This document shows, one piece after another, positions 1 to 64,000 of a stretch of DNA of 64,000 bases. Each line of letters opens with the position of its first letter. Position 1 is the stretch's first letter. Both the position numbers and the translations under genes were made by a program. This DNA is from Dictyoglomus sp. NZ13-RE01. Lineage in GTDB: Bacteria > Dictyoglomota > Dictyoglomia > Dictyoglomales > Dictyoglomaceae. The stretch is taken from NCBI GenBank assembly GCA_002878375.1, contig NIRF01000003.1, positions 82,792 through 146,791 of the forward strand, written 5' to 3'. Below the pieces are notes generated by a model. It did not search any database. It was given only the letters and a program-made list of their open reading frames with translations, and was not told where the DNA came from.

Positions 1-2
1 AA

Positions 3-65
3 GAGGTTAATTATTTGAAAGAGGTAGCAAAGGGAATAGAGCCAATTTTCAAATTAGCTGTTTAA
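3..65 (+). CDS. C-terminal end of an unidentified protein (partial)
   Basis: Only the third frame is open from the window edge. It gives about 20 residues ending in IFKLAV before a TAA at 63-65. The gene begins upstream of the window, and the fragment is too short to assign a family. The 70 bases that follow are AT-rich and carry the trxB promoter, so this gene and trxB are probably separate transcription units. Confidence 0.45.
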   Translation, partial: EVNYLKEVAKGIEPIFKLAV

Positions 66-95
66 CATAATTTTAACCTATAATTATTATCTTTT

Positions 96-104
96 TGGTA
101 TACT
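96..104 (+). promoter_or_regulatory. Candidate extended -10 promoter of trxB
   Basis: TGGTATACT matches an extended -10 (TGn followed by a TATAAT-like hexamer), 35 bases ahead of the trxB GTG. No good -35 is visible 17 bases upstream. A weak inverted repeat (GGTAT at 97-101, ATACC at 109-113) overlaps the -10 and expected start site and could be an operator. Confidence 0.45.
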
Positions 105-138
105 TAACATACCTTATGTAGTATATTGAGAAAGGTAG

Positions 139-1125
139 GTGGTAAAAATTTTAGAATTTTCTTTTAAAAAGGTTGAAGAGGAGGCTATTGATGAGGTCCA
201 AGATGTTATAATTATTGGTGGTGGACCTGCTGGTTTAACTGCAGGAATTTATGCAGGAAGGGCAAGATTAAAAACCTTATTATTAGAGGAATCCTTAGTA
301 GGAGGACTTGCTGCATTGACTGCTGTAATTGAAAATTATCCAGGATTCCCAGAAGGTATAACAGGAGAAGAGCTTTCAAAAAGATTAGAACAACAGGCAA
401 GAAAATTCGGGACAAAGATAATAGAAACAGGAGTAACAAGTATAAAGCTCGATGGAGACTGGAAGATAGTAGAAACGCCTTTAAGAACCTTTAGAGCTCT
501 TGCACTTATTATTTGTGTAGGAACAAAGCCCAAAAAGTTAGGTGTTCCTGGAGAAAATGAATTCTTAGGAAAAGGAGTTTCTTATTGTGCTGTATGTGAC
601 GGAGCCTTTTTTGTAGGGAAAAAAGTGGCAGTTGTTGGAGGTGGAGATTCTGCATTAGAAGAAGCTTTATACCTAACAAGATTTGCAGAAGAAGTTATTA
701 TTATACATAGGAGGGATCAACTAAGAGCAGAGAAAATAACCCAAGAAAAAGCCTTTTCAAATCCTAAAATAAAGTTTCTATTGAGCCATGTAGTAGAAGA
801 AATAAAAGGAGACAAAAAAGTGGAAGGTTTAGTATTAAAAGATGTTAAAAGTGGTGAGGTTAAAGAGATACCTATCGATGGGGTTTTCATATATATAGGA
901 CTTACCCCACAAACAGAGCTTTTCTCCTCCCTATTGAAACTTGATCCAAATGGTTTTATTATTACTGATGAAAATATGCAAACATCAGTTCCTGGGATTT
1001 TTGCAGCAGGAGATGTTCGAGTAAAAAGTTTGAGACAGATTGTAACTGCATTAGCAGATGGAGCCATTGCAGCTACTTCTGCAGGAAAATATTTAGATGA
1101 AATTAAGATTAAAGGAGGATTGTAG
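139..1125 (+). CDS. trxB: Thioredoxin reductase
   Basis: FAD and NAD(P)H dependent flavoenzyme that reduces thioredoxin-like proteins in the cytoplasm. The sequence shows an N-terminal FAD dinucleotide motif (GGGPAG, residues 27-32), the redox pair CAVC at residues 150-153, a second nucleotide-binding motif (VVGGGDSA, about 165-172) and a C-terminal FAD motif (AAGDV). At 328 residues it is slightly longer than usual because of about 20 extra N-terminal residues. The start is GTG, preceded by AAAGG. The next gene, one base downstream, is a disulfide oxidoreductase, its likely electron acceptor. Confidence 0.93.
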   Translation: MVKILEFSFKKVEEEAIDEVQDVIIIGGGPAGLTAGIYAGRARLKTLLLEESLVGGLAALTAVIENYPGFPEGITGEELSKRLEQQARKFGTKIIETGVTSIKLDGDWKIVETPLRTFRALALIICVGTKPKKLGVPGENEFLGKGVSYCAVCDGAFFVGKKVAVVGGGDSALEEALYLTRFAEEVIIIHRRDQLRAEKITQEKAFSNPKIKFLLSHVVEEIKGDKKVEGLVLKDVKSGEVKEIPIDGVFIYIGLTPQTELFSSLLKLDPNGFIITDENMQTSVPGIFAAGDVRVKSLRQIVTALADGAIAATSAGKYLDEIKIKGGL

Positions 1126-1126
1126 T

Positions 1127-1810
1127 ATGGCACTTTTAAGAGATGAGGATAGAGAGTATTTAAAAAATTTATTTAATGAGAATCTAAAAGATAAGGTAAA
1201 GATTATATTATTTAGTGAAAGATCTGCAGGAAGTAAACTTGTTGTTCCTGGAAGAATTGAATGTCAATATTGTCAACAAACAAGAGAAATATTAGAAGAG
1301 GTAGTAGGTCTTTCTGACCTATTAGAGCTTGAGGTTTATGACTTTTTAGCTAATGAAATTTTAGCCAAAAAGTATAATGTGGATAAAATACCAGCTATAT
1401 TATTTGAAAAAAATGGAGAAGTTCTAAATCTTAGGTACTTTGGTATTCCATCAGGTTATGAATTTTCCTCTTTAATTGAGGATATAATAGATGTATCAAG
1501 AGGGGAAACAGGACTTTCTCAAAATACAAAAGCTTTTCTTCAAACAATAACAAGTCCTGTCCATATTCAGGTCTTTGTTACTCCAACATGTCCCTATTGT
1601 CCAAGAATGGTAAGACTTGCCCACCAAGCAGCATTAGAAAACAAATTAATTACTGCGGACATGATAGAAGCTATTGAGTTTCCCCATTTAGCTGAAAAAT
1701 ATGAGGTTTCAGGTGTCCCCAAAACAGTTATTAATGATAAAGTAGAAGTAGAAGGGGCTGTTCCTGAAAACATATTCTTAGAATATCTAAAGTCCGCTTT
1801 AAAGAGCTAA
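1127..1810 (+). CDS. Protein disulfide oxidoreductase (glutaredoxin-like, two CxxC)
   Basis: Cytoplasmic thiol-disulfide exchange protein of the PDO type found in thermophiles, made of two thioredoxin-fold units. Each unit has a CxxC: CQYC at residues 46-49 and CPYC at 155-158. Each is followed by the cis-proline region typical of the fold (KIPAI, GVPKT). The ATG at 1127 follows AGGAGG at 1112-1117 and lies one base after the trxB stop, so I prefer it to an in-frame ATG 30 bases upstream inside trxB. Pairing with trxB suggests a TrxB-PDO reducing system for maintaining intracellular disulfides. The stop overlaps the convergent folC stop by three to four bases. Confidence 0.9.
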   Translation: MALLRDEDREYLKNLFNENLKDKVKIILFSERSAGSKLVVPGRIECQYCQQTREILEEVVGLSDLLELEVYDFLANEILAKKYNVDKIPAILFEKNGEVLNLRYFGIPSGYEFSSLIEDIIDVSRGETGLSQNTKAFLQTITSPVHIQVFVTPTCPYCPRMVRLAHQAALENKLITADMIEAIEFPHLAEKYEVSGVPKTVINDKVEVEGAVPENIFLEYLKSALKS

Positions 1811-3129
1811 TCAACCTTTCCAAAAAAGTAATCACGAGCCTCACCTGCAAGATATAAGGAACCTGTTATTAAGATAAGATCTTCAGGTGAGGCTTTTTTA
1901 TATACATCTTCAAAGGCTGAAGGAAAGTCCTTATAAGTAAATACAGGCTTTTCTCTGTTATTCAGTAAACCAGCAAGTTCATCCGCATCTCTTGTCCTAC
2001 TACTGGGAAGAGGTAGGAAATGAAAACTATGAACTAATGGTTCTAAGGTATTTAAAAAGGCATAAGCATCCTTATCCTTCATCATTCCACATATTAGGAA
2101 TAATCTTTTATATCTAACATAATCTTCTAAGGTTTCTCTTAAAGCTATTGCGGAGGATAGGTTATGAGCACCATCTATAATAACCAATGGATCTTTTTGA
2201 ACAACTTCAAACCTTCCATGCCACTCTACTTCTGAAAAACCCTTTTTATAATCCTCCAATGAGATATACCATTTCAGATTTAGGTTTAAGGCAGAAAAAG
2301 CACATACCGCATTAACCAATTGATGTTCTCCTAATAGAGGAATGCTAAAAATATAATCTGTATTATCCTTAGATATTGTAAAAATTTGCTCTTTTAAATT
2401 TGAAACTACTTTTTTCCAAGAATAAACCTCATCTATTTTTATATATGGTGCTCTTTTTAATAGAGCCTGTTTTTTAATCTCTTCCCAGGCAGAAGGATCT
2501 TGAGGGGCACAAATTAGAGGCACATTATATTTTATTATTCCTGCTTTTTCTCTTGCTATTTCTGGAAGTGTATTCCCTAATATATGCATATGATCAAATC
2601 CTATTGGAGTTATTATAGATACTAATGGAATGATGGTATTTGTAGCATCCAATCTCCCTCCCAATCCTACCTCTATGACTACAAAATCTAATTTTTTTCT
2701 ATAAAAATAAAGAAAGGCGGATGCCGTTAAAACCTCAAAGAATGTTGGTGCACCATAGACTGGATGTTTGCTCGCAAAATCCACATACTCCTTCACTTCT
2801 TCCATTAAACCTGTAAATTCTTCTTTACTAATTAATCCTTCATGAGTAACAATTCTCTCTCTAATACTTTGTAAATGAGGGGATGTGTATAAACCCACTT
2901 TATATCCTGCAGACTTTAGAATAGAAAAAATCATTGCGGATGTTGAGCCCTTTCCTTTTGTCCCTGCAATATGAAAGGCTTTTAATTCTTTTTGGGGATT
3001 CCCCATAATATCCAAAAGATATCTCATTCTCTCAAGATAAAACTTTTTCTCATCATAATTTAGTTTATCAAGCTTTCTCTCATAATTTATAAGCCCATAT
3101 ATATAATTAAGAGCATTAACATAATCCAT
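1807..3129 (-). CDS. folC: Folylpolyglutamate synthase / dihydrofolate synthase
   Basis: ATP-dependent Mur-ligase-family enzyme that adds glutamate to (tetrahydro)folates, and in many bacteria also makes dihydrofolate from dihydropteroate. The P-loop is GTKGKGSTSAM near residue 57, followed by the family motif TSPHL. The central-domain stretch EVGLGGRLDATN (about residues 153-164) and DGAHN (about 319) are FolC signatures. At 440 residues it is full length. The ATG follows a strong GGAGGAGG. It has its own extended -10 promoter at 3165-3173 and stands alone between two plus-strand units. Confidence 0.93.
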   Translation of the reverse strand: MDYVNALNYIYGLINYERKLDKLNYDEKKFYLERMRYLLDIMGNPQKELKAFHIAGTKGKGSTSAMIFSILKSAGYKVGLYTSPHLQSIRERIVTHEGLISKEEFTGLMEEVKEYVDFASKHPVYGAPTFFEVLTASAFLYFYRKKLDFVVIEVGLGGRLDATNTIIPLVSIITPIGFDHMHILGNTLPEIAREKAGIIKYNVPLICAPQDPSAWEEIKKQALLKRAPYIKIDEVYSWKKVVSNLKEQIFTISKDNTDYIFSIPLLGEHQLVNAVCAFSALNLNLKWYISLEDYKKGFSEVEWHGRFEVVQKDPLVIIDGAHNLSSAIALRETLEDYVRYKRLFLICGMMKDKDAYAFLNTLEPLVHSFHFLPLPSSRTRDADELAGLLNNREKPVFTYKDFPSAFEDVYKKASPEDLILITGSLYLAGEARDYFFGKVD

Positions 3130-3164
3130 CTTTTAATCCTCCTCCAGGCCTTAGTTAGCAATTG

Positions 3165-3173
3165 ATTATAACA
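3165..3173 (-). promoter_or_regulatory. Extended -10 promoter of folC
   Basis: Read on the minus strand, TGTTATAAT is a perfect TGn-TATAAT extended -10, 36 bases upstream of the folC ATG. No clear -35 is seen. It sits back to back with the promoter of the plus-strand phosphate transporter. Confidence 0.6.
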
Positions 3174-3199
3174 TCTTTAATATCTTTTTAAAATTTATA

Positions 3200-3208
3200 T
3201 GATATACT
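3200..3208 (+). promoter_or_regulatory. Extended -10 promoter of the phosphate transporter
   Basis: TGATATACT is an extended -10 lying 33 bases upstream of the ATG at 3242, with the Shine-Dalgarno GGAGGAAG in between. The -35 is poor. It is divergent from the folC promoter. Confidence 0.5.
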
Positions 3209-3241
3209 CCATCAGTAAAATACTAATATGGAGGAAGAAGT

Positions 3242-4889
3242 ATGCAGAATTTTCCTCTTAATGCTGATAATATAGGGCTTTTATTGGCAGGACTTTCTCT
3301 TTTCTTATATGGAATTATACAGATGAGTTCAGGTTTAGAGAAAGCTGCAAGCTCAAGGTTGAGAGACATTTTTGAAAAAAATCACAAACTCTCCCTGGAA
3401 AGGTTTGATTATAGGTACTTTGACTACAGCCATCGTTCAAAGTAGTAGTGCAGTAACTGTTTTAACTGTAAGCTTTGTTAATGCAGGATTAATCACACTG
3501 GAGGGCTCCTTAGGAGTAATTTTTGGTGCAAATATCGGAACTACAATTACCGCTCAACTTGTTGCCTTCAAACTTACTTACCTATCTCCTTATTTCCTTT
3601 TTATAGGATTCTTATTTCTCTTTTTTGGAAAAAGAAAGTATGTAAAGTATATAGGTGAGGCTTTATTTGGTTTTGGTGTTCTATTTTTCGGACTAAAACT
3701 TATGGATGACTCCCTAACTTCTTTAAAAAATTGGACCTATTTTCGGGAACTTATGATATCGATGAGTAAATATCCTCTTTTAGGTATTCTTGTGGGTGCG
3801 GGTGTTACTGCTATTATTCAGAGTAGTAGTGTAACTACAAGCATAGTTGTTGCTTTAGCAAACAAATCATCTATACCTATCACATCCGCTATTCCACTAA
3901 TCCTGGGAGCAAATATTGGAACATGCGTTACAGCTTTAATAGCATCCATAGGGACAAGACTTTCAGCAAAAAGAACCGCTCTTGCCCATCTCTTGTTCAA
4001 TGTGATTGGAGTAACTTTAATCTTTCCATTCTTAGGGATATTTACGAATATAGTAATGAAAACTTCTTTAGATCCTGCAAGACAGGTAGCTAATGCCCAT
4101 ACATTATTTAATGTTTTTTGGAGTTTTATATGGATTTGGTTTACAAAACCTTATGCATTTATCGTTAAAATATTGCTTCCAGGAGAAGAAAAGATCATTT
4201 ACAAGAAACCACTTTTCCTAAATCCTCTACTTTTGGATACACCTACAACTGCATTAGAGGGTGCAAGAAAAGAATTAGCTCGAATGGCGGATATATCTGA
4301 GGATATGTTCAATATGGTTTTTGATTCTTTGAAAAGTAATGGGTTAGAAAAACAAAAAGAGATTCTTGATATGGAAGACATTACAGATTATCTAAAAATA
4401 ACTCTTATTAACTATTTAACAAAACTATCCTCACGCCCTCTTTCAGAACAAGAGGCAAAAGAATTAAATGCAATTTTGAGAAGTGTTGATGATGTGGAAA
4501 GAATTGCAGACCATTTAACTAATATCATGGAAAAAATAGAAGATAAGATATCAAATAAAGTTGAATTCTCTGAGTTTGCTCAAAAAGAATTAGAAGAGTT
4601 AAGAGAGCTGGTATATAAAAATATGAAAAATGCCTTTGAGATGATAAAAGAAACTCATGTTTCCCGATTAAAGGATGTACTAAGAATTGAAGAGGAGATA
4701 GATAAACTTGTTAAGGAACTAATTGATAATCATATAGTAAGGATGAAGATGGGAGTATGTAATCCTATTGCAGGCTTAGTATTCTCTGATATACTAACTA
4801 ATCTTGAAAGAATAGGTGATCATTCTGTAAATATAGCTCAAAACTTTGAGGAAGTTAATCTATTAAAGAAGGAAGCTCTTGTTGGATGA
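3242..4889 (+). CDS. Na/Pi cotransporter family protein with PhoU domain, interrupted by a +1 frameshift
   Basis: Sodium-dependent phosphate symporter of the NptA/YjbB type, acting in the inner membrane. Both halves of the duplicated transporter carry the hallmark QSSS motif. About eight membrane segments are followed by a C-terminal PhoU-like helical region (about the last 210 residues). The reading frame beginning at ATG 3242 (good GGAGGAAG) covers the first 46 residues, then must shift by +1 at the A7 run 3375-3381 to enter the frame of the remaining 500 residues. With the shift the product is about 548 residues and aligns continuously with the family (…IFEK then ITNSPW…). A TTG at 3372 could start the second part but would lose the first membrane helix. 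Either this is a disrupted gene, a read error, or slippage restores the frame. Confidence 0.8.
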
Positions 4890-4924
4890 GTAAAAAAAAT
4901 TTTTAATAATAATTTTTTAAATTT

Positions 4925-4935
4925 TGGGGTATAAT
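4925..4935 (+). promoter_or_regulatory. Promoter -10 of the pilin gene
   Basis: TGGGGTATAAT: a perfect TATAAT at 4930-4935, 27 bases before the pilin ATG, with a strong AAAGGAGGTGA ribosome site between. The upstream sequence is A/T tracts rather than a good -35, which may act like an UP element. Confidence 0.55.
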
Positions 4936-4962
4936 ATTTATAAGAAAGGAGGTGAATAAAGA

Positions 4963-5400
4963 ATGAGAAGAGAGAAAGGTTTTACCTTGATTGAACTAAT
5001 GGTGGTCATCGTAATCATTGCCATCTTAGCTGCAGTAGCATTACCAAACTTTATGGGGGCAACTGAGAAAGCAAGGGAGTCTGCAGTAAGAAGCGCAGTA
5101 AAAACAATTCAAACTGCCATTGAAATGTATGCAACAGAGCATAGCGGAACATATACTGATGATCTTAACGCTTATACTGCATACCTACCTGGCAATCAGT
5201 TCCCAAAGAGCCCTGCTACAAATCAGCCATATAAGGTAGGCGAAAACCTCTTTGATTCAGATAGTCCTATAAAAGATAATCCAACAACAGCACAACAATA
5301 CGCTATAACTTATCAGTATGATCCTGTTACTAACTCCTATACTTTAAAAGGCTACAACAGAACCAATACCACTGCTGTTATCGAACTTTCCAACAGATAG
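4963..5400 (+). CDS. Type IV pilin-like prepilin
   Basis: Secreted, membrane-anchored pilin or pseudopilin subunit. The short charged leader MRREKG is followed by FTLIELMVVIVIIAILAAVA, the classical prepilin peptidase site (cleavage G/F with Glu at mature position 5) and hydrophobic helix. The mature part starts with the usual amphipathic helix, then a small C-terminal domain rich in Thr, Asn and Tyr. At 145 residues it fits a small major pilin or GspG-like major pseudopilin. The strong ribosome site and the hairpin terminator directly after it suggest high expression as a single-gene message. No pilus motor genes are nearby. Confidence 0.88.
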   Translation: MRREKGFTLIELMVVIVIIAILAAVALPNFMGATEKARESAVRSAVKTIQTAIEMYATEHSGTYTDDLNAYTAYLPGNQFPKSPATNQPYKVGENLFDSDSPIKDNPTTAQQYAITYQYDPVTNSYTLKGYNRTNTTAVIELSNR

Positions 5401-5422
5401 TTGACTAATCCAAATCCTTATA

Positions 5423-5466
5423 TTTAAAATAAAGGGCAAGTGTAAAAGCTTGCCCTTTATTTTAAA
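5423..5466 (+). terminator. Strong hairpin after the pilin gene
   Basis: A perfect 18-bp inverted repeat (core AAAGGGCAAG / CTTGCCCTTT) around an 8-base loop TGTAAAAG. The outer arms are A/T and the downstream side ends in TTTATTTT before AAAAAATAAAA. It sits 22 bases after the pilin stop and just before the ribosome site of the next pilin gene, so it probably terminates or protects the major pilin mRNA while letting some transcription through. Confidence 0.85.
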
Positions 5467-5483
5467 AAATAAAAGGAGAGCTT

Positions 5484-5909
5484 ATGAAGAAAAATGGTTT
5501 TACTCTTATAGAGCTTATGATTGTTTTTATAATTATTGGGATATTATCATTTTTCATATACAATATTTATTTTTCAACAATTGAGAGGGCAAGAGAAACG
5601 TCCGCAAGAGCAAATCTTAGGCTTCTTCATGTGGCAGTAGAAGCTTATGCTACAGATCATGAAGGAAGATATCCTACCGCAACAACCCTCAACGATCTAT
5701 ATTTAAACTTGAAAAAATACATTCCTAATGGCACATTCCCTGAAAATCCTTATAATAATAAGCCATATAGTGACGAAAATAATGAGCATTATAAAATAAC
5801 ATATACTTATGATCCATCTCTAAACTCATATACCCTATCGGTTATGGACCGATTTAACCAAAAAGTGCTTCTTCTTTTATCAAATAGAATTGTATTAGAA
5901 GGAAGGTGA
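5484..5909 (+). CDS. Second type IV pilin-like prepilin (minor pilin/pseudopilin)
   Basis: Leader MKKNG followed by FTLIELMIVFIIIGILSFF: a prepilin cleavage site with Glu5 and a hydrophobic helix. The rest (141 residues in all) parallels the first pilin, including an AxxAYATDHEGRYP stretch and a terminal YTYDPSLNSYTL that matches the YQYDPVTNSYTL of its neighbour, so the two arose by duplication. It lies behind the terminator, so it is likely expressed at a lower level, as expected for a minor pilin. ATG with AAAGGAG upstream. Confidence 0.85.
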   Translation: MKKNGFTLIELMIVFIIIGILSFFIYNIYFSTIERARETSARANLRLLHVAVEAYATDHEGRYPTATTLNDLYLNLKKYIPNGTFPENPYNNKPYSDENNEHYKITYTYDPSLNSYTLSVMDRFNQKVLLLLSNRIVLEGR

Positions 5910-5913
5910 AAAA

Positions 5914-6303
5914 ATGGCGGAGGATAGATGGAAAAAAATTTGGGAAGATTTGAAACCACAAATTGGCTCCTTTGCTAAAAAGGCAGGAGATGCCATTACA
6001 GATCTTGCAAAAACCTTGGGGAAGGAATCTGTAAAACTGGCAAAGATTGCGGGCTTGAAAGCGGAAATCTTGTCCTTAGAAGGAGATAAAAGGGAGTATT
6101 TAAGAAGGCTTGGAGAGGAGATTTATAAGGGTTATAAAGAGGGTAGAGATTTGACAAAGGAAGAGATACAAAAGTTTATTGAGGAGATTGAGAAAATAGA
6201 AAAAAGTATTGATGAAAAACAGGAAGAAATAAAGAAAATTGCAGAGGAAGAAAAATTAGAGCCTGAGGATGTAGAGAAAATCCCTCCATCTCAGGATGAG
6301 TAA
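5914..6303 (+). CDS. Coiled-coil protein of unknown function
   Basis: I do not recognise this 129-residue protein. It is highly charged (Lys/Glu rich) with no signal peptide or membrane segment. It has an amphipathic N-terminal half (about residues 1-45) and a predicted coiled coil from about 45 to 115, with an acidic tail ending PPSQDE. ATG follows GGAAGGTG, four bases after the preceding pilin stop. Its end overlaps the radC start by eight bases, so it is translated from the same message as radC. A structural or scaffold role is possible, but nothing in the sequence fixes a function. Confidence 0.75.
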   Translation: MAEDRWKKIWEDLKPQIGSFAKKAGDAITDLAKTLGKESVKLAKIAGLKAEILSLEGDKREYLRRLGEEIYKGYKEGRDLTKEEIQKFIEEIEKIEKSIDEKQEEIKKIAEEEKLEPEDVEKIPPSQDE

Positions 6304-6976
6304 GATAAAAAATTTACCAGAAAATGAAAAGCCTCGTGAAAGGCTTATAAATCAGGGAAGCCAAAGCTTATCTGATATAGAACTGCTCGCTATTATTCTA
6401 AGAACAGGAACTAAAAATTTATCTGTTCTTGAGCTTTCCGAAAAGATATTAAAGGATTTTGGAAGCTTAAAAAGACTCTTTGAAGTAGGTATTGGAGAAT
6501 TAATAAAATATCCAGGTATTGGAGTTACAAAAGCCATTCAGATTAAAGCAAGCATTGAATTAGGTAAAAGAATTTTCTTAGATAAAAGGGAGTATTTTCA
6601 AGAGAGTATTCAGAATCCGCAGTCCGCTTATTTAATTTTTCAAGAGGATTTTCTAAATCTTTCTGAAGAACATTTATTTTGTGCCTATTTGGATGTGAAG
6701 AATCGATGTTTAAGTAAAAAATTAATAGCGAAGGGAAATCTAAATGTGGTATATGCACAGCCAAGAGAAATCTTTCGTTATGCTCTTCAAGAAAACTCTG
6801 GGAAAATAATATTAGCTCATAATCATCCTTCTGGAGATTTAACACCCAGCGAGGAAGACATAATCTTTACTAAGAGGCTAATTGAGGCAGGAAAAATTAT
6901 TGGTGTAGAGGTTTTGGATCACTTGATAATCTCTGATGGTAGATATTTAAGCTTAAAAGAAAATAAATACATTTAA
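6296..6976 (+). CDS. radC: RadC/JAB-domain protein
   Basis: Member of the RadC family, named for DNA repair though the biochemical role is unsettled. The N-terminal part has a helix-hairpin-helix (YPGIGVTKA, residues 72-80). The C-terminal part is a JAB/MPN metalloprotease-like fold with the metal motif HNHPSGD at residues 175-181 plus an upstream Glu. At 226 residues it is full length. The ATG is within the last codons of the preceding gene. The TAA overlaps the proB stop on the other strand. Confidence 0.93.
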   Translation: MSKIKNLPENEKPRERLINQGSQSLSDIELLAIILRTGTKNLSVLELSEKILKDFGSLKRLFEVGIGELIKYPGIGVTKAIQIKASIELGKRIFLDKREYFQESIQNPQSAYLIFQEDFLNLSEEHLFCAYLDVKNRCLSKKLIAKGNLNVVYAQPREIFRYALQENSGKIILAHNHPSGDLTPSEEDIIFTKRLIEAGKIIGVEVLDHLIISDGRYLSLKENKYI

Positions 6977-8079
6977 TCGTTCTTTATAACTACTAAATTA
7001 TCCCGATGTACAACTTCTTCATAGGAAAGCTCCATTTGGTTTTCTATTTCCTCTTTTGTTTTTCCTATTATCTGGGAAAGTTCAAGACTACTATAATTTG
7101 ATATGCCTCTTCCTATCTCCTCCCCTTCAAGGGTACAAATGGAGACTACATCACCACTTCCAAAAACTCCCTCAATCCTTTTAACTCCTACAGGAAGCAG
7201 ACTTTTTCCTTTTTTTAGAATGGCTGTTATTGCCCCATCATCTATGTAGACCTTTCCTTCAGGTTTTGTTATAAATAGAAGCCAATGTTTTTTTCTTTGG
7301 GTATGCTCTTTTTTAGGTATAAAAAGAGTTCCAATTCTTTCTCCATTTATTATTCTAATTATTACATCTGGAATATCTGACTTTGCTAAAACCATGGGAA
7401 TTCCAGCGGACATTACAATTTTAGCAGAAGAAATTTTTGTATACATACCGCCAGTACCTTTGCCAGGTCCTGCCAACTTTTCTATCTCCTCATCTATCTC
7501 ATAAATCTCGGATATAAGTTTTGCGTTTGCATCTTTATGAGGATCTTTTGTATAAACACCCTCTACATCAGACAAGATAATGAGTAGATCCGCATTTACA
7601 GCACAAGCAACTTTAGCAGAAAGAGTATCATTATCACCTATTTTTATCTCTTCTACTGCCACAGTATCATTCTCATTAACTATTGGAATTACTCCCTCTT
7701 TTAATAAAATGGTAAAGGTGTTGGATATATTTAAATACCTTTTTCTATCATAGAGATCTTCCGCAGTAAGCAAGATTTGAGCTATTGGTTGATGGAATAG
7801 GGAAAAGAGCTGAGAATAGTACTGCATTAATCTAACTTGTCCTACCGCTGCCAAAGCTTGTTTTGCAGGTAAATCTCTTCTTCCTACTAAGCCCTTTATT
7901 ATCTCCCTACCTGATGCAATCGCTCCAGAAGAAACAAGAATTACTTCTTTCCCTAATCTCTTAAGTTTTACACATTGTTCTACAATTCTAAGAAGTTTTT
8001 CGGGAGATAGGGACCCCATATCATCTACAAGGCTTGAGGTCCCTATCTTAACTACAATTCTTTTATAATTCTGCTCCAT
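6973..8079 (-). CDS. proB: Glutamate 5-kinase
   Basis: First step of proline synthesis: ATP-dependent phosphorylation of glutamate. The N-terminal amino acid kinase domain begins RIVVKIGTSSL. It contains NENDTVAVEEIKIGDNDTLSA and the GTGGMYTKI loop, and a C-terminal PUA domain covers about residues 270-360. The ATG at 8079 gives 368 residues, the family's usual length, with AAAGGAAA upstream. A TTG 24 bases further up would add eight unrelated residues. It overlaps the end of the DUF951 gene by 17 bases. It is the last gene of the long minus-strand run; proA is not in the window. Confidence 0.93.
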   Translation of the reverse strand: MEQNYKRIVVKIGTSSLVDDMGSLSPEKLLRIVEQCVKLKRLGKEVILVSSGAIASGREIIKGLVGRRDLPAKQALAAVGQVRLMQYYSQLFSLFHQPIAQILLTAEDLYDRKRYLNISNTFTILLKEGVIPIVNENDTVAVEEIKIGDNDTLSAKVACAVNADLLIILSDVEGVYTKDPHKDANAKLISEIYEIDEEIEKLAGPGKGTGGMYTKISSAKIVMSAGIPMVLAKSDIPDVIIRIINGERIGTLFIPKKEHTQRKKHWLLFITKPEGKVYIDDGAITAILKKGKSLLPVGVKRIEGVFGSGDVVSICTLEGEEIGRGISNYSSLELSQIIGKTKEEIENQMELSYEEVVHRDNLVVIKND

Positions 8080-8275
8080 AGGATTCAATTTCCTTTTTCC
8101 CAACCTTTTTTGCCTTGTTTCTTATTTTTATCCTTGGAATCATTATAATATGTCCACATTTTTCGCATTGCAGTTTTATGTCTGAGCCTACATACAATAC
8201 TACCCAGGTCTTTCCACCACAAGGATGGGGCTTTGGCAGTTCTATTATATCTCCTACTTCAAACTTTATTATCAT
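8063..8275 (-). CDS. DUF951 family small protein
   Basis: A 70-residue protein with the DUF951 pattern: an N-terminal SH3-like strand segment (FEVGDIIELPKPHPCGG), then KLQCEKCGHIIMIPR, where CxxC plus the earlier Cys could bind a metal. The function is not known; the family is widespread in Firmicutes. The ATG overlaps the stop of the EF-G-like gene (ATGA), so translation is probably coupled. Confidence 0.85.
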   Translation of the reverse strand: MIIKFEVGDIIELPKPHPCGGKTWVVLYVGSDIKLQCEKCGHIIMIPRIKIRNKAKKVGKKEIESYGAEL

Positions 8276-10362
8276 TCTTCCTCTTCCTCTGCTCTTGGTT
8301 TTGCCTTAGCAATAATCTCCTCTTGTATCTTTGCAGGAACTTCCTCATAATGGGAGAATTTCATCGTATATGAGCCTCTACCTTGCGTAATTGATTTCAA
8401 AGTAGAAGAATATCTCAACATTTCCGCAAGAGGTACCAAAGCCTTTATAACCTGCATTTTTCCTAAGGACTCTATCTGAGTAACCCTTCCTCTCCTCCCA
8501 TTAAGGTCACTTATTATATCCCCTGTATAGGTATCCGGCGCAGTTACTTCTACCTGCATTATAGGTTCCAGTAGGACAGGTTTTGCCTCTAAAAATCCTT
8601 TTTTAAAAGCTTTTGCAGCTGCCACTTTAAAAGCCATATCAGAGGAGTCCACTTCATGGTATGAACCATCAAATAATGTAACCCGAACATCTACTATTGG
8701 ATAACCAGCCAAAATACCCTTCTCCATAGTTTCCCTTATACCCTTTTCTACTGCAGGTATGTAGTTCTTTGGTACTACACCACCCACAATTTTATCTACA
8801 AACTCAAATCCCCCACCTCTTGGAAGGGGTTCAAGTTCTAACCAAACATGTCCATACTGACCTCTTCCACCTGTCTGCTTCTTAACCTTTCCTTCCGCCT
8901 TTGCTGTCGTCCTTATAGTCTCTCTATATGCCACTTGAGGTGTACCTAAAGTAACATTTACCCCAAATTTTCTTTGCATTCTTTCCACTACTACCTCTAA
9001 ATGGGAATCTCCTAATCCATAAATTAAGGTTTCATTAGTCTCAAAATTCCTTTGTACCCTTATTGTAGGATCTTCCTCTACTATTCTTGTCAGGGCAGTA
9101 CTCATTCTATCCTCGTCCGCTCTTGATTTTGGTATAACGGAGACTGAGAATACTGGCTCTGGGAATGGTAGTGGCTTAATTTTGTAAGAATTTTCTTTGC
9201 TTGATAAGGTATCATTTGTGGCAGTTTCCTTTAGCTTTGAGACTACACATATATCGCCAGTAGTAACCTCAATAGCTTGTTCTTGGTTTTTGCCTCTTTG
9301 ATAATAAATTTGGGCAATCTTTTCTTGAATATCTTTATTTAGATTGTATAAGTTTGAGTCAGGTCTCAAACTTCCTGATATTATCCTTAAATAATTGAGT
9401 TTTCCTACAAAAGGATCTGCGGAAGTCTTAAATACAAAAGCCACCACACCATTATTTTCCCCTATTTTAACTTCCTTTTCTTCACCTGTCTTTACATCTT
9501 CAACCTTAATAGGAGCTCTCTCCTTAGGATTTGGAAACATCTGAATTACATAATCTAAAAATTTAGATACTCCAACATTCTTAGTGGAAGATATGGCAAA
9601 AACAGGGAATATCTCTCTATTAATAAAAGCTTTTCTAAGGGTATCCACAATTAGATTGGCTTCTATTTCTTCCCCCTCTAAATATCTTTGCAAAAGTTCC
9701 TCATCAAACTCTATAATAGTTTCAATGAGATTTTGTCTCCATTTATTTACTTCTTCCTTCAACTCTGAAGGAATACTTGTCTCTTTTTCTTCTCCTTTAT
9801 CATCAGGATAAATATAAGCCTTTTCGTTAAGTAGATCAACAATTCCTTGGAAACTTGCCTCTTTTCCGATAGGCAAAACTATTGGTAAAACTTTATTTCC
9901 AAATCTTTCTTGTAAAGTCTTCAAAGTTTCAAAAAAGTCCGCATTTTCTCTATCCAACTTATTTATGATAAATGCGGAGGGTAAAGAGTATTCCTGTGCC
10001 ATGCTCCAGATTCTCTCATGTTGAACCTGAATACCTGAGATTGCATCCAAGACCAACACCACAGTATCTACAGCCATAAGAGCACTAATTACTTCTCCAA
10101 TAAAATCCGCATATCCAGGAGTATCCACTAAATTTATCTTCTTACCTTTCCATTCAAAAGGAAGAAGGGATAAACTAAGAGAAATTCCTCTTTTTACTTC
10201 TTCAGGCTCAAAATCAGAAACCGTATTCCCACTCTCAACTTTTCCCATTCTATCTATAACTTTAGCGGTGTAAAGAATTGCCTCCGATAATGTAGTTTTT
10301 CCAGAACCTCCATGACCAAAAAGTCCTACATTTCTTAAATCTTCAGTGGTATATTGTTTCAT
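8272..10362 (-). CDS. Elongation factor G-like GTPase (EF-G2 type)
   Basis: Translational GTPase with the five-domain layout of EF-G at 696 residues. The P-loop reads GHGGSGKTT instead of the AHIDAGKTT of canonical EF-G; this is typical of the EF-G2/EF-G-like branch. DTPGYADF (G3) and NKLDRENADF (G4) are intact, and domain IV and V motifs (GGRGQYGHVWLE, PIMQVEVTAP, GRRGRVTQIE) are present. The C-terminus ends in five Glu. The canonical fusA would be expected elsewhere. It lies after an 84-base gap carrying an extended -10 promoter, so it probably starts a sub-operon with DUF951 and proB. Confidence 0.9.
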   Translation of the reverse strand: MKQYTTEDLRNVGLFGHGGSGKTTLSEAILYTAKVIDRMGKVESGNTVSDFEPEEVKRGISLSLSLLPFEWKGKKINLVDTPGYADFIGEVISALMAVDTVVLVLDAISGIQVQHERIWSMAQEYSLPSAFIINKLDRENADFFETLKTLQERFGNKVLPIVLPIGKEASFQGIVDLLNEKAYIYPDDKGEEKETSIPSELKEEVNKWRQNLIETIIEFDEELLQRYLEGEEIEANLIVDTLRKAFINREIFPVFAISSTKNVGVSKFLDYVIQMFPNPKERAPIKVEDVKTGEEKEVKIGENNGVVAFVFKTSADPFVGKLNYLRIISGSLRPDSNLYNLNKDIQEKIAQIYYQRGKNQEQAIEVTTGDICVVSKLKETATNDTLSSKENSYKIKPLPFPEPVFSVSVIPKSRADEDRMSTALTRIVEEDPTIRVQRNFETNETLIYGLGDSHLEVVVERMQRKFGVNVTLGTPQVAYRETIRTTAKAEGKVKKQTGGRGQYGHVWLELEPLPRGGGFEFVDKIVGGVVPKNYIPAVEKGIRETMEKGILAGYPIVDVRVTLFDGSYHEVDSSDMAFKVAAAKAFKKGFLEAKPVLLEPIMQVEVTAPDTYTGDIISDLNGRRGRVTQIESLGKMQVIKALVPLAEMLRYSSTLKSITQGRGSYTMKFSHYEEVPAKIQEEIIAKAKPRAEEEEE

Positions 10363-10440
10363 TTTATCTTTTAAAACCCCCTTCTACAAATTTTAATATT
10401 CTTTTAGTGAAATTTCCTAAAAAAGTTAAATCCTTTTATT

Positions 10441-10449
10441 ATTATATCA
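10441..10449 (-). promoter_or_regulatory. Extended -10 promoter for the EF-G-like gene
   Basis: Minus-strand TGATATAAT, overlapping the stop codon of dut. It would give a leader of about 70 bases before the EF-G-like ATG. The 84-base gap (10363-10446) is the largest break in this gene run. Confidence 0.5.
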
Positions 10450-10896
10450 AATTCCTGTGCTTCCCAGCCCCCTCTCTCCTCTTTCAGTTTCTGGCAATTT
10501 ATCCATTTCCTTCCATAAAACCTTAGGATAAGATAGAATTAACAACTGGGCTATACGCATTCCCCTTTTTCCATAAAAGGTTCTGTTGGAAAAATTAATT
10601 AAGTTAACCAATATCTCGCCTCTATAATCACTATCTATTAGTCCTGGAGTGTTTAAGACTGTAATCCCTTCCTTTGCAGATAAACCACTCCTTGGTAGAA
10701 CTAAAGCTAAGAATCCCAAGGGCAGAGCTATTCTAATTCCCGTAGGAACTATTATTCCTCCATTTATTTCATTAAAAGGAGGAAGTATAAAATCCTCCCT
10801 TGCAAAGAGATCAAGAGCGGATGCCCCCTCTGTAGCATAAAAGGGGAGAGGTAAATTTTTATCTAATCTCTCAATTAAAACCTCTACCTTCTCCAT
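10447..10896 (-). CDS. dut: dUTP diphosphatase
   Basis: Trimeric dUTPase hydrolysing dUTP to dUMP and pyrophosphate. All five motifs are visible: ASALDLFA (I), [11 protein letters not shown] (II/III region), [13 protein letters not shown] (III), RIAQLLI (IV) and the flexible C-terminal [10 protein letters not shown] (V). 149 residues is normal. It keeps uracil out of DNA and supplies dUMP to ThyX, which is encoded earlier in the same gene run. Confidence 0.95.
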
Positions 10897-10908
10897 AATC
10901 TTTTATCT

Positions 10909-12354
10909 TTAGTAGGCTTTGGCAAACAAAGCTTTTATATTTGTTTCTTTACCACAATAGATACATTTTCCTTTTTCTTCTTTCCAATCAAAAGGTATGT
11001 TTCTTATAGTAGCAGAAGTTAGCTCTTTAATTTTTAACTCGCATTCTCCACTTCCACACCAACTGGCTTTAATAAATCCTCTTTTTTCCTCTATTATTTT
11101 CTTAAATTCTTCAAAGGATTCTACCTCATAAGTATTTTCTTCTCTAAATCTCAAAGCTTTTTCAAACATACTCCTTTGAATGTTATTTAAAAGATCTCTC
11201 AAGTTATCCACCATATTTTCCTTTTTGAAAGAAGTTTTTTCTCTTTTATCTCTTCTTGCTGTAAAGATCTCTCCTTTTTCTACCTCCTTAGGTCCTATTT
11301 CAATTCTTACTGGAACTCCTTTCAACTCCCACTCATTAAACTTCCATCCTGGAGTATGTTCTTCATCCTTATCCACAAAAACCCTAAAATGCTCCCTTAA
11401 GATAGAGTAAATTTCATCCACATATCTATATACCTTTTCCTTATCTTTATCTTCCCTCCATATTGGAATGATAACTATCTGATAAGGTGCTACCTTTGGA
11501 GGTAGGACAAGACCATAATCATCTCCATGAGTCATAATTAGTGCTCCAATGGAACGTGTAGAAACTCCCCAACTGGTTTGCCATACATACTTTCTTTCCC
11601 CATCTATATCTTGAAAGGTAATATCAAAGGCTTTTGCAAAATGTTGACCTAAATTGTGTGAAGTTCCAGCTTGAAGAGCTCTACCATCCGCTAACAATAC
11701 TTCTACAGAATAGGTTCTAAGCGCACCAGCAAACTTTTCATTCTCCGTTTTTACTCCAGCAATCACTGGTATAGAAAGATCTTCCTCAAAAAATTCTTTG
11801 TAAACATTTAACATCTTTAAAGCCTCTTCTTCTGCTTCCTCTAAGGTTCTATGTGCAGTGTGTCCTTCCTGCCATAAAAATTCTGTTGTTCTTAAGAAAA
11901 GCCTTGTTTCTTTTTCCCATCTTACCACATTTGCCCATTGATTTATGAGTACGGGTAAGTCTCTCCATGATTGAATCCACTTTGAAAACATACTACAGAT
12001 GATAGACTCTGATGTAGGTCTTACTGCAAGAGGTTCTACTAAATCTTCATCTCCTCCTTTTGTTACCCATGCTACCTGTGGAGAGAATCCCTCTACGTGT
12101 TCTGCTTCTTTTTCAAGGAAACTTTTAGGAATAAACAAGGGGAAATATGCATTTTCATGACCTGTTCTTTTTATTTTTTCATCCAGCAATCTTTGCATAT
12201 TCTCCCACAGAGCAAATCCATAAGGTCTAATTACCATGCAACCTTTAATTGGAGCATAATCTGCAAGCTTTGCTTTTAAAATTACATCAGTATACCATCT
12301 TGAGAAGTCTTCCTTTTGAGAAGTTATACTTTCTACAAATTTTTTCTCCTCCAT
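10909..12354 (-). CDS. proS: Prolyl-tRNA synthetase, archaeal/eukaryal type
   Basis: Class II aminoacyl-tRNA synthetase charging tRNA-Pro. The short form (about 481 residues) lacks the bacterial editing insertion. The C-terminal zinc-type domain is recognisable by CGSGEC and CIYCG, and the chain ends AKAY, as in the archaeal-type ProS. Class II motifs appear around VRWEKETRLFLRTTEFLWQEGHT. Two ATGs lie two codons apart; the second (12354) is eight bases from AGGAGG, while the first is only two bases away, so I take the second. It follows the DUF3084 gene closely. Confidence 0.94.
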   Translation of the reverse strand: MEEKKFVESITSQKEDFSRWYTDVILKAKLADYAPIKGCMVIRPYGFALWENMQRLLDEKIKRTGHENAYFPLFIPKSFLEKEAEHVEGFSPQVAWVTKGGDEDLVEPLAVRPTSESIICSMFSKWIQSWRDLPVLINQWANVVRWEKETRLFLRTTEFLWQEGHTAHRTLEEAEEEALKMLNVYKEFFEEDLSIPVIAGVKTENEKFAGALRTYSVEVLLADGRALQAGTSHNLGQHFAKAFDITFQDIDGERKYVWQTSWGVSTRSIGALIMTHGDDYGLVLPPKVAPYQIVIIPIWREDKDKEKVYRYVDEIYSILREHFRVFVDKDEEHTPGWKFNEWELKGVPVRIEIGPKEVEKGEIFTARRDKREKTSFKKENMVDNLRDLLNNIQRSMFEKALRFREENTYEVESFEEFKKIIEEKRGFIKASWCGSGECELKIKELTSATIRNIPFDWKEEKGKCIYCGKETNIKALFAKAY

Positions 12355-12366
12355 TATCATACCCTC

Positions 12367-13560
12367 CTATAATTCAAATCTTACTTTTAAAGGACCACTA
12401 TTATAAGTATCCTCGTCTGCAACTATACTTAAAATAACCTTTTTACCCTTTGATTTTATAGCATAAACTACGTTATAGAAATCTTCCAAGGATATATCTC
12501 CTACAGTATTAGTAAGTGGATCTGGTAATATCCCCCTAAGTTGGACAATCTTATTCACTTCTGATAATATTTCTAATAGTCTTGCTTCAATCTTATCCTT
12601 TGATTCACTTCCATCCACAACTCTTGTTAAAATCACTTCATTCTTTTTAAATACGAGAAAATAAGGATGTATATCTAAGCTAACAAGCACAGGTTCTCCT
12701 TCAAAGGTGTTTACCATGGCTATGGTACGGATTAATTTATCTCCAGGAGACATTAAGGAATTAATGAGCTTTTCCCATTCCGATTTTGGTAGCCATACTG
12801 TTCCCTTATTATTCTGAGAGCCTGCTCCTTTATTAGTAGCAATCTGCTCCAATAAACTAAGAAGGGTCTTTCCCTCTTTTATAGCCTCCTCTTCTGAAAG
12901 TCCTCCTCTACTAACCCAATTTAAAATTAATTCTCCCCTTCTAAAAACCAATCCCTCACTTCGGATAAGGTTAATTGTATTGGTTAAGAAATCCAGCTCC
13001 TCAACTAATCCTTTTTTGTCCTCTAACAATTTATTCTTTTCCTTTTCTAATATGGCTATTCTTTTTGACATATCATAGAGTGCCCTTTGCATATTTTCCT
13101 TATCCTTTACCAGATCTTCCTTCTCTTTTCTCAATTTGATTAGTTCTTTTTCTAAATTATCCTTTGTGCTTTTAATATTTTCAAGTTCTTTTCTAAATTT
13201 TTCCACCTCTTCTCTTAGCATTTCCTTCTCTTCAGATGCTTCTTTGAGTTTTTGATTAACTTTTGACAACTCTTCATTTTTGATATTCACTGCTATCTGT
13301 AAAGAACTTAATTGTCTTTTTAGTCTATCCAAGCCAAATATGGCAGTCCTTACATTCTCTGAAAAGAAAGTAAGGATTAGCAATGTGGAAACCATAATTA
13401 AAATACCTGTGATAACGCTTACTAAACGTGATGTATATTTGGGACGAAGATTAAAAAGTGAAAGTTTTTTCTTCCCTACTTTTCTTCCAACATAGTCACC
13501 TAAGTAGGCTATTACACCACTTAGAATAATTAAAATGATAATAAGTAAAAATCCAGACAT
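12367..13560 (-). CDS. DUF3084 membrane/coiled-coil protein
   Basis: 397 residues: a membrane helix at about 3-22, the family motif GDYVGRKVGKKKLSLFNLRP, a second helix at about 46-67, a long coiled coil at about 75-205, then a mixed alpha/beta C-terminal region. This matches the DUF3084 family known from cyanobacteria and Deinococcus, with no defined function. Its start overlaps the lptB stop (TAATG), so it is translationally coupled to an LPS-export ATPase. A role as a membrane-anchored partner in envelope transport is an inference from position only. Confidence 0.88.
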   Translation of the reverse strand: MSGFLLIIILIILSGVIAYLGDYVGRKVGKKKLSLFNLRPKYTSRLVSVITGILIMVSTLLILTFFSENVRTAIFGLDRLKRQLSSLQIAVNIKNEELSKVNQKLKEASEEKEMLREEVEKFRKELENIKSTKDNLEKELIKLRKEKEDLVKDKENMQRALYDMSKRIAILEKEKNKLLEDKKGLVEELDFLTNTINLIRSEGLVFRRGELILNWVSRGGLSEEEAIKEGKTLLSLLEQIATNKGAGSQNNKGTVWLPKSEWEKLINSLMSPGDKLIRTIAMVNTFEGEPVLVSLDIHPYFLVFKKNEVILTRVVDGSESKDKIEARLLEILSEVNKIVQLRGILPDPLTNTVGDISLEDFYNVVYAIKSKGKKVILSIVADEDTYNSGPLKVRFEL

Positions 13561-14279
13561 TATATATTAAACCTCTCCCCTAAGAAAAACTTCTTGGCTA
13601 AGTCATTATTCACAATCTCCTCTGGAGTTCCAGAGATCAAAATCTCTCCAGAATATATTATATAGGCAAAATCAGTAATGGCTAAGGTGTCTCTTACATT
13701 ATGATCTGTAATTAAGATTCCTAAATTTTTACTTCTCAAGTAATGAATGGTCTCTTGCAAGTTTTGTACCGTTAAGGGGTCAACACCTGCAAAGGGTTCA
13801 TCAAGAAGTATATATTTAGGGGAAAGAGCCAAGACCCTTGCTATTTCTACTCTTCTCCTTTCCCCTCCTGATAAAGTGTATCCATAATTTTTCCTTACTT
13901 TTTGAAGTTGAAACTCTTCTATTAACTCTTCCAATTTCTTTTTTTGTTCTAAGGGAGTTAAGTTTGTAAGTTCCAAAACTAATCTTATGTTATCCTCAAC
14001 AGAAAGCTTTCTAAATATAGTTGGATCTTGAGCCAAATATCCTAAACCCTTTTTTGCCCTTTTTGGCATAGAAAGATAGGTTATATCTTCCCCCTCTAAA
14101 AGGACCTTTCCAGCATCCGCAAAGACCTCTCCCATGATTGTATAGAAGGTGGTAGTTTTCCCAGCTCCATTTGGACCCAATAATCCTACCACCATTCCAG
14201 GTTCAACCTGCAATGTTACATTCTTTACTACACACCTTTTACCATAATATTTATAGATTCCAAGTGTTTCTAAAGGCAT
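13560..14279 (-). CDS. lptB: LPS export ABC transporter ATPase
   Basis: Cytoplasmic ATPase of the Lpt machine that extracts LPS from the inner membrane. 239 residues with Walker A GPNGAGKTT, Q-loop LAQDPTIFR, signature LSGGERRR, Walker B ILLDEPFAGVDP and the LptB-type switch ITDHNVRDTL. The ATG at 14279 has no Shine-Dalgarno, and a consensus promoter ends 11 bases upstream, so the message may be nearly leaderless. LptC, LptA and LptF/G are not in the window; downstream come DUF3084 and proS. Confidence 0.92.
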   Translation of the reverse strand: MPLETLGIYKYYGKRCVVKNVTLQVEPGMVVGLLGPNGAGKTTTFYTIMGEVFADAGKVLLEGEDITYLSMPKRAKKGLGYLAQDPTIFRKLSVEDNIRLVLELTNLTPLEQKKKLEELIEEFQLQKVRKNYGYTLSGGERRRVEIARVLALSPKYILLDEPFAGVDPLTVQNLQETIHYLRSKNLGILITDHNVRDTLAITDFAYIIYSGEILISGTPEEIVNNDLAKKFFLGERFNI

Positions 14280-14290
14280 TTATATGCATA

Positions 14291-14319
14291 ATGTTAAAGA
14301 AAAATGTAATGAATGTCAA
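14291..14319 (-). promoter_or_regulatory. Promoter of lptB
   Basis: Minus-strand TTGACA (14314-14319), a 17-base spacer, and TAACAT (14291-14296). The -35 is perfect. The predicted start of transcription is about five bases before the lptB ATG, giving almost no leader. It lies in the short gap between the TPR gene and lptB. Confidence 0.7.
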
Positions 14320-14323
14320 TTTA

Positions 14324-14935
14324 TTAATGAGCTAACCCTCTTAAGAGTTGCCATAACTCACTATAGCCTTTCTTTTGAAGTATACTTAGAGTAATAAAAT
14401 ATTCTTTTAACGCCAATAAATAGTTACCCTTTCTATAGTAGATTGCACATTTTAGAGCATGTAAAGCCTCATTATTAGAGTTAATCTTAATTCCTTCATC
14501 TACTAAACTTTCTGAGGATTTTATATTACCCATTTCATAATGGAGGTAAGCCAAGTAGGCAATTACCCAGTCATCCTGCGGGTTTACATTATAAATTTTA
14601 TTGAAATAAAGTAGTGCCTTTTCTTTGTTTCCACTAAAGTAATTAGCAAAAGCAAGCTGATAATAAGAAAAAATATTTTCCTCTTTTATCTCTTTAGCCT
14701 TTTTATAGAATAGGTTTGGCTCTAATTTTTCTATCTTTTTATATATATCATAGGCTTTATCTAATCTACCCTCTGCCATATAAATTACGAAAAGATCAAA
14801 GAGTAAATCTAAATTATTAGGGTCTTTAATAAGCAAGTTTTCATAATTTTGAGAAAGGCTTTTCCAGTCATAAGAAAAGGAGACAAAAGTCAGTATTAAA
14901 TTAAAGATTAATATTTTGAAGAATAAATTTCGCAA
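14324..14935 (-). CDS. TPR-repeat protein, probably exported
   Basis: 203 residues with a short positively charged N-terminus and hydrophobic stretch (residues 4-20) that looks like a signal peptide or anchor. It is followed by tetratricopeptide-like repeats (for example LAFANYFSGNKEKALLYFNKI, IAYLAYLHYEMGNIKSSESLV and ALKCAIYYRKGNYLLALKEY). It probably serves as a periplasmic protein-protein scaffold. Start is TTG with AAGGAG nine bases upstream; the 5' end overlaps the preceding glycosyltransferase gene by 35 bases. Placement between an LpxB-like gene and lptB suggests an envelope role. Confidence 0.8.
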   Translation of the reverse strand: MRNLFFKILIFNLILTFVSFSYDWKSLSQNYENLLIKDPNNLDLLFDLFVIYMAEGRLDKAYDIYKKIEKLEPNLFYKKAKEIKEENIFSYYQLAFANYFSGNKEKALLYFNKIYNVNPQDDWVIAYLAYLHYEMGNIKSSESLVDEGIKINSNNEALHALKCAIYYRKGNYLLALKEYFITLSILQKKGYSELWQLLRGLAH

Positions 14936-15986
14936 TATTATCCGCTCCTTTTCTCCCTAACCTTTCCTTTCCAGAAAACGCTCTACTTTTTTTCTCTTCA
15001 GGATGCTCAATAAAATAGATGATTTTTTCCCCTGCCTCCTTAAAGTCCTTTGCCAGTTCTAATCCTTCCCCTAAAAGAGCCTTCTGCATTTTTAAAAATC
15101 TTTGGGTAATTTGAGGTCCTTTTCCTGGGAATGAAACCACAAGCTTTCCCATATAAACTGCCTGTTCATTAGCAGTGCCTGCTAAACCAAGCACTAAATA
15201 AGCCCTTTTAACTACATTATTAAATTCTCCACATGTTATATTTACTGGAAAATTATAGCTTTTAACCAATTTTTCTATTATATCTTTTCTTTCTATGGGT
15301 AGATAAGGGGATAAAACAATTTCAAAGGAAAAATCAGGATAACTTCTATAAACTATTTCACAAGTTTTCAGCATTAATTTTAAATTTTCAATTGCTTCCG
15401 TCCTACTTCCAGGAAGAAGTACAATGACCTTTTGCCCATCACTATAAAATTCATCATCTAAACCATCAAACATGGGATTTCCCAGATAATAGGTCCAAGG
15501 TATGTATTTTCTTAAATATTCTGAAGTGGGATTATCTCTTGTGAAAACAAATTTTGTTAATTTTTTCATAAGGTATATTTCAGGATAGTAAAAGGAAGAA
15601 TTTAATACTGATTTTGCGGTGGGAAGAAAGAAGGCTTTTTTCTTAGTTAAAGAGCCCATAATAAGGTTGTAAGTATCTCCAACACAAATAAGCTCCATTT
15701 TTAAGCCTTGCATCTTCCTTAAAGTTTTCAATTGTTCTTTGAAAAAGGGGATAAAACCAGATTTTAAATCTGAAAACAAACCTCTTCCTAAGGCTCTTAT
15801 ACTAAATCCTCCGCTTGGAAATTCTTTTCTTGGATCGAGAAGTTCTACAGGAAGATCTATAAAGGCTTTTCCAACCCCTACTAAAGGATAAACAAATATT
15901 TTTATATCCTTGAATTTTAAGATCCTTTCAATTATTCTTCTTGCAATTATATCTTCTCCAATTCCATTACTTATAAAGAGCAACAT
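14901..15986 (-). CDS. LpxB-related glycosyltransferase (lipid-A-disaccharide synthase-related family)
   Basis: 361 residues resembling the family annotated as lipid-A-disaccharide synthase-related, otherwise known from cyanobacteria and Deinococcus. N-terminal motif FISNGIGEDIIA is the equivalent of the LpxB GEVSGD donor loop. GSRTEAIENL is the conserved GSR motif of GT19-type enzymes, and VLGLAGTANEQAVYMG occupies the position of the UDP-sugar site. It differs strongly from the true LpxB at 19729-20826, so donor and acceptor are unknown. It is in the lipid A operon, between an oxidoreductase and a TPR gene. Confidence 0.78.
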   Translation of the reverse strand: MLLFISNGIGEDIIARRIIERILKFKDIKIFVYPLVGVGKAFIDLPVELLDPRKEFPSGGFSIRALGRGLFSDLKSGFIPFFKEQLKTLRKMQGLKMELICVGDTYNLIMGSLTKKKAFFLPTAKSVLNSSFYYPEIYLMKKLTKFVFTRDNPTSEYLRKYIPWTYYLGNPMFDGLDDEFYSDGQKVIVLLPGSRTEAIENLKLMLKTCEIVYRSYPDFSFEIVLSPYLPIERKDIIEKLVKSYNFPVNITCGEFNNVVKRAYLVLGLAGTANEQAVYMGKLVVSFPGKGPQITQRFLKMQKALLGEGLELAKDFKEAGEKIIYFIEHPEEKKSRAFSGKERLGRKGADNIAKFILQNINL

Positions 15987-15987
15987 T

Positions 15988-16929
15988 TTATATCCTATAG
16001 ATCTCTATCTCTTTTAAAATTTCTGTTGCTAAAGCAACAGCTAATTTTCCATCCTCTAAAGTAACTAAAGGACTTTCCCCTTTAATAATACAATTTATAA
16101 ACTGCTCCAGCTCAAGTTTTAGAGGCTCCTCCTTTTCAAAGACAGGACTTTCTACACTGGGATCAACTACTCTATTGGAAAGGCAGGTTATAGTTATACT
16201 TTGATTTATATAATCTACTGTTATATAGGTACCATCTTTCTCTTGAATATCTAACTTTCTAAATTTTTTAGAAGAAACCCTGCTTGCGGTAAGATTTGCT
16301 AAAATTCCTCCCTCAAAAAGAATGGAGACATTAACAAAATCCTCAAAAGGAGTAACAATAGAGTAGCCTACACCATGGATATCTTTTATTATTTTATCCT
16401 TTCCAAGCAAGTAAAAGAGGATATCTAAGTCATGAATCATTAGATCCAAAACTACTCCTACATCATCTGGCTTTCCACTATAATAACCCATTCTATGAGC
16501 TTCAATATATAGAGGATCTTTAATATATTTTTTCAATTCCTGTATAGCAGGATTAAATCTCTCTATATGTCCAACCTGAAAAACTAAATCCTTTCCTCCA
16601 GCAAGATCTAAAAGCTCTTCTACCTCCCATAAGTACTGAGTAACTGGTTTTTCTACAAAAATATGAATACCTCTTTCCAAAAAATCTTTAGCTATACTAA
16701 AATGAGTTGAAGTAGGAGTGACAATACTGACAGCATCAATCTTATCCATTAATTCCTTATAATTAGTAGTATAAAAGGGAATCTGATAAAGGGATGCTAT
16801 CTCACGGACCCTCTTTTCATTTATGTCCGCAATACCAACCAAATCAACCTTCTCAAGCTCACTCAAGATTCTTACGTGATGTTGTCCTAAAGAACCAACT
16901 CCAACTACACCCATTCTAATTTTTTTCAT
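15988..16929 (-). CDS. Gfo/Idh/MocA family NAD(P)-dependent oxidoreductase
   Basis: 313 residues with a Rossmann motif GVVGVGSLGQHH at the N-terminus and the family lysine in FVEKPVT (about residues 95-101). The C-terminal part is the alpha/beta domain that binds the substrate (GHIERFNP, then a conserved LMIHDLDI). Relatives next to lpx genes include GnnA, which oxidises the 3-position of UDP-GlcNAc for 3-amino lipid A. The GnnB transaminase partner is not in the window, so that function is only a possibility. ATG with GGAGAATTGAGCC upstream, overlapping the msbA-like gene end by 14 bases. Confidence 0.85.
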   Translation of the reverse strand: MKKIRMGVVGVGSLGQHHVRILSELEKVDLVGIADINEKRVREIASLYQIPFYTTNYKELMDKIDAVSIVTPTSTHFSIAKDFLERGIHIFVEKPVTQYLWEVEELLDLAGGKDLVFQVGHIERFNPAIQELKKYIKDPLYIEAHRMGYYSGKPDDVGVVLDLMIHDLDILFYLLGKDKIIKDIHGVGYSIVTPFEDFVNVSILFEGGILANLTASRVSSKKFRKLDIQEKDGTYITVDYINQSITITCLSNRVVDPSVESPVFEKEEPLKLELEQFINCIIKGESPLVTLEDGKLAVALATEILKEIEIYRI

Positions 16930-18661
16930 GGCTCAATTCTCCTTCTTCTAATTGCCAATGGATTAACCTTGCATAAACTCCCTTCTTATTAATTAACTCT
17001 TCATGGGTCCCGTCCTCTACAATTTCTCCTTGATCTAAAACAATTATTCTATCCACCCATCTAATAGTAGACAACCTATGAGCAACTATGAAGGTGGTTT
17101 TTCCTTTTATTAGATTTTCTAAAGCTTCTTGAATCAAAGCTTCCGATTCTGCATCTAAAGCAGAAGTTGCCTCATCTAAGATGATTAATCGAGGATTATG
17201 TAAGATAGTTCTTGCTATAGCAATCCTTTGAGCTTGACCTCCAGAAAGTCCTACTCCTCCTTCTCCTATGATAGTGTTGTATCCATTAGGTAAAGTCATA
17301 ATAAAATCATGAGCTTTTGCCATCTTTGCTGCTTCAATTACCTCATCCAAACTTGCATTTGGTTTACTATATGCAATATTATCTCTTACTGTACCATGAA
17401 AAATAATGGTTTCTTGAGTAACAAAACCAATTTGACTCCTCAAAGAACTTAATTTTACTTCCCTTAAATCGTAGCCATCAATTTTTACCCTACCCAAGGT
17501 AGGATCTATAAAGCGCGGGATAAGATTAACTAAAGATGTCTTTCCTGCCCCACTAATGCCTACTATGGCAACTTTTTCTCCCTCCATTACTCTTAAATTT
17601 ATATTTTTCAAGACCCAATTTTTGTTATCATAGGTAAAATAAACATTCTCAAATTCAACCCTACCCTTTATAGGAGGAAGAACAATTGCATTAGGTATCT
17701 CAACAACATCCTTACCTTGTTCTAAGATCTCAAAAATTCTTTCAAAAGAGGCAGAAGCTTGCTTTATCCCAGAAAAGACCCTTAAAAGAGTTAATGCAGG
17801 ATCAAGAGCCATACCTACATAAGTTAGAAAGGCAATAAATGATCCAATAGTAAGAGTTCCTTGTGCAATCTTTCTACTCCCTAACCATATAAGAAAAACA
17901 ATGGCAAGAGCACTTAGAAAACTTGCAAGAGGAATCTGGGTTGCAGTAAGTTGAACAATTTTTATATTTCTCCAAAAATTCTTTTCATTTTCTTTCTTAA
18001 ACCTGTTTATTTCCTCATTCTCTTTTACAAAAATTCTTACCACTCGAGCACCCTTTATACTTTCCTGAATAATAGTTGTTAAATCTGCAATCTTTCTCTG
18101 AACAGCTAAGGACCATTTCTGTATCTCTTTTCCAATTCCCGAAACTGATAGTGAAAATAAAGGAATAATAATAAGGGTTGCTAAGGCAAGTTCCCATTGA
18201 GAAATGAAAAGAATTATTATAATTCCAGTAAGAAGAATAATAGAATAGAAAAAGTCAGAAAGACTTGATAAAAAAGATGTTTGGATGAGTTGGGTATCTT
18301 GGAGAGTTCTTGATATAAGTTCACTACTTGACCATTTATTAAAATATTCCAAAGATAGATATTGGATCTTTTCAAAAAGTTTGTTTCTTAGATCTGCTAC
18401 TAATCTATGCCCTACAAAGGATAATAAATAAATTTGTCCATATAAAAATAGGCTTCTTAAAAATAGAAGCAAAATTATAATTAGAGCAATACGATTTAAA
18501 GAGGCAATATCTTTTGTTTTTGCGAGCTGATCAATAAGCTCCCCAACAAATTTAGGAGCATATAACTGAGTTGAGTTAACAATCAGTATACATATAAAAC
18601 CGCCCAATAAATAAATCCAGTATCCTTTTAATAAATTAAAAATTTTTTTCCAAAATTTCAT
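16916..18661 (-). CDS. msbA: MsbA-like ABC exporter
   Basis: Homodimeric half-transporter: an N-terminal six-helix membrane domain (about residues 1-310) fused to an ATPase (about 335-581). The ATPase has Walker A GISGAGKTS, signature LSGGQ, Walker B LIILDEATSALD and H-loop VAHRLST. In this operon it most likely flips lipid A or another glycolipid across the inner membrane. General multidrug exporters have the same architecture, so the substrate assignment rests on context. The start overlaps the preceding gene by 26 bases. Confidence 0.85.
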   Translation of the reverse strand: MKFWKKIFNLLKGYWIYLLGGFICILIVNSTQLYAPKFVGELIDQLAKTKDIASLNRIALIIILLLFLRSLFLYGQIYLLSFVGHRLVADLRNKLFEKIQYLSLEYFNKWSSSELISRTLQDTQLIQTSFLSSLSDFFYSIILLTGIIIILFISQWELALATLIIIPLFSLSVSGIGKEIQKWSLAVQRKIADLTTIIQESIKGARVVRIFVKENEEINRFKKENEKNFWRNIKIVQLTATQIPLASFLSALAIVFLIWLGSRKIAQGTLTIGSFIAFLTYVGMALDPALTLLRVFSGIKQASASFERIFEILEQGKDVVEIPNAIVLPPIKGRVEFENVYFTYDNKNWVLKNINLRVMEGEKVAIVGISGAGKTSLVNLIPRFIDPTLGRVKIDGYDLREVKLSSLRSQIGFVTQETIIFHGTVRDNIAYSKPNASLDEVIEAAKMAKAHDFIMTLPNGYNTIIGEGGVGLSGGQAQRIAIARTILHNPRLIILDEATSALDAESEALIQEALENLIKGKTTFIVAHRLSTIRWVDRIIVLDQGEIVEDGTHEELINKKGVYARLIHWQLEEGELSHEKN

Positions 18662-19736
18662 TCAAATCACTCCATATAACCTCTGATGGATTTATTTCCA
18701 TCAGAGGAAAGGTCTCCTCTAAGTCTTTATGCATTTTATAAATGACATTTCTATCATTTAATATATCCAATAGATATTTTAGCACATCCTGAAAATTAAA
18801 TTTACCAACAATCTCCTTTACAATACCTTCTTTATATCTATTTGGAAGAGCCAAATATGGGTTTTTTTTAAGGTAAAAATCAACTAACTTATTTCTAACT
18901 TTTCCCTTTAAGAAATGAGCAATACCTTCTAAAGGCAAGTACTCGGGTCTATGTAAAGGTAAAATTACAAGCATAGGAATTCCGGAGTAGGCAAGCTGTA
19001 TTGTTGTAGTTCCAGGCAAAGTTATACTAAAGAGGATATCTTTTATATCCTCCTCCCAATCTTTCAGTATTTTTATTTCAATAGGCAGATTTTCCATTAT
19101 AGGACTCAATCTTTTCAAGTAATAATTTATTACTTCACTCCTTAGGAATGGAGAAAAAAAGAATGTAAAGGAAAGATTAGGGTAAAATCTATTAATTTCT
19201 TTGATCAAAGCCATATAAAAAGGCAAGTAAAATCTTAATGCATAATCTCTACTACCTGGAAATAACGCAATTTTATTGCTATGAACAGAGAAAGCATTTC
19301 TATTTAGATTCTCAAATCTTAGATCTCCAACACATTTTATCTTTTGAGATAAAAACCTTGAAGAATATACTTTATCAAAGAAGAAATCCCAAAAATATTT
19401 CTTCTCTATATAGGCAATTGAATAGGCATTCCATATTTTACTCAATATACCGTTAAAAAATAAATCTCCCCCTAAATGAAAAACAATAGTTTTTCCCTGT
19501 TTTTTCCTTCTGAAAAGACCATAGTATTCTTCAGGAGTAAAGATTCGTTTAAAGAAATTGAAACTTTCAACAACTTTCTTTTCTTCCCCTGTTGCAAATT
19601 GGCATGGCACTAAGACACAATAAAAATTAGTATCTTTTATCCAATTGAAACTTTTTCTCTTTAGAGTTTTTACTAAAGGATAAAGCCAACCTGCAATCTC
19701 TCCAGGACCGTTAACCAAAAAATAAAAATCATTCAT
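18636..19736 (-). CDS. Second LpxB-like glycosyltransferase, divergent
   Basis: 366 residues with an N-terminal FLVNGPGEIAGWLYP loop (compare GEVSGDLHG of LpxB), a central IALFPGSRDYALR matching the GSR motif of GT19 enzymes, and SITLPGTTTIQLAY where LpxB has LASSGTITLEA. It looks like a diverged LpxB paralogue. It may act on a different lipid or sugar, or be an accessory subunit. Its ATG lies inside the end of lpxB (eight-base overlap), so the two are made together. Confidence 0.75.
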   Translation of the reverse strand: MNDFYFLVNGPGEIAGWLYPLVKTLKRKSFNWIKDTNFYCVLVPCQFATGEEKKVVESFNFFKRIFTPEEYYGLFRRKKQGKTIVFHLGGDLFFNGILSKIWNAYSIAYIEKKYFWDFFFDKVYSSRFLSQKIKCVGDLRFENLNRNAFSVHSNKIALFPGSRDYALRFYLPFYMALIKEINRFYPNLSFTFFFSPFLRSEVINYYLKRLSPIMENLPIEIKILKDWEEDIKDILFSITLPGTTTIQLAYSGIPMLVILPLHRPEYLPLEGIAHFLKGKVRNKLVDFYLKKNPYLALPNRYKEGIVKEIVGKFNFQDVLKYLLDILNDRNVIYKMHKDLEETFPLMEINPSEVIWSDLNEILEKNF

Positions 19737-20826
19737 AGGCTCTACTTATAATAAATTTAGCTATTTTATCAAGAACTCCTTCCTCTCCAAGAGTACTCCT
19801 TATCTCCCCAAGCTCCCTTATCATATTCTCCCTTTTATTAGGATTTTTCAGAAATTCTTCCACATCCGTAATAATCTTTTTAATATTAAACTTCTGAATA
19901 TACTCAGGATATATTTCCTTTCCAGCCAAAATATTAGGTAAAGATATGTATTTGTGATGAACAAGCCTTTTAGCAATCATATAAGTTATAAAAGAGGTTT
20001 TGTAGAATACAAATAGTGGAGAAAGAAGAAGAGTTGCCTCAAGAGTTATGGTGCCAGAAGAGGCAAGCCCCAAGCTTATCCTCTGCAAAGCTGAATAGCT
20101 TTGTTTTCCAGAAATTACCTCAATATCTATATTTTTATCCATAAACTTCTCAATCAAAGGTTTAAATTTATCGGAGGATATAGGTAGAATAAATTTAAAT
20201 CCTTGCTTAGAAAAATGATCCGCAATATTCATAAATAGAGGCATTAGACTTTTTATCTCATGTTTTCTACTTCCAGGAAATAACCCTATAAGATTTTCTT
20301 CTCTTTCTCTCCTTTCTAATCCCGATAAATAATCTACTAAGGGATGTCCAAAATAAACTATGTTATCAGTATAGTTTTTGTAAAGAGAATATTCTTGAGG
20401 AAATGTTGCTATTATCCAGGTAATATGTTCCGCTATCTCTTTTACTTTATCCTTATTTCCCCATAACCAATATTGGGGAGCAAAATAGTAAATAGTAGGA
20501 ATATCAAGTTTTTTTGCTATTTTGGCTAAGAGTACGTTAAAGCCTTGAAAATCAATAAGAATAAGTAAATCTGGTTTTTCTTCCCTTAAAATCCTTTCAA
20601 GCCTTTTTAGCAAAAATAGAAATTTGGGAATGTAAGGAAGCGGTTCTACAAAACCAATAGTGCTATACTCCGTAACATCATCTATTATTTCAACCCCCTC
20701 TTCCCTCATCCTGCTTCCACCTAAGCCGAAAAAGTAAATGTTAGGATTGTATTTTTTTAAGGTTCTAACCAAATAAGAACCATGCAAATCCCCAGATACT
20801 TCTCCTACCGAAAACATTATCTTCAT
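19729..20826 (-). CDS. lpxB: Lipid-A-disaccharide synthase
   Basis: GT19 glycosyltransferase joining UDP-2,3-diacylglucosamine and lipid X at the inner face of the membrane. Motifs: FSVGEVSGDLHG at the N-terminus, IDFQGFN, YYFAPQYWLWG, LFPGSRKHEI and LASSGTITLEA, all typical of true LpxB. The ATG at 20826 is placed after GGAGG and overlaps the lpxA stop (ATGA); a TTG five codons upstream lies in the ribosome site. 365 residues is the usual length. The upstream hydrolase (LpxH/I) and LpxK are not in this window. Confidence 0.94.
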   Translation of the reverse strand: MKIMFSVGEVSGDLHGSYLVRTLKKYNPNIYFFGLGGSRMREEGVEIIDDVTEYSTIGFVEPLPYIPKFLFLLKRLERILREEKPDLLILIDFQGFNVLLAKIAKKLDIPTIYYFAPQYWLWGNKDKVKEIAEHITWIIATFPQEYSLYKNYTDNIVYFGHPLVDYLSGLERREREENLIGLFPGSRKHEIKSLMPLFMNIADHFSKQGFKFILPISSDKFKPLIEKFMDKNIDIEVISGKQSYSALQRISLGLASSGTITLEATLLLSPLFVFYKTSFITYMIAKRLVHHKYISLPNILAGKEIYPEYIQKFNIKKIITDVEEFLKNPNKRENMIRELGEIRSTLGEEGVLDKIAKFIISRAYE

Positions 20827-21614
20827 TCTTCTTCCCTCCAAGATGAAGCGGTAATGCCTCTTTTTGATCCCTTCACAAAATTTACTATTTCTTTAGCAGA
20901 TTCATCCTCATACTTTAATAATTCTTCAAGCCTTTTTTCAAAGGGTAGATTTGAATAAAGTATATGGAAAAGTTTTTTAATAAGATTTCTTTTCTCTAAG
21001 GGATAATTTGATCTTTTCAAGCCAACAGTATTTATTCCATAAACTCTGGCAGGGTTTCCATCTGCAAGAGCATATGGAGGTATATCTTTGACTATCTTTG
21101 AGGATGCCCCCACCATAGCAAGTTTTCCAATTCTAACAAACTGGTGGATACCAACGAGCCCACTGATAAAAGCTTGATCATCGATCTCTACATATCCTGC
21201 AATTTGAGTGGCATTGGCAATTATTACTTTTCGCCCTAATTTTACATTATGGGCTAAATGGGAATAAGCCATAATATAGCAATCATCTCCTACTATAGTA
21301 GCAGTTCCTTCCCCACTCGCCCTATGTAATACACAATATTCTCTAATAGTTACATTATTTCCTATGATTAGATAGCTCTTTTCTCCTTTGAAATTAATAT
21401 CTTGAGGAACATCCCCTAATATTGCTCCAGAATGTATATGACAGTTTTCCCCAATAATTGTCCCCTCTTTAATAACTACCCCACTTTCAATTATTGTATT
21501 TTTACCAATCCTTACATTCCTTTCTATTATCGAAAAGGGACCAATAATAACATTTTCTCCTATCTCGGCGGAAGGATGAACAAAAGAAAGGTTTTTATGC
21601 TCCTCCCAAAGCAA
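20823..21614 (-). CDS. lpxA: UDP-N-acetylglucosamine acyltransferase
   Basis: First enzyme of lipid A synthesis: transfers a 3-hydroxyacyl chain from ACP to O3 of UDP-GlcNAc. Left-handed beta helix from hexapeptide repeats (IGENVIIGPF and so on) over about residues 10-190, then a C-terminal helical domain. The catalytic His is in MAYSHLAHNVKLG. I place the start at TTG 21614, ten bases after AGGAGG; a GTG at 21626 overlaps that ribosome site. Homology begins at SFVHPSAEIG, so the exact start is uncertain. It overlaps the end of fabZ. Confidence 0.92.
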   Translation of the reverse strand: MLWEEHKNLSFVHPSAEIGENVIIGPFSIIERNVRIGKNTIIESGVVIKEGTIIGENCHIHSGAILGDVPQDINFKGEKSYLIIGNNVTIREYCVLHRASGEGTATIVGDDCYIMAYSHLAHNVKLGRKVIIANATQIAGYVEIDDQAFISGLVGIHQFVRIGKLAMVGASSKIVKDIPPYALADGNPARVYGINTVGLKRSNYPLEKRNLIKKLFHILYSNLPFEKRLEELLKYEDESAKEIVNFVKGSKRGITASSWREEE

Positions 21615-22023
21615 GTGTAATCTCACCTCCTGCTACTACCTCATCCCCTACTTTAGCTACGCCGTCAAACTTAAATATGTTCTTAAGGCTTTTTTTAAGA
21701 GTTACTTCTAAGGTTAGCACATCTCCTGGGGTTACTTGTTTTCTAAATTTTACTCCATCCACTCCTGTCAAATATGCTATATATTTCTTTCCCTCTTCCC
21801 CAAAGGATAAAAACAAAAGGATACCTGCGGACTGAGCTAAAGCCTCAATTATTAATACTCCAGGGAAAATAGGATATTCAGGGAAGTGTCCTTGAAAAAT
21901 CTGTTCATTGTAAGATACATTTTTAATTGTTTTTATGCTTTCACCCTTCTTAAATTCTATAACCCTATCCACCATTAAAAAAGGATATCTATGAGGTAAT
22001 ATCTTTAAAATATCCACATTCAT
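21595..22023 (-). CDS. fabZ: 3-hydroxyacyl-ACP dehydratase
   Basis: Hot-dog-fold dehydratase of fatty acid synthesis, competing with LpxA for 3-hydroxyacyl-ACP. The family signature LPHRYPFLMVDRV is at residues 9-21 with the catalytic His, and FPGVLIIEALAQSAG carries the conserved Glu. 142 residues. ATGA overlap with the lpxC stop. Its place between lpxC and lpxA is the common arrangement balancing phospholipid and lipid A precursor supply. Confidence 0.95.
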   Translation of the reverse strand: MNVDILKILPHRYPFLMVDRVIEFKKGESIKTIKNVSYNEQIFQGHFPEYPIFPGVLIIEALAQSAGILLFLSFGEEGKKYIAYLTGVDGVKFRKQVTPGDVLTLEVTLKKSLKNIFKFDGVAKVGDEVVAGGEITLALGGA

Positions 22024-22847
22024 TCCTTATTACTCCCCCTAAAGAACTCTTTTAGTCTTCTAACCATCTTAATATGAAGAGTATGACCTGAGGAAAGAGC
22101 AAAAATGTGAGCATTTAAATACCTTCCAAGCAAGCAAAAATCACCAATAATATCCAAAATTTTATGTCTTACAGGTTCATCCTCAAATCTTTCTTTATTC
22201 ACATACCCTTCTTTCCCAACAAGAACAGCATTTTCTAAGCTTGCTCCCTTTATCAGTCCATTCTTTTCAAGTTCTTCCAATTCATACCAAAAACCAAAAG
22301 TTCTTGCAGGTGCAATATCTTTTTCATATTTATCAAGATCAAAAAATTCGTATCTTTGCCACAGAATAGGTGTTCCCGGAAAGGAAAGTACGCAGTGAAT
22401 CTTAAAAGAATTAGAGGGAAACAGGATGATCATTCCTTTGCCTTCTTTTTCTACTAACGGAAAATCTAAAGAAAAATAATCTATAGGTGCTTTCTGTACC
22501 TCTATTCCTGAATTTTTAATAGCTTCTATCCAAGGAAAAGAACTTCCATCAAGAATGGGTATCTCATCACCTTCCACAAGAACATATAAATTTGTTATTC
22601 TTAAGGAATAAAGAGCAGAAAGAAGATGCTCAATAGTTAAAATTTCTATACCATTATATCCTAAACTTACATTTCTTTTAGTATCCACTACATAATCAGC
22701 TAAAGCTGGAATTTGGCAATTATTTTTTATAAAGATTATTCCTTTGTTTTCCTCGGATGGGATAAGAGTAATCCTCGAAAATTTACCTGTATGAAGACCT
22801 ACGCCTTCTATAGTAATTTCTCTCTTAATTGTTCTTTGAAATTCCAT
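22020..22847 (-). CDS. lpxC: UDP-3-O-acyl-N-acetylglucosamine deacetylase
   Basis: Zinc amidase catalysing the committed step of lipid A synthesis. Zinc ligands are visible as His in TIEHLLSAL and in VRHKILDIIGD (HKxxDxxGD). The late His is in SSGHTLHIK. EGVGLHTG at the N-terminus is typical. 275 residues, standalone (not fused to FabZ). Start TAATG-coupled to lpxD. Confidence 0.95.
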   Translation of the reverse strand: MEFQRTIKREITIEGVGLHTGKFSRITLIPSEENKGIIFIKNNCQIPALADYVVDTKRNVSLGYNGIEILTIEHLLSALYSLRITNLYVLVEGDEIPILDGSSFPWIEAIKNSGIEVQKAPIDYFSLDFPLVEKEGKGMIILFPSNSFKIHCVLSFPGTPILWQRYEFFDLDKYEKDIAPARTFGFWYELEELEKNGLIKGASLENAVLVGKEGYVNKERFEDEPVRHKILDIIGDFCLLGRYLNAHIFALSSGHTLHIKMVRRLKEFFRGSNKE

Positions 22848-23827
22848 TATAACTTTTTAAGTTTCTCCCAAATTTCAGGAAGTTTTTTCAAGATAGCCTG
22901 TATCTTTAATTCTTCAGAATGGGGTCTTGCGGGAAATCCAGAAACTACTAAGTTATCTGGTATGTCCTTTGTAACACCTGTTCTTGCAAGTATTACTACA
23001 TTATTTCCAACTTTTACATGATCAGAAACTCCACTCTGTCCTGCAATGATTACATTGTTACCAATAGAACTACTTCCAGCAACCCCACTCTGTCCTACAA
23101 TAATGCAATTTTCTCCAATTTTAACATTATGGGCAATAGTAACTAAATTGTCTATTTTTGTGCCTTTTCCAATTACTGTCTCATCTATGGTTCCTCTATC
23201 GATGGTACAATTTGCTCCAATCTCTACATCATCCTCAATAATAACCTTTCCAATATGAGGAATTTTTACATGATTATTACCATCCCAAACATATCCAAAA
23301 CCATCACTTCCTATAACACTTCCCGAATGTATTATTACATTATTTCCTATGATACAATGGTCATAGATAGATACGTTCGGATAAATAGTAACATTACTTC
23401 CTATTATTACATCATTACCAATAGTGACATGGGGATAAATTTTTGTGTTATCTCCTATTATCACATTGTTACCAATAACTGTATAAGCTCCAATACCTAC
23501 ATCTTTCCCAATCTTTACATTTTCACCCAATATACTTGTGGGGTGGATATGGGAGGGGAAAAAGTGCCAGTCAAAGTATCTTAAAATCTTGGCAAAGGCG
23601 AGTTTTGGATTATCCACTAATACAAGAGATTTTTCTGAAGAATAAGATATCTTAGGGATAACCATCGCCTTTGCCTTACTTTTTTCACCATCTTTTATGC
23701 TCTTCTCTTCAAAGACAAAAATTAGATCCCTTTCCCCTGCCCTATCCCATGTAGAAACCTTCTCTATCCACAGATCTTCTCCCCTCAATTCTCCCCCTAT
23801 AATCTCAGCAATCTCTCTAAGCCACAT
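22847..23827 (-). CDS. lpxD: UDP-3-O-(3-hydroxyacyl)glucosamine N-acyltransferase
   Basis: Adds the N-linked acyl chain to the LpxC product. An N-terminal uridine-binding domain (about 1-95) is followed by a long left-handed beta helix of hexapeptide repeats (about 96-300). The catalytic His is in [12 protein letters not shown], and a C-terminal helix closes the chain. 326 residues. The repeats make the DNA at 23030-23560 look tandemly repetitive. Start ATG with GAGGGGTG, ten bases downstream of the ompH-like gene. Confidence 0.95.
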
Positions 23828-23837
23828 TTACACCCCT

Positions 23838-24260
23838 CTACTTATTAAGATTATTCAAAACATCCTTGGTTATGTCTACTCCTCCCCAAACTCTCGCTCC
23901 CTTTTCCAAAACTACAGATAAATTTTTGCTTTTTGCTACCTTTTCAACCTCAGCTAATATCTTCTTTCTCAGACTATCTCTAATCTTAGATACTAAATCA
24001 CCCAACTCCTTTTCTTTGTCTGATTTTAGCTTATTTAAATCTTTTTCACTTAAACCCTTCTTTTTTGCATCCTCAATAATTTTATTTATCTCTGTTTGCT
24101 TCTGCTGAATCTGAACTTGCATATTCTTCGTCTCTTTATATTCACTGAAAACTTTAAGATAATCCACATATCCAATACTGTTGTTCTGAGAAAGAACAAA
24201 GGATAAAATTCCCATTAAGACAGAAAGAGAAAAAAGAACAAGTAAAATAATTTTTCTCAT
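23838..24260 (-). CDS. OmpH/Skp family periplasmic chaperone (copy 1)
   Basis: 140 residues: N-terminal signal peptide (about 1-24), then a long helical, Lys/Glu-rich coiled-coil hairpin typical of Skp, ending in a conserved strand region VVLEKGARVWGGVDITKDV. Skp holds unfolded outer-membrane proteins on their way to BamA. It shares its C-terminal strand motif (VWGGVDIT) with the next copy, so this is a tandem duplication. Confidence 0.88.
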   Translation of the reverse strand: MRKIILLVLFSLSVLMGILSFVLSQNNSIGYVDYLKVFSEYKETKNMQVQIQQKQTEINKIIEDAKKKGLSEKDLNKLKSDKEKELGDLVSKIRDSLRKKILAEVEKVAKSKNLSVVLEKGARVWGGVDITKDVLNNLNK

Positions 24261-24271
24261 ATAGTATCACC

Positions 24272-24712
24272 CTACTTTTTGCCAGTAAGTTGAGAAATAA
24301 CTTTATCTGTTATATCTACTCCACCCCAAACTACCGCATTCTTATCTAAAACTACACTATACCCCTCTTTTTTAGCTAAATCTGAAAAGGCATTCTCAAC
24401 ATCTTTCATTAAAGCATCTACTGCTTGTTTATATGGGAGAAGCTCCTTATCATACTGATCTGCTAATTTTTTAATCTCATCTTGAGATTTTCCTTGCTTT
24501 TGAGCTTCTTGTAGTTTTGAAAGTCTTGTATTGTATTCCTGTTGTAACTTAGTATATGCATTGAATAGAGGTGTATAACTTTGAATAATCTTCTGTTGAT
24601 CCACATAAGCAATCTTAACTATAGCTGTTGTTTGAGCATTTACAAATTTTAACCCTACAAAAAGAAAGACAAAAGATAAAACTAAAATCAAACCTACTAA
24701 ATACCTTTTCAT
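24272..24712 (-). CDS. OmpH/Skp family periplasmic chaperone (copy 2)
   Basis: 146 residues with a signal peptide (about 1-27, ending VNAQT), an amphipathic coiled coil, and the C-terminal VVLDKNAVVWGGVDIT strand segment shared with copy 1. The ATG is preceded by TAGGAGGTAAAG. Lies between the second Omp85 gene and lpxD, the usual place for skp in diderms (bamA-skp-lpxD). Confidence 0.88.
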   Translation of the reverse strand: MKRYLVGLILVLSFVFLFVGLKFVNAQTTAIVKIAYVDQQKIIQSYTPLFNAYTKLQQEYNTRLSKLQEAQKQGKSQDEIKKLADQYDKELLPYKQAVDALMKDVENAFSDLAKKEGYSVVLDKNAVVWGGVDITDKVISQLTGKK

Positions 24713-24734
24713 CTTCTTTACCTCCTAAAATTTT

Positions 24735-26201
24735 TTAAAAATTATATGTTGCTGAAAACTCTAAGTGCGTTGCTCCCTTATAGGTAATTGAAGAATTTAA
24801 CAGCAAATTATCCTTCTTCCATAACCAATTAAGGGTACCAAGTAAATTTACCTGAATATCATTTATGTTACTTATTTCTCGCCATCTTAAATTACTCTCA
24901 CCTCCTATTCCTAAGAACATATAGCTATCCTTAAAGACTGGAAAACCGTAAGAAAGTTTTATATAAAAACCTTCCTTCTCCAAAGCATTGCCGATTATAT
25001 AATTTACATAACCTTGAAGAGATAATATCCTCTCCTCAAGCTCCTCTCCGTAGCTCCAATAACTTTCAAAAGAAAATCCTATATTTGAATAATTCTCTGT
25101 AGAGCCTCCTCCTGCAAATTGAACCATTAAATTTTCCTTATCCCCTTTAGTATATAAATAGTCCCTTTTAACCAGATTATTTCTCTCTAAGGAGAAATCC
25201 AGATATTTGTTTCCATCTTGAAAGTTTAAATTATATCCTATCTCTGCATAAAGGCTATTTGAAAATTCTTTTCTAAAAGATAAAGAAAGATAGCTGTTAG
25301 AGACTTTGAGATTAAAGGGATAATATTGCCATGAAAGAACATATGAAGGTATCCGATCCTTGGATATCATGGTAGAAAAAGAAATCAATCCTAAATTTGA
25401 GTTAAAAAGTTTATAATCCATTAAAAGATTTAATGGAGAAGAGAATGTTAAGTTTACCGAGTTATTATAAAGAGGTTCCAAATAAAGATGAATAATACTC
25501 CCATCATTTTCTATATCAATCTTATAGCTAACTTTTAAGGGGATATTTCTTTTCTCCAAAATCTGGTTCTCCACATCTATCTTATTAACATTAAAATCTC
25601 CACCAATCCTAAGGTCTATCTCTTTTAGTATCTCATATTCCCTCTGATTTTTTGTTTCATAAACAATATCTTTTATGGGTGGAAGCTCTTCCCAATAGAA
25701 GTAAAGAACATTATCCTTAAAGGAGAAAGTAGGAGATGTTTTTAGTATATATCCTTTATCTTTATAGAGTTTGATAATTGTCTTAATATCTTCTTCTACA
25801 TTCTCCTTTATGAAAAAACCGCCTTCTTTTGAACCGATTTTATTAAGAATTTCATCAACATTAAGCTGTCTTATGCTTGGAAATTGAATCTTACTAATCA
25901 CAGGAAATTCTTTTACCTCAATTATTAATTCATACCCACCATCTAACTTGTTTAGGGAATATTTTACACTTTCAAATATTTTTAATTCCTCAATTTTTTT
26001 GATATTTGCTTCAATATCCTCCAATGTAACCTTCTGAAAGGGCTTTATAGTTAAAAGATCTGATATCTTCGAGTAAGGTGTATATTTTAATCCCTTAAAA
26101 ACAATTCCCTGAATAAGATATTCTTCTGCAAAGGCAAAATTTATGATCCCTATTAACAAAACTAAAATAAATATGACTCTTCTCAACTTCTTTCCCTCCA
26201 T
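24735..26201 (-). CDS. Second Omp85-family protein (short BamA/TamA-like)
   Basis: 488 residues from ATG 26201. A signal peptide (about 1-24) is followed by two to three POTRA-like units (starting YLIQGIVFKGLKY, VISKIQFPSIRQL and possibly IKDIVYETKNQRE). The remaining 240 or so residues are alternating strands ending LEFSATYNF, with a terminal Phe as in outer-membrane barrels. The organisation resembles TamA (three POTRAs) more than BamA. It follows bamA directly, with TamB one gene further upstream, so a TamA-like role is plausible. A longer start (26240) would overlap bamA and has no ribosome site. Confidence 0.78.
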   Translation of the reverse strand: MEGKKLRRVIFILVLLIGIINFAFAEEYLIQGIVFKGLKYTPYSKISDLLTIKPFQKVTLEDIEANIKKIEELKIFESVKYSLNKLDGGYELIIEVKEFPVISKIQFPSIRQLNVDEILNKIGSKEGGFFIKENVEEDIKTIIKLYKDKGYILKTSPTFSFKDNVLYFYWEELPPIKDIVYETKNQREYEILKEIDLRIGGDFNVNKIDVENQILEKRNIPLKVSYKIDIENDGSIIHLYLEPLYNNSVNLTFSSPLNLLMDYKLFNSNLGLISFSTMISKDRIPSYVLSWQYYPFNLKVSNSYLSLSFRKEFSNSLYAEIGYNLNFQDGNKYLDFSLERNNLVKRDYLYTKGDKENLMVQFAGGGSTENYSNIGFSFESYWSYGEELEERILSLQGYVNYIIGNALEKEGFYIKLSYGFPVFKDSYMFLGIGGESNLRWREISNINDIQVNLLGTLNWLWKKDNLLLNSSITYKGATHLEFSATYNF

Positions 26202-26203
26202 TC

Positions 26204-29080
26204 TTAAAAAACATCTCCAAAACTGAAGTGAACTCTCCACTTAGTATTAGGATCAGCAGGATCTTGACCAAAATTGTATCCAAAGTCAAGCCTTATAGGT
26301 ATAAGTATAGTCTCGTATCTCAATCCTAACCCAACTCCTGTATAAAGCTTAATATCATTAAAAGAACTTAAAGATTTCAAATTAAAGGTGCCTCCAGAAT
26401 CTAAAAAGGCAACTCCATAAAGCCCACTTCCCAGTGGCATTCTATACTGCAGATTAAATAAAACATAAGAATCTCCAGAAAATTCATTATCCAAATAACC
26501 TCTTATGGAATTTGCCCCTCCAAGAGTAAAAAACTCTGTGGAGGGAATGTCTCCTTCCGAAAGACCTATAGATGCCTTCAGAGATAAAACTTGCCTATCC
26601 TTCATTTGAGAGATGGTCAAGGCATTTATATTTGTTAAAGGAATATGCCACTGAAACTCACCTTGGTACTTAGCAAAATTAGAGGCACTACCTCCCCCTG
26701 CAAATTCTATAGTTAGTGAAGACCTCGTCCCTTGGGTTGGACTTAATATAAAGTCTCTTGTATCCCTGGAAACACTTAACATAACACTTGCTATATTTGT
26801 ATGGGTATATGTAGCACCTAAGTATGTCTGCCACACATCCTCATATTTAAAGCCCAATCCTAAATTTATAGATCTTCCCAATGGATAATAGAAGGAAAAG
26901 CTTCCTCCTGTTCTCTCTTCATCCAAACTTTTCGTTCCCTCTTCGGTGGTAACACTTACTGTAGATTTTTTATCATAGATATCTAATTCAAAATTATTTT
27001 TACTTCCCAAGAACCATGGGTCATTAAACTTCAACGTGTAGTTTGCTTTTGCCCCACCAGATAGCAAGAAATTAAAGGATAATTTTTGAGCCTTTCCAAG
27101 AAAATTATCTTCTCTGTACTCAATAAAACCATAAAGTCCTGAAGAGCTTGAATAGCCCCCACCAAAATTTATAGATCCTGTCAATTTTTCTTTTGCTACA
27201 TATATAACCTTAATCTTATCTTCATCAGAACCCTGCTCAAGCCTTATCGCTACATCATCAAATACTCCAGTATTATATATGTTCTGCAAATCCTGCTTCA
27301 CCCTCTCCCAATTGAAAGGTGCTCCAATCTTTAAAGATATCTCTCTTCTTACCACATTTTCTTCCGTTGGTCTCCTCAAAAATGCCATAAAACCAAGAAC
27401 AGATGTTTCTGTGGTCTTTTGTATCTCAACCTTAATATCTTCCACTATATACTCTTTAAATATCAAGGTTAACTCACCATCCACAAATTTGAACTCTTTA
27501 AGGGTAGTAAAAACAAACCCTATATTTTGCAAATATTTTTGTATATTTTCAAAATCTTGGCGCAATAAAGAATAGTTGATTGGCATGCCCTCTTTAACCT
27601 GCATAATTTTCTTTATATTTTCGGAAGGAATGCTCTGAAGTCCTTCAAAGGATATTCTCTTAACTTGAGGATTCTCTTTAAACTCAAAAGTAAGTTTTAC
27701 ACCATCCCCCATTATATCTTTCTTAACATTAACACTCTCAAAGAAGCCAGAGCCTTCTAATTTCTTTATCTGCTCCTTTATCATCTCATCATTTATAAAG
27801 TCCCCTATTTTTAAAGTTATATAATCCTTTAAAGATTCAGGCTTAATCAGATTGAGACCTTCAAAATTAACCTCCAAAAGGATAGGGTTTTCTTTAACTT
27901 TAAAGGTAACATAGACTCCAGAAACACTACTTATCTTTTTAACCTCAACACTCTCAAAATATGGGGAATTAAGAAGCAAACTCTTTTTCTCCTCTAAAAA
28001 TTTATCACTATAAAATTCCCTACCCCTTAAAGCCAACATCTTTAATATATTCTCTTTCGACAAATTTCTATTTCCTTCTATGAAAACTGCAAGAATAATA
28101 GGATTTTCCTTAAACTTTAAATTAACTACTACATTTTCGACATTGTCACTAATATCCCAATCTACTCTCTCAAAATATCCAGTATTTAGTAACTTATTCT
28201 CCCAAACCTCTTTTAAATAATCTGAATAAAATAACTTTTCTTCTGGTTTAATTTTATTTTCAACAATTTCCCCCTTAATGCCTAATACATTTCTGACTTC
28301 ATCTATCTTTACATTATTTAAGCCATATATGTTTATTTCGGAGATTAATGGATTTTCTACAAAATAGAAGGATACATATGCATATCCTTTATCTTCTGTT
28401 AAAGAGTAATCTACCTTAGAGAATAAACCACTCTCTTCTAAGTTTTTCTTTTTTTCATCTAATATGGAAGATGAAATGAAATCATCCACTTTAAGATTTA
28501 TAATACCTTCTACTTTTTCCTTAGATACATTTTTGAGACCAAAGTAATCTAAACGCTTAATAATTGGCATTTCTTTAAAAATAAAGTTTAATAAAATTCC
28601 ACTCTCTGTATTCTCCTCTTGAATATCTATATCCTCAAAAAAGCCTGTTTCAAGAAAGGCTTTTCTTTGATCCCAAATCTTCTTTTCTGTTGTCCATCCA
28701 ATATTAGGAAGAAATAAAGATTTACTTAATGTATTTACATCCACCTTACTTAATCCTAAAAATCTAATCCCTGATATCCAGATTAAAAATGGGGTTTCTA
28801 CAAGTTGAAAAGAAAGCTCAATGCCGTCCTTTGTGGAATTTTTAATTACATTTACAGATAAGAAAAATCCTGTATTTTCTAATCTCTTTTTCAAATCTTC
28901 CAACTTTCCGTCATCTATAGTATCTCCTACCTTTATCCCTATAATCTTCAAAATCTCATCCCTACTAATTTTCTGATTTCCCTCAATAATTATTCCAGAA
29001 ACTTTATATGTAGCCTGCTGTGAATATATTACATTTATCAGAAAAACACTGATTAAGATTATAAACACAAACTTTTTCAA
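26204..29080 (-). CDS. bamA: BamA outer-membrane protein assembly factor with about eight POTRA domains
   Basis: Omp85 insertase that folds beta-barrel proteins into the outer membrane. From TTG 29080 (ribosome site GAAAGGATGG) it has 958 residues: signal peptide 1-20, about eight consecutive POTRA units (roughly 24-94, 97-169, 171-243, 244-327, 328-398, 399-471, 472-545, 546-630) and a 16-strand-type barrel from about 634 to the terminal Phe. Each POTRA shows the N-terminal strand motif and a GFFxxV-like turn (TGFFLSV, TGFFEDI, SGLFSKV, TGYFERV, SPYFESV, SGFFESV, IGFVFTT, TGVFDDV). Five is the usual number. The barrel includes GGANSIRGY. An earlier in-frame start at 29113 would overlap tamB. 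Confidence 0.93.
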   Translation of the reverse strand: MKKFVFIILISVFLINVIYSQQATYKVSGIIIEGNQKISRDEILKIIGIKVGDTIDDGKLEDLKKRLENTGFFLSVNVIKNSTKDGIELSFQLVETPFLIWISGIRFLGLSKVDVNTLSKSLFLPNIGWTTEKKIWDQRKAFLETGFFEDIDIQEENTESGILLNFIFKEMPIIKRLDYFGLKNVSKEKVEGIINLKVDDFISSSILDEKKKNLEESGLFSKVDYSLTEDKGYAYVSFYFVENPLISEINIYGLNNVKIDEVRNVLGIKGEIVENKIKPEEKLFYSDYLKEVWENKLLNTGYFERVDWDISDNVENVVVNLKFKENPIILAVFIEGNRNLSKENILKMLALRGREFYSDKFLEEKKSLLLNSPYFESVEVKKISSVSGVYVTFKVKENPILLEVNFEGLNLIKPESLKDYITLKIGDFINDEMIKEQIKKLEGSGFFESVNVKKDIMGDGVKLTFEFKENPQVKRISFEGLQSIPSENIKKIMQVKEGMPINYSLLRQDFENIQKYLQNIGFVFTTLKEFKFVDGELTLIFKEYIVEDIKVEIQKTTETSVLGFMAFLRRPTEENVVRREISLKIGAPFNWERVKQDLQNIYNTGVFDDVAIRLEQGSDEDKIKVIYVAKEKLTGSINFGGGYSSSSGLYGFIEYREDNFLGKAQKLSFNFLLSGGAKANYTLKFNDPWFLGSKNNFELDIYDKKSTVSVTTEEGTKSLDEERTGGSFSFYYPLGRSINLGLGFKYEDVWQTYLGATYTHTNIASVMLSVSRDTRDFILSPTQGTRSSLTIEFAGGGSASNFAKYQGEFQWHIPLTNINALTISQMKDRQVLSLKASIGLSEGDIPSTEFFTLGGANSIRGYLDNEFSGDSYVLFNLQYRMPLGSGLYGVAFLDSGGTFNLKSLSSFNDIKLYTGVGLGLRYETILIPIRLDFGYNFGQDPADPNTKWRVHFSFGDVF

Positions 29081-29096
29081 AATATCACCATCCTTT

Positions 29097-32000
29097 CTAA
29101 AATTTAACCCCATATTGGAAAGAGAAGAAGTTAACTCCCTCTGTATTAAGCCATTTTATATTTAATCCACTTCTAAGTAAATATTCTAACTCCCACCCAG
29201 AAAAACTTCCTTTTTCAAGAGAATAATCTAACCTGAATATTATATTATCAGATAATTTTTTTTCAAAGGTTATTTTACTGAAGGTAGGTATGAAATAACT
29301 TAGATTGTATTGTACTTTAATAGATTCCAAATTTAAAACCCTACTTATCTCGGAGAATAATGGACTAATAAGATACTCTATTAAAGTAGAACTAATAATA
29401 TTTTGAACCCCAATAGGAATATTTTCAAGAAAAGAGTATAAAGGAAAGGTCTCCTCCTTAGCAAAAGTCAATCTCTCCTGTCCTAAAAGAAGAAAGAGAA
29501 TCTCTTTCAATGATAAAGGAGGATCAGAGGTAAAGTTTATAGATGATTGTCCCATAAATCCATATCCTGTTAAATAAACTACGTAATTTTGAATGGTTGT
29601 TTTTGCCATAATTTCCCAAATATTCTCTGTATAACTTAAACCTAAAAATTTAATGTACCCTGAATAAATAGAAAAATTCCTATTTACTATATTGATATTT
29701 CCTTTTGAAAAATCAATTTTTCCTAATAGTAATGGTTTTGATAGATCTCCCGATACATATACTCCCCCCTTTAAACTCAAGCTAAGCCCCATATCAGGAA
29801 GGTAAAAGACTACATTGTCACCTAAATTCAAATTTAGTGACAGACGAATCTTTGGAAGCAAAGTTTCTTCTCCTTTTGTCTCCTGTTTTGGTATAGACAA
29901 TACCGCATTATAGAGGGTTACATCTCCCTTTACTATTGGACTCTTAAGATCACTAATATTTATATCTCCATCGAAATATGATTTTGCCAGATCTGGTACA
30001 TTAAGGACTAAGTTCTTTATCTTTAAATTTACATCTAAATTAGGATATATAAAGCCAGTTCCTGAAACTTTTGAAGAGGCAAAAGGAATATCAAGCTTTT
30101 CTAATTTAATATTACTACCATCTGCTTCTATTCCAAAGCCCAAAGAATTGACTTTTTGCATTATATAAACGAACTCTAAAGGCTCAGAGAAATCAATATT
30201 TCCCTCTAAATTCCATTTAGAAAGATTCCCTTCTATTTTTATACTTACTTTTCCTTTCTCAATATTCTTAGCTATTTGAGAAGGAATAATATAGGTTAAA
30301 AATTCAGTATTATCAAATTTTAATGACAAATCAAAATTATCCCCTTTTATAAATCCAGAAATTACACCCATTGCCATATCTCTGATAGTGCCATTTAATA
30401 AATATCCATCATTACCTTGAAAAATATTAGCATTAATCACTAAATTTCTATTTAAGTTAAATAGATTCAAAACAGAAATTAAATTTCCATCTTTAATGGC
30501 AAAAGAAGCTAAATTAACAATTCCCCCAAAGATTCCAGAAATCTCAGGCAAATTAATAATCCTAAGCATTTCTAAAGGAACATTTCGTAAAACTAAAGTA
30601 CCTTTTCCTTGTGCATCTAAATCAATTTTAATATTCCCATCCTTTTCAAAATTGAAAGTGCCTTTTAATAAGTCTTTATCTTTTAAATTCATTAGAATAT
30701 TACCCCTTATAAGCTTCGGAATCTTTGTTTCCTTACTCTCAAGCTCTACAACCATTTTTTTATAATCTACACTACCTTTCCATAAGCTATCCATCATAGG
30801 ATATTTAGAAGAAGATAACTTTAAGTCAAAGAGAAAATCTTCCTGAACTTCTCCTCTTAACTGCCATAAAAACTCCCAAAGCTCACCTTTAACATTTAGA
30901 CTTAATTTGTCTTTATAAATTCCGTCTAAGGATAAATTCTTTATAGAAAGGTTAGTGAAATTTATCTCATCAGAAGAAAGGTTAAAAACTATCTCAGAGG
31001 GTAAGAATTGAATATTTAAATCTTTAACTATGCCTTTTAAACCACTAACTATATTATTCTTTTCAAGATTTATATTCTTTCCTATTATGTTTAATTTATT
31101 ACTATAATATTCTCCTTTTATTTCCCCCTCCCATATATTTCCAGAAATAGAAATGTGATCTATTTCTCCGCCCAAATTAACAATACCTAAATCTGAGTTC
31201 TCATATGATATCTTTATAAATCCATCCAAATACTTGAAATAATTTAAGGAAAGAATAGAAGATAATCTAAGCTTATCAAAAAGTAAAAATTCTATTTTTT
31301 CGAAATGAAGTCCGTTATTAACTGTTCCAAGAATACTTAAGTTTCCTATATTTACTCCTTTAAAAACTAACTTCTCCGAATTTATTTTAAAACCTATGTC
31401 TTTATCTAAGATTATCTCTCCATCAAGTTTACCATTAATCTCTTTTATAAGAGAATTAATACTTAATCCGATTAAATAGATAGCGCCAGAATTATTAGAA
31501 AGATTGTAATTTCCCTTGATACTTCCCCCAAGAATCTCTCCACTTATGTAAACATTCTCATCTTTCCAATCAAAATCTAATTCTCCAATACTAATATCTT
31601 CATAGCATAAATCCTTCAGTCTTAAAGAATTTTTTAAATCGAATATAAATTGAGCTTTTATTGGGAAAGAGCCATATATTAAAGTTACTTCTCCATTCAT
31701 ATTTTCTTCCTTTAGAGTTCCCAAAATATTTATACTAAAGATATCTCCCATATATTTAGCCTTTAAAATGCCATTAAAGGATAAATCATCATTGATATTT
31801 AATGTTAGCTCTTCAAGTTCATTAATTAAATTTTTAGCATAGATAAAAGCCCTCCACTTCCAATTCTCACCTAAGACTTCAATATCAAAAATCCTTCCAG
31901 AGGATGTGGATGAAAATCTCCCTTTTATGTTCCCAAGATTATTAAATTCTAATTTTCCTCTAAAATCATTTAATATAATATTTCCTATCTTTATAAAATT

Positions 32001-33956
32001 ATTTCTGGAAGTAATTTCGCCCTTCCAATCATTCATATCTCCTTTTACAGAAAAGATAAGGGGAATACTTACTCCACTGTCAATAATTATGTTCCCTTTC
32101 AGATCTATCTTTTTCTCCGCAACATTCAAAATACCATTTCCAGCTAAATAATTTCTACCAATCTTTGCACTTACACTCCTTATAAGAATTTGAGATAGAT
32201 TATTCCCTGATAAAAATAGATTTACCCTCTCAAAAGAAAGACCATTATATTTTATATCTCTTCCAGCAATACTTGCTTCTATATATGGCTCTTTTAAAAT
32301 ATTTCCTTTTACCCTTACCTCTCCAAATAGATTCCCATTTAAATTCTCCATCTGTAATAAAGTGTTTGGAATAGATATTTTTAAGTTTGCGTTTTCAAAT
32401 TCTGGATCACATACTCCTGAAATGAAAAATGGGTTGAAAGGAGTGATTAACTTTCCAGAAACTTTATAATTCCCAAAGAAATAAGTTAGATTTAAAAAGA
32501 GATCAAAAGAATAACCATAAAGATTTATTCCACTACCCTTTATATTTACTTCTTTGAGGAAAAAAAAATTTAGATCAGATTCTCCTTCTACAGAGAAATC
32601 AACTTTTTCCGCAGAATACTCTCCTAATTTACCATTTTGTAAAGTTCCAGTTAAAAGGAGTTTCCAAGTTTTTTCGCCACTACCTTTCAAGCTAAAATTA
32701 GCAATTCCTTCTATAGGGGGTAAATTAAAAGATTTTGCAATATTTTGGATTGGTATATTCTCTCCATTCAATAATAATTCCCCTTTTTGCTTATCCATGT
32801 TGTAGGTAAGCTTTCCAGTCATTTTACCGCCTAAAAATAATGCGGAAAGGTCTAAGTTTAGGTTTGGTAATGTTGAAGAGGAAGTAATATCAAGGGTATC
32901 AAAGGATAATCTAAAAATCTCACCATTTTTTACACTAATTTTCCCCAATATACTTGGTGTCTCATATTTTCCCTCTATTTTAAAACTGCCATTTCCAATT
33001 CCTTTTAATCCAAAATTATTAGATAAATATTTTTCATCAATATTAGAGATATCTAAATTTTTGATATTCAAATCTAAGAGTAGATCAGGTGTAAATCTAC
33101 CTGATAAATTGATTTCAGATGTCTCCCAATACCCTTGCCCATTCTTAAGAATGATATTATTTTTATCAATTACAATATTAGCAGTAATCTTTTTAATAGA
33201 AAGATTAAAATCCTTTAATGATATGGTTGTATCCTGGATAGATAAGTTTCCATTCACATACCATTCTGCACCTTTTCCTGCTATTGAAAGACTTCCTGTA
33301 AAAGTACCATCCTCGGTAACAAAAAGATCTGGCAAAAATAAATGCGCCCAATCTTTTGCCTTTGCATTTTTAAAACTAAAATTCAAAACTCCCGAACTTT
33401 CTGAGAAATTATAGGTTCCTTGACTGGACAAAGTTTCTTTAGAAGAGGTAGATGTTGCAGTATAGGAAATAACTTGGTTCTTATAATTAAACTCTCCACT
33501 CACATTAGAAACATTCGTTTCTTTTTTTGTCTTTATATCTCTAACTATTACGACGCCTTCTTTTACCTTAGCCCTTATTTCAATATTAATAGTAGAGGTA
33601 GAAGTGCCACCACTTATATTTCCAAGACCAGGTATTTCTGGAAAAACCCATTCCCCTTTTTCATTATGAATTATAATTATCTTTGGCTTTGTTAATTCTA
33701 AATTAATAGGAGAAAGCTTTAGGACATTTTCCACAGAGACTCCTACATTGGCAAGAAATATTCTATTTCCAATACTCAAATCTCCTGCATATATCTTATT
33801 TGGAAATACAAACCTTACATCTCCACATTTAACGCTTCCCCCAAAAGTCTTCTCAAGAGCATATTTAATTATAATTCTTCCCCATAAAGGAGAAGTTAAA
33901 AGAAGTACTCCAAATAGAAATAAAAATACACTTAAGATAGTAAGAAGTTTTTTCAC
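29097..33956 (-). CDS. tamB: TamB-like (DUF490/AsmA-like) translocation and assembly protein
   Basis: 1619 residues: one N-terminal inner-membrane helix (about 5-25), then a very long repetitive beta-rich region (AsmA/TamB/VPS13-like groove, alternating hydrophobic strands with Asn/Gly turns), and the C-terminal DUF490/TamB domain (about 1300-1619) with DPPLSLKEILFLLLGQERL. TamB-like proteins span the periplasm and are linked to barrel assembly and phospholipid transport to the outer membrane. Start GTG overlaps the murA stop (GTGA). Immediately followed by bamA, which suggests that it works with BamA or the second Omp85 protein. Confidence 0.88.
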   Translation of the reverse strand: MKKLLTILSVFLFLFGVLLLTSPLWGRIIIKYALEKTFGGSVKCGDVRFVFPNKIYAGDLSIGNRIFLANVGVSVENVLKLSPINLELTKPKIIIIHNEKGEWVFPEIPGLGNISGGTSTSTINIEIRAKVKEGVVIVRDIKTKKETNVSNVSGEFNYKNQVISYTATSTSSKETLSSQGTYNFSESSGVLNFSFKNAKAKDWAHLFLPDLFVTEDGTFTGSLSIAGKGAEWYVNGNLSIQDTTISLKDFNLSIKKITANIVIDKNNIILKNGQGYWETSEINLSGRFTPDLLLDLNIKNLDISNIDEKYLSNNFGLKGIGNGSFKIEGKYETPSILGKISVKNGEIFRLSFDTLDITSSSTLPNLNLDLSALFLGGKMTGKLTYNMDKQKGELLLNGENIPIQNIAKSFNLPPIEGIANFSLKGSGEKTWKLLLTGTLQNGKLGEYSAEKVDFSVEGESDLNFFFLKEVNIKGSGINLYGYSFDLFLNLTYFFGNYKVSGKLITPFNPFFISGVCDPEFENANLKISIPNTLLQMENLNGNLFGEVRVKGNILKEPYIEASIAGRDIKYNGLSFERVNLFLSGNNLSQILIRSVSAKIGRNYLAGNGILNVAEKKIDLKGNIIIDSGVSIPLIFSVKGDMNDWKGEITSRNNFIKIGNIILNDFRGKLEFNNLGNIKGRFSSTSSGRIFDIEVLGENWKWRAFIYAKNLINELEELTLNINDDLSFNGILKAKYMGDIFSINILGTLKEENMNGEVTLIYGSFPIKAQFIFDLKNSLRLKDLCYEDISIGELDFDWKDENVYISGEILGGSIKGNYNLSNNSGAIYLIGLSINSLIKEINGKLDGEIILDKDIGFKINSEKLVFKGVNIGNLSILGTVNNGLHFEKIEFLLFDKLRLSSILSLNYFKYLDGFIKISYENSDLGIVNLGGEIDHISISGNIWEGEIKGEYYSNKLNIIGKNINLEKNNIVSGLKGIVKDLNIQFLPSEIVFNLSSDEINFTNLSIKNLSLDGIYKDKLSLNVKGELWEFLWQLRGEVQEDFLFDLKLSSSKYPMMDSLWKGSVDYKKMVVELESKETKIPKLIRGNILMNLKDKDLLKGTFNFEKDGNIKIDLDAQGKGTLVLRNVPLEMLRIINLPEISGIFGGIVNLASFAIKDGNLISVLNLFNLNRNLVINANIFQGNDGYLLNGTIRDMAMGVISGFIKGDNFDLSLKFDNTEFLTYIIPSQIAKNIEKGKVSIKIEGNLSKWNLEGNIDFSEPLEFVYIMQKVNSLGFGIEADGSNIKLEKLDIPFASSKVSGTGFIYPNLDVNLKIKNLVLNVPDLAKSYFDGDINISDLKSPIVKGDVTLYNAVLSIPKQETKGEETLLPKIRLSLNLNLGDNVVFYLPDMGLSLSLKGGVYVSGDLSKPLLLGKIDFSKGNINIVNRNFSIYSGYIKFLGLSYTENIWEIMAKTTIQNYVVYLTGYGFMGQSSINFTSDPPLSLKEILFLLLGQERLTFAKEETFPLYSFLENIPIGVQNIISSTLIEYLISPLFSEISRVLNLESIKVQYNLSYFIPTFSKITFEKKLSDNIIFRLDYSLEKGSFSGWELEYLLRSGLNIKWLNTEGVNFFSFQYGVKF

Positions 33957-35221
33957 TCTTTTCTTACCCTCCTAATTTTTGCCCCTAAAGCATTTAATTC
34001 TTCATCTAACCTCACATATCCTCTATCTATATGCTCTCCTGCATCTATAACTTCGGTCTCTCCTTGTGCACATAATCCTGCTATAACTAAAGCAGCTCCA
34101 GCTCTTAAGTCTGTTGCCTCAACTGGTGCTCCCAAAAGTTTTGGAACTCCTTGTATAAAAGCAGTTCTTCCTTCTATACTAATTTTTGCACCCAATCTCA
34201 ATAACTCACCTACATGTGAAAATCTATTTTCAAATATATTTTCTACAATGACACTATTTCCCTGAGCAAGACATGCAAAAACCATAATTTGAGGCTGTAA
34301 ATCAGTTGGAAAGCCTGGATATGGCATTGTATTAATCTCAATTCCTTTCCATTCCTTTGCCCCTTTAACTAATACTTCATTTCCCAAGACCTTTATTGTA
34401 TCAACTCCTGCCTCCTTTAACTTTACTAACAAACTTTGAATATGTTCAATCTCGACATTCTTAATCAAAATTTCCTTGCCAATCATCACTCCCGTTATTA
34501 TAAAGGTACCTGCCGCTATTCTATCAGGTATTACCTTATAATAATCAATACTTTTTAATTTTTCCCTTCCCACAATATGTATAGTTGAAGTTCCTAATCC
34601 TTCTATCTCTGCACCTAATAATTTTAAAAAATTCCCTAAATCAACAACTTCTGGCTCACAAGCTGCGTTCTCAATAATAGTTTCACCCTTAGCCAAAACT
34701 GCTCCCATCATAATATTTCTTGTAGCTCCCACACTTGGCTTGTCCAAATATATTTTTGCACCCTTCAACCCCTTTTTTGCTCTGGCATGTACAAAACCAC
34801 TTTCTACATTTATTTCTGCACCCAAATTTTCAAAGCCTTTTATGTGTAAATCTACAGGTCTTATGCCAATTCTACATCCTCCAGGATATGGGATCTTTGC
34901 CTCTCCAAACCTGGCTAAAAGTGGACCTAAGATCTCAAAGGAAGCTCTCATTTTTGATACTAATTCATAAGGTGCCTCAAAGGATTTAGGCTCTCCTCTT
35001 ATAGTTACCTTTTGGTCATCAATAACTACTTCTTTCCCTAATAGCCTCAAAATTTCTGCCATCGTTAGAATATCATTTACTGGGGGAACATCATCTAAAA
35101 TGACTTCATCATCTAATAATAGAGATGCAGCCATTATTGGAAGAGAAGCATTTTTGCTCCCAGATACTCTAATCTCTCCTTTTAACTTATGTCCACCTTC
35201 TATAATAAAACTGTCTCCCAA
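33953..35221 (-). CDS. murA: UDP-N-acetylglucosamine 1-carboxyvinyltransferase
   Basis: First committed enzyme of peptidoglycan synthesis, transferring enolpyruvate from PEP to UDP-GlcNAc. N-terminal FIIEGGHKLKGEIRVSGSKNA, the catalytic-loop Cys in YPGGCRIGIRPVD, and the late AGAALVIAGL are family hallmarks. TTG 35221 follows AAGGGAGG by five bases and gives 422 residues, the normal length; the upstream in-frame start would overlap upp by 32 bases. Sits between upp and tamB, joining the housekeeping and envelope parts of the run. Confidence 0.94.
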   Translation of the reverse strand: MGDSFIIEGGHKLKGEIRVSGSKNASLPIMAASLLLDDEVILDDVPPVNDILTMAEILRLLGKEVVIDDQKVTIRGEPKSFEAPYELVSKMRASFEILGPLLARFGEAKIPYPGGCRIGIRPVDLHIKGFENLGAEINVESGFVHARAKKGLKGAKIYLDKPSVGATRNIMMGAVLAKGETIIENAACEPEVVDLGNFLKLLGAEIEGLGTSTIHIVGREKLKSIDYYKVIPDRIAAGTFIITGVMIGKEILIKNVEIEHIQSLLVKLKEAGVDTIKVLGNEVLVKGAKEWKGIEINTMPYPGFPTDLQPQIMVFACLAQGNSVIVENIFENRFSHVGELLRLGAKISIEGRTAFIQGVPKLLGAPVEATDLRAGAALVIAGLCAQGETEVIDAGEHIDRGYVRLDEELNALGAKIRRVRKE

Positions 35222-35237
35222 AGGAGCCTCCCTTCCT

Positions 35238-37113
<1,876 letters not shown>

Positions 37114-37117
<4 letters not shown>

Positions 37118-37560
37118 AATAACTCCTCCTCATACTTTGAGATTTTTTGCAGTCTTAATTTATGTCTTCCACCTGAAAATTCAGTATTCAACCAAACCCT
37201 CACAATTTCTTTAGCTAAATCTTTTCCTAATATTCTTCCCCCTAAAGCTAAAATATTTGCATCATTATGTTCTCTACTCATTCTTGCCTCATAAGGATCT
37301 CTACAGAGAGCAGCTCTAATACCCTTTACTTTATTTGCAACTATACTCATACCAATTCCTGTTCCACATATTAGTATGCCTTTATCAAAACCACCCTTTG
37401 CAACAGCTTTTGCAACCAAAATTGCATAATCCGGATAATCCGCCCTCTCAGGAGAGTAAGTCCCAAAATCATGATAACTAATATTCCATTCCTCCAACCA
37501 CTTCTTAAGTTCCTCTTTTAACTCATATCCAGCATGATCTGAACCTATTGCTATCTTCAT
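37114..37560 (-). CDS. rpiB: Ribose-5-phosphate isomerase B
   Basis: Interconverts ribose 5-phosphate and ribulose 5-phosphate. [13 protein letters not shown] at residues 6-18, the catalytic Cys in [12 protein letters not shown], and [15 protein letters not shown] are characteristic. 148 residues. Placed directly before glyA, as in Bacillus (ywlF-glyA). Confidence 0.94.
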
Positions 37561-37563
37561 AAA

Positions 37564-38589
37564 TTATTCTCCTTCAAGATTTTTGGATGCTCTTATTAAT
37601 CTGTCCATTATAGCAAGACCAATCCCTTCTAAGGGATATGATTCACTCAAAATTATATCCACTTCATCCTCCAACATTCTCATTCCACTAAACAAATTAA
37701 CTGCAATACTTGGCAAATTTTTCCTACTACCTACTACTAATAATTTTACACTATTAGGATAAAAACTTCTATACTCTTCTGAAACTAATGCACCAACCTT
37801 TTTTCCTTCTTCAAGCCACTTCAATATTCTATTTTTCCATGTATCGTTAAATTCATCAATTATGTACAAAGGTACTTTGGGAGCATAATGCCTATGTTTC
37901 AATCCAGGTGATGGAACCTTCTCATTTTTATCACTTCTTCTCCAAACATTAATTTTTTTTCCCAAAACTTTCTCTATATCCTCCTTTGTACAAGCACCAG
38001 GACGCAAAATAATAGGCTCTTCTTCTGTTAGATCCAATACTGTGGATTCCAATCCATAAACAACCTCCCCTCCATCTAATATCACATCTATTCTATCTCC
38101 TAAATCCTCTAAAACATGCTCCGCTTTTGTTGGGCTTGGTCTTCCTGATAAATTAGCTGAAGGAGCAGGGATTGGTCTACCAAATGCTTTTAAAAGGGCA
38201 AGAGCTACAGGATGAGAAGGCTGTCTTATAGCTACTTTTTCACTTCCTGCCGTAATAATATCGTTTACTAATGAGGATTTGTAAAATATCAATGTAAGTG
38301 GACCTGGCCAAAATTTTTCTATTAGCTTTTCTGCGTCTTCAGAGACTTCCTCCGCAAGAGAATATATTTCATCTTTTCTTCCCACATGAACAATCAAAGG
38401 ATTATCTATTGGTCTATTTTTTACCATAAATATCTTTTTTATAGCGGACGGATTAAAGGCATCTGCTCCCAAACCATATACTGTTTCAGTGGGAAAAGCT
38501 ACAAGCCCTCCCTTTTCCAAAACCTTAACCGCATAATCTATGGCGGACATAGAGATATTATTAGGATCTACTTTAAAATACTTCCCCAT
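37564..38589 (-). CDS. L-threonylcarbamoyladenylate synthase (Sua5 type)
   Basis: Makes threonylcarbamoyl-AMP for the t6A37 modification of ANN-decoding tRNAs. N-terminal YrdC domain (about 1-210) with GGLVAFPTETVYGLGADA and PAPSANLSGRPSPT, followed by a C-terminal Sua5 domain (about 215-341) joined through SPGLKHRHYAPK. At 341 residues it is the two-domain Sua5 form rather than the short TsaC. Overlaps the end of prmC by 22 bases. Confidence 0.93.
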   Translation of the reverse strand: MGKYFKVDPNNISMSAIDYAVKVLEKGGLVAFPTETVYGLGADAFNPSAIKKIFMVKNRPIDNPLIVHVGRKDEIYSLAEEVSEDAEKLIEKFWPGPLTLIFYKSSLVNDIITAGSEKVAIRQPSHPVALALLKAFGRPIPAPSANLSGRPSPTKAEHVLEDLGDRIDVILDGGEVVYGLESTVLDLTEEEPIILRPGACTKEDIEKVLGKKINVWRRSDKNEKVPSPGLKHRHYAPKVPLYIIDEFNDTWKNRILKWLEEGKKVGALVSEEYRSFYPNSVKLLVVGSRKNLPSIAVNLFSGMRMLEDEVDIILSESYPLEGIGLAIMDRLIRASKNLEGE

Positions 38590-39422
38590 TCCAACTTCAC
38601 TATCCTATCTTTTCCGAAATAGTCTTTATAAATTTCAAAAGAAAAATTATTAAAATAGGATTTTACTAAATTTTCTATCTTCTTTCCAATAAATTCAGAT
38701 ATCTCAGCCAAAAAAATACCTCCAACTAAACTTTTCATCTCTCTAAAAATCTCTTTGTAAAATTTGCAACCATCAAATCCTCCATATAATGCTTTCCATG
38801 GCTCTCTTTTAACTTCTTGGGGTAGAAATACCATTTCCCTTGCACTTACATAAGGAGGATTTGTAATAATTAGTTGAAAATCAATCTTTCTTAAAAAGAA
38901 TGGATAAAGATAGGGACCTAAGTAAAAATTAATTTTTTCAGCAACTTTGTATTTTTCAGCATTTCTTTTTGCTATTCTAATTGCAGATGGCGATATATCG
39001 CAAGCATATATATTCAAATGAGGGAACTTCCTTGCCAAAGGAATTACTATATTTCCACTTCCAACTCCTATCTCAACAACAGAATTTATACTTTTCCTTT
39101 CTATTAAATCAAAAGCAATTTCCAACAAAACTTCTGTTTCAGGACGTGGTATTAACACATTAGAATCCACAACCAACTCAAGATCATAAAAATATTTTTT
39201 CTTCATTATGTATGCTATTGGATATCCTTGCAGTCTCTTCTTGAGTAGGTTATAAAAGAGAATTTCTTGTTCTTCATTCAAATAATCAAACTTATAAATA
39301 TCTACCCTACCTACCCCTAAAGTAGTAGCAATAATAAGTTCTGCTTCTAAGTAAGACTCAGAACAACCAATTTTTTCTAATTCCTTTTTTGCCTTGTTTA
39401 AAGCGTCACGTAGTGGTAGCAA
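38568..39422 (-). CDS. prmC: Release factor glutamine methyltransferase
   Basis: SAM-dependent methylation of the GGQ glutamine of release factors. N-terminal helical domain (1-75), SAM motif [16 protein letters not shown] and the catalytic NPPYVSA. 284 residues. The TTG start overlaps the end of prfA, the gene of its substrate, so production of enzyme and substrate is coupled. Confidence 0.94.
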
Positions 39423-40509
39423 CTTCTTCTAAAAGTTTCTTTATCTGTTCTTCTTTTTCCGCAAGTATTAATCTATCAATAAATTCATCAAGTTCTCCTG
39501 AAAGTACCTCTTCTAATTGAAAGGACGAATAGTTTATTCTATGATCAGTAACGCGTCTTTGAGGGAAATTATAAGTTCTAATTTTCTCGCTTCTCTCTCC
39601 TGTACCTACTTGAGATTTTCTTTTTTCCGCAATCTCCGACTCTTTCTCCTGCTTGTAGTATTCATATAATCTTGATCTAAGAACTCTCATTGCCTTTTCC
39701 TTATTCTGATGCTGAGATCTTTCATCCTGACACTGCACCACTATTCCTGTAGGAATATGAGTAATCCTAACTCCTGATTCTGTTTTATTTACATGTTGTC
39801 CGCCCGCACCACCAGACCTAAAAGTTTCAATTCTTAAATCTTTTGGATCTATATAAATCTCTACTTCTTCCATTTCAGGAAGTACAGCCACAGTAGCAGT
39901 AGACGTATGAATTCTTCCTGAGGACTCTGTTACAGGTACCCTTTGAACTCTATGTACCCCACTCTCAAACTTTAATCTGCTATAAGCTCCTTTTCCTTCG
40001 ACCAAGAAAATTATCTCTTTAAAACCACCAAGTCCTGTTGGATTAGAGCTAACAATATCTATTTTCCATCCCTTTTTCTGAGCATATCCTACATACATTC
40101 TGAAAAGATCTGCTGCAAAAAGAGCTGCCTCCTCTCCACCTGTACCTGCCCTAATTTCCATTATGATATTTTTCTCATCATTAGGGTCTTCTGGAAGAAG
40201 GGCAGCTTTCAAAGAAAACTCCAGCTCCTCCAATCTTTTATTAATCTGTTCTAATTCTCCCTCTGCTAAACTCCTTAATTCTTCATCCTTTTCTTCTTCT
40301 AAGAGTGCCTCTATTTCCTCTTTTTCTTTAAGAAGTTTTTTATACTCCCTAAACTCATTAACTACATCCTCAATTTTTCCTCTTTCTTTTAACAAGTTTT
40401 GATATTTTTGAATATCACTCACTATTTCAGGACTTGCCAAGAGCTCTTCTAATTCATTAAATCTATTCTCTATATCCTGCAATTTCTGAAAGAAAATTTC
40501 ATTCAGCAT
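39406..40509 (-). CDS. prfA: Peptide chain release factor 1
   Basis: Recognises UAA and UAG in the ribosomal A site and triggers peptide release. GGQ motif in [18 protein letters not shown]. The anticodon-like PxT tripeptide is represented by [13 protein letters not shown] upstream of it. 367 residues; N-terminal coiled-coil domain 1-105. Overlaps DUF1385 by 11 bases and prmC by 17. Confidence 0.95.
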
Positions 40510-41365
40510 CTTCTTCTAACACCTCCTTAAGAGCTCTTATAGCTACCTCCAACTGAGAATCATCTGGCTCCTTTGTTGTTAAATACTGCATCCATAACCC
40601 AGGTAAAATTACAGCTCTCCAAAATTTCGAATGATAATGTTTCGATCCTAGTCTTATTATCTCATAGGATAGACTAAAAATTAAGGGTATTAATAAAACT
40701 CTTGAGAAAATCCTCTCTATAAAGCCTTGTTTACCTAAAAAAGCATAAATAACTACGCTAATTATCATTACTACAAGTAAGAAGGATGTACCACATCTTG
40801 GATGAAATCTTGAATATTTTCTACAATTCTCAACTGTAAGTTCTTCTCCTGCCTCATAACAGAAAACTGTTTTATGTTCAGCCCCATGGTATTGGAAAAC
40901 TCTTTTTATCTCCTTAATATTAGTGACAAGCACAAGATAAGCAATAAAAATGATAATACGTATAAGTCCTTCAATCAATCTAAGAATTATTTGAGAAGAA
41001 ACGTAACTTTCAATTGGCTTAACGATAATTAATGGTAATACTATAAATAGTGCCACAAAAAGGGCAAAACTAAGAACCAATGCAAAGAAAATTCCCCACC
41101 CACTATCTATTTTCTCCTCTTCAGGAAATGCCACATTTGTAGAATAAGTTAAAGCTTTTATACCCCAAACTAATGAATCCATTAATATTAATAATCCTCT
41201 CAAAAAGGGAATTTTTGCCCATTTCTTAAAGACTGGCTGAAGCTTATACTTGTCGACAACAATCTCTCCCATGGGATTTCTGACTGCAACAGCAAGATTG
41301 ATCCCCTTTCTCATCATTACTCCTTCATACACTGCTTGTCCACCTACATTCTCTTCTCTTTTCAT
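40499..41365 (-). CDS. DUF1385 membrane protein
   Basis: 288 residues beginning with the family motif [15 protein letters not shown]. Several membrane segments follow (about 85-115, 120-150, 195-220), with the conserved [37 protein letters not shown] between helices. The His/Cys residues suggest metal binding. Function unknown; typically found beside rpmE and prfA, as here. ATGA overlap with tdk. Confidence 0.9.
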
Positions 41366-41952
41366 TTTTCATCCCTTCTTAGAACAACATGACATTTTCT
41401 ACAACGAGCCTCATAAGTCTCAAAGGCTCCTACTAAGATTATAGGATCATCATAATAGGCTGGTTTACCATTTACAATCCTTTGAGTCCTACTTGCAAGA
41501 TTACCACATTTCATACAAATAGCATGTAGCTTATCTACATACTCAGCTACCGCAAGAAGATAAGGCATAGGACCAAAAGGTTCTCCTCTAAAATCTTGAT
41601 CTAAACCTGCCACTATTACTCTTTTCCCCTCATCTGCCAACTTTTGGCAAACTTTTACAAGCCCCATATCAAAAAATTGTCCTTCCTCAATAGCAACTAC
41701 CTGTGTATCCTTTTCAACTAATCTTTCAATCTCTGAACTATTAGAAACCAAAATTGCCTCTATTTTTAGACCTGTATGAGAGGTTACATAATCCCTTTCA
41801 TATCTGTTATCTAAGCTATGTTTAAATACTTGGACCTTTTGTTTTGCAATTTGAGCTCTTCTAACCCTTCTTATTAATTCTTCACTCTTTCCACTATACA
41901 TTCCACCACATATAACCTCTATCCACCCTGAGGGATTATTAATATATTCCAT
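41362..41952 (-). CDS. tdk: Thymidine kinase
   Basis: Salvage of thymidine to dTMP. Type II (bacterial/human TK1-like) fold: P-loop [11 protein letters not shown], lasso CMKCG with the second pair CRKCH binding structural zinc, and the catalytic Glu in [11 protein letters not shown]. The ATG at 41952, after AGAAGGTGAAAG, gives 196 residues. An upstream in-frame ATG would extend 93 bases into thyX with no family match. Confidence 0.94.
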
Positions 41953-41956
41953 TCTT

Positions 41957-42613
41957 TCACCTTCTTTCTGGAATACATTTTTTTCCTTCAGGACATGGAC
42001 CTCTAAAACAAGGAGGTCCAGCATCCTCAAAAATAATAGGGGCAACTTTCTTTACCTCTTCTAACATAAGCCATGCCATCTCTCTTATTTCCCATTGAGC
42101 ATTATTACATGTTCTTAGCGTAAAAAAATGCATAAGTTCCCGTGCATTCATAGTAAGAATAATTTTCGTCTCAACAGCCTGTGGTAAAACATACCTTGCA
42201 TCTTCTTTTGGAATTCCCATTTCTATCAACTTTTGGTAGTTTTCAAAAGCAAATTTGATAAATTCTTTATAGAGTTTTTGAGCCTCTTTGTCTTCATTAA
42301 CCAAAGGTGGAGTTATAAATTCATCCTTTAGATTTACATACCTCTGACTCTGTTGAGAATAGGAAGCTATTCTATGCCTAACCAATTGATGGGATGTTAC
42401 TCTGGATATTCCATCTATATAAAAAGTAAAATTAGCATGCTCAAAAATAGATAGATGCTGAAGCTTCTTTGCCTTTTTAAGTAATCTCTCTATCTCAGAA
42501 GAATCTATTTCCTTTTCTAATTCTTCTAAGCTTCCTCTAAAATGACAAAGACGCATCGCCAGAGCACAAACCTTTTCCGGCTCTGGCGTATAGGCTATTA
42601 ATTTTACCCTCAC
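41957..42613 (-). CDS. thyX: Flavin-dependent thymidylate synthase
   Basis: Makes dTMP from dUMP using FAD and methylene-THF. The ThyX motif [13 protein letters not shown] is present (about residues 71-83), with later [14 protein letters not shown] as the second conserved block. 218 residues. GTG start two bases after rpmE, with no strong ribosome site, so it likely depends on coupling. A 9-bp GC-rich hairpin lies inside its first codons (42557-42588). Confidence 0.95.
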
Positions 42614-42615
42614 TT

Positions 42616-42822
42616 TTATTTAACTTCCCAGTTATATTTTTTAGCAAATTTCTCTACTCTTCTTTCTGTATCTACAAACTTTCTTTGACCAGTAAAGAAT
42701 GGATGACATTTCGCACAAATTTCTGTAGTCATATACTCTTTTGTGGACAAAGTTTCATAAACTGCTCCACAAGCACAAACAATTTTAGCTTTTTTCATCT
42801 CAGGATGTATACCCTTTTTCAT
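42616..42822 (-). CDS. rpmE: Ribosomal protein L31
   Basis: 68-residue large-subunit protein of the zinc-binding type: CACG near residue 16-19 and [11 protein letters not shown] near 37. Strong AAGGAGGAG and its own TGGTATAAT promoter. It is the first gene of the 36-kb minus-strand run, downstream of a terminator. Confidence 0.95.
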
Positions 42823-42859
42823 TTTTTTACTCCTCCTTAAGAAATATATAGTCCTATCA

Positions 42860-42868
42860 ATTATACCA
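42860..42868 (-). promoter_or_regulatory. Extended -10 promoter of rpmE
   Basis: Minus-strand TGGTATAAT, 37 bases before the rpmE ATG and right after the spoVS-side terminator stem. The -35 region falls in the terminator's T-rich tail and is weak. This is the only clear promoter heading the long gene run. Confidence 0.65.
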
Positions 42869-42879
42869 TAAAAATTAAA

Positions 42880-42907
42880 GAAGGCGGAGAATTAATTCTC
42901 CGCCTTC
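42880..42907 (-). terminator. Terminator after spoVS
   Basis: A 28-base perfect palindrome with GC-rich arms (GAAGGCGGAGAA / TTCTCCGCCTTC) and a short central AATT-type loop. On the minus strand it is followed by TTTAATTTTTATGG. It lies 25 bases beyond the spoVS stop and separates the spoVS operon from the rpmE promoter. Confidence 0.8.
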
Positions 42908-42932
42908 CAAAAATCTTTCTCCTAATCAAATA

Positions 42933-43193
42933 TTAGCGAGGCTCTACAATAAATCGGATAGCTGTTCTTTCTTCTCCATCAATCTGCACATCTGTGAATG
43001 CTGGTATACAAATTAAATCTATGCCACTTGGAGCTACATAACCCCTTGTTATAGCTATTGCTTTTACCGCTTGGTTAACAGCTCCAGCCCCTATAACTTG
43101 AATTTCTGCACGTCCTCTTTCACGAATAACACCTGCTAATGCTCCTGCAACTGCATTAGGATTTGATTTAGCTGAAACTTTCAAAACTTCCAT
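42933..43193 (-). CDS. spoVS: Stage V sporulation protein S-like
   Basis: 86 residues from ATG 43193, which follows AAAGGAGGTAAAATT; an upstream in-frame start adds an unrelated 12-residue extension. The sequence MEVLKVSAKSNPNAVAGALAG and the IQVIGAGAVNQAVKAIAI region identify the SpoVS (Alba-like fold) family. SpoVS homologues occur in non-spore-formers, where the role is unknown. The order rny-ymdB-spoVS is the same as in Bacillus. Confidence 0.94.
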   Translation of the reverse strand: MEVLKVSAKSNPNAVAGALAGVIRERGRAEIQVIGAGAVNQAVKAIAITRGYVAPSGIDLICIPAFTDVQIDGEERTAIRFIVEPR

Positions 43194-43246
43194 AATTTTA
43201 CCTCCTTTATATGTTCTTTTCTCTCCCATGGCAGATTTTTTCTCTT

Positions 43247-44044
43247 CTATACTCTTCCCCTCCTTTGCAATCTTTGGATTTTTTTAGTTTTGCCTGAGCT
43301 TTCCTCTACCTCAATAATCACCCCTTCCATTTTAAAAAGTCCTTTCTCTGGAACTTCAAAACGTTGAGGAATTTGGAGAAGAAATTTTTTAAGAACAGCT
43401 TCCTTATCCACCCCCAAAATTGAGTCTTCAGCCCCGCACATACCAACATCTGTAATGTAACCTGTTCCCCCCTCCAATATTTTCTCATCTGCAGTTTGCA
43501 CATGAGTATGTGTACCTACAACTGCAGTGACTTTTCCATCTAAGAAATAACCCATCGCTATTTTTTCCGACGTTGCTTCCGCATGCATATCTACCAATAT
43601 TATTTTAGCCTCATCTGCAACTTTTTCAATAATCTCCTCTGCTACTTTGAAAGGACTATCTAATGGCTCCATAAATATCCGTCCCTGTAGATTAATTATA
43701 CAAATTTTTTTGCCAAAATGCGAGAGGGTAATATAACCTCTTCCTGGTACACCCTTTGGATAATTAGCAGGTCTTATTATTCTTTCACAGCTTTCTAAAA
43801 CAGGTATGCCTTCTTTTTTATCCCATATATGATTTCCACTTGTCATAACATCCACTCCTGCCTCCATTATTTCTTTTATTACCTTTTCCGTAATACCAAA
43901 ACCTGCAGCTGAATTTTCTACATTTGCTATCACTAAATCTATATTATACTCTCTTCTAACTTCTGGCAAAAACATTGATAATCCTTTTCTTCCAATACTT
44001 CCTACAATATCTCCTAAAAATAATATCCTTAAATTATCTTGCAT
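43247..44044 (-). CDS. YmdB-type metallophosphoesterase
   Basis: 265 residues matching the TIGR00282/YmdB family. The dinuclear metal site is visible as LGDIVGS (Asp), [21 protein letters not shown] (GNH motif), [10 protein letters not shown] and [12 protein letters not shown]. YmdB hydrolyses cyclic mononucleotides in vitro and affects biofilm and motility decisions in Bacillus. The start overlaps the end of rny by 11 bases. Confidence 0.92.
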
Positions 44045-45542
44045 ATTCTACAGCTCTTGTTTCTCTTATAACTGTTATTTTTATCTGACCAGGATACTCC
44101 ATTTCCTTTTCAATCTTTTTAGCTATCTGATAAGCAAGACGTGTTGCTGTTACATCATCAACACTTTCAGGATTTACCATTACCCTTATTTCTCTTCCAG
44201 CCTGTATAGCATAAGCTTTATCTACACCAGGAAAAGACATAGCAATCTCTTCTAATTTTTCTAATCTCTTTATATAAACTTCAATACTTTCTCTTCTTGC
44301 TCCTGGTCTTACCGCAGATATACTATCTGCTACCTGAATAATAACATCTAAGACACTTGTAGGAGGTACTTCCTCGTGATGAGATGCCACTGCGTGCACA
44401 ATGCTACTATTTTCACCGTACTTTTTCAGAAGTTCAGAGCCTAAAAGTGCATGGGAACCTTCTATTTCATAATCAATAGCTTTCCCAATATCATGTAAAA
44501 GCCCAGCACGCTTTGCAAGATTTACATCAATTCCTAACTCTCCTGCTATAACAGCGGCTAATTTCGCAACTTCTATAGAATGCTGTAATACATTTTGTCC
44601 GTAACTTGTTCTATAGTAAAGCCTTCCCAAGGTCCTAATTAAATCAGGATGCAAATTATGAATTCCTACCTCAAGCATTGCTCTCTCGCCTTCTTCTCTT
44701 ATTCTATTGTCTACTTCCTTCTTTGCTTTATTAACCATTTCTTCAATTCTTGCAGGATGAATTCTTCCGTCCTTGACTAACTTTTCCAGTGCTATTCTTG
44801 CTATTTCTCTTCTTATAGGATCAAAAGATGAAAGCACTACTGCCTCTGGAGTATCGTCAATAATTAAATCCACTCCAGTTAAAGTCTCAAAGGTTCTTAT
44901 ATTCCTTCCCTCTCTACCTATAATTCTTCCTTTCATCTCTTCACTTGGAAGACTCACCACCGAAACTGTAGATTCAATTGTATGTTCAACTGCACACCTC
45001 TGTATAGCCTCACTTAAAATTTCTCTTGCCTTTTTATCCGCCATCTCTTTAAATCTTGCTTCAGCCTCTTTAATTCTTAAAGCAATATCTCTTTGCAGTT
45101 CTTCTTCTAATTTTTGAAGTAAAAGTTCTTTAGCCTCCTCTTTTGTTAATTGAGCTATATTTTGTAGTTCTTCAATCTGTCTCTTTTGCAATTCTTTAGC
45201 TTCATTTAACCTTTCCTCAATCTCCTTTTCCTTCTTTAAAAGAAGCTCTTCCCTCTTCTCAAGATTCTCCTCCCTCTGCAAAATTCTTCTTTCTAAATTT
45301 AAAATTTCATTTCTTCTCTCCCTTAATTCCCTTTCAGTCTCTGTCTTCAATCTATAGATCTCTTCTTTACCTTCAAGAAGAAGGACTTTTTTCTCTTCTT
45401 CAGCTTGAAGACGAGCCTTTTCTAATATCTCTTTTGCCTTTACTTCAGCATTCTCAGAAATTTTCTTTTCTACATACTTTCTAACAAAATAACCAATAGA
45501 GATACCTATTACAAATATTATTGTCGTTATTAAGATAATAAT
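44034..45542 (-). CDS. rny: Ribonuclease Y, apparently started at a non-canonical ATT
   Basis: Membrane-anchored endoribonuclease starting bulk mRNA decay. The first canonical start, TTG 45350, would give 438 residues beginning in the coiled coil. But the frame stays open upstream to 45549 and encodes the family's N-terminal membrane helix ([20 protein letters not shown]) and [11 protein letters not shown] coiled coil, with no ATG, GTG or TTG. A perfect AAAGGAGGTGA lies nine bases before ATT 45542 (an ATA lies at 45548). Using ATT gives about 502 residues, the usual size. KH domain ([11 protein letters not shown]) and HD domain (HDIGKA) are intact. The TAG of ispG overlaps the leader. Confidence 0.88.
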
Positions 45543-45544
45543 TG

Positions 45545-46606
45545 CTATTCACCTCCTTTTTCCAAATTTTCCAACTCTTTCCTTAACTCCTCCAATATCT
45601 TACCCCAAGAACCTTCTTTTATAATCTTACCATATTTAAAAAGAAAAACTCTACTTTTTGTTCCAGCAATGCCCAAATCTGCCTCTTTCGCTTCTCCAGG
45701 GCCATTCACTTCGCAACCCATAACAGCAATTGTAACATTATAAGGATAATCTTTGAACTCTTTTTCTATCATGTTTGCCACCTTTGCTACTGGGAAATTA
45801 CTCCTTGCACACATAGGACAAGCAATTACTCTAATACCCCTTTCCCTTAAATTAAGACTCCTTAAAATTTCATATGCTACATCCACTTCCTTCTCAGGAC
45901 TTGCAGATAACGAAACTCTTATTGTATCACCAATACCCTCATTTAATAGTATACCTAAACCCACTGCAGAACGGATGCTACCTGAAAGTAATGTTCCAGC
46001 CTCTGTAATTCCAATATGTAATGGATAATCGACCTTTTTACTTAACAATCTGTAAGCAGATACAGTAAGAGGTATAGAAGATGATTTAACAGATATTACA
46101 ATATCAAAGAATCCTTCTTCCTCTAATAATTTTACCTCATTTAAGGCGCTTTCCACTAAAGCCTCAGGTGTAATACCTCCATACTTTTTTAAAATATCTG
46201 GACTTAGAGATCCAGAATTACTACCCACCCTAATAGGAACTCCCCTTGCTTTTGCCTCCTTTGCTATTAAAGATATGTACTTAGGATTTTTCAAATTGCC
46301 TGGATTAAGCCTTAATTTATCTACTCCTTGTTCTAAAGCTATCAATGCTAATCTATAGTCAAAGTGTATATCCGCTATTATAGGGATTGGGCTCTTCTTT
46401 TTTATTTTGCCTAAGGAAATAGCAGACTCCTTATCAGGAACACCTATTCTAACAAGTTCGCATCCCCTTTTATATAGCCTATAAATCTGCATTAGGGTTC
46501 TTTTTACATCTGTAGTAGGGGTTTTTGTCATAGATTGAACCCTTATAGGATTATCTCCACCCAAGAAAATATTACCAACTTTGACTACTTTTGTTTTTCT
46601 TCCCAC
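45545..46606 (-). CDS. ispG: 4-hydroxy-3-methylbut-2-en-1-yl diphosphate synthase
   Basis: [4Fe-4S] enzyme of the MEP isoprenoid pathway. TIM-barrel N-terminal part ([30 protein letters not shown]) and a C-terminal Fe-S region with [10 protein letters not shown] and [10 protein letters not shown]. 353 residues. TAATG overlap with rseP. The rseP-ispG order is widespread. Confidence 0.95.
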
Positions 46607-47646
46607 TATTTGCCAAGCCTCTTTATATCAAAAAAGGTTACAAGTAGCATTAAAAAGAGGAGAATTAGAAGACCAATCCAATGAACAATCTCTTCCTTTT
46701 TTGTTTCTATTGGTCTTCCTCTGATCTTTTCAATTATAACAAATAAAATTCTTCCTCCATCCAAAGCAGGAAATGGGATAAGATTAAATATTCCTAATTG
46801 TACACTAAAAAGCCCTATAAAGTTTAGAAGAGTCTGATAACCGGAAGACGCAGCTTCTCCTGTTAGTTTTGCAATACCTATAGGACCTGTAACAGTAATA
46901 CCTTGAGCTCCCTTAAACAACATAATAATTACTGTAAAGATTAATGCTATAACGGTAACAAAGGCATTAAAACCTTCTTTTATTGCTAAGAAAAGAGGAT
47001 ATTTTTTAATCTCATAATCAAAGGCTATTCCTATAAAGCCTCCTTTTCGTTCCTCATCCCATTCTGGAGTTACCTTAAAATAAAGTATATTTCCCTCTCT
47101 CTCTATTTCTAAAACTATAGGATTAATTTTATCTTTGCTTGGTACCGCTTCTCTTATTATTTTCACCGCAGTTTCCGTATCTTGAATTTTTATGCCATTT
47201 ATTGAAACAATTCTATCCCCTGGCCTAATCCCAGCTAAATAAGCAGGCTTTCCAGAAATCACATCCTTTACCTTTGGTATAGGATATGGTACACCCAAGA
47301 GAAAAACTAAGGTAAAAACAAAAATAGCTAAAACAAAATTCATTAATGGACCTGAAAGTAGAATTAAAATTTTCCTGCCTGGAGATTTCTGGGTAAACTT
47401 CTCCTCCTCAGGTATGTCTACTTCCTCATTCAAATCATCGATACCAGCCATTCTAACAAAACCACCGATAGGAATAAGTCTCAAGGTATACTTTGTAGCC
47501 TTTTTTGAAAACTCAACAATTTTAGGACCAAATCCTATAGCAAACTCATATACTCTTACACCAAACAACTTTGCAGTTATAAAATGACCAAATTCGTGCG
47601 GTATCGTCAAAACCGCAAAAACTAATAAAAACCAAATTAAACTCAT
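46606..47646 (-). CDS. rseP: Site-2 intramembrane zinc metalloprotease (M50)
   Basis: 346 residues: HEFGHF zinc motif in the first membrane helix (about 17-22), a PDZ domain at about 120-200 (GIRPGDRIVSINGIK), and the second zinc motif NLIPFPALDGGRIL in a C-terminal helix. It cleaves membrane-embedded anti-sigma factors or signal peptide remnants. AGGAGG is 17 bases from the ATG, unusually far, and an in-frame TAG excludes a longer start. Confidence 0.93.
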   Translation of the reverse strand: MSLIWFLLVFAVLTIPHEFGHFITAKLFGVRVYEFAIGFGPKIVEFSKKATKYTLRLIPIGGFVRMAGIDDLNEEVDIPEEEKFTQKSPGRKILILLSGPLMNFVLAIFVFTLVFLLGVPYPIPKVKDVISGKPAYLAGIRPGDRIVSINGIKIQDTETAVKIIREAVPSKDKINPIVLEIEREGNILYFKVTPEWDEERKGGFIGIAFDYEIKKYPLFLAIKEGFNAFVTVIALIFTVIIMLFKGAQGITVTGPIGIAKLTGEAASSGYQTLLNFIGLFSVQLGIFNLIPFPALDGGRILFVIIEKIRGRPIETKKEEIVHWIGLLILLFLMLLVTFFDIKRLGK

Positions 47647-47707
47647 ATTAAACTAATTAATAACCTCCTCTTTTTTCTTTTAAGTTTATAGGATAAAAGT
47701 ATTTTTT

Positions 47708-48634
47708 TCAATCTAACTCTTCTAAATAAGGAGGATTTGCTCCTGCACGAGTACAAGTTAAACCAGCAACCTTAGAGGCAAACTTTAGTCCCTCCTCAAT
47801 ATCCTTTAGAGAAATACTATTAAACTCTTTTATATTAAGCTTACCAATTTTCCAAAACCAATATAAAAGACCCCCCATAAAAGAATCTCCTGCACCTACA
47901 GTATCTACTACTTTTACTTTGTATGCAGGAACTTCAATAGAGCCATCCTTTGTAAAAGCTTTTGATCCCCTCTCACCTAATGTTACTACTACAATATCTA
48001 CACCAAGTCCAATATATTTTTGGGCCATCTCTTCTAAAGAAAGTCCAGGATAAAGCCATTCTAAATCCGCTCTACTCATCTTAACTAAATTTGACCAAGA
48101 AACCCACTTTTCCAACCTTTCAATATACCTCTCCTTATCATGAATAAGTATGGGACGCACATTAGGATCTAATGAGATTAAAATTTTTCCCTTCTCCCTT
48201 TCCATCAGGCTTTCCAATGTAGATGCCCCAGGCTCCCTTATTAAAGAAATAGAGCCAAAATGCATTAATGCAATATCAGAAGAAAAAGAATAAGGTAGTT
48301 CTTCAGATCTTATAGAACTATCCGCAGAATTATCCCCATAAAATACAAAATGAGGCTCATTATCAGGACCAATAATCACAAAGGCAAGAGTAGTAGGTTC
48401 TCTTCCTCTTAATAAATATCTTGTATCCACATTATTCTCTTTAAGAAAAGAAAATAACATTTCCCCAAAAATATCGTAAGAGATCTTTCCGAAAAAAGAG
48501 ACATCCGCTTTGAGTCTTCCTAAGGTAATAGCCACATTAAAAGGGGACCCTCCAGGATGTGGAACATAACCTATTTCATCACCAAATTTTTTAGGAGTAA
48601 AATCAATCAAGGCTTCCCCACAGACCAAAATCAT
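47708..48634 (-). CDS. PfkB-family sugar kinase (fructokinase-like)
   Basis: 308-residue ribokinase-fold enzyme. Signature 1 is HPGGSPFNVAITLGRL (about 27-42) and signature 2 is DTVGAGDSFMGGLL with the catalytic Asp. The GGSPFNVA form and overall length fit bacterial fructokinases, but the substrate cannot be fixed from sequence. GGGAGGAG ribosome site. Divergent from a GH13 gene, which suggests sugar use. 3' side: 61 bases then rseP. Confidence 0.88.
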   Translation of the reverse strand: MILVCGEALIDFTPKKFGDEIGYVPHPGGSPFNVAITLGRLKADVSFFGKISYDIFGEMLFSFLKENNVDTRYLLRGREPTTLAFVIIGPDNEPHFVFYGDNSADSSIRSEELPYSFSSDIALMHFGSISLIREPGASTLESLMEREKGKILISLDPNVRPILIHDKERYIERLEKWVSWSNLVKMSRADLEWLYPGLSLEEMAQKYIGLGVDIVVVTLGERGSKAFTKDGSIEVPAYKVKVVDTVGAGDSFMGGLLYWFWKIGKLNIKEFNSISLKDIEEGLKFASKVAGLTCTRAGANPPYLEELD

Positions 48635-48664
48635 AATATACTCCTCCCTAATTAATTTGGATTT

Positions 48665-48673
48665 ATTTTAGCA
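48665..48673 (-). promoter_or_regulatory. Extended -10 promoter of the PfkB kinase
   Basis: Minus-strand TGCTAAAAT, 30 bases before the ATG. It faces away from the GH13 promoter about 30 bases to its right; the two could be controlled together. Confidence 0.5.
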
Positions 48674-48703
48674 TTAAATTCAAAACCTATAAAAGTATTT
48701 TTA

Positions 48704-48712
48704 TGATATAAT
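48704..48712 (+). promoter_or_regulatory. Extended -10 promoter of the GH13 gene
   Basis: TGATATAAT, a perfect extended -10, 36 bases before the ATG. The transcription start would fall at or just ahead of the TAACACGTGTTA palindrome. Confidence 0.65.
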
Positions 48713-48719
48713 ATCCAAA

Positions 48720-48731
48720 TAACACGTGTTA
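48720..48731 (+). promoter_or_regulatory. Candidate operator palindrome TAACACGTGTTA
   Basis: A perfect 12-base inverted repeat starting eight bases after the -10 of the GH13 gene, over the expected transcription start. The position fits repression by a dimeric regulator (for example a LacI-type sugar repressor, which favours CG-centred palindromes). No regulator gene is nearby, so this is an inference. Confidence 0.45.
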
Positions 48732-48748
48732 ATTTAAGGAGGAGAAAA

Positions 48749-50455
48749 ATGAGTAGCTTTGATGATAATATCTTTGGAAATTTGAAGGAAGTCCAATATC
48801 TATTAGAAAGGAGAAAAAAAGAGCTTAATAGGATAAATTTGTGGAAGATAATTCCCTCAGATCCCTCACCAAATGAGGATATTGAAATTTACTTTTCTAT
48901 GGGATCTGATTCTTTTGAAGATAAGCTAACTCTCTATTACACTAAGGACGGTTCTGAGCCAAAAGATAGTGATGAGAAAATAAATCTATACTTAGATGAA
49001 ATAATATGGGATGATACTTTATGGAACTTTATAAAAATCTATAAAGGAGTTATACCAGGACAAAAAGAAAATACAATTATAAGATATAAGGTTGAAAAGG
49101 ATGATAATATTTACTCTTTCAGTGTTGACAATTTTTCACAACCAAACTGGATCGATGAAACTATAATCTATCATATTTTTGTTGATAGATTTGCAAAAGG
49201 AAAAGAACCAGTTCCTTATCAAGAAAATCTAAAAACTAAATGGGGTGGAGACTTAAAAGGAATTATTGAACATTTAGACTATATCGAAGATTTAGGAGTA
49301 AATGCACTGTGGCTTTCACCCATATTCAAAAGCCCATCTTATCATGGATATGACATCATCGACTATTTTGAAATAGATCCAATAAAAGGGACAAAAGAAG
49401 ATCTAAAAATTTTAGTTGATAAAGCTTTTAATAAAGGGATTAGAATTTTCTTAGACTTTGTGCCAAACCATATGTCAATCCAAAATCCTATATTTCAAGA
49501 GGCTTTAGAAAATCCTAATAGTATGTATAGAAAATGGTTTATTTTTCAAGATGAATTGTACGAGACTTTTCCAGGAGCAAAATCAATGCCCAAAATAGAC
49601 CTTAGATATAAAGAAGCAAGAGATTACATTATAGAAAGCGCCAAATACTGGATAAAAAATTTTAATATTTCCGGATATAGATTAGACTATGCTATAGGTC
49701 CTGTTTTAGATTTTTGGACGGATTATTGGTTTAAAATAAAGAATGAATTTCCAGACACCTTTCATTTTGGAGAGATTATCGATACTCCACAAAAATTAAA
49801 ATCCTTTGAGGGCAAACTTGATGGAGCATTAGATTTCTTTTTATTCAGTATGATAAGAGAGTTTTTTATAGGTAGAAAGTGGAGACCAAATGAATTCAAT
49901 GCAATTTTACTTACTAAAAGAGAATACTTTAATCCCAAATTTAAAATGGTCTCTTTTTTAGAGAATCATGACTCAAATAGATTCTTATGGGTAGCTAAAG
50001 ATAAGAAAATACTAAAATTAGCAATTATTTTCCAATTTACTCAAAATGAAACACCGATAATCTATTATGGGACAGAAATCGGGTTAAATCAATATAGAGA
50101 TATATTAGAAAATGGTAGAAGCCTGCATGAATACAATCGTCTTCCTATGATTTGGGATGAAGAAAAGCAAGATCTCGAATTATTCTCCTATTATAAAAAG
50201 ATTGTAAATATTAGGAAAAATCATCCAAGCTTATATAAAGGAAAGTATGTTCCATTTTCTTCCCCAGTATTATCTTATTGGAAAACTTATGGTGAAGAAA
50301 AAATCCTTGTATTAATTAATCAAGAAGAAGTAGAAAAAGTAATTGAACTTCCAAAAAATATGATTTTTAAAAACTTATTAGATGAAAAAATCTACAAAGA
50401 CATTATCTCTATTCCTTCAAAGGAGGGTTTGATTCTGAAGACAATAAATCTTTAA
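48749..50455 (+). CDS. Glycoside hydrolase family 13 enzyme (alpha-amylase/neopullulanase-like)
   Basis: 568 residues without a signal peptide, so probably cytoplasmic, acting on imported maltodextrins. N-terminal beta domain (about 30-130, with YYTKDGSEP), then a catalytic barrel from about 138. Conserved regions: FVPNH (237-241), GYRLDYAI with nucleophile Asp313, FHFGEI with acid/base Glu342, and FLENHDSNR with Asp408. AAGGAGGAG ribosome site. Dictyoglomus thermophilum is known to have several amylases, and this could correspond to one of them, but I cannot check. Its last 47 bases overlap the convergent deacetylase gene. Confidence 0.9.
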   Translation: MSSFDDNIFGNLKEVQYLLERRKKELNRINLWKIIPSDPSPNEDIEIYFSMGSDSFEDKLTLYYTKDGSEPKDSDEKINLYLDEIIWDDTLWNFIKIYKGVIPGQKENTIIRYKVEKDDNIYSFSVDNFSQPNWIDETIIYHIFVDRFAKGKEPVPYQENLKTKWGGDLKGIIEHLDYIEDLGVNALWLSPIFKSPSYHGYDIIDYFEIDPIKGTKEDLKILVDKAFNKGIRIFLDFVPNHMSIQNPIFQEALENPNSMYRKWFIFQDELYETFPGAKSMPKIDLRYKEARDYIIESAKYWIKNFNISGYRLDYAIGPVLDFWTDYWFKIKNEFPDTFHFGEIIDTPQKLKSFEGKLDGALDFFLFSMIREFFIGRKWRPNEFNAILLTKREYFNPKFKMVSFLENHDSNRFLWVAKDKKILKLAIIFQFTQNETPIIYYGTEIGLNQYRDILENGRSLHEYNRLPMIWDEEKQDLELFSYYKKIVNIRKNHPSLYKGKYVPFSSPVLSYWKTYGEEKILVLINQEEVEKVIELPKNMIFKNLLDEKIYKDIISIPSKEGLILKTINL

Positions 50456-51575
50456 GCTTTACCAGTTCTACATCTTCAAAAAAGTTTTCTTTTTCTAATT
50501 CCTTCATAACATATATAGTTTTTGGTCTTACATGGCAGATTACTATTGCTCTACCTAACTTTTTTGCCAAATATTTAGCTTGTTGAAATCTATATCTTAT
50601 CTTTTTCTCATCATTTTCATGGTCCAAAAATAAATTATTTTCTAAAAACTCTATGCCCTTTTCCTTAGCCAATTTCCTTCCCACACTTTTAGCAATTGTT
50701 TTACTATCTAAAAAGAATAGTCCCTTTTCCTTTAAAACATCGTAAAGATTGCTCATTGTTTCCTCATCTTGAGTTACTTTAGACCCCATATGATTATTAA
50801 GTCCCTCAATAGGAAATCCCTTAAAATATTCTAAACTTTTATCAATTACTTTTCTTATCTCCTCTTTACTCATTCCAGTCATTATTGGAGTAGAGATTAA
50901 ATATTTAGCATCTTTGGGGTAACTTATAGATTCCATAGGCATGTGCATAATTACATACCAATTTTTCTTCTCTGCCTCTTTTGCTAATTCTAAAGCTTTT
51001 GAATTAGGAATTATTGCAATATTTAAAGTGTAAGTTAGGGAAAAAATAAGATCCGTCCAATAATTCTTTTCTACAAAGTCATCTACAACAATTGCTAATA
51101 AAGGCTTCTCATGCTTTTTTTGTATCTGAACATTCTTTTTAAAAGGAAAATATAAGTCAAAAATATCTAAATTAATACTATCATTATTCGGTAAGGTGTA
51201 TATATAATCTACAGATACCTTATTATATTTTGTGGTCTTTTCAAGGTTATAATTTAATTTTCTTTCCTCTAAAAAGCTTAAAAGCTTATTTTTTTCATCT
51301 TCAAAGGTCCTTCCCAAATAAATCTCATACTTAACCCACGATACCTCATAATCATTTGTTTTCTTTACCCTTACAATCTTTTCATAATTTTTCACTTCAT
51401 TATGATAATTAATTAAGAAATCTTCGAAGGCTTCGTCAGAATAAGCAACCTCAATCTTAGAAGGTACACTCTCTAGAACCTTATTATTTTCTTCTTTTGG
51501 TTGTTCTTTACAACCACCAACAAAAATTATAAATACGATTAATAAAAATATTATTTTCCAAATCTTTCTTTCCAT
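50409..51575 (-). CDS. Divergent polysaccharide deacetylase lipoprotein (YibQ/DUF610)
   Basis: 388 residues. A hydrophobic N-terminus ends in the lipobox VGGC (Cys 22), so it is probably a lipoprotein. The C-terminal half (about 160-388) matches the divergent polysaccharide deacetylase family: LAIVVDDFVEKN, VIMHMPMES, NNHMGSKVTQDE and CHVRPKT. The residues 25-150 region is variable. Substrate unknown; envelope glycan is likely. Ends within the convergent GH13 gene; starts inside the end of rarA. Confidence 0.85.
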   Translation of the reverse strand: MERKIWKIIFLLIVFIIFVGGCKEQPKEENNKVLESVPSKIEVAYSDEAFEDFLINYHNEVKNYEKIVRVKKTNDYEVSWVKYEIYLGRTFEDEKNKLLSFLEERKLNYNLEKTTKYNKVSVDYIYTLPNNDSINLDIFDLYFPFKKNVQIQKKHEKPLLAIVVDDFVEKNYWTDLIFSLTYTLNIAIIPNSKALELAKEAEKKNWYVIMHMPMESISYPKDAKYLISTPIMTGMSKEEIRKVIDKSLEYFKGFPIEGLNNHMGSKVTQDEETMSNLYDVLKEKGLFFLDSKTIAKSVGRKLAKEKGIEFLENNLFLDHENDEKKIRYRFQQAKYLAKKLGRAIVICHVRPKTIYVMKELEKENFFEDVELVKLKDLLSSESNPPLKE

Positions 51576-52873
51576 AATTCTTTCACCCTTTCCTTGAATA
51601 TCTTTTCCATACCTTCTTCAGAGGGCTGGTAAAATCGCTCTTTTACACCCTCAGGTAAATAATCCTGCTCTACAAAATGCCCAGGATAATCATGAGGATA
51701 TTTATAATCCTTACCATATCCTAATTCTTCTGCTCCTCTAAAAGAGGGATTCCTTAGATGAATAGGGACTGGGGAAGGACCGTATTTTTTAAGATATTCA
51801 TTAGCCTTATTTATTGCAATTACTGCACTATTACTTTTCGGAGAAAGTGCAAGATAAAGAGTTGCAGCAGATAGAGGAATTTGTGCCTCAGGCATTCCTA
51901 TATATTCCACAGCAAAAGCAGCATACTGTGCAATTAGCATTGCCATGGGATCTGCCAAACCAATATCCTCCGCTGAATGGATAAGTAATCTTCTTGCTAT
52001 AAATCTGGGATCCTCTCCGGAAAGGAGCATTCTTGAAAGCCAATAAATCGCAGCATCAGGATCAGAGCCCCTTATACTTTTTATAAAAGCGGATATAACA
52101 TGATAGTGTTCATCTCCCTTTTGATCATATCTAAAAATTCTTTTTTGGGTTACTTCTTCTATAATCTTAAGATCAATCCTTATTATTCCATTATCATCAG
52201 GATTAGCGATAAAAGAGGCAAGTTCTAATGTGTTTAAAGCGACTCTGGCATCTCCACTGGCAAACCTTATTATTTCATCCTCCGCCTCTTTCTCCAATAT
52301 TATATTTTGACCTCCTAAACCTCTTTCCTTATCAGATAGAGCTCTATGAATAATTTTCCTTATATCCTCAGAAGATAATGGTTTTAGCTCAACTAATCTG
52401 CAACGAGAAAGTAACGTAGAATTTAAAGTAAAAAATGGATTTTCAGTGGTAGCTCCTATAAGTACTATTAGCCCCTTTTCAATCCATGGAAGCAAAACAT
52501 CCTGCTGTAACTTATTAAAATGATGAATCTCATCAAGAAATATAACTGTTGATTTCTTAAACATTTCTAAATTTCTTTTAGCTTTTTGTAAGGCATCCTT
52601 TAGTTCTGAAATTCCTACTATTGCAGCATTCAACTCAATAAAGTCCGCCTTTATGGATTGAGCTAATAAAAGAGAGAGAGTTGTCTTTCCTGTTCCTGGA
52701 GGTCCGTATATTATCAATGAGGGGAGATAACCCCTTTTAATAGCTTTTCTCAAAAAAGAATTTTCCCCAATAATCTCTTCAAGACCTACCAACTCTTCAA
52801 AACTTCTTGGTCTTATTCTATGAGCAAGAGGCTGAAACTTCTCTTCCTCTTTAAAAAACTTTCCCTGTTCCAT
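51551..52873 (-). CDS. rarA: Replication-associated recombination protein A
   Basis: AAA+ ATPase of the RarA/MgsA/WRNIP1 family acting at stalled forks. LAHRIRPRSFEELVG, Walker A GPPGTGKTT, Walker B FLDEIHHFNK, sensor I GATTENPFF, and the C-terminal tetramerisation region with DPDAAIYWLSRM and GEDPRFIARRL. 440 residues. TAATG-coupled to the PD-(D/E)XK-like gene upstream. Confidence 0.95.
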   Translation of the reverse strand: MEQGKFFKEEEKFQPLAHRIRPRSFEELVGLEEIIGENSFLRKAIKRGYLPSLIIYGPPGTGKTTLSLLLAQSIKADFIELNAAIVGISELKDALQKAKRNLEMFKKSTVIFLDEIHHFNKLQQDVLLPWIEKGLIVLIGATTENPFFTLNSTLLSRCRLVELKPLSSEDIRKIIHRALSDKERGLGGQNIILEKEAEDEIIRFASGDARVALNTLELASFIANPDDNGIIRIDLKIIEEVTQKRIFRYDQKGDEHYHVISAFIKSIRGSDPDAAIYWLSRMLLSGEDPRFIARRLLIHSAEDIGLADPMAMLIAQYAAFAVEYIGMPEAQIPLSAATLYLALSPKSNSAVIAINKANEYLKKYGPSPVPIHLRNPSFRGAEELGYGKDYKYPHDYPGHFVEQDYLPEGVKERFYQPSEEGMEKIFKERVKELWKERFGK

Positions 52874-53691
52874 TAGACTTTACTCTTCAAAAAATTTCTA
52901 AATATATATTGAAAGTTATTAACAAAATCACCTTTTGCTTGAAGTATAAAAAGATCATTATTAAAGGAATAAATTCCTTCCTTTTCCTTAACGGGTATAT
53001 TGTTTTTATCCTTTGCGAATCTTTTATCTAATAAATCCTTCAAATTCTCAATAATATTTCTCTCCACCTTTAATGTTGTATCAATCAAAAAAATAGTAAG
53101 ATTTGACCCTAAGACTTCCCTTCTTCTTAAAAATTCCCACAGATCTCTCAATCTTACATTGTTGGGAGGGCTTGTCTTGCACTCTATATAAACAAGATAA
53201 TTTTCCAACAGGCTTAAAACATCAAAGTCTCCTCCACCAAAAATATCCAAAAGCTTTACTCCCCAAAAAGATGGTAATAAAAACTCCTTTCTCAATATAC
53301 GAGATATAAACCATTCCAAGGTCTCACCAAAATTATCTACACCATACATAAAATAATACTTATTCTCATCTTTTTGCAAAATTCCCCAATCAACCAGTAA
53401 TTCAAAATAATCTGAAATTTCATCCCAACTCCATCGAGTGAGTAGTAAATCTAAGTTTATCTCATTTTGATTTCTTACTTGAATAATATCACTAAGAAGT
53501 CTTCTAAATCTATAATGGAAAAGAAGATCATAATATTTTTCTAATACTTCATTATTTTTAATTCTCGGAAGTATCACCCTTTCTAAAGAACAACTCTCTG
53601 TTATACTATAACCTCTTAGTTTTAACGTTCTTATTAGTCTTAAATCTTCTAAGCTTTCTAAAAGGCTTTTTATATCCTCATTCTTTAACAT
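52873..53691 (-). CDS. Uncharacterised protein with a possible PD-(D/E)XK nuclease fold
   Basis: 272 residues I cannot assign to a named family. The N-terminal half is helical, with a winged-helix-like segment (about 85-115, YFELLVDWGILQKDENKYYF). At 150-172 it reads DIFGGGDFDV, then ten or so residues, then YLVYIECK: the D…ExK arrangement of PD-(D/E)XK nucleases, at the expected spacing. No signal peptide. It is coupled by TAATG to both ricT (upstream) and rarA (downstream), so a DNA-processing role is plausible but unproved. Confidence 0.75.
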   Translation of the reverse strand: MLKNEDIKSLLESLEDLRLIRTLKLRGYSITESCSLERVILPRIKNNEVLEKYYDLLFHYRFRRLLSDIIQVRNQNEINLDLLLTRWSWDEISDYFELLVDWGILQKDENKYYFMYGVDNFGETLEWFISRILRKEFLLPSFWGVKLLDIFGGGDFDVLSLLENYLVYIECKTSPPNNVRLRDLWEFLRRREVLGSNLTIFLIDTTLKVERNIIENLKDLLDKRFAKDKNNIPVKEKEGIYSFNNDLFILQAKGDFVNNFQYIFRNFLKSKV

Positions 53692-54575
53692 TAATCTTCC
53701 TTATCTTCTAAAATATCAAAGATCTTTTCTATTATTTTCTCGTGTTTATGACCATTCTCATTTTTTACTTGAATAACCTTAACTTCGTTAGGGGAGAAAA
53801 ATTCTCTTCCCCCTTCTTCAAATTCTACAATAACTTTATTCAAAGGGATATGATGGTCTACAATCACTCCTTCTCCTTGCGGGGTTTGTACAACAGCACC
53901 TTTTGGCGGTAAAGAGGCTTTTATCTCTTGATAAACATCATACTCATAAGCCAAGCAACACATTAATCTTCCACATACTCCAGAAATTTTAATGGGATTT
54001 AAAACTAATGATTGCTCCTTTGCCATCTTCACAGATATAGAGTTAAATTCAGGTAAAAATGAATGACAACAAACTTCTCTTCCACATATACCTATCGCAC
54101 CCAAATATCTTACTTCATCTCTTACTCCTACTTGATGAAGTTCAATACGAGTTTTGTAATGATTTGCTAATTCTTTTACTAATTCCCTAAAATCAACTCT
54201 TTCCTCTGATGCAAAATGAAATGTTATTTTGCTATAATTAAAGGCTATTTCACAAGCAAGTATTTTTATTGGAAGCCCAAGCTCTTCTGCCTTCTTTTGA
54301 GCCAATATTACTCCTTCTTTCTCCTCCTCTCTATACCTCTTAATTTTTTCTAAATCTTCCTCGTTCGCCTTCCTAAGTATTGGTTTTAGAGGAGTTACAG
54401 GTTCAAAATTATCAGGAGGTATAAAAGGAGGTATTGCAACAGTACCCGCCTCTGTTCCTTGTACAGTTTTTACAATAACCCAATCGCCTGGCTTTAGATC
54501 AGCCTTCTTTGTAGAAAAATAATAAACCTTAAAACTCCTAAGTCTAACCCCTACTATATATAATGGTTCTTTCAT
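53691..54575 (-). CDS. ricT: PSP1 domain protein RicT (YaaT)
   Basis: 294 residues. The PSP1 region carries the conserved cysteines GICGREVCCHSFL and GVCGRLMCC (about 165-205), which in the Bacillus RicAFT complex hold Fe-S clusters and modulate RNase Y. The N-terminal GDWVIVKTVQGTEAGTV is typical. ATGA overlap with holB, as in the Bacillus order darA-yaaR-holB-yaaT. RNase Y is also encoded in this window. Confidence 0.92.
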   Translation of the reverse strand: MKEPLYIVGVRLRSFKVYYFSTKKADLKPGDWVIVKTVQGTEAGTVAIPPFIPPDNFEPVTPLKPILRKANEEDLEKIKRYREEEKEGVILAQKKAEELGLPIKILACEIAFNYSKITFHFASEERVDFRELVKELANHYKTRIELHQVGVRDEVRYLGAIGICGREVCCHSFLPEFNSISVKMAKEQSLVLNPIKISGVCGRLMCCLAYEYDVYQEIKASLPPKGAVVQTPQGEGVIVDHHIPLNKVIVEFEEGGREFFSPNEVKVIQVKNENGHKHEKIIEKIFDILEDKED

Positions 54576-55549
54576 GCTAACACCCCTGTTCTAATGAATA
54601 AAGTTTCTAAAGTTAAAAGTAAATTAGCATTATTTCTTATTCCTCTTATGGCATCCTGGGTGCTTCTAAAATTTCTTCTAAGCTTGTCCAAACTATAATC
54701 TTGAGATTTTCTTACTATTTCTCCAATAAAGTCTCTTTGAGTAATAAATTCCTCTTTTTGGAATAACTTCCAAAACAATAAATCTCTCCACCAAAACAAT
54801 AGTAACTCAAGAAGTGGAAGAATGTTATCTACTTTCTTATCCTCCGCCAAAAAATCCACTAAGTCAAAAACTGGAAGTAATTCCTCCTTTTTCAACTGTG
54901 AAAGATATTTAAAAAATTCTTCTCTTCTATTCCAATTTTCTTCCTCTAACCAGTAAAATCCTTTTCCAGGACTTCCCTGAGCAAGGGCAATAATAATATC
55001 TAATTTTTCCTCAGGCACATTTTTAAATACCTGTCTTAATTCATCATTGTTAAGATATGTGAAGTTTATTATCTGACTTCGAGATATAATAGTTGGAAGA
55101 AGCATTTCAGGACGCCAAGCTAAAAGAATAAAGATAGTATAATAAGGTGGTTCCTCCAGAGACTTTAATAAAGCATTGGCAGATTCATTCCTCAATTGAT
55201 GGGCTGAGTCTAATATAACAATTTTCCACTTACTCTGAAGTGGTTTTAGATAAATCTCCCTCCGCATTTCTCTTACCTGCTGTATCTTGTACCACATGCC
55301 ATCCGGCTCATAATAAAGTAGATCTGGAAAATTAAAATTCTTTATTTCTCTGCAAGTAAGACATTCTCCGCATCCTTCCCCTGGTAAAACAGGACAATTC
55401 AATGCTTGAGCAAAAGAAATTGCAGCTTGCTTCTTTCCTACCCCCTCTGGTCCTACAAAGAGGTAGGTATTAACCAACCTATTTTCTTTTATACTTTTCC
55501 TTAATATACTTATTGCTAAATTCTGTCCTATAATCTCTTTAAAAGCCAT
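54572..55549 (-). CDS. holB: DNA polymerase III delta prime subunit
   Basis: Clamp-loader subunit. N-terminal AAA+ fold with GQNLAISILRKS, VGPEGVGKKQAA (intact P-loop), a zinc-module CPVLPGEGCGECLTC (four Cys, about 52-66) and LLKSLEEPP. 325 residues. TAATG overlap with darA. Confidence 0.92.
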   Translation of the reverse strand: MAFKEIIGQNLAISILRKSIKENRLVNTYLFVGPEGVGKKQAAISFAQALNCPVLPGEGCGECLTCREIKNFNFPDLLYYEPDGMWYKIQQVREMRREIYLKPLQSKWKIVILDSAHQLRNESANALLKSLEEPPYYTIFILLAWRPEMLLPTIISRSQIINFTYLNNDELRQVFKNVPEEKLDIIIALAQGSPGKGFYWLEEENWNRREEFFKYLSQLKKEELLPVFDLVDFLAEDKKVDNILPLLELLLFWWRDLLFWKLFQKEEFITQRDFIGEIVRKSQDYSLDKLRRNFRSTQDAIRGIRNNANLLLTLETLFIRTGVLA

Positions 55550-55875
55550 TATATCTTCTCAAAATAGGAAACATCCATAACAAAAACTATGGCTCCACCC
55601 ACCTTAATTTTTACAGGCATTGGCACACTTCTTAAAAGTTCTATGGAAGGAAGAGGAGGTATAATTATTTTTTCCCTCTCCTTACAGTTTTCTCTCAATA
55701 TTTCTAAAACTTCTTCTAATCTTTCTTCTTCTATTACTGTAAGAAGAGTAATACTTGGTTCTTGCAAAAAACCCCCACTACTTTTGAAGAAGGTTAATGG
55801 GAGATTTTTTTCAATAAATATCTCCCTTACCTTCTTCCAATCTTCTCCTTGAATAATTGCAAAAACAAGTTTCAT
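55549..55875 (-). CDS. darA: Cyclic di-AMP receptor DarA (PII-like, DUF970)
   Basis: 108 residues from ATG 55875 (GAGGTG six bases upstream). MKLVFAIIQGEDWKKV, the glycine-rich FFKSSGGFLQEPSITLL and VGGAIVFVMDV match the DarA/YaaQ family, whose trimer binds c-di-AMP. A GTG two codons earlier is also in frame. Located between tmk and holB as in Firmicutes. Confidence 0.93.
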   Translation of the reverse strand: MKLVFAIIQGEDWKKVREIFIEKNLPLTFFKSSGGFLQEPSITLLTVIEEERLEEVLEILRENCKEREKIIIPPLPSIELLRSVPMPVKIKVGGAIVFVMDVSYFEKI

Positions 55876-55877
55876 CT

Positions 55878-56489
55878 TCACACCTCATTAAATATTTTAG
55901 ATATAATCTGAAAAATGTTTTTACTAATCTCTTTAGTTTCTCCTTCCGCCTTGACTATATAAACTCTATCTTTCTCCTCTTCAGCAATTTTCAAATAACC
56001 AATCCTTACTTTATTATAAAATTCCAAACCTTCTTTCTCAATTCTATCTAAATTTTTCTTTCTTTGAAGAGCTATATTAGGTTCAATATCAAGTAATATG
56101 GTTAAATGTGGTTTTAAACCAAAAGTAACTAAGTTATTTAATCTTTTTAATTCATCAATAGGAAGTCCTCTTCCATAACCTTGGTAAGCTATAGTCGAAT
56201 CAATATACCTTTCACAAATAACAGTAAATCCTTCTTTCAGCCTCTCTTTTATTATCAAAGTATTCTCTAACCTGGCAGAAAGATATAGCAATGCTTCTGT
56301 CCAAGGGTGTATTTTCATATTTGAATCCAATAAGATATCCCTGATTTTTTCACCTATCTTACTTCCGCCAGGTTCTCTTGTTAGATAGACTATATGTCCT
56401 CTTTCTTCTAAATAGTCTTTAAGAAGTTTAGCTTGTGTGGTCTTTCCACACCCATCTAATCCTTCTAATGTGATAAATAAGTTTTTCAT
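55878..56489 (-). CDS. tmk: Thymidylate kinase
   Basis: dTMP to dTDP. P-loop LEGLDGCGKTTQ (about 8-19), REPGGSKIGEKIR, ERYIDSTIAYQGYGRG and the lid region. 203 residues. Completes the dTTP route together with Dut, ThyX and Tdk in this window. Confidence 0.95.
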   Translation of the reverse strand: MKNLFITLEGLDGCGKTTQAKLLKDYLEERGHIVYLTREPGGSKIGEKIRDILLDSNMKIHPWTEALLYLSARLENTLIIKERLKEGFTVICERYIDSTIAYQGYGRGLPIDELKRLNNLVTFGLKPHLTILLDIEPNIALQRKKNLDRIEKEGLEFYNKVRIGYLKIAEEEKDRVYIVKAEGETKEISKNIFQIISKIFNEV

Positions 56490-56496
56490 TATTAAT

Positions 56497-58020
56497 TTAA
56501 TAGGGGAAAATTTTTACTTTTCTATTTGGTTCTACTCCTACACTTTCAGACCTTAATCCATACTCCTGAATTAATTGATGTTGAAGTCTTCTTAAATAAG
56601 CCGGTTGTGGTGAAAGCTCATAAGGCTCTTCATGAGTTAAAACATACTCTATTCCTTCTCTTGCTTCCCTTAACGCCCTTTCTTCCTCTGCACTTCTCGA
56701 TGTTCCTACTTTAAAATGCTCGCTCAGAAATCTCTCCATTTGAGTAACCGTATTGCTCCTTAAAACAGAAATGACCATATTTCTCTTTTCTGCTTCATTA
56801 ATTAAATCTTTTGCTCTTTTTTGATGGGCTTTTAACAACAAAAGACAATTAGCATCAGAAAGATTCCTTACCACGTAAGCTGGAACATTTAAATTTCTTA
56901 TGGCTTTCTCCAACTTATTTCTACTAATACCATATGGGAATATTTTCAAAATCTCAGGCTTCTTTCCTTCTAAGCTAACTTTCGCCTCTTCCTCAGGAGA
57001 TTTTGTAGGAGGAACATATATTTTCTCTACCTTTCCCTCCGGAGTTCTTATTCTAATCTCAGGAGGTATCATATATCCTCTCAACATGGCATCTATAGTT
57101 TTTGCTACATCATGATGAATCGCCAATCTATCTCGTTCTTGTATTTCTATTACTATATCGAAAGTAGGAGGAGCTTTTCTTTCTAAAACAGTCTTTTGAG
57201 TACCTCTCCTTTTTGCTTCCTCATCACTTAAAGTAACTGCCTGAATTCCTCCTACAAGATCGGATAATGTAGGATTTAAAAGCAAGTTCTCCAAAGTTAT
57301 TCCATGAGCGGTTCCTATAAGTTGGACTCCCCTCTCTGCAATGGTTCTTGCCGCTTTTGCCTCCAACTCTGTTCCAATCTCATCAATTACAATTACCTCA
57401 GGCATATGGTTTTCTACAGCTTCTATCATTACATCGTGTTGTTTAGCTGGATTTGGAACCTGCATTCTTCTTGCTCTTCCTATGGCTGGATGTGGAATAT
57501 CTCCGTCTCCTCCAATCTCATTTGAGGTATCTATAATTATCACCCTTTTATTTAACTCATCTGCTAAAACCCTTGCAGTTTCTCTTAATAAGGTTGTCTT
57601 TCCTACCCCAGGTTTTCCAAGAAGCAATATATTTTTCCCAGTTTCTATTACATCTCTTATAATATCCACAGTACCTAAAACTGCTCTCCCCACTCTACAG
57701 GTCAATCCTATAATCCTACCATGTCTATTTTCAATAGCAGAAATTCTATGAAGGGTTCTTTCAATTCCAGCCCTTTTATCTCCACTAAATTCACCAACAC
57801 GGGATAAAATATAGTTTATATCTTCCTCTGTTGTATACCTTCCATGAAAGATAACATTTTTCTTGTAAAATCTTGCTTCAACTTCTCTTCCCAGATCCAA
57901 AACAACCTCTATTAGGTCCTTTATATCAGGATCCTCTTCCAATCTTTTCTTAATATCCTCTGGAAATATAGCTAATAGTTTATCTAAATCATCTACAATT
58001 TGTTGTGTCAATTTTCTCAT
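56497..58020 (-). CDS. R3H-domain AAA ATPase (SpoIIIAA/Ycf45-like)
   Basis: 507 residues from ATG 58020 (TAATG with the degV-like stop, GGAGAG upstream). The central ATPase has Walker A LLGKPGVGKTTLLRE, VIIIDTSNEIGG and Walker B VIVIDEIGTELEA, close to SpoIIIAA and chloroplast Ycf45. C-terminal R3H-type motif RRLQHQLIQEYGL (about 475-487) indicates single-stranded nucleic acid binding. The cellular role is unknown. A longer 21-residue extension would run into the neighbouring gene. Confidence 0.88.
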   Translation of the reverse strand: MRKLTQQIVDDLDKLLAIFPEDIKKRLEEDPDIKDLIEVVLDLGREVEARFYKKNVIFHGRYTTEEDINYILSRVGEFSGDKRAGIERTLHRISAIENRHGRIIGLTCRVGRAVLGTVDIIRDVIETGKNILLLGKPGVGKTTLLRETARVLADELNKRVIIIDTSNEIGGDGDIPHPAIGRARRMQVPNPAKQHDVMIEAVENHMPEVIVIDEIGTELEAKAARTIAERGVQLIGTAHGITLENLLLNPTLSDLVGGIQAVTLSDEEAKRRGTQKTVLERKAPPTFDIVIEIQERDRLAIHHDVAKTIDAMLRGYMIPPEIRIRTPEGKVEKIYVPPTKSPEEEAKVSLEGKKPEILKIFPYGISRNKLEKAIRNLNVPAYVVRNLSDANCLLLLKAHQKRAKDLINEAEKRNMVISVLRSNTVTQMERFLSEHFKVGTSRSAEEERALREAREGIEYVLTHEEPYELSPQPAYLRRLQHQLIQEYGLRSESVGVEPNRKVKIFPY

Positions 58021-58874
58021 TACTCTCCTTTCAAACAAATAATTCCCCAGGAACCTGGTCCTATATGAGAAAGAATAGTACAACTAAAAGAAGCAAGGAA
58101 TAATTCTAAAACATTAAACTTCTTCTTAACTTCTTCAGATATTTCTTTAACCTCTTCATAATTATCTGAATAAGCTAATGCTGTTATTACCGGTACATCT
58201 CCCACTCTCTCTTTCATAATTTCTAAAATTCTATCCTTTACCTTCTGTTTAGTTCTGACTCTCTCAACAGGTTCAATTATTCCGTTTTTTAACTCAAGAA
58301 TGGGCTTTATTTGTAAAATACTACCCATCCATGCTTGTGCAGCTCCAATTCTTCCACCTCTATATAGATACTCCAAAGTATCTACTGTGAAAAGAACCTC
58401 TGTGTTATTTAACATTTTATTTGTAAAATCTAAGAGCTCTTTTAAAGACATCCCCTTCTCAATAGCTCTCACCATTTGAATAATTATTAAACCGAGAGCA
58501 AATTCAGTGATCTTCGAATCTATTATATAAATTTTTTCCTTATATTCAGGAAGAAGCTCTCTGGCAGAATTTGCAGAGCCAATCGTTCCACTCAAACCAG
58601 AAGATATATGTATTGAAATTACACCTTCTACATCGGGATACTTATTAAAAATGTCGGAATATGTTTGGTAAAATTCCTCCACCGATGGCTGGGATGTTTT
58701 TGGAAATATTCCTGTCTCCTTAATCTTTTTGAAAAACATATCAGGGAAAATATCTACACCATCCCTATAAACTTCATCCCCAAAAGCCACCTTCAATGGA
58801 ACCACATAAATTCCATGTTCTTCCACATAATCCTTTGGTAACGCAGAAGTACTATCTGTAACAATTTTAATCAT
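58020..58874 (-). CDS. DegV family fatty-acid-binding protein
   Basis: 284 residues: IVTDSTSALP at the N-terminus, TSQPSVEEFYQTY and HISSGLSGT are the lipid-head-group binding segments of the DegV/FakB fold. In Firmicutes FakB presents fatty acids to the kinase FakA; no fakA is seen here. Lies between the L25 gene and the R3H ATPase gene. Confidence 0.92.
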   Translation of the reverse strand: MIKIVTDSTSALPKDYVEEHGIYVVPLKVAFGDEVYRDGVDIFPDMFFKKIKETGIFPKTSQPSVEEFYQTYSDIFNKYPDVEGVISIHISSGLSGTIGSANSARELLPEYKEKIYIIDSKITEFALGLIIIQMVRAIEKGMSLKELLDFTNKMLNNTEVLFTVDTLEYLYRGGRIGAAQAWMGSILQIKPILELKNGIIEPVERVRTKQKVKDRILEIMKERVGDVPVITALAYSDNYEEVKEISEEVKKKFNVLELFLASFSCTILSHIGPGSWGIICLKGE

Positions 58875-58888
58875 TTTTTCCCTCCAAT

Positions 58889-59515
58889 TTATGTAGTCTC
58901 AGAAGTAGATGCTTCTGATGTAGCAGTCTCCTCAACTTCTCCTCTCTGAGGAGGTAAAATAGAAACTACAACCTCATCTACAGGCGTAAGGATCTTTACC
59001 TTTTCAGACACTTTAACATCTCCTATAGTAATAGAGTCACCTATATCCAAATCACTTATATCTACTTCAATATGAGGTGGAATATCTAAAGGAAGGGCTC
59101 TTACATAAACTTCAGTAATTCCATGCTGTAATACTCCACCCTTCTTCACTCCCACAGCTTCTCCAGTTAAAACAATTGGTACATAGGTATCAACAACCTC
59201 ATCCAAACTTACTGCATGAAAATCAATATGTATGATTGAGGAAGTCAATGGATCTATCTGATAGCTCTGTAATAGTGCGGTTTCTACTCTTGTATTGCTA
59301 TTATCCTCTATTGTGATCTTTAAAATGTGCTGTTCTGTTTCTGCTTTTCTACTAAAAAGTTTCTGAACTTCTTTTTTCTCAAGAACCAAAGGAATACTAC
59401 CCTCTAAATGGGCTCCATAAAGTATGGCAGGTATTTTACCCTCTCTTCTATATTTTTTAGCCCATTCCTTACCTAATTTTTCTCTTTTACTTGCTTTAAT
59501 TTCTAATATTTCCAT
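58889..59515 (-). CDS. rplY: Ribosomal protein L25/general stress protein Ctc
   Basis: Binds 5S rRNA. 208 residues: L25 N-terminal domain (about 1-90, KLGKEWAKKYRREGKIPAILYG) plus the C-terminal TL5/Ctc beta domain (about 95-185), then a Thr/Ser-rich tail. The prs-ctc neighbourhood is as in Bacillus. Confidence 0.94.
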   Translation of the reverse strand: MEILEIKASKREKLGKEWAKKYRREGKIPAILYGAHLEGSIPLVLEKKEVQKLFSRKAETEQHILKITIEDNSNTRVETALLQSYQIDPLTSSIIHIDFHAVSLDEVVDTYVPIVLTGEAVGVKKGGVLQHGITEVYVRALPLDIPPHIEVDISDLDIGDSITIGDVKVSEKVKILTPVDEVVVSILPPQRGEVEETATSEASTSETT

Positions 59516-59541
59516 ATCCTATACCTCCTTCTAAGATTATT

Positions 59542-60483
59542 TCAGTCAAATAATGAACTTAAAGAATCATTATTAGATATTCGTCTAATCGCTTCTCCTA
59601 ATAGATTACCAACAGAGAGTACCTTTAATTTTGGCACTCTTTTCCATTCTTTTATTGGAATAGTATTTGTTACAACTAATTCCTTAATCTCAGACTTCTG
59701 CAATTCTTCAGGAGCATTATTTGTTAATATACCATGAGTTACTGCGGAATAAATATCCCTTGCTCCCCTCTCTCTCAAAAGCTTAGCAGCAGAAAATAAA
59801 GTATTTCCTGTAGTAACTATGTCATCACAAATTATAACATCCCTATCTTTTACATCTCCAATTATCTCTTCCACTTCCGCCACCTCTGGTGCAGGTCTCC
59901 TTTTATATATTATAGCTAATGGTGTGTGAAGTCTATTTGCTAATGATTTTGCCCTTGCAACACCACCAATATCAGGAGAAACAACTACAGGATCTTTTAG
60001 ATCCATATCTTGAAAATATCTGGAAAATAAAGGTAATGCAGTAAGATTGTCCACAGGAATATCAAAAAATCCTTGAATCTGTCCAGCATGTAAATCCATT
60101 GTAACTACCCTTGAAGCCCCAGCTACGGTTAATAAATTTGCCACAAGTTTTGCTGAAATAGGCTCCCTTGACTTTGTTTTCCTATCCTGTCTTGCGTAAG
60201 CAAAATAAGGAATGACAGCAGTTACAGCACTTGCAGAGGCTCGTCTTAATGCATCAATTATGATTAATAGCTCCATAAAATATTCATTAACTGAAGTTCC
60301 CAAAGACTGAATTACATAAACCTCTGCCCCTCTAACACTCTTTACAATTCTTGCGTAAATCTCACCATCAGAGAATCTACGAATCTCAATCTCTCCCAAT
60401 TCTACCCCTAAATAATCAGCCACTTCTTTAGCTAACTCAGGATTAGAAGTACCACTATAAAGAGCTAAACATTTAGGTCCCAT
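59542..60483 (-). CDS. prs: Ribose-phosphate pyrophosphokinase
   Basis: Makes PRPP from ribose 5-phosphate and ATP, feeding Upp and nucleotide synthesis. YFAYARQDRKTKSREPISAKL, the PRPP loop VIICDDIVTTGNTL and MDLHAGQIQGFFDIPVDNL are conserved. 313 residues. Start ATG after AAGGAG, five bases from the glmU stop, mirroring the glmU-prs-ctc order of Bacillus. Confidence 0.96.
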   Translation of the reverse strand: MGPKCLALYSGTSNPELAKEVADYLGVELGEIEIRRFSDGEIYARIVKSVRGAEVYVIQSLGTSVNEYFMELLIIIDALRRASASAVTAVIPYFAYARQDRKTKSREPISAKLVANLLTVAGASRVVTMDLHAGQIQGFFDIPVDNLTALPLFSRYFQDMDLKDPVVVSPDIGGVARAKSLANRLHTPLAIIYKRRPAPEVAEVEEIIGDVKDRDVIICDDIVTTGNTLFSAAKLLRERGARDIYSAVTHGILTNNAPEELQKSEIKELVVTNTIPIKEWKRVPKLKVLSVGNLLGEAIRRISNNDSLSSLFD

Positions 60484-60488
60484 TTCTT

Positions 60489-61469
60489 CTAATCTCCTTC
60501 TTCTTTAGATTTATTACATGATATAAAAGAATTAGGTCCAATCTCTACTTTTTCCCCAATAGTATAATTCTTAATGTATACATTATAGCCAACTACGCTC
60601 CCTTTTTTAATTATAATCCTTCCTAACATTACTGAGTTTGGGTAAATTATCACATCATTTTCTAATAGAACATCCTTTCCTATAGTCACCGTATCAGGAG
60701 AAATAATAGTAACACCCGCATCCATCCATTTTTCATTTATCTTGCCTGTAAAAACTTTATGTAAATTTGCTAATTCTTTTTGACTATTAACACCTAATAC
60801 TTCCCAGTTTTCAACAGTCAAAGAATTTACTTTTTCCCCTCTTTTTAAAAGTAACGATAAAGCATCCGGAAGATAATATTCCTTTTGTGCATTATTATTA
60901 TTTAAATAAGGCAAAACCTCCTTTAATTTATTCCAATCAAAAGCATAGATTGCAGTATTTATTTCTTTAATGTTCTTTTCTTCCAAAGTTGCATCCTTAT
61001 CTTCTACAATTTTCACTATATTCCCCTTTTCATCCCTCACTATTCTGCCATAACCTGATGGATTATCAACTACAGTAGTCAAAATTGTACAAGCATTATT
61101 TTCCTTTTCATGAATAAGACATAATCTTTCCAAGGTTTCTTTTTTAATTAAAGGTACATCCCCTGGAAGAACCAAAATATTCCCATTAAATTCTTTTAAA
61201 TATGGTAATAGCCTTTTTACAGCATCGCCAGTCCCTAAAGGTTCATCTTGTACGACAAAGTTAACATTAATCTTATCATACAAAACATTATATAATTTTG
61301 GGCTTATAACAATGTATATATTATTCGTAATTGAAGAAACTGCTTCAAATATGTAATAAAGAATGGGACGATCCACTAAAGGATGTAGAACCTTGGGGCG
61401 ATCAGTCTTCATTCTTTTTCCTTGTCCTGCAGAAAGTATTGCTACTACCCAATCTTTCATAGGTTTCAT
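60489..61469 (-). CDS. glmU: GlmU-type UDP-GlcNAc pyrophosphorylase, lacking the acetyltransferase half
   Basis: 326 residues instead of about 450. The nucleotidyltransferase domain is complete: ILSAGQGKRMKTDRPKVLHPL, LPGDVPLI, GYGRIVRDEKGNIVKIVEDKDAT and NTAIYAF. After about residue 245 only some five hexapeptide turns follow (WMDAGVTIISPDTVTIG onward) and the chain ends KSKEEGD, so the C-terminal active-site region of GlmU is missing. The prs ribosome site follows at once, so this is a real end. No ribosome site precedes either ATG (61469 or 61460), and the gene starts 12 bases after tRNA-Gln. Confidence 0.88.
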   Translation of the reverse strand: MKPMKDWVVAILSAGQGKRMKTDRPKVLHPLVDRPILYYIFEAVSSITNNIYIVISPKLYNVLYDKINVNFVVQDEPLGTGDAVKRLLPYLKEFNGNILVLPGDVPLIKKETLERLCLIHEKENNACTILTTVVDNPSGYGRIVRDEKGNIVKIVEDKDATLEEKNIKEINTAIYAFDWNKLKEVLPYLNNNNAQKEYYLPDALSLLLKRGEKVNSLTVENWEVLGVNSQKELANLHKVFTGKINEKWMDAGVTIISPDTVTIGKDVLLENDVIIYPNSVMLGRIIIKKGSVVGYNVYIKNYTIGEKVEIGPNSFISCNKSKEEGD

Positions 61470-61481
61470 ATAAACTAAAAT

Positions 61482-61557
61482 TGGCTGGGGAGGCTGGATT
61501 CGAACCAGCGAATGGCGGATCCAAAGTCCGCTGCCTTACCAGCTTGGCTACTCCCCA
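61482..61557 (-). tRNA. tRNA-Gln (UUG)
   Basis: 76 bases including an encoded CCA. Acceptor stem TGGGGAG pairs with CTCCCCA. The anticodon stem GCGGA/TCCGC encloses the loop CTTTGGA, giving anticodon TTG (61522-61524), which reads CAA. The T arm contains GGTTCGAATCC. It is transcribed from a consensus promoter about 12 bases upstream and leads directly into glmU. Confidence 0.95.
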
Positions 61558-61568
61558 GTCCACATTCA

Positions 61569-61597
61569 ATTATATCCTATAGTGAAAATTAGGTCAA
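61569..61597 (-). promoter_or_regulatory. Consensus promoter of the tRNA-Gln/glmU/prs unit
   Basis: Minus-strand TTGACC (61592-61597), exactly 17 bases, then perfect TATAAT (61569-61574). It is the best sigma-70-type promoter in the window, ending 11 bases before the mature tRNA 5' end. It overlaps the -35 region of the divergent 7TM-HD promoter. Confidence 0.88.
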
Positions 61598-61610
61598 TAA
61601 ATGTTAAAAT
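61582..61610 (+). promoter_or_regulatory. Promoter of the 7TM-HD gene
   Basis: GTGAAA (61582-61587), 17 bases, then TGTTAAAAT (61602-61610), an extended -10. Transcription would begin near 61617, about seven bases before ATG 61624, so the message would be nearly leaderless. The arrangement overlaps the tRNA-Gln promoter on the other strand. Confidence 0.55.
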
Positions 61611-61623
61611 TAAATACATCAGT

Positions 61624-63624
61624 ATGAGGAAAATAAATAAAAAGAATTATAGGTTTTCAGAAATTACAAGGAGAATAAAAGAAAATTTAACTAAAAAAGT
61701 CTTTTCTGTTTCTTTTACTGCTTTTGCCATACTTAATCTTTTGATTCTATCCTTAGATCTACTCATATTTCCTCCTATAAAATTAGGTGATGTGGCAGTA
61801 AGGAATATAGAAGCCCCAAGAACATTAGTATATATTGATAAAGAAGAAACAGAGAGGATTAAAAATCTACTTTTATCTCAATTTAAACCCATTTATAAGA
61901 TTGATCAAAATATTATTTTAAATATCCTTGATAGCTTAGACAAAATCCTTTCAGAACAAACAGGAATCAGTAGTGCTTCTAAAAAGTATTTATCTTCAAT
62001 TAATAAGCAAAAATTGAACCTAATCCAAAGAAGAATAGAAGTGTGGTTATCCGATATTTATGCAAAAGGTATAACACAGGAAGACGTTATAAAAAAGAAA
62101 AGGGACTTTGCTAATTTTCTGAAGAAAGAATTTTCTTTTCCCAGCTATATTGCAGAGGAACTTTCTAATCTATTAATTACTCCAAATATGTTTATAGATG
62201 AAAAGGAGACAGAGGCTAAAAAGCAAGAATTATTAAGATCCATAAGACCAGTGGAGAAACTTATATCAAAGGGAGACATTATAATAAAAAAGGGAGATAT
62301 TGTTGATGATAAAAAATATAAAATCCTTGAAGCCTTTGGTCTAACAACTTCAATCAGAAATATACTAAAATTGATAAGCTTATTCGGATTAGTTTTGATC
62401 TTACAAATTTTTCAAAAATTATTTTTGCCTAAATTTATCCAGGATTTAGATATTAATACTTTCCTTTTGTCCCAGTTTCTCTTTTCTTTAGGTCTATTTT
62501 TAATTAAACTTTTCTCTATATTTGCCACATATATAACCCCCATCTCTACTGTATTTATGCTATCTATGTCTTTTCTAAACGTTTCTTATACTATATTCCT
62601 TGGAACACAACTTTCTGTAATATTTGGTTTATTAACCTCATCATTATCTTTTTCTGTTTTATCTTTAATTAATCTTCTCACAATAAGCTATTTTTTAAGG
62701 GAAATTGAAGACAGAATAAGATTTTTCACTATATCTTTATACTTAGTTTTGGGCAATATCCTGATAGTTTTATTCAATAATTATATAATAGGTGAATATA
62801 TTCAACTCTCCGATATCATAAATATTATCATTAATCCTATTTTATCTTCCATCCTTACAGTAGGCATAATACCGTTCATAGAGAGCATATTCCGATTAGC
62901 TACTCCTATAAGGTTATTAGAGCTCTCTAACCCAAACCATCCTTTGTTACATAAACTTTTTATTGAAGCCCCTGGAACCTATTATCACAGTTTAATTGTA
63001 GCAAACTTAGCGGAAAGAGCTGCAGAAGAGATCGGTGCAAACTTATATCTTGTTAGAACTGCATCCTTATACCATGATATTGGAAAGATAAAAAGACCTC
63101 AATACTTTATAGAAAATTTAATGCCAAATGAAGAAAATCCTCATAATTATCTTAGTCCATATATAAGTGCATTAATAATAAAAAATCATCCAAGAGATGG
63201 AGTAAAAATTGCAAGCGGGTATAAATTTCCAAAGAATATATTAGATATTATTGAGCAACATCATGGAACAAGTGTAATCACTTATTTTTATAATAAACAG
63301 GCAGAACAAGAGAATAAATGTCTATGTGAAGAAGATTTTAGATATCCAGGTCCAAAACCAAAATCTAAAGAGGCTGCAATTGTCATGTTAGCAGATAGCA
63401 TAGAAGCTGCAACAAGAAATATATCCAGTGATTTTACCCCCGAATTAATAGAAAAAATTGTGCGAAGAATTATCAGCGAAAAAATAAACGATGGACAGTT
63501 GGAAAATACTAATCTAACATTGAAAGAGTTAGAAAAGATCTCACAGGCATTTATTAAAAGCATAATCAGAATGAGACATAGAAGAATACCTTACCCTCAT
63601 GAAATCAAAGTGGTAAAAAAATAG
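61624..63624 (+). CDS. 7TM-HD family phosphodiesterase (PgpH/YqfF-like)
   Basis: 666 residues. One N-terminal membrane helix (about 30-50), an extracytoplasmic domain (about 55-255), seven membrane segments (about 265-450) and a C-terminal HD domain with YYHSLIVANLAERAAEE, the metal pair SLYHDIGKIKRP and a later EQHHGTSV. PgpH of Listeria, the same architecture, degrades cyclic di-AMP. No ribosome site precedes either candidate start; I choose ATG 61624 because GTG 61582 lies inside the predicted promoter. The stop is about 11 bases from the 5S gene on the other strand. Confidence 0.9.
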   Translation: MRKINKKNYRFSEITRRIKENLTKKVFSVSFTAFAILNLLILSLDLLIFPPIKLGDVAVRNIEAPRTLVYIDKEETERIKNLLLSQFKPIYKIDQNIILNILDSLDKILSEQTGISSASKKYLSSINKQKLNLIQRRIEVWLSDIYAKGITQEDVIKKKRDFANFLKKEFSFPSYIAEELSNLLITPNMFIDEKETEAKKQELLRSIRPVEKLISKGDIIIKKGDIVDDKKYKILEAFGLTTSIRNILKLISLFGLVLILQIFQKLFLPKFIQDLDINTFLLSQFLFSLGLFLIKLFSIFATYITPISTVFMLSMSFLNVSYTIFLGTQLSVIFGLLTSSLSFSVLSLINLLTISYFLREIEDRIRFFTISLYLVLGNILIVLFNNYIIGEYIQLSDIINIIINPILSSILTVGIIPFIESIFRLATPIRLLELSNPNHPLLHKLFIEAPGTYYHSLIVANLAERAAEEIGANLYLVRTASLYHDIGKIKRPQYFIENLMPNEENPHNYLSPYISALIIKNHPRDGVKIASGYKFPKNILDIIEQHHGTSVITYFYNKQAEQENKCLCEEDFRYPGPKPKSKEAAIVMLADSIEAATRNISSDFTPELIEKIVRRIISEKINDGQLENTNLTLKELEKISQAFIKSIIRMRHRRIPYPHEIKVVKK

Positions 63625-63635
63625 GGAGGAGGTTC

Positions 63636-63751
63636 TCTGGCGATGACCTACTCTCCCACCCCGTTGCCAGGGCAGTACCATCGGCGCTGGAGGGCTTAGC
63701 TTCCGTGTTCGGAATGGGAACGGGCGTTTCCCCTCCGCTCTAATCACCAGT
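63636..63751 (-). rRNA. rrf: 5S ribosomal RNA
   Basis: Reading the minus strand, CTGGTGATTAGAGCGGAGG begins the gene, CCGAACACGGAAGCTAAGC is the conserved helix III/loop B-C segment and GATGGTACTGC the loop E region. Helix I forms from CTGGTGA and TCGCCAG. Outside it, GGAGGTT and AACCTCC pair to extend the stem, probably a processing stem. Ends are estimated to within a few bases. It lies downstream of 23S in the usual order. Confidence 0.93.
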
Positions 63752-63806
63752 AACCTCCTCCCTCCTTTCCTCTATAACTTCAATTAGACCTACCATAATA
63801 ACCAGC

Positions 63807-64000
<194 letters not shown>

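Follow-up and report, generated by a model that had tools for sequence, protein, structure and literature searches.

Three genes lie close together on the minus strand of the stretch of Dictyoglomus sp. NZ13-RE01 DNA that we analysed, hereafter the window (64,000 nucleotides). The middle one is rny, encoding ribonuclease Y (RNase Y), the main RNA-degrading enzyme, which initiates decay; here it belongs to a hot-spring bacterium. It is preceded by ispG and followed by a gene that its own sequence and its place suggest to be ymdB. The coordinates are compiled in the table.

Features of the rny locus (window positions)
Feature	Position	Strand	Basis
ispG, upstream of rny	45545..46606	(-)	ORF list; stop TAG 45547-45545, 2 nt before AUU
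Extended Shine-Dalgarno sequence AAGGAGGTGA	45549..45558	(-)	10/10 matches to anti-SD complement; identical in all 7 genomes
AUU start codon of rny	45540..45542	(-)	Invariant ATT in 7/7 Dictyoglomaceae, with constant spacing to the SD
rny, ribonuclease Y, 502 aa if begun at ATT 45542	44034..45542	(-)	TIGR03319, PF12072 + KH_1 + HD; frame open to stop
N-terminal membrane helix, 5' of every canonical codon	45482..45539	(-)	Hydropathy maximum 3.1 (window mean); match to PF12072 begins at its position 2
First in-frame codon of canonical type (TTG), not taken as a start	45348..45350	(-)	TTA or CTT in six relatives
ymdB-like gene, downstream of rny, canonical ATG	43247..44044	(-)	ORF list; overlaps rny end by 11 nt

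The rny frame is open from the TGA at 45551-45549 down to the stop at 44034. It contains no ATG, GTG or TTG ahead of the TTG at 45350-45348, which is codon 65 when counted from ATT 45542, and the 64 codons between the two encode the membrane helix and the beginning of the coiled region. A first-pass annotation of this DNA had described the frame in this way, and both our reading and the alignments to PF12072 and TIGR03319 confirmed it. The protein begun at the ATT matches TIGR03319 (RNase_Y) with 727 bits, against a curated equivalog cut-off of 454, over model positions 2-514 of 514, its residue 4 falling on position 2. In PF12072 (RNase_Y_N), residue 2 falls on profile position 2. The RNase Y domain set of membrane helix, coiled region, KH and HD is thus present in the rny product, and is complete only with a start at or near ATT 45542.

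The sequence preceding this ATT was compared with the complement of the usual 16S rRNA 3' end as the anti-Shine-Dalgarno (anti-SD) reference. Between AAGGAGGTGA (45558-45549) and ATT 45542 lie 6 nt, and 9 nt separate the GGAGG core of this SD from the ATT; the SD reported by the first-pass annotation as nine bases before the ATT is thus correctly placed for the core, but not for the end of AAAGGAGGTGA, which lies at 6 nt. We surveyed the 57 large ORFs of the window for AUU, AUC or AUA starts behind an SD. Runs of 10 nt occur at rny and at one other ORF, and rny is the sole ORF in which an SD of at least 7 matches points to one of these codons and no canonical start is supported by an SD. The gene consequently has the layout of the infC type, with a non-canonical codon at the proper distance from the SD (10/10 matches, aligned spacing of 6) and no canonical alternative. 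The bare pattern AAGGAGGTGANNNNNNATT is not rare by itself, since a reversed control yielded 0-2 occurrences per genome. Its rarity was therefore dropped as an argument for the start, and it is the conserved position that counts as evidence.

We compared rny among seven Dictyoglomaceae genomes from two genera, which include an uncultured Dictyoglomus (L033), a Dictyoglomaceae bacterium (L034) and two single-contig assemblies of 1.86 and 1.96 Mb. AAGGAGGTGA-N6-ATT stands at the rny start in all seven, with no canonical codon there. The alignment of related rny starts, which had been proposed as a check on the ATT, thus showed both the codon and the SD to be conserved (7/7), and no family member carries ATG at the ATT position. 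The seven RNase Y proteins share 30 invariant Ile columns, and only two of these, one being the start ATT, are encoded by a single codon. ATA 45548, the codon after the TGA and the alternative start offered by the first-pass annotation, was rejected, as the corresponding codons in the seven genomes are ATA, AGA, AAA, ACT, ACT, ACA and ATT. At the level of sequence, the comparison places the rny start at the ATT, since no other start-like codon is conserved, and establishes its conservation in the family.

The infC gene encodes IF3. In Dictyoglomaceae, an ATA behind GGAGGTG stands where IF3 should begin in all five genomes in which infC was found (L107-L111; L109 is G000:C1:341533-342033), and the gene is apparently complete. 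Given that these five family members start infC with ATA, it is very probable that codons of a type rejected by IF3 serve as starts in these organisms. The likeness to infC, which had also been noticed in the first reading of the window, is therefore borne out within the family itself: in sequence, the layout is the same.

Beyond the family, an rny gene without a canonical start was also found in Moorella mulderi (ATC), Moorella sulfitireducens (ATT) and a related Clostridia MAG (ATA), and in a three-genome phylum (G052) rny starts with AUA in 3/3 genomes, directly 3' of recA. The rny genes of the three genomes of this phylum (G052, G060 and G061; L010, L123 and L124) read GAGGTGA-N6-ATA, with an out-of-frame ATG just 5'. 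In Moorella's phylum (Bacillota), the rny start was read in 154 genomes, a set biased to Moorella-like sequences. Under a strict rule, 90 of them have only AUU, AUC or AUA behind an SD and 7 more probably do, while 41 have only a canonical start, 10 are ambiguous and 6 are unresolved. The resulting total of 97/154 AUU-type starts comprises 66/90 of the most Moorella-like genomes and 31/64 of the less similar ones. These codons sit 5-6 nt after GGAGGTGA, and in the canonical rny genes of the phylum this GGAGGTGA precedes ATG, GTG or TTG by a similar interval. Runs of 8-10 SD matches occur in 75/90 of the AUU-type and 29/41 of the canonical genes. The GTG inside GGAGGTGA was rejected as a Bacillota rny start because it is part of the SD and lacks a separate SD in the inspected cases.

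In the 143 rny genes whose SD run reaches at least 7, Ile occupies aligned spacings 5 and 6 in 58% and 78% of cases, as compared to 2%, 2%, 8% and 12% at spacings 2, 3, 8 and 9. The Fisher test for this enrichment gives p ~1e-30, a value that is too small since related genomes are not independent. The start codons themselves are biased to ATT (65 ATT, 13 ATC and 12 ATA, against 158, 97 and 143 among the Ile codons found over the 30 positions that follow), with p ~1e-7, which is too small for the same reason. Owing to this kinship, the argument rests on comparing positions inside one set of genes and not on the p-values. In the same phylum, infC, the positive control, has AUU, AUC or AUA at the same spacing in 28/29 cases, whereas ymdB (TIGR00282), which is often beside rny and was used as a negative control, has ATG, GTG or TTG in 29/30. 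In layout, rny thus matches infC and differs from the neighbouring ymdB. The one remaining ymdB (L227, G086) seems to start with ATT (TAGGAGGAGAGAAAC-ATT) and has no canonical codon in frame.

Given that all seven close relatives keep it and that the same kind of start recurs in Bacillota, the reading of AUU 45542, as first suggested, as an infC-kind start at which rny begins is well supported by these comparisons. A weak start is not indispensable for the gene, since 41/154 genomes of Moorella's phylum use a canonical codon and Bacillus subtilis uses AUG.

Several features of rny were observed along the way. A sample from a Bacilli/mollicute-like phylum (G366) starts rny mostly with ATG. In mollicute-like genomes (L388, L391-L402), the rny frame reads through one or two in-frame TGA codons, which is expected where TGA codes for Trp. 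In the Moorella group (L045, ~2840-3000; L068, L052, L132-L141), a conserved leader of ~150 nt with a hairpin and a T-rich run AAGCCGAGTTTCGACTCGGCTTTATTTT directly precedes the SD, and looks like a terminator or an attenuator. An Rfam search of L045, L052, L010 and L001 gave no match at the rny starts, the Moorella-group leader included.

We consider it likely that rny is translated from AUU 45542, and that this weak start keeps RNase Y low and sensitive to IF3. The perfect 10-nt SD would guide initiation to the AUU and, being extended, would keep the 30S subunit on this weak codon. IF3 rejects starts other than AUG, GUG and UUG, which would make RNase Y synthesis IF3-sensitive, and RNase Y would be made sparingly, with more of it when IF3 is scarce relative to 30S subunits. 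In Staphylococcus aureus, AUU and AUA starts behind extended SDs yield ~10-30% of AUG (PMC13009471), and repression of non-canonical starts by IF3 has been shown for sigR and infC (PMC5472188). By extension from such cases, the AUU of rny may give a low yield, respond to IF3 and serve a regulatory purpose. Control of rny by IF3 would be consistent with the ATA start of Dictyoglomaceae infC. In the genomes with such an rny start, infC opens with AUA or AUU/AUC and is laid out alike, so that IF3 and RNase Y would be expected to co-vary, rising and falling together at low IF3:30S ratios.

An alternative that we regard as unlikely accepts the AUU start but ascribes to it a low, fixed level of RNase Y, or a coupling of termination and reinitiation with ispG, without IF3-dependent regulation. 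Weak starts lower the yield by themselves (PMC13009471). Coupling draws on the position of the ispG stop (TAA or TAG), which shares one base with the AUU in 5/7 Dictyoglomaceae genomes and lies within 10 nt of it in the remaining two. Relative to the AUU, its offset is -5 in one genome, +2 in five and +10 in one; the stop precedes the AUU in the window and follows it in one genome. The overlap in five of the seven genomes could help to fix the third base of the AUU. However, both genomes without overlap (L001 and L004) retain the ATT, so that the overlap does not explain the conservation of the ATT, and a third base fixed purely in this manner was rejected. In other phyla, moreover, the same kind of start follows other genes or a leader, namely recA (L010) and the terminator-like leader in Moorella (L045). 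Coupling of rny to ispG translation is possible. As for a fixed level, ribosomes in general discriminate through IF3, and some sensitivity is to be expected. We therefore favour an IF3-sensitive AUU start over a fixed yield or coupling.

It is very improbable that translation begins at TTG 45350 and that a shorter, soluble protein is the true product, although this codon is the first canonical one in the frame. The corresponding codons in the seven genomes are TTG, TTA, TTA, TTA, TTA, CTT and TTA, the TTG being present in the window genome only, and the first-pass idea of a second, soluble form starting there is not supported. The TTG form lacks the first 63 profile positions of TIGR03319. It also lacks the first 64 of RNase_Y_N, beginning at position 65 of PF12072 with a loss of 66 bits. 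The membrane helix that it would omit is conserved under coding constraint. In the Dictyoglomaceae comparison, third codon positions of the ATT-to-TTG stretch are the most divergent (0.48 per pair, versus 0.33 and 0.24), and the stretch thus behaves as coding sequence. Still more improbable is a programmed frameshift at the ispG end that feeds the rny frame to give a fusion, with the SD as its stimulator. An SD-like sequence just ahead of a stop codon is a feature of known frameshift sites and is found here directly before the stop. On the other hand, the ispG/rny frame relation varies, being one frame at -5 or +10 (two genomes) and the other at +2 (five genomes), and elsewhere rny is not downstream of ispG. 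The chance that a sequencing or assembly error masks an ATG is negligible: nothing in its favour was found, apart from the window assembly being in 34 contigs, the ATT recurs in each of seven distinct genomes, including the two single-contig ones, and infC has a start of the same kind.

The AUU start of rny can be set beside several known systems. The closest is infC, which shares with rny the extended SD, the distance of 5-6 nt, the AUU, AUC or AUA codon and conservation in the same genomes; E. coli infC starts with AUU and Streptomyces infC with ATC, as cited in PMC5472188. Autoregulation of infC is demonstrated, whereas the proposed control of rny would act in trans. The E. coli pcnB gene for poly(A) polymerase I is limited by its AUU start (Binns and Masters 2002, as cited in PMC13009471 and PMC9410913) and is, like rny, an RNA-decay gene. 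The enzyme and the lineage are nevertheless unrelated, so that rny would be a parallel case, and the rny start is conserved over large groups. In S. aureus, ribosome profiling identified conserved non-canonical starts behind extended SDs at ccpN (AUA) and cvfC1 (AUU), the same kind of start in different genes (PMC13009471); that report contains no mention of rny, cvfA or ribonuclease Y. Streptomyces sigR has a GTC start that is repressed by IF3 and was overlooked by annotation pipelines (PMC5472188). It differs from rny in its codon, in encoding a sigma factor and in having a longer isoform as well. The rny gene of B. subtilis starts with AUG, its SD is among the strongest, and decay of the rny mRNA provides its autoregulation (PMC10303841). 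The very strong SD is common to B. subtilis and the Dictyoglomaceae, but control in B. subtilis acts via mRNA cleavage and with a canonical AUG.

B. subtilis RNase Y also cleaves the infC leader, affecting IF3 synthesis (PMC3997798). A reciprocal circuit is conceivable, in which IF3 would set rny through its AUU, AUC or AUA start and RNase Y would set the fate of infC mRNA, over much of Bacillota and Dictyoglomota. We offer it tentatively, as possible rather than probable, since the loop needs both halves in one organism and the half from RNase Y to infC is known in B. subtilis, whose rny starts with AUG. Such a circuit, if true, would tie translation-initiation capacity to global mRNA decay, in parallel to E. 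coli pcnB. An AUU-started rny would directly and testably link the level of an initiation factor to global RNA decay.

AUU, AUC or AUA starts are known for few bacterial genes (infC, pcnB, ccpN and cvfC1), most of them from single species. Our literature search, covering few subscription journals, found no report of an AUU start for rny. The start is of a known kind, and its distribution at rny is unusually wide. Being retained in Dictyoglomota and frequent among the Bacillota genomes sampled, rny would rank among the most widespread AUU-type cases after infC. Start calling restricted to ATG, GTG and TTG would misplace the gene, either losing the membrane anchor or picking the GTG inside the SD.

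Elsewhere in the window (41362-42045 and 41957-42613, minus strand), a TTG-started ORF overlaps thyX. Judged by eye, its start probably lies further in, at an internal ATG, and its product would be a thymidine kinase.
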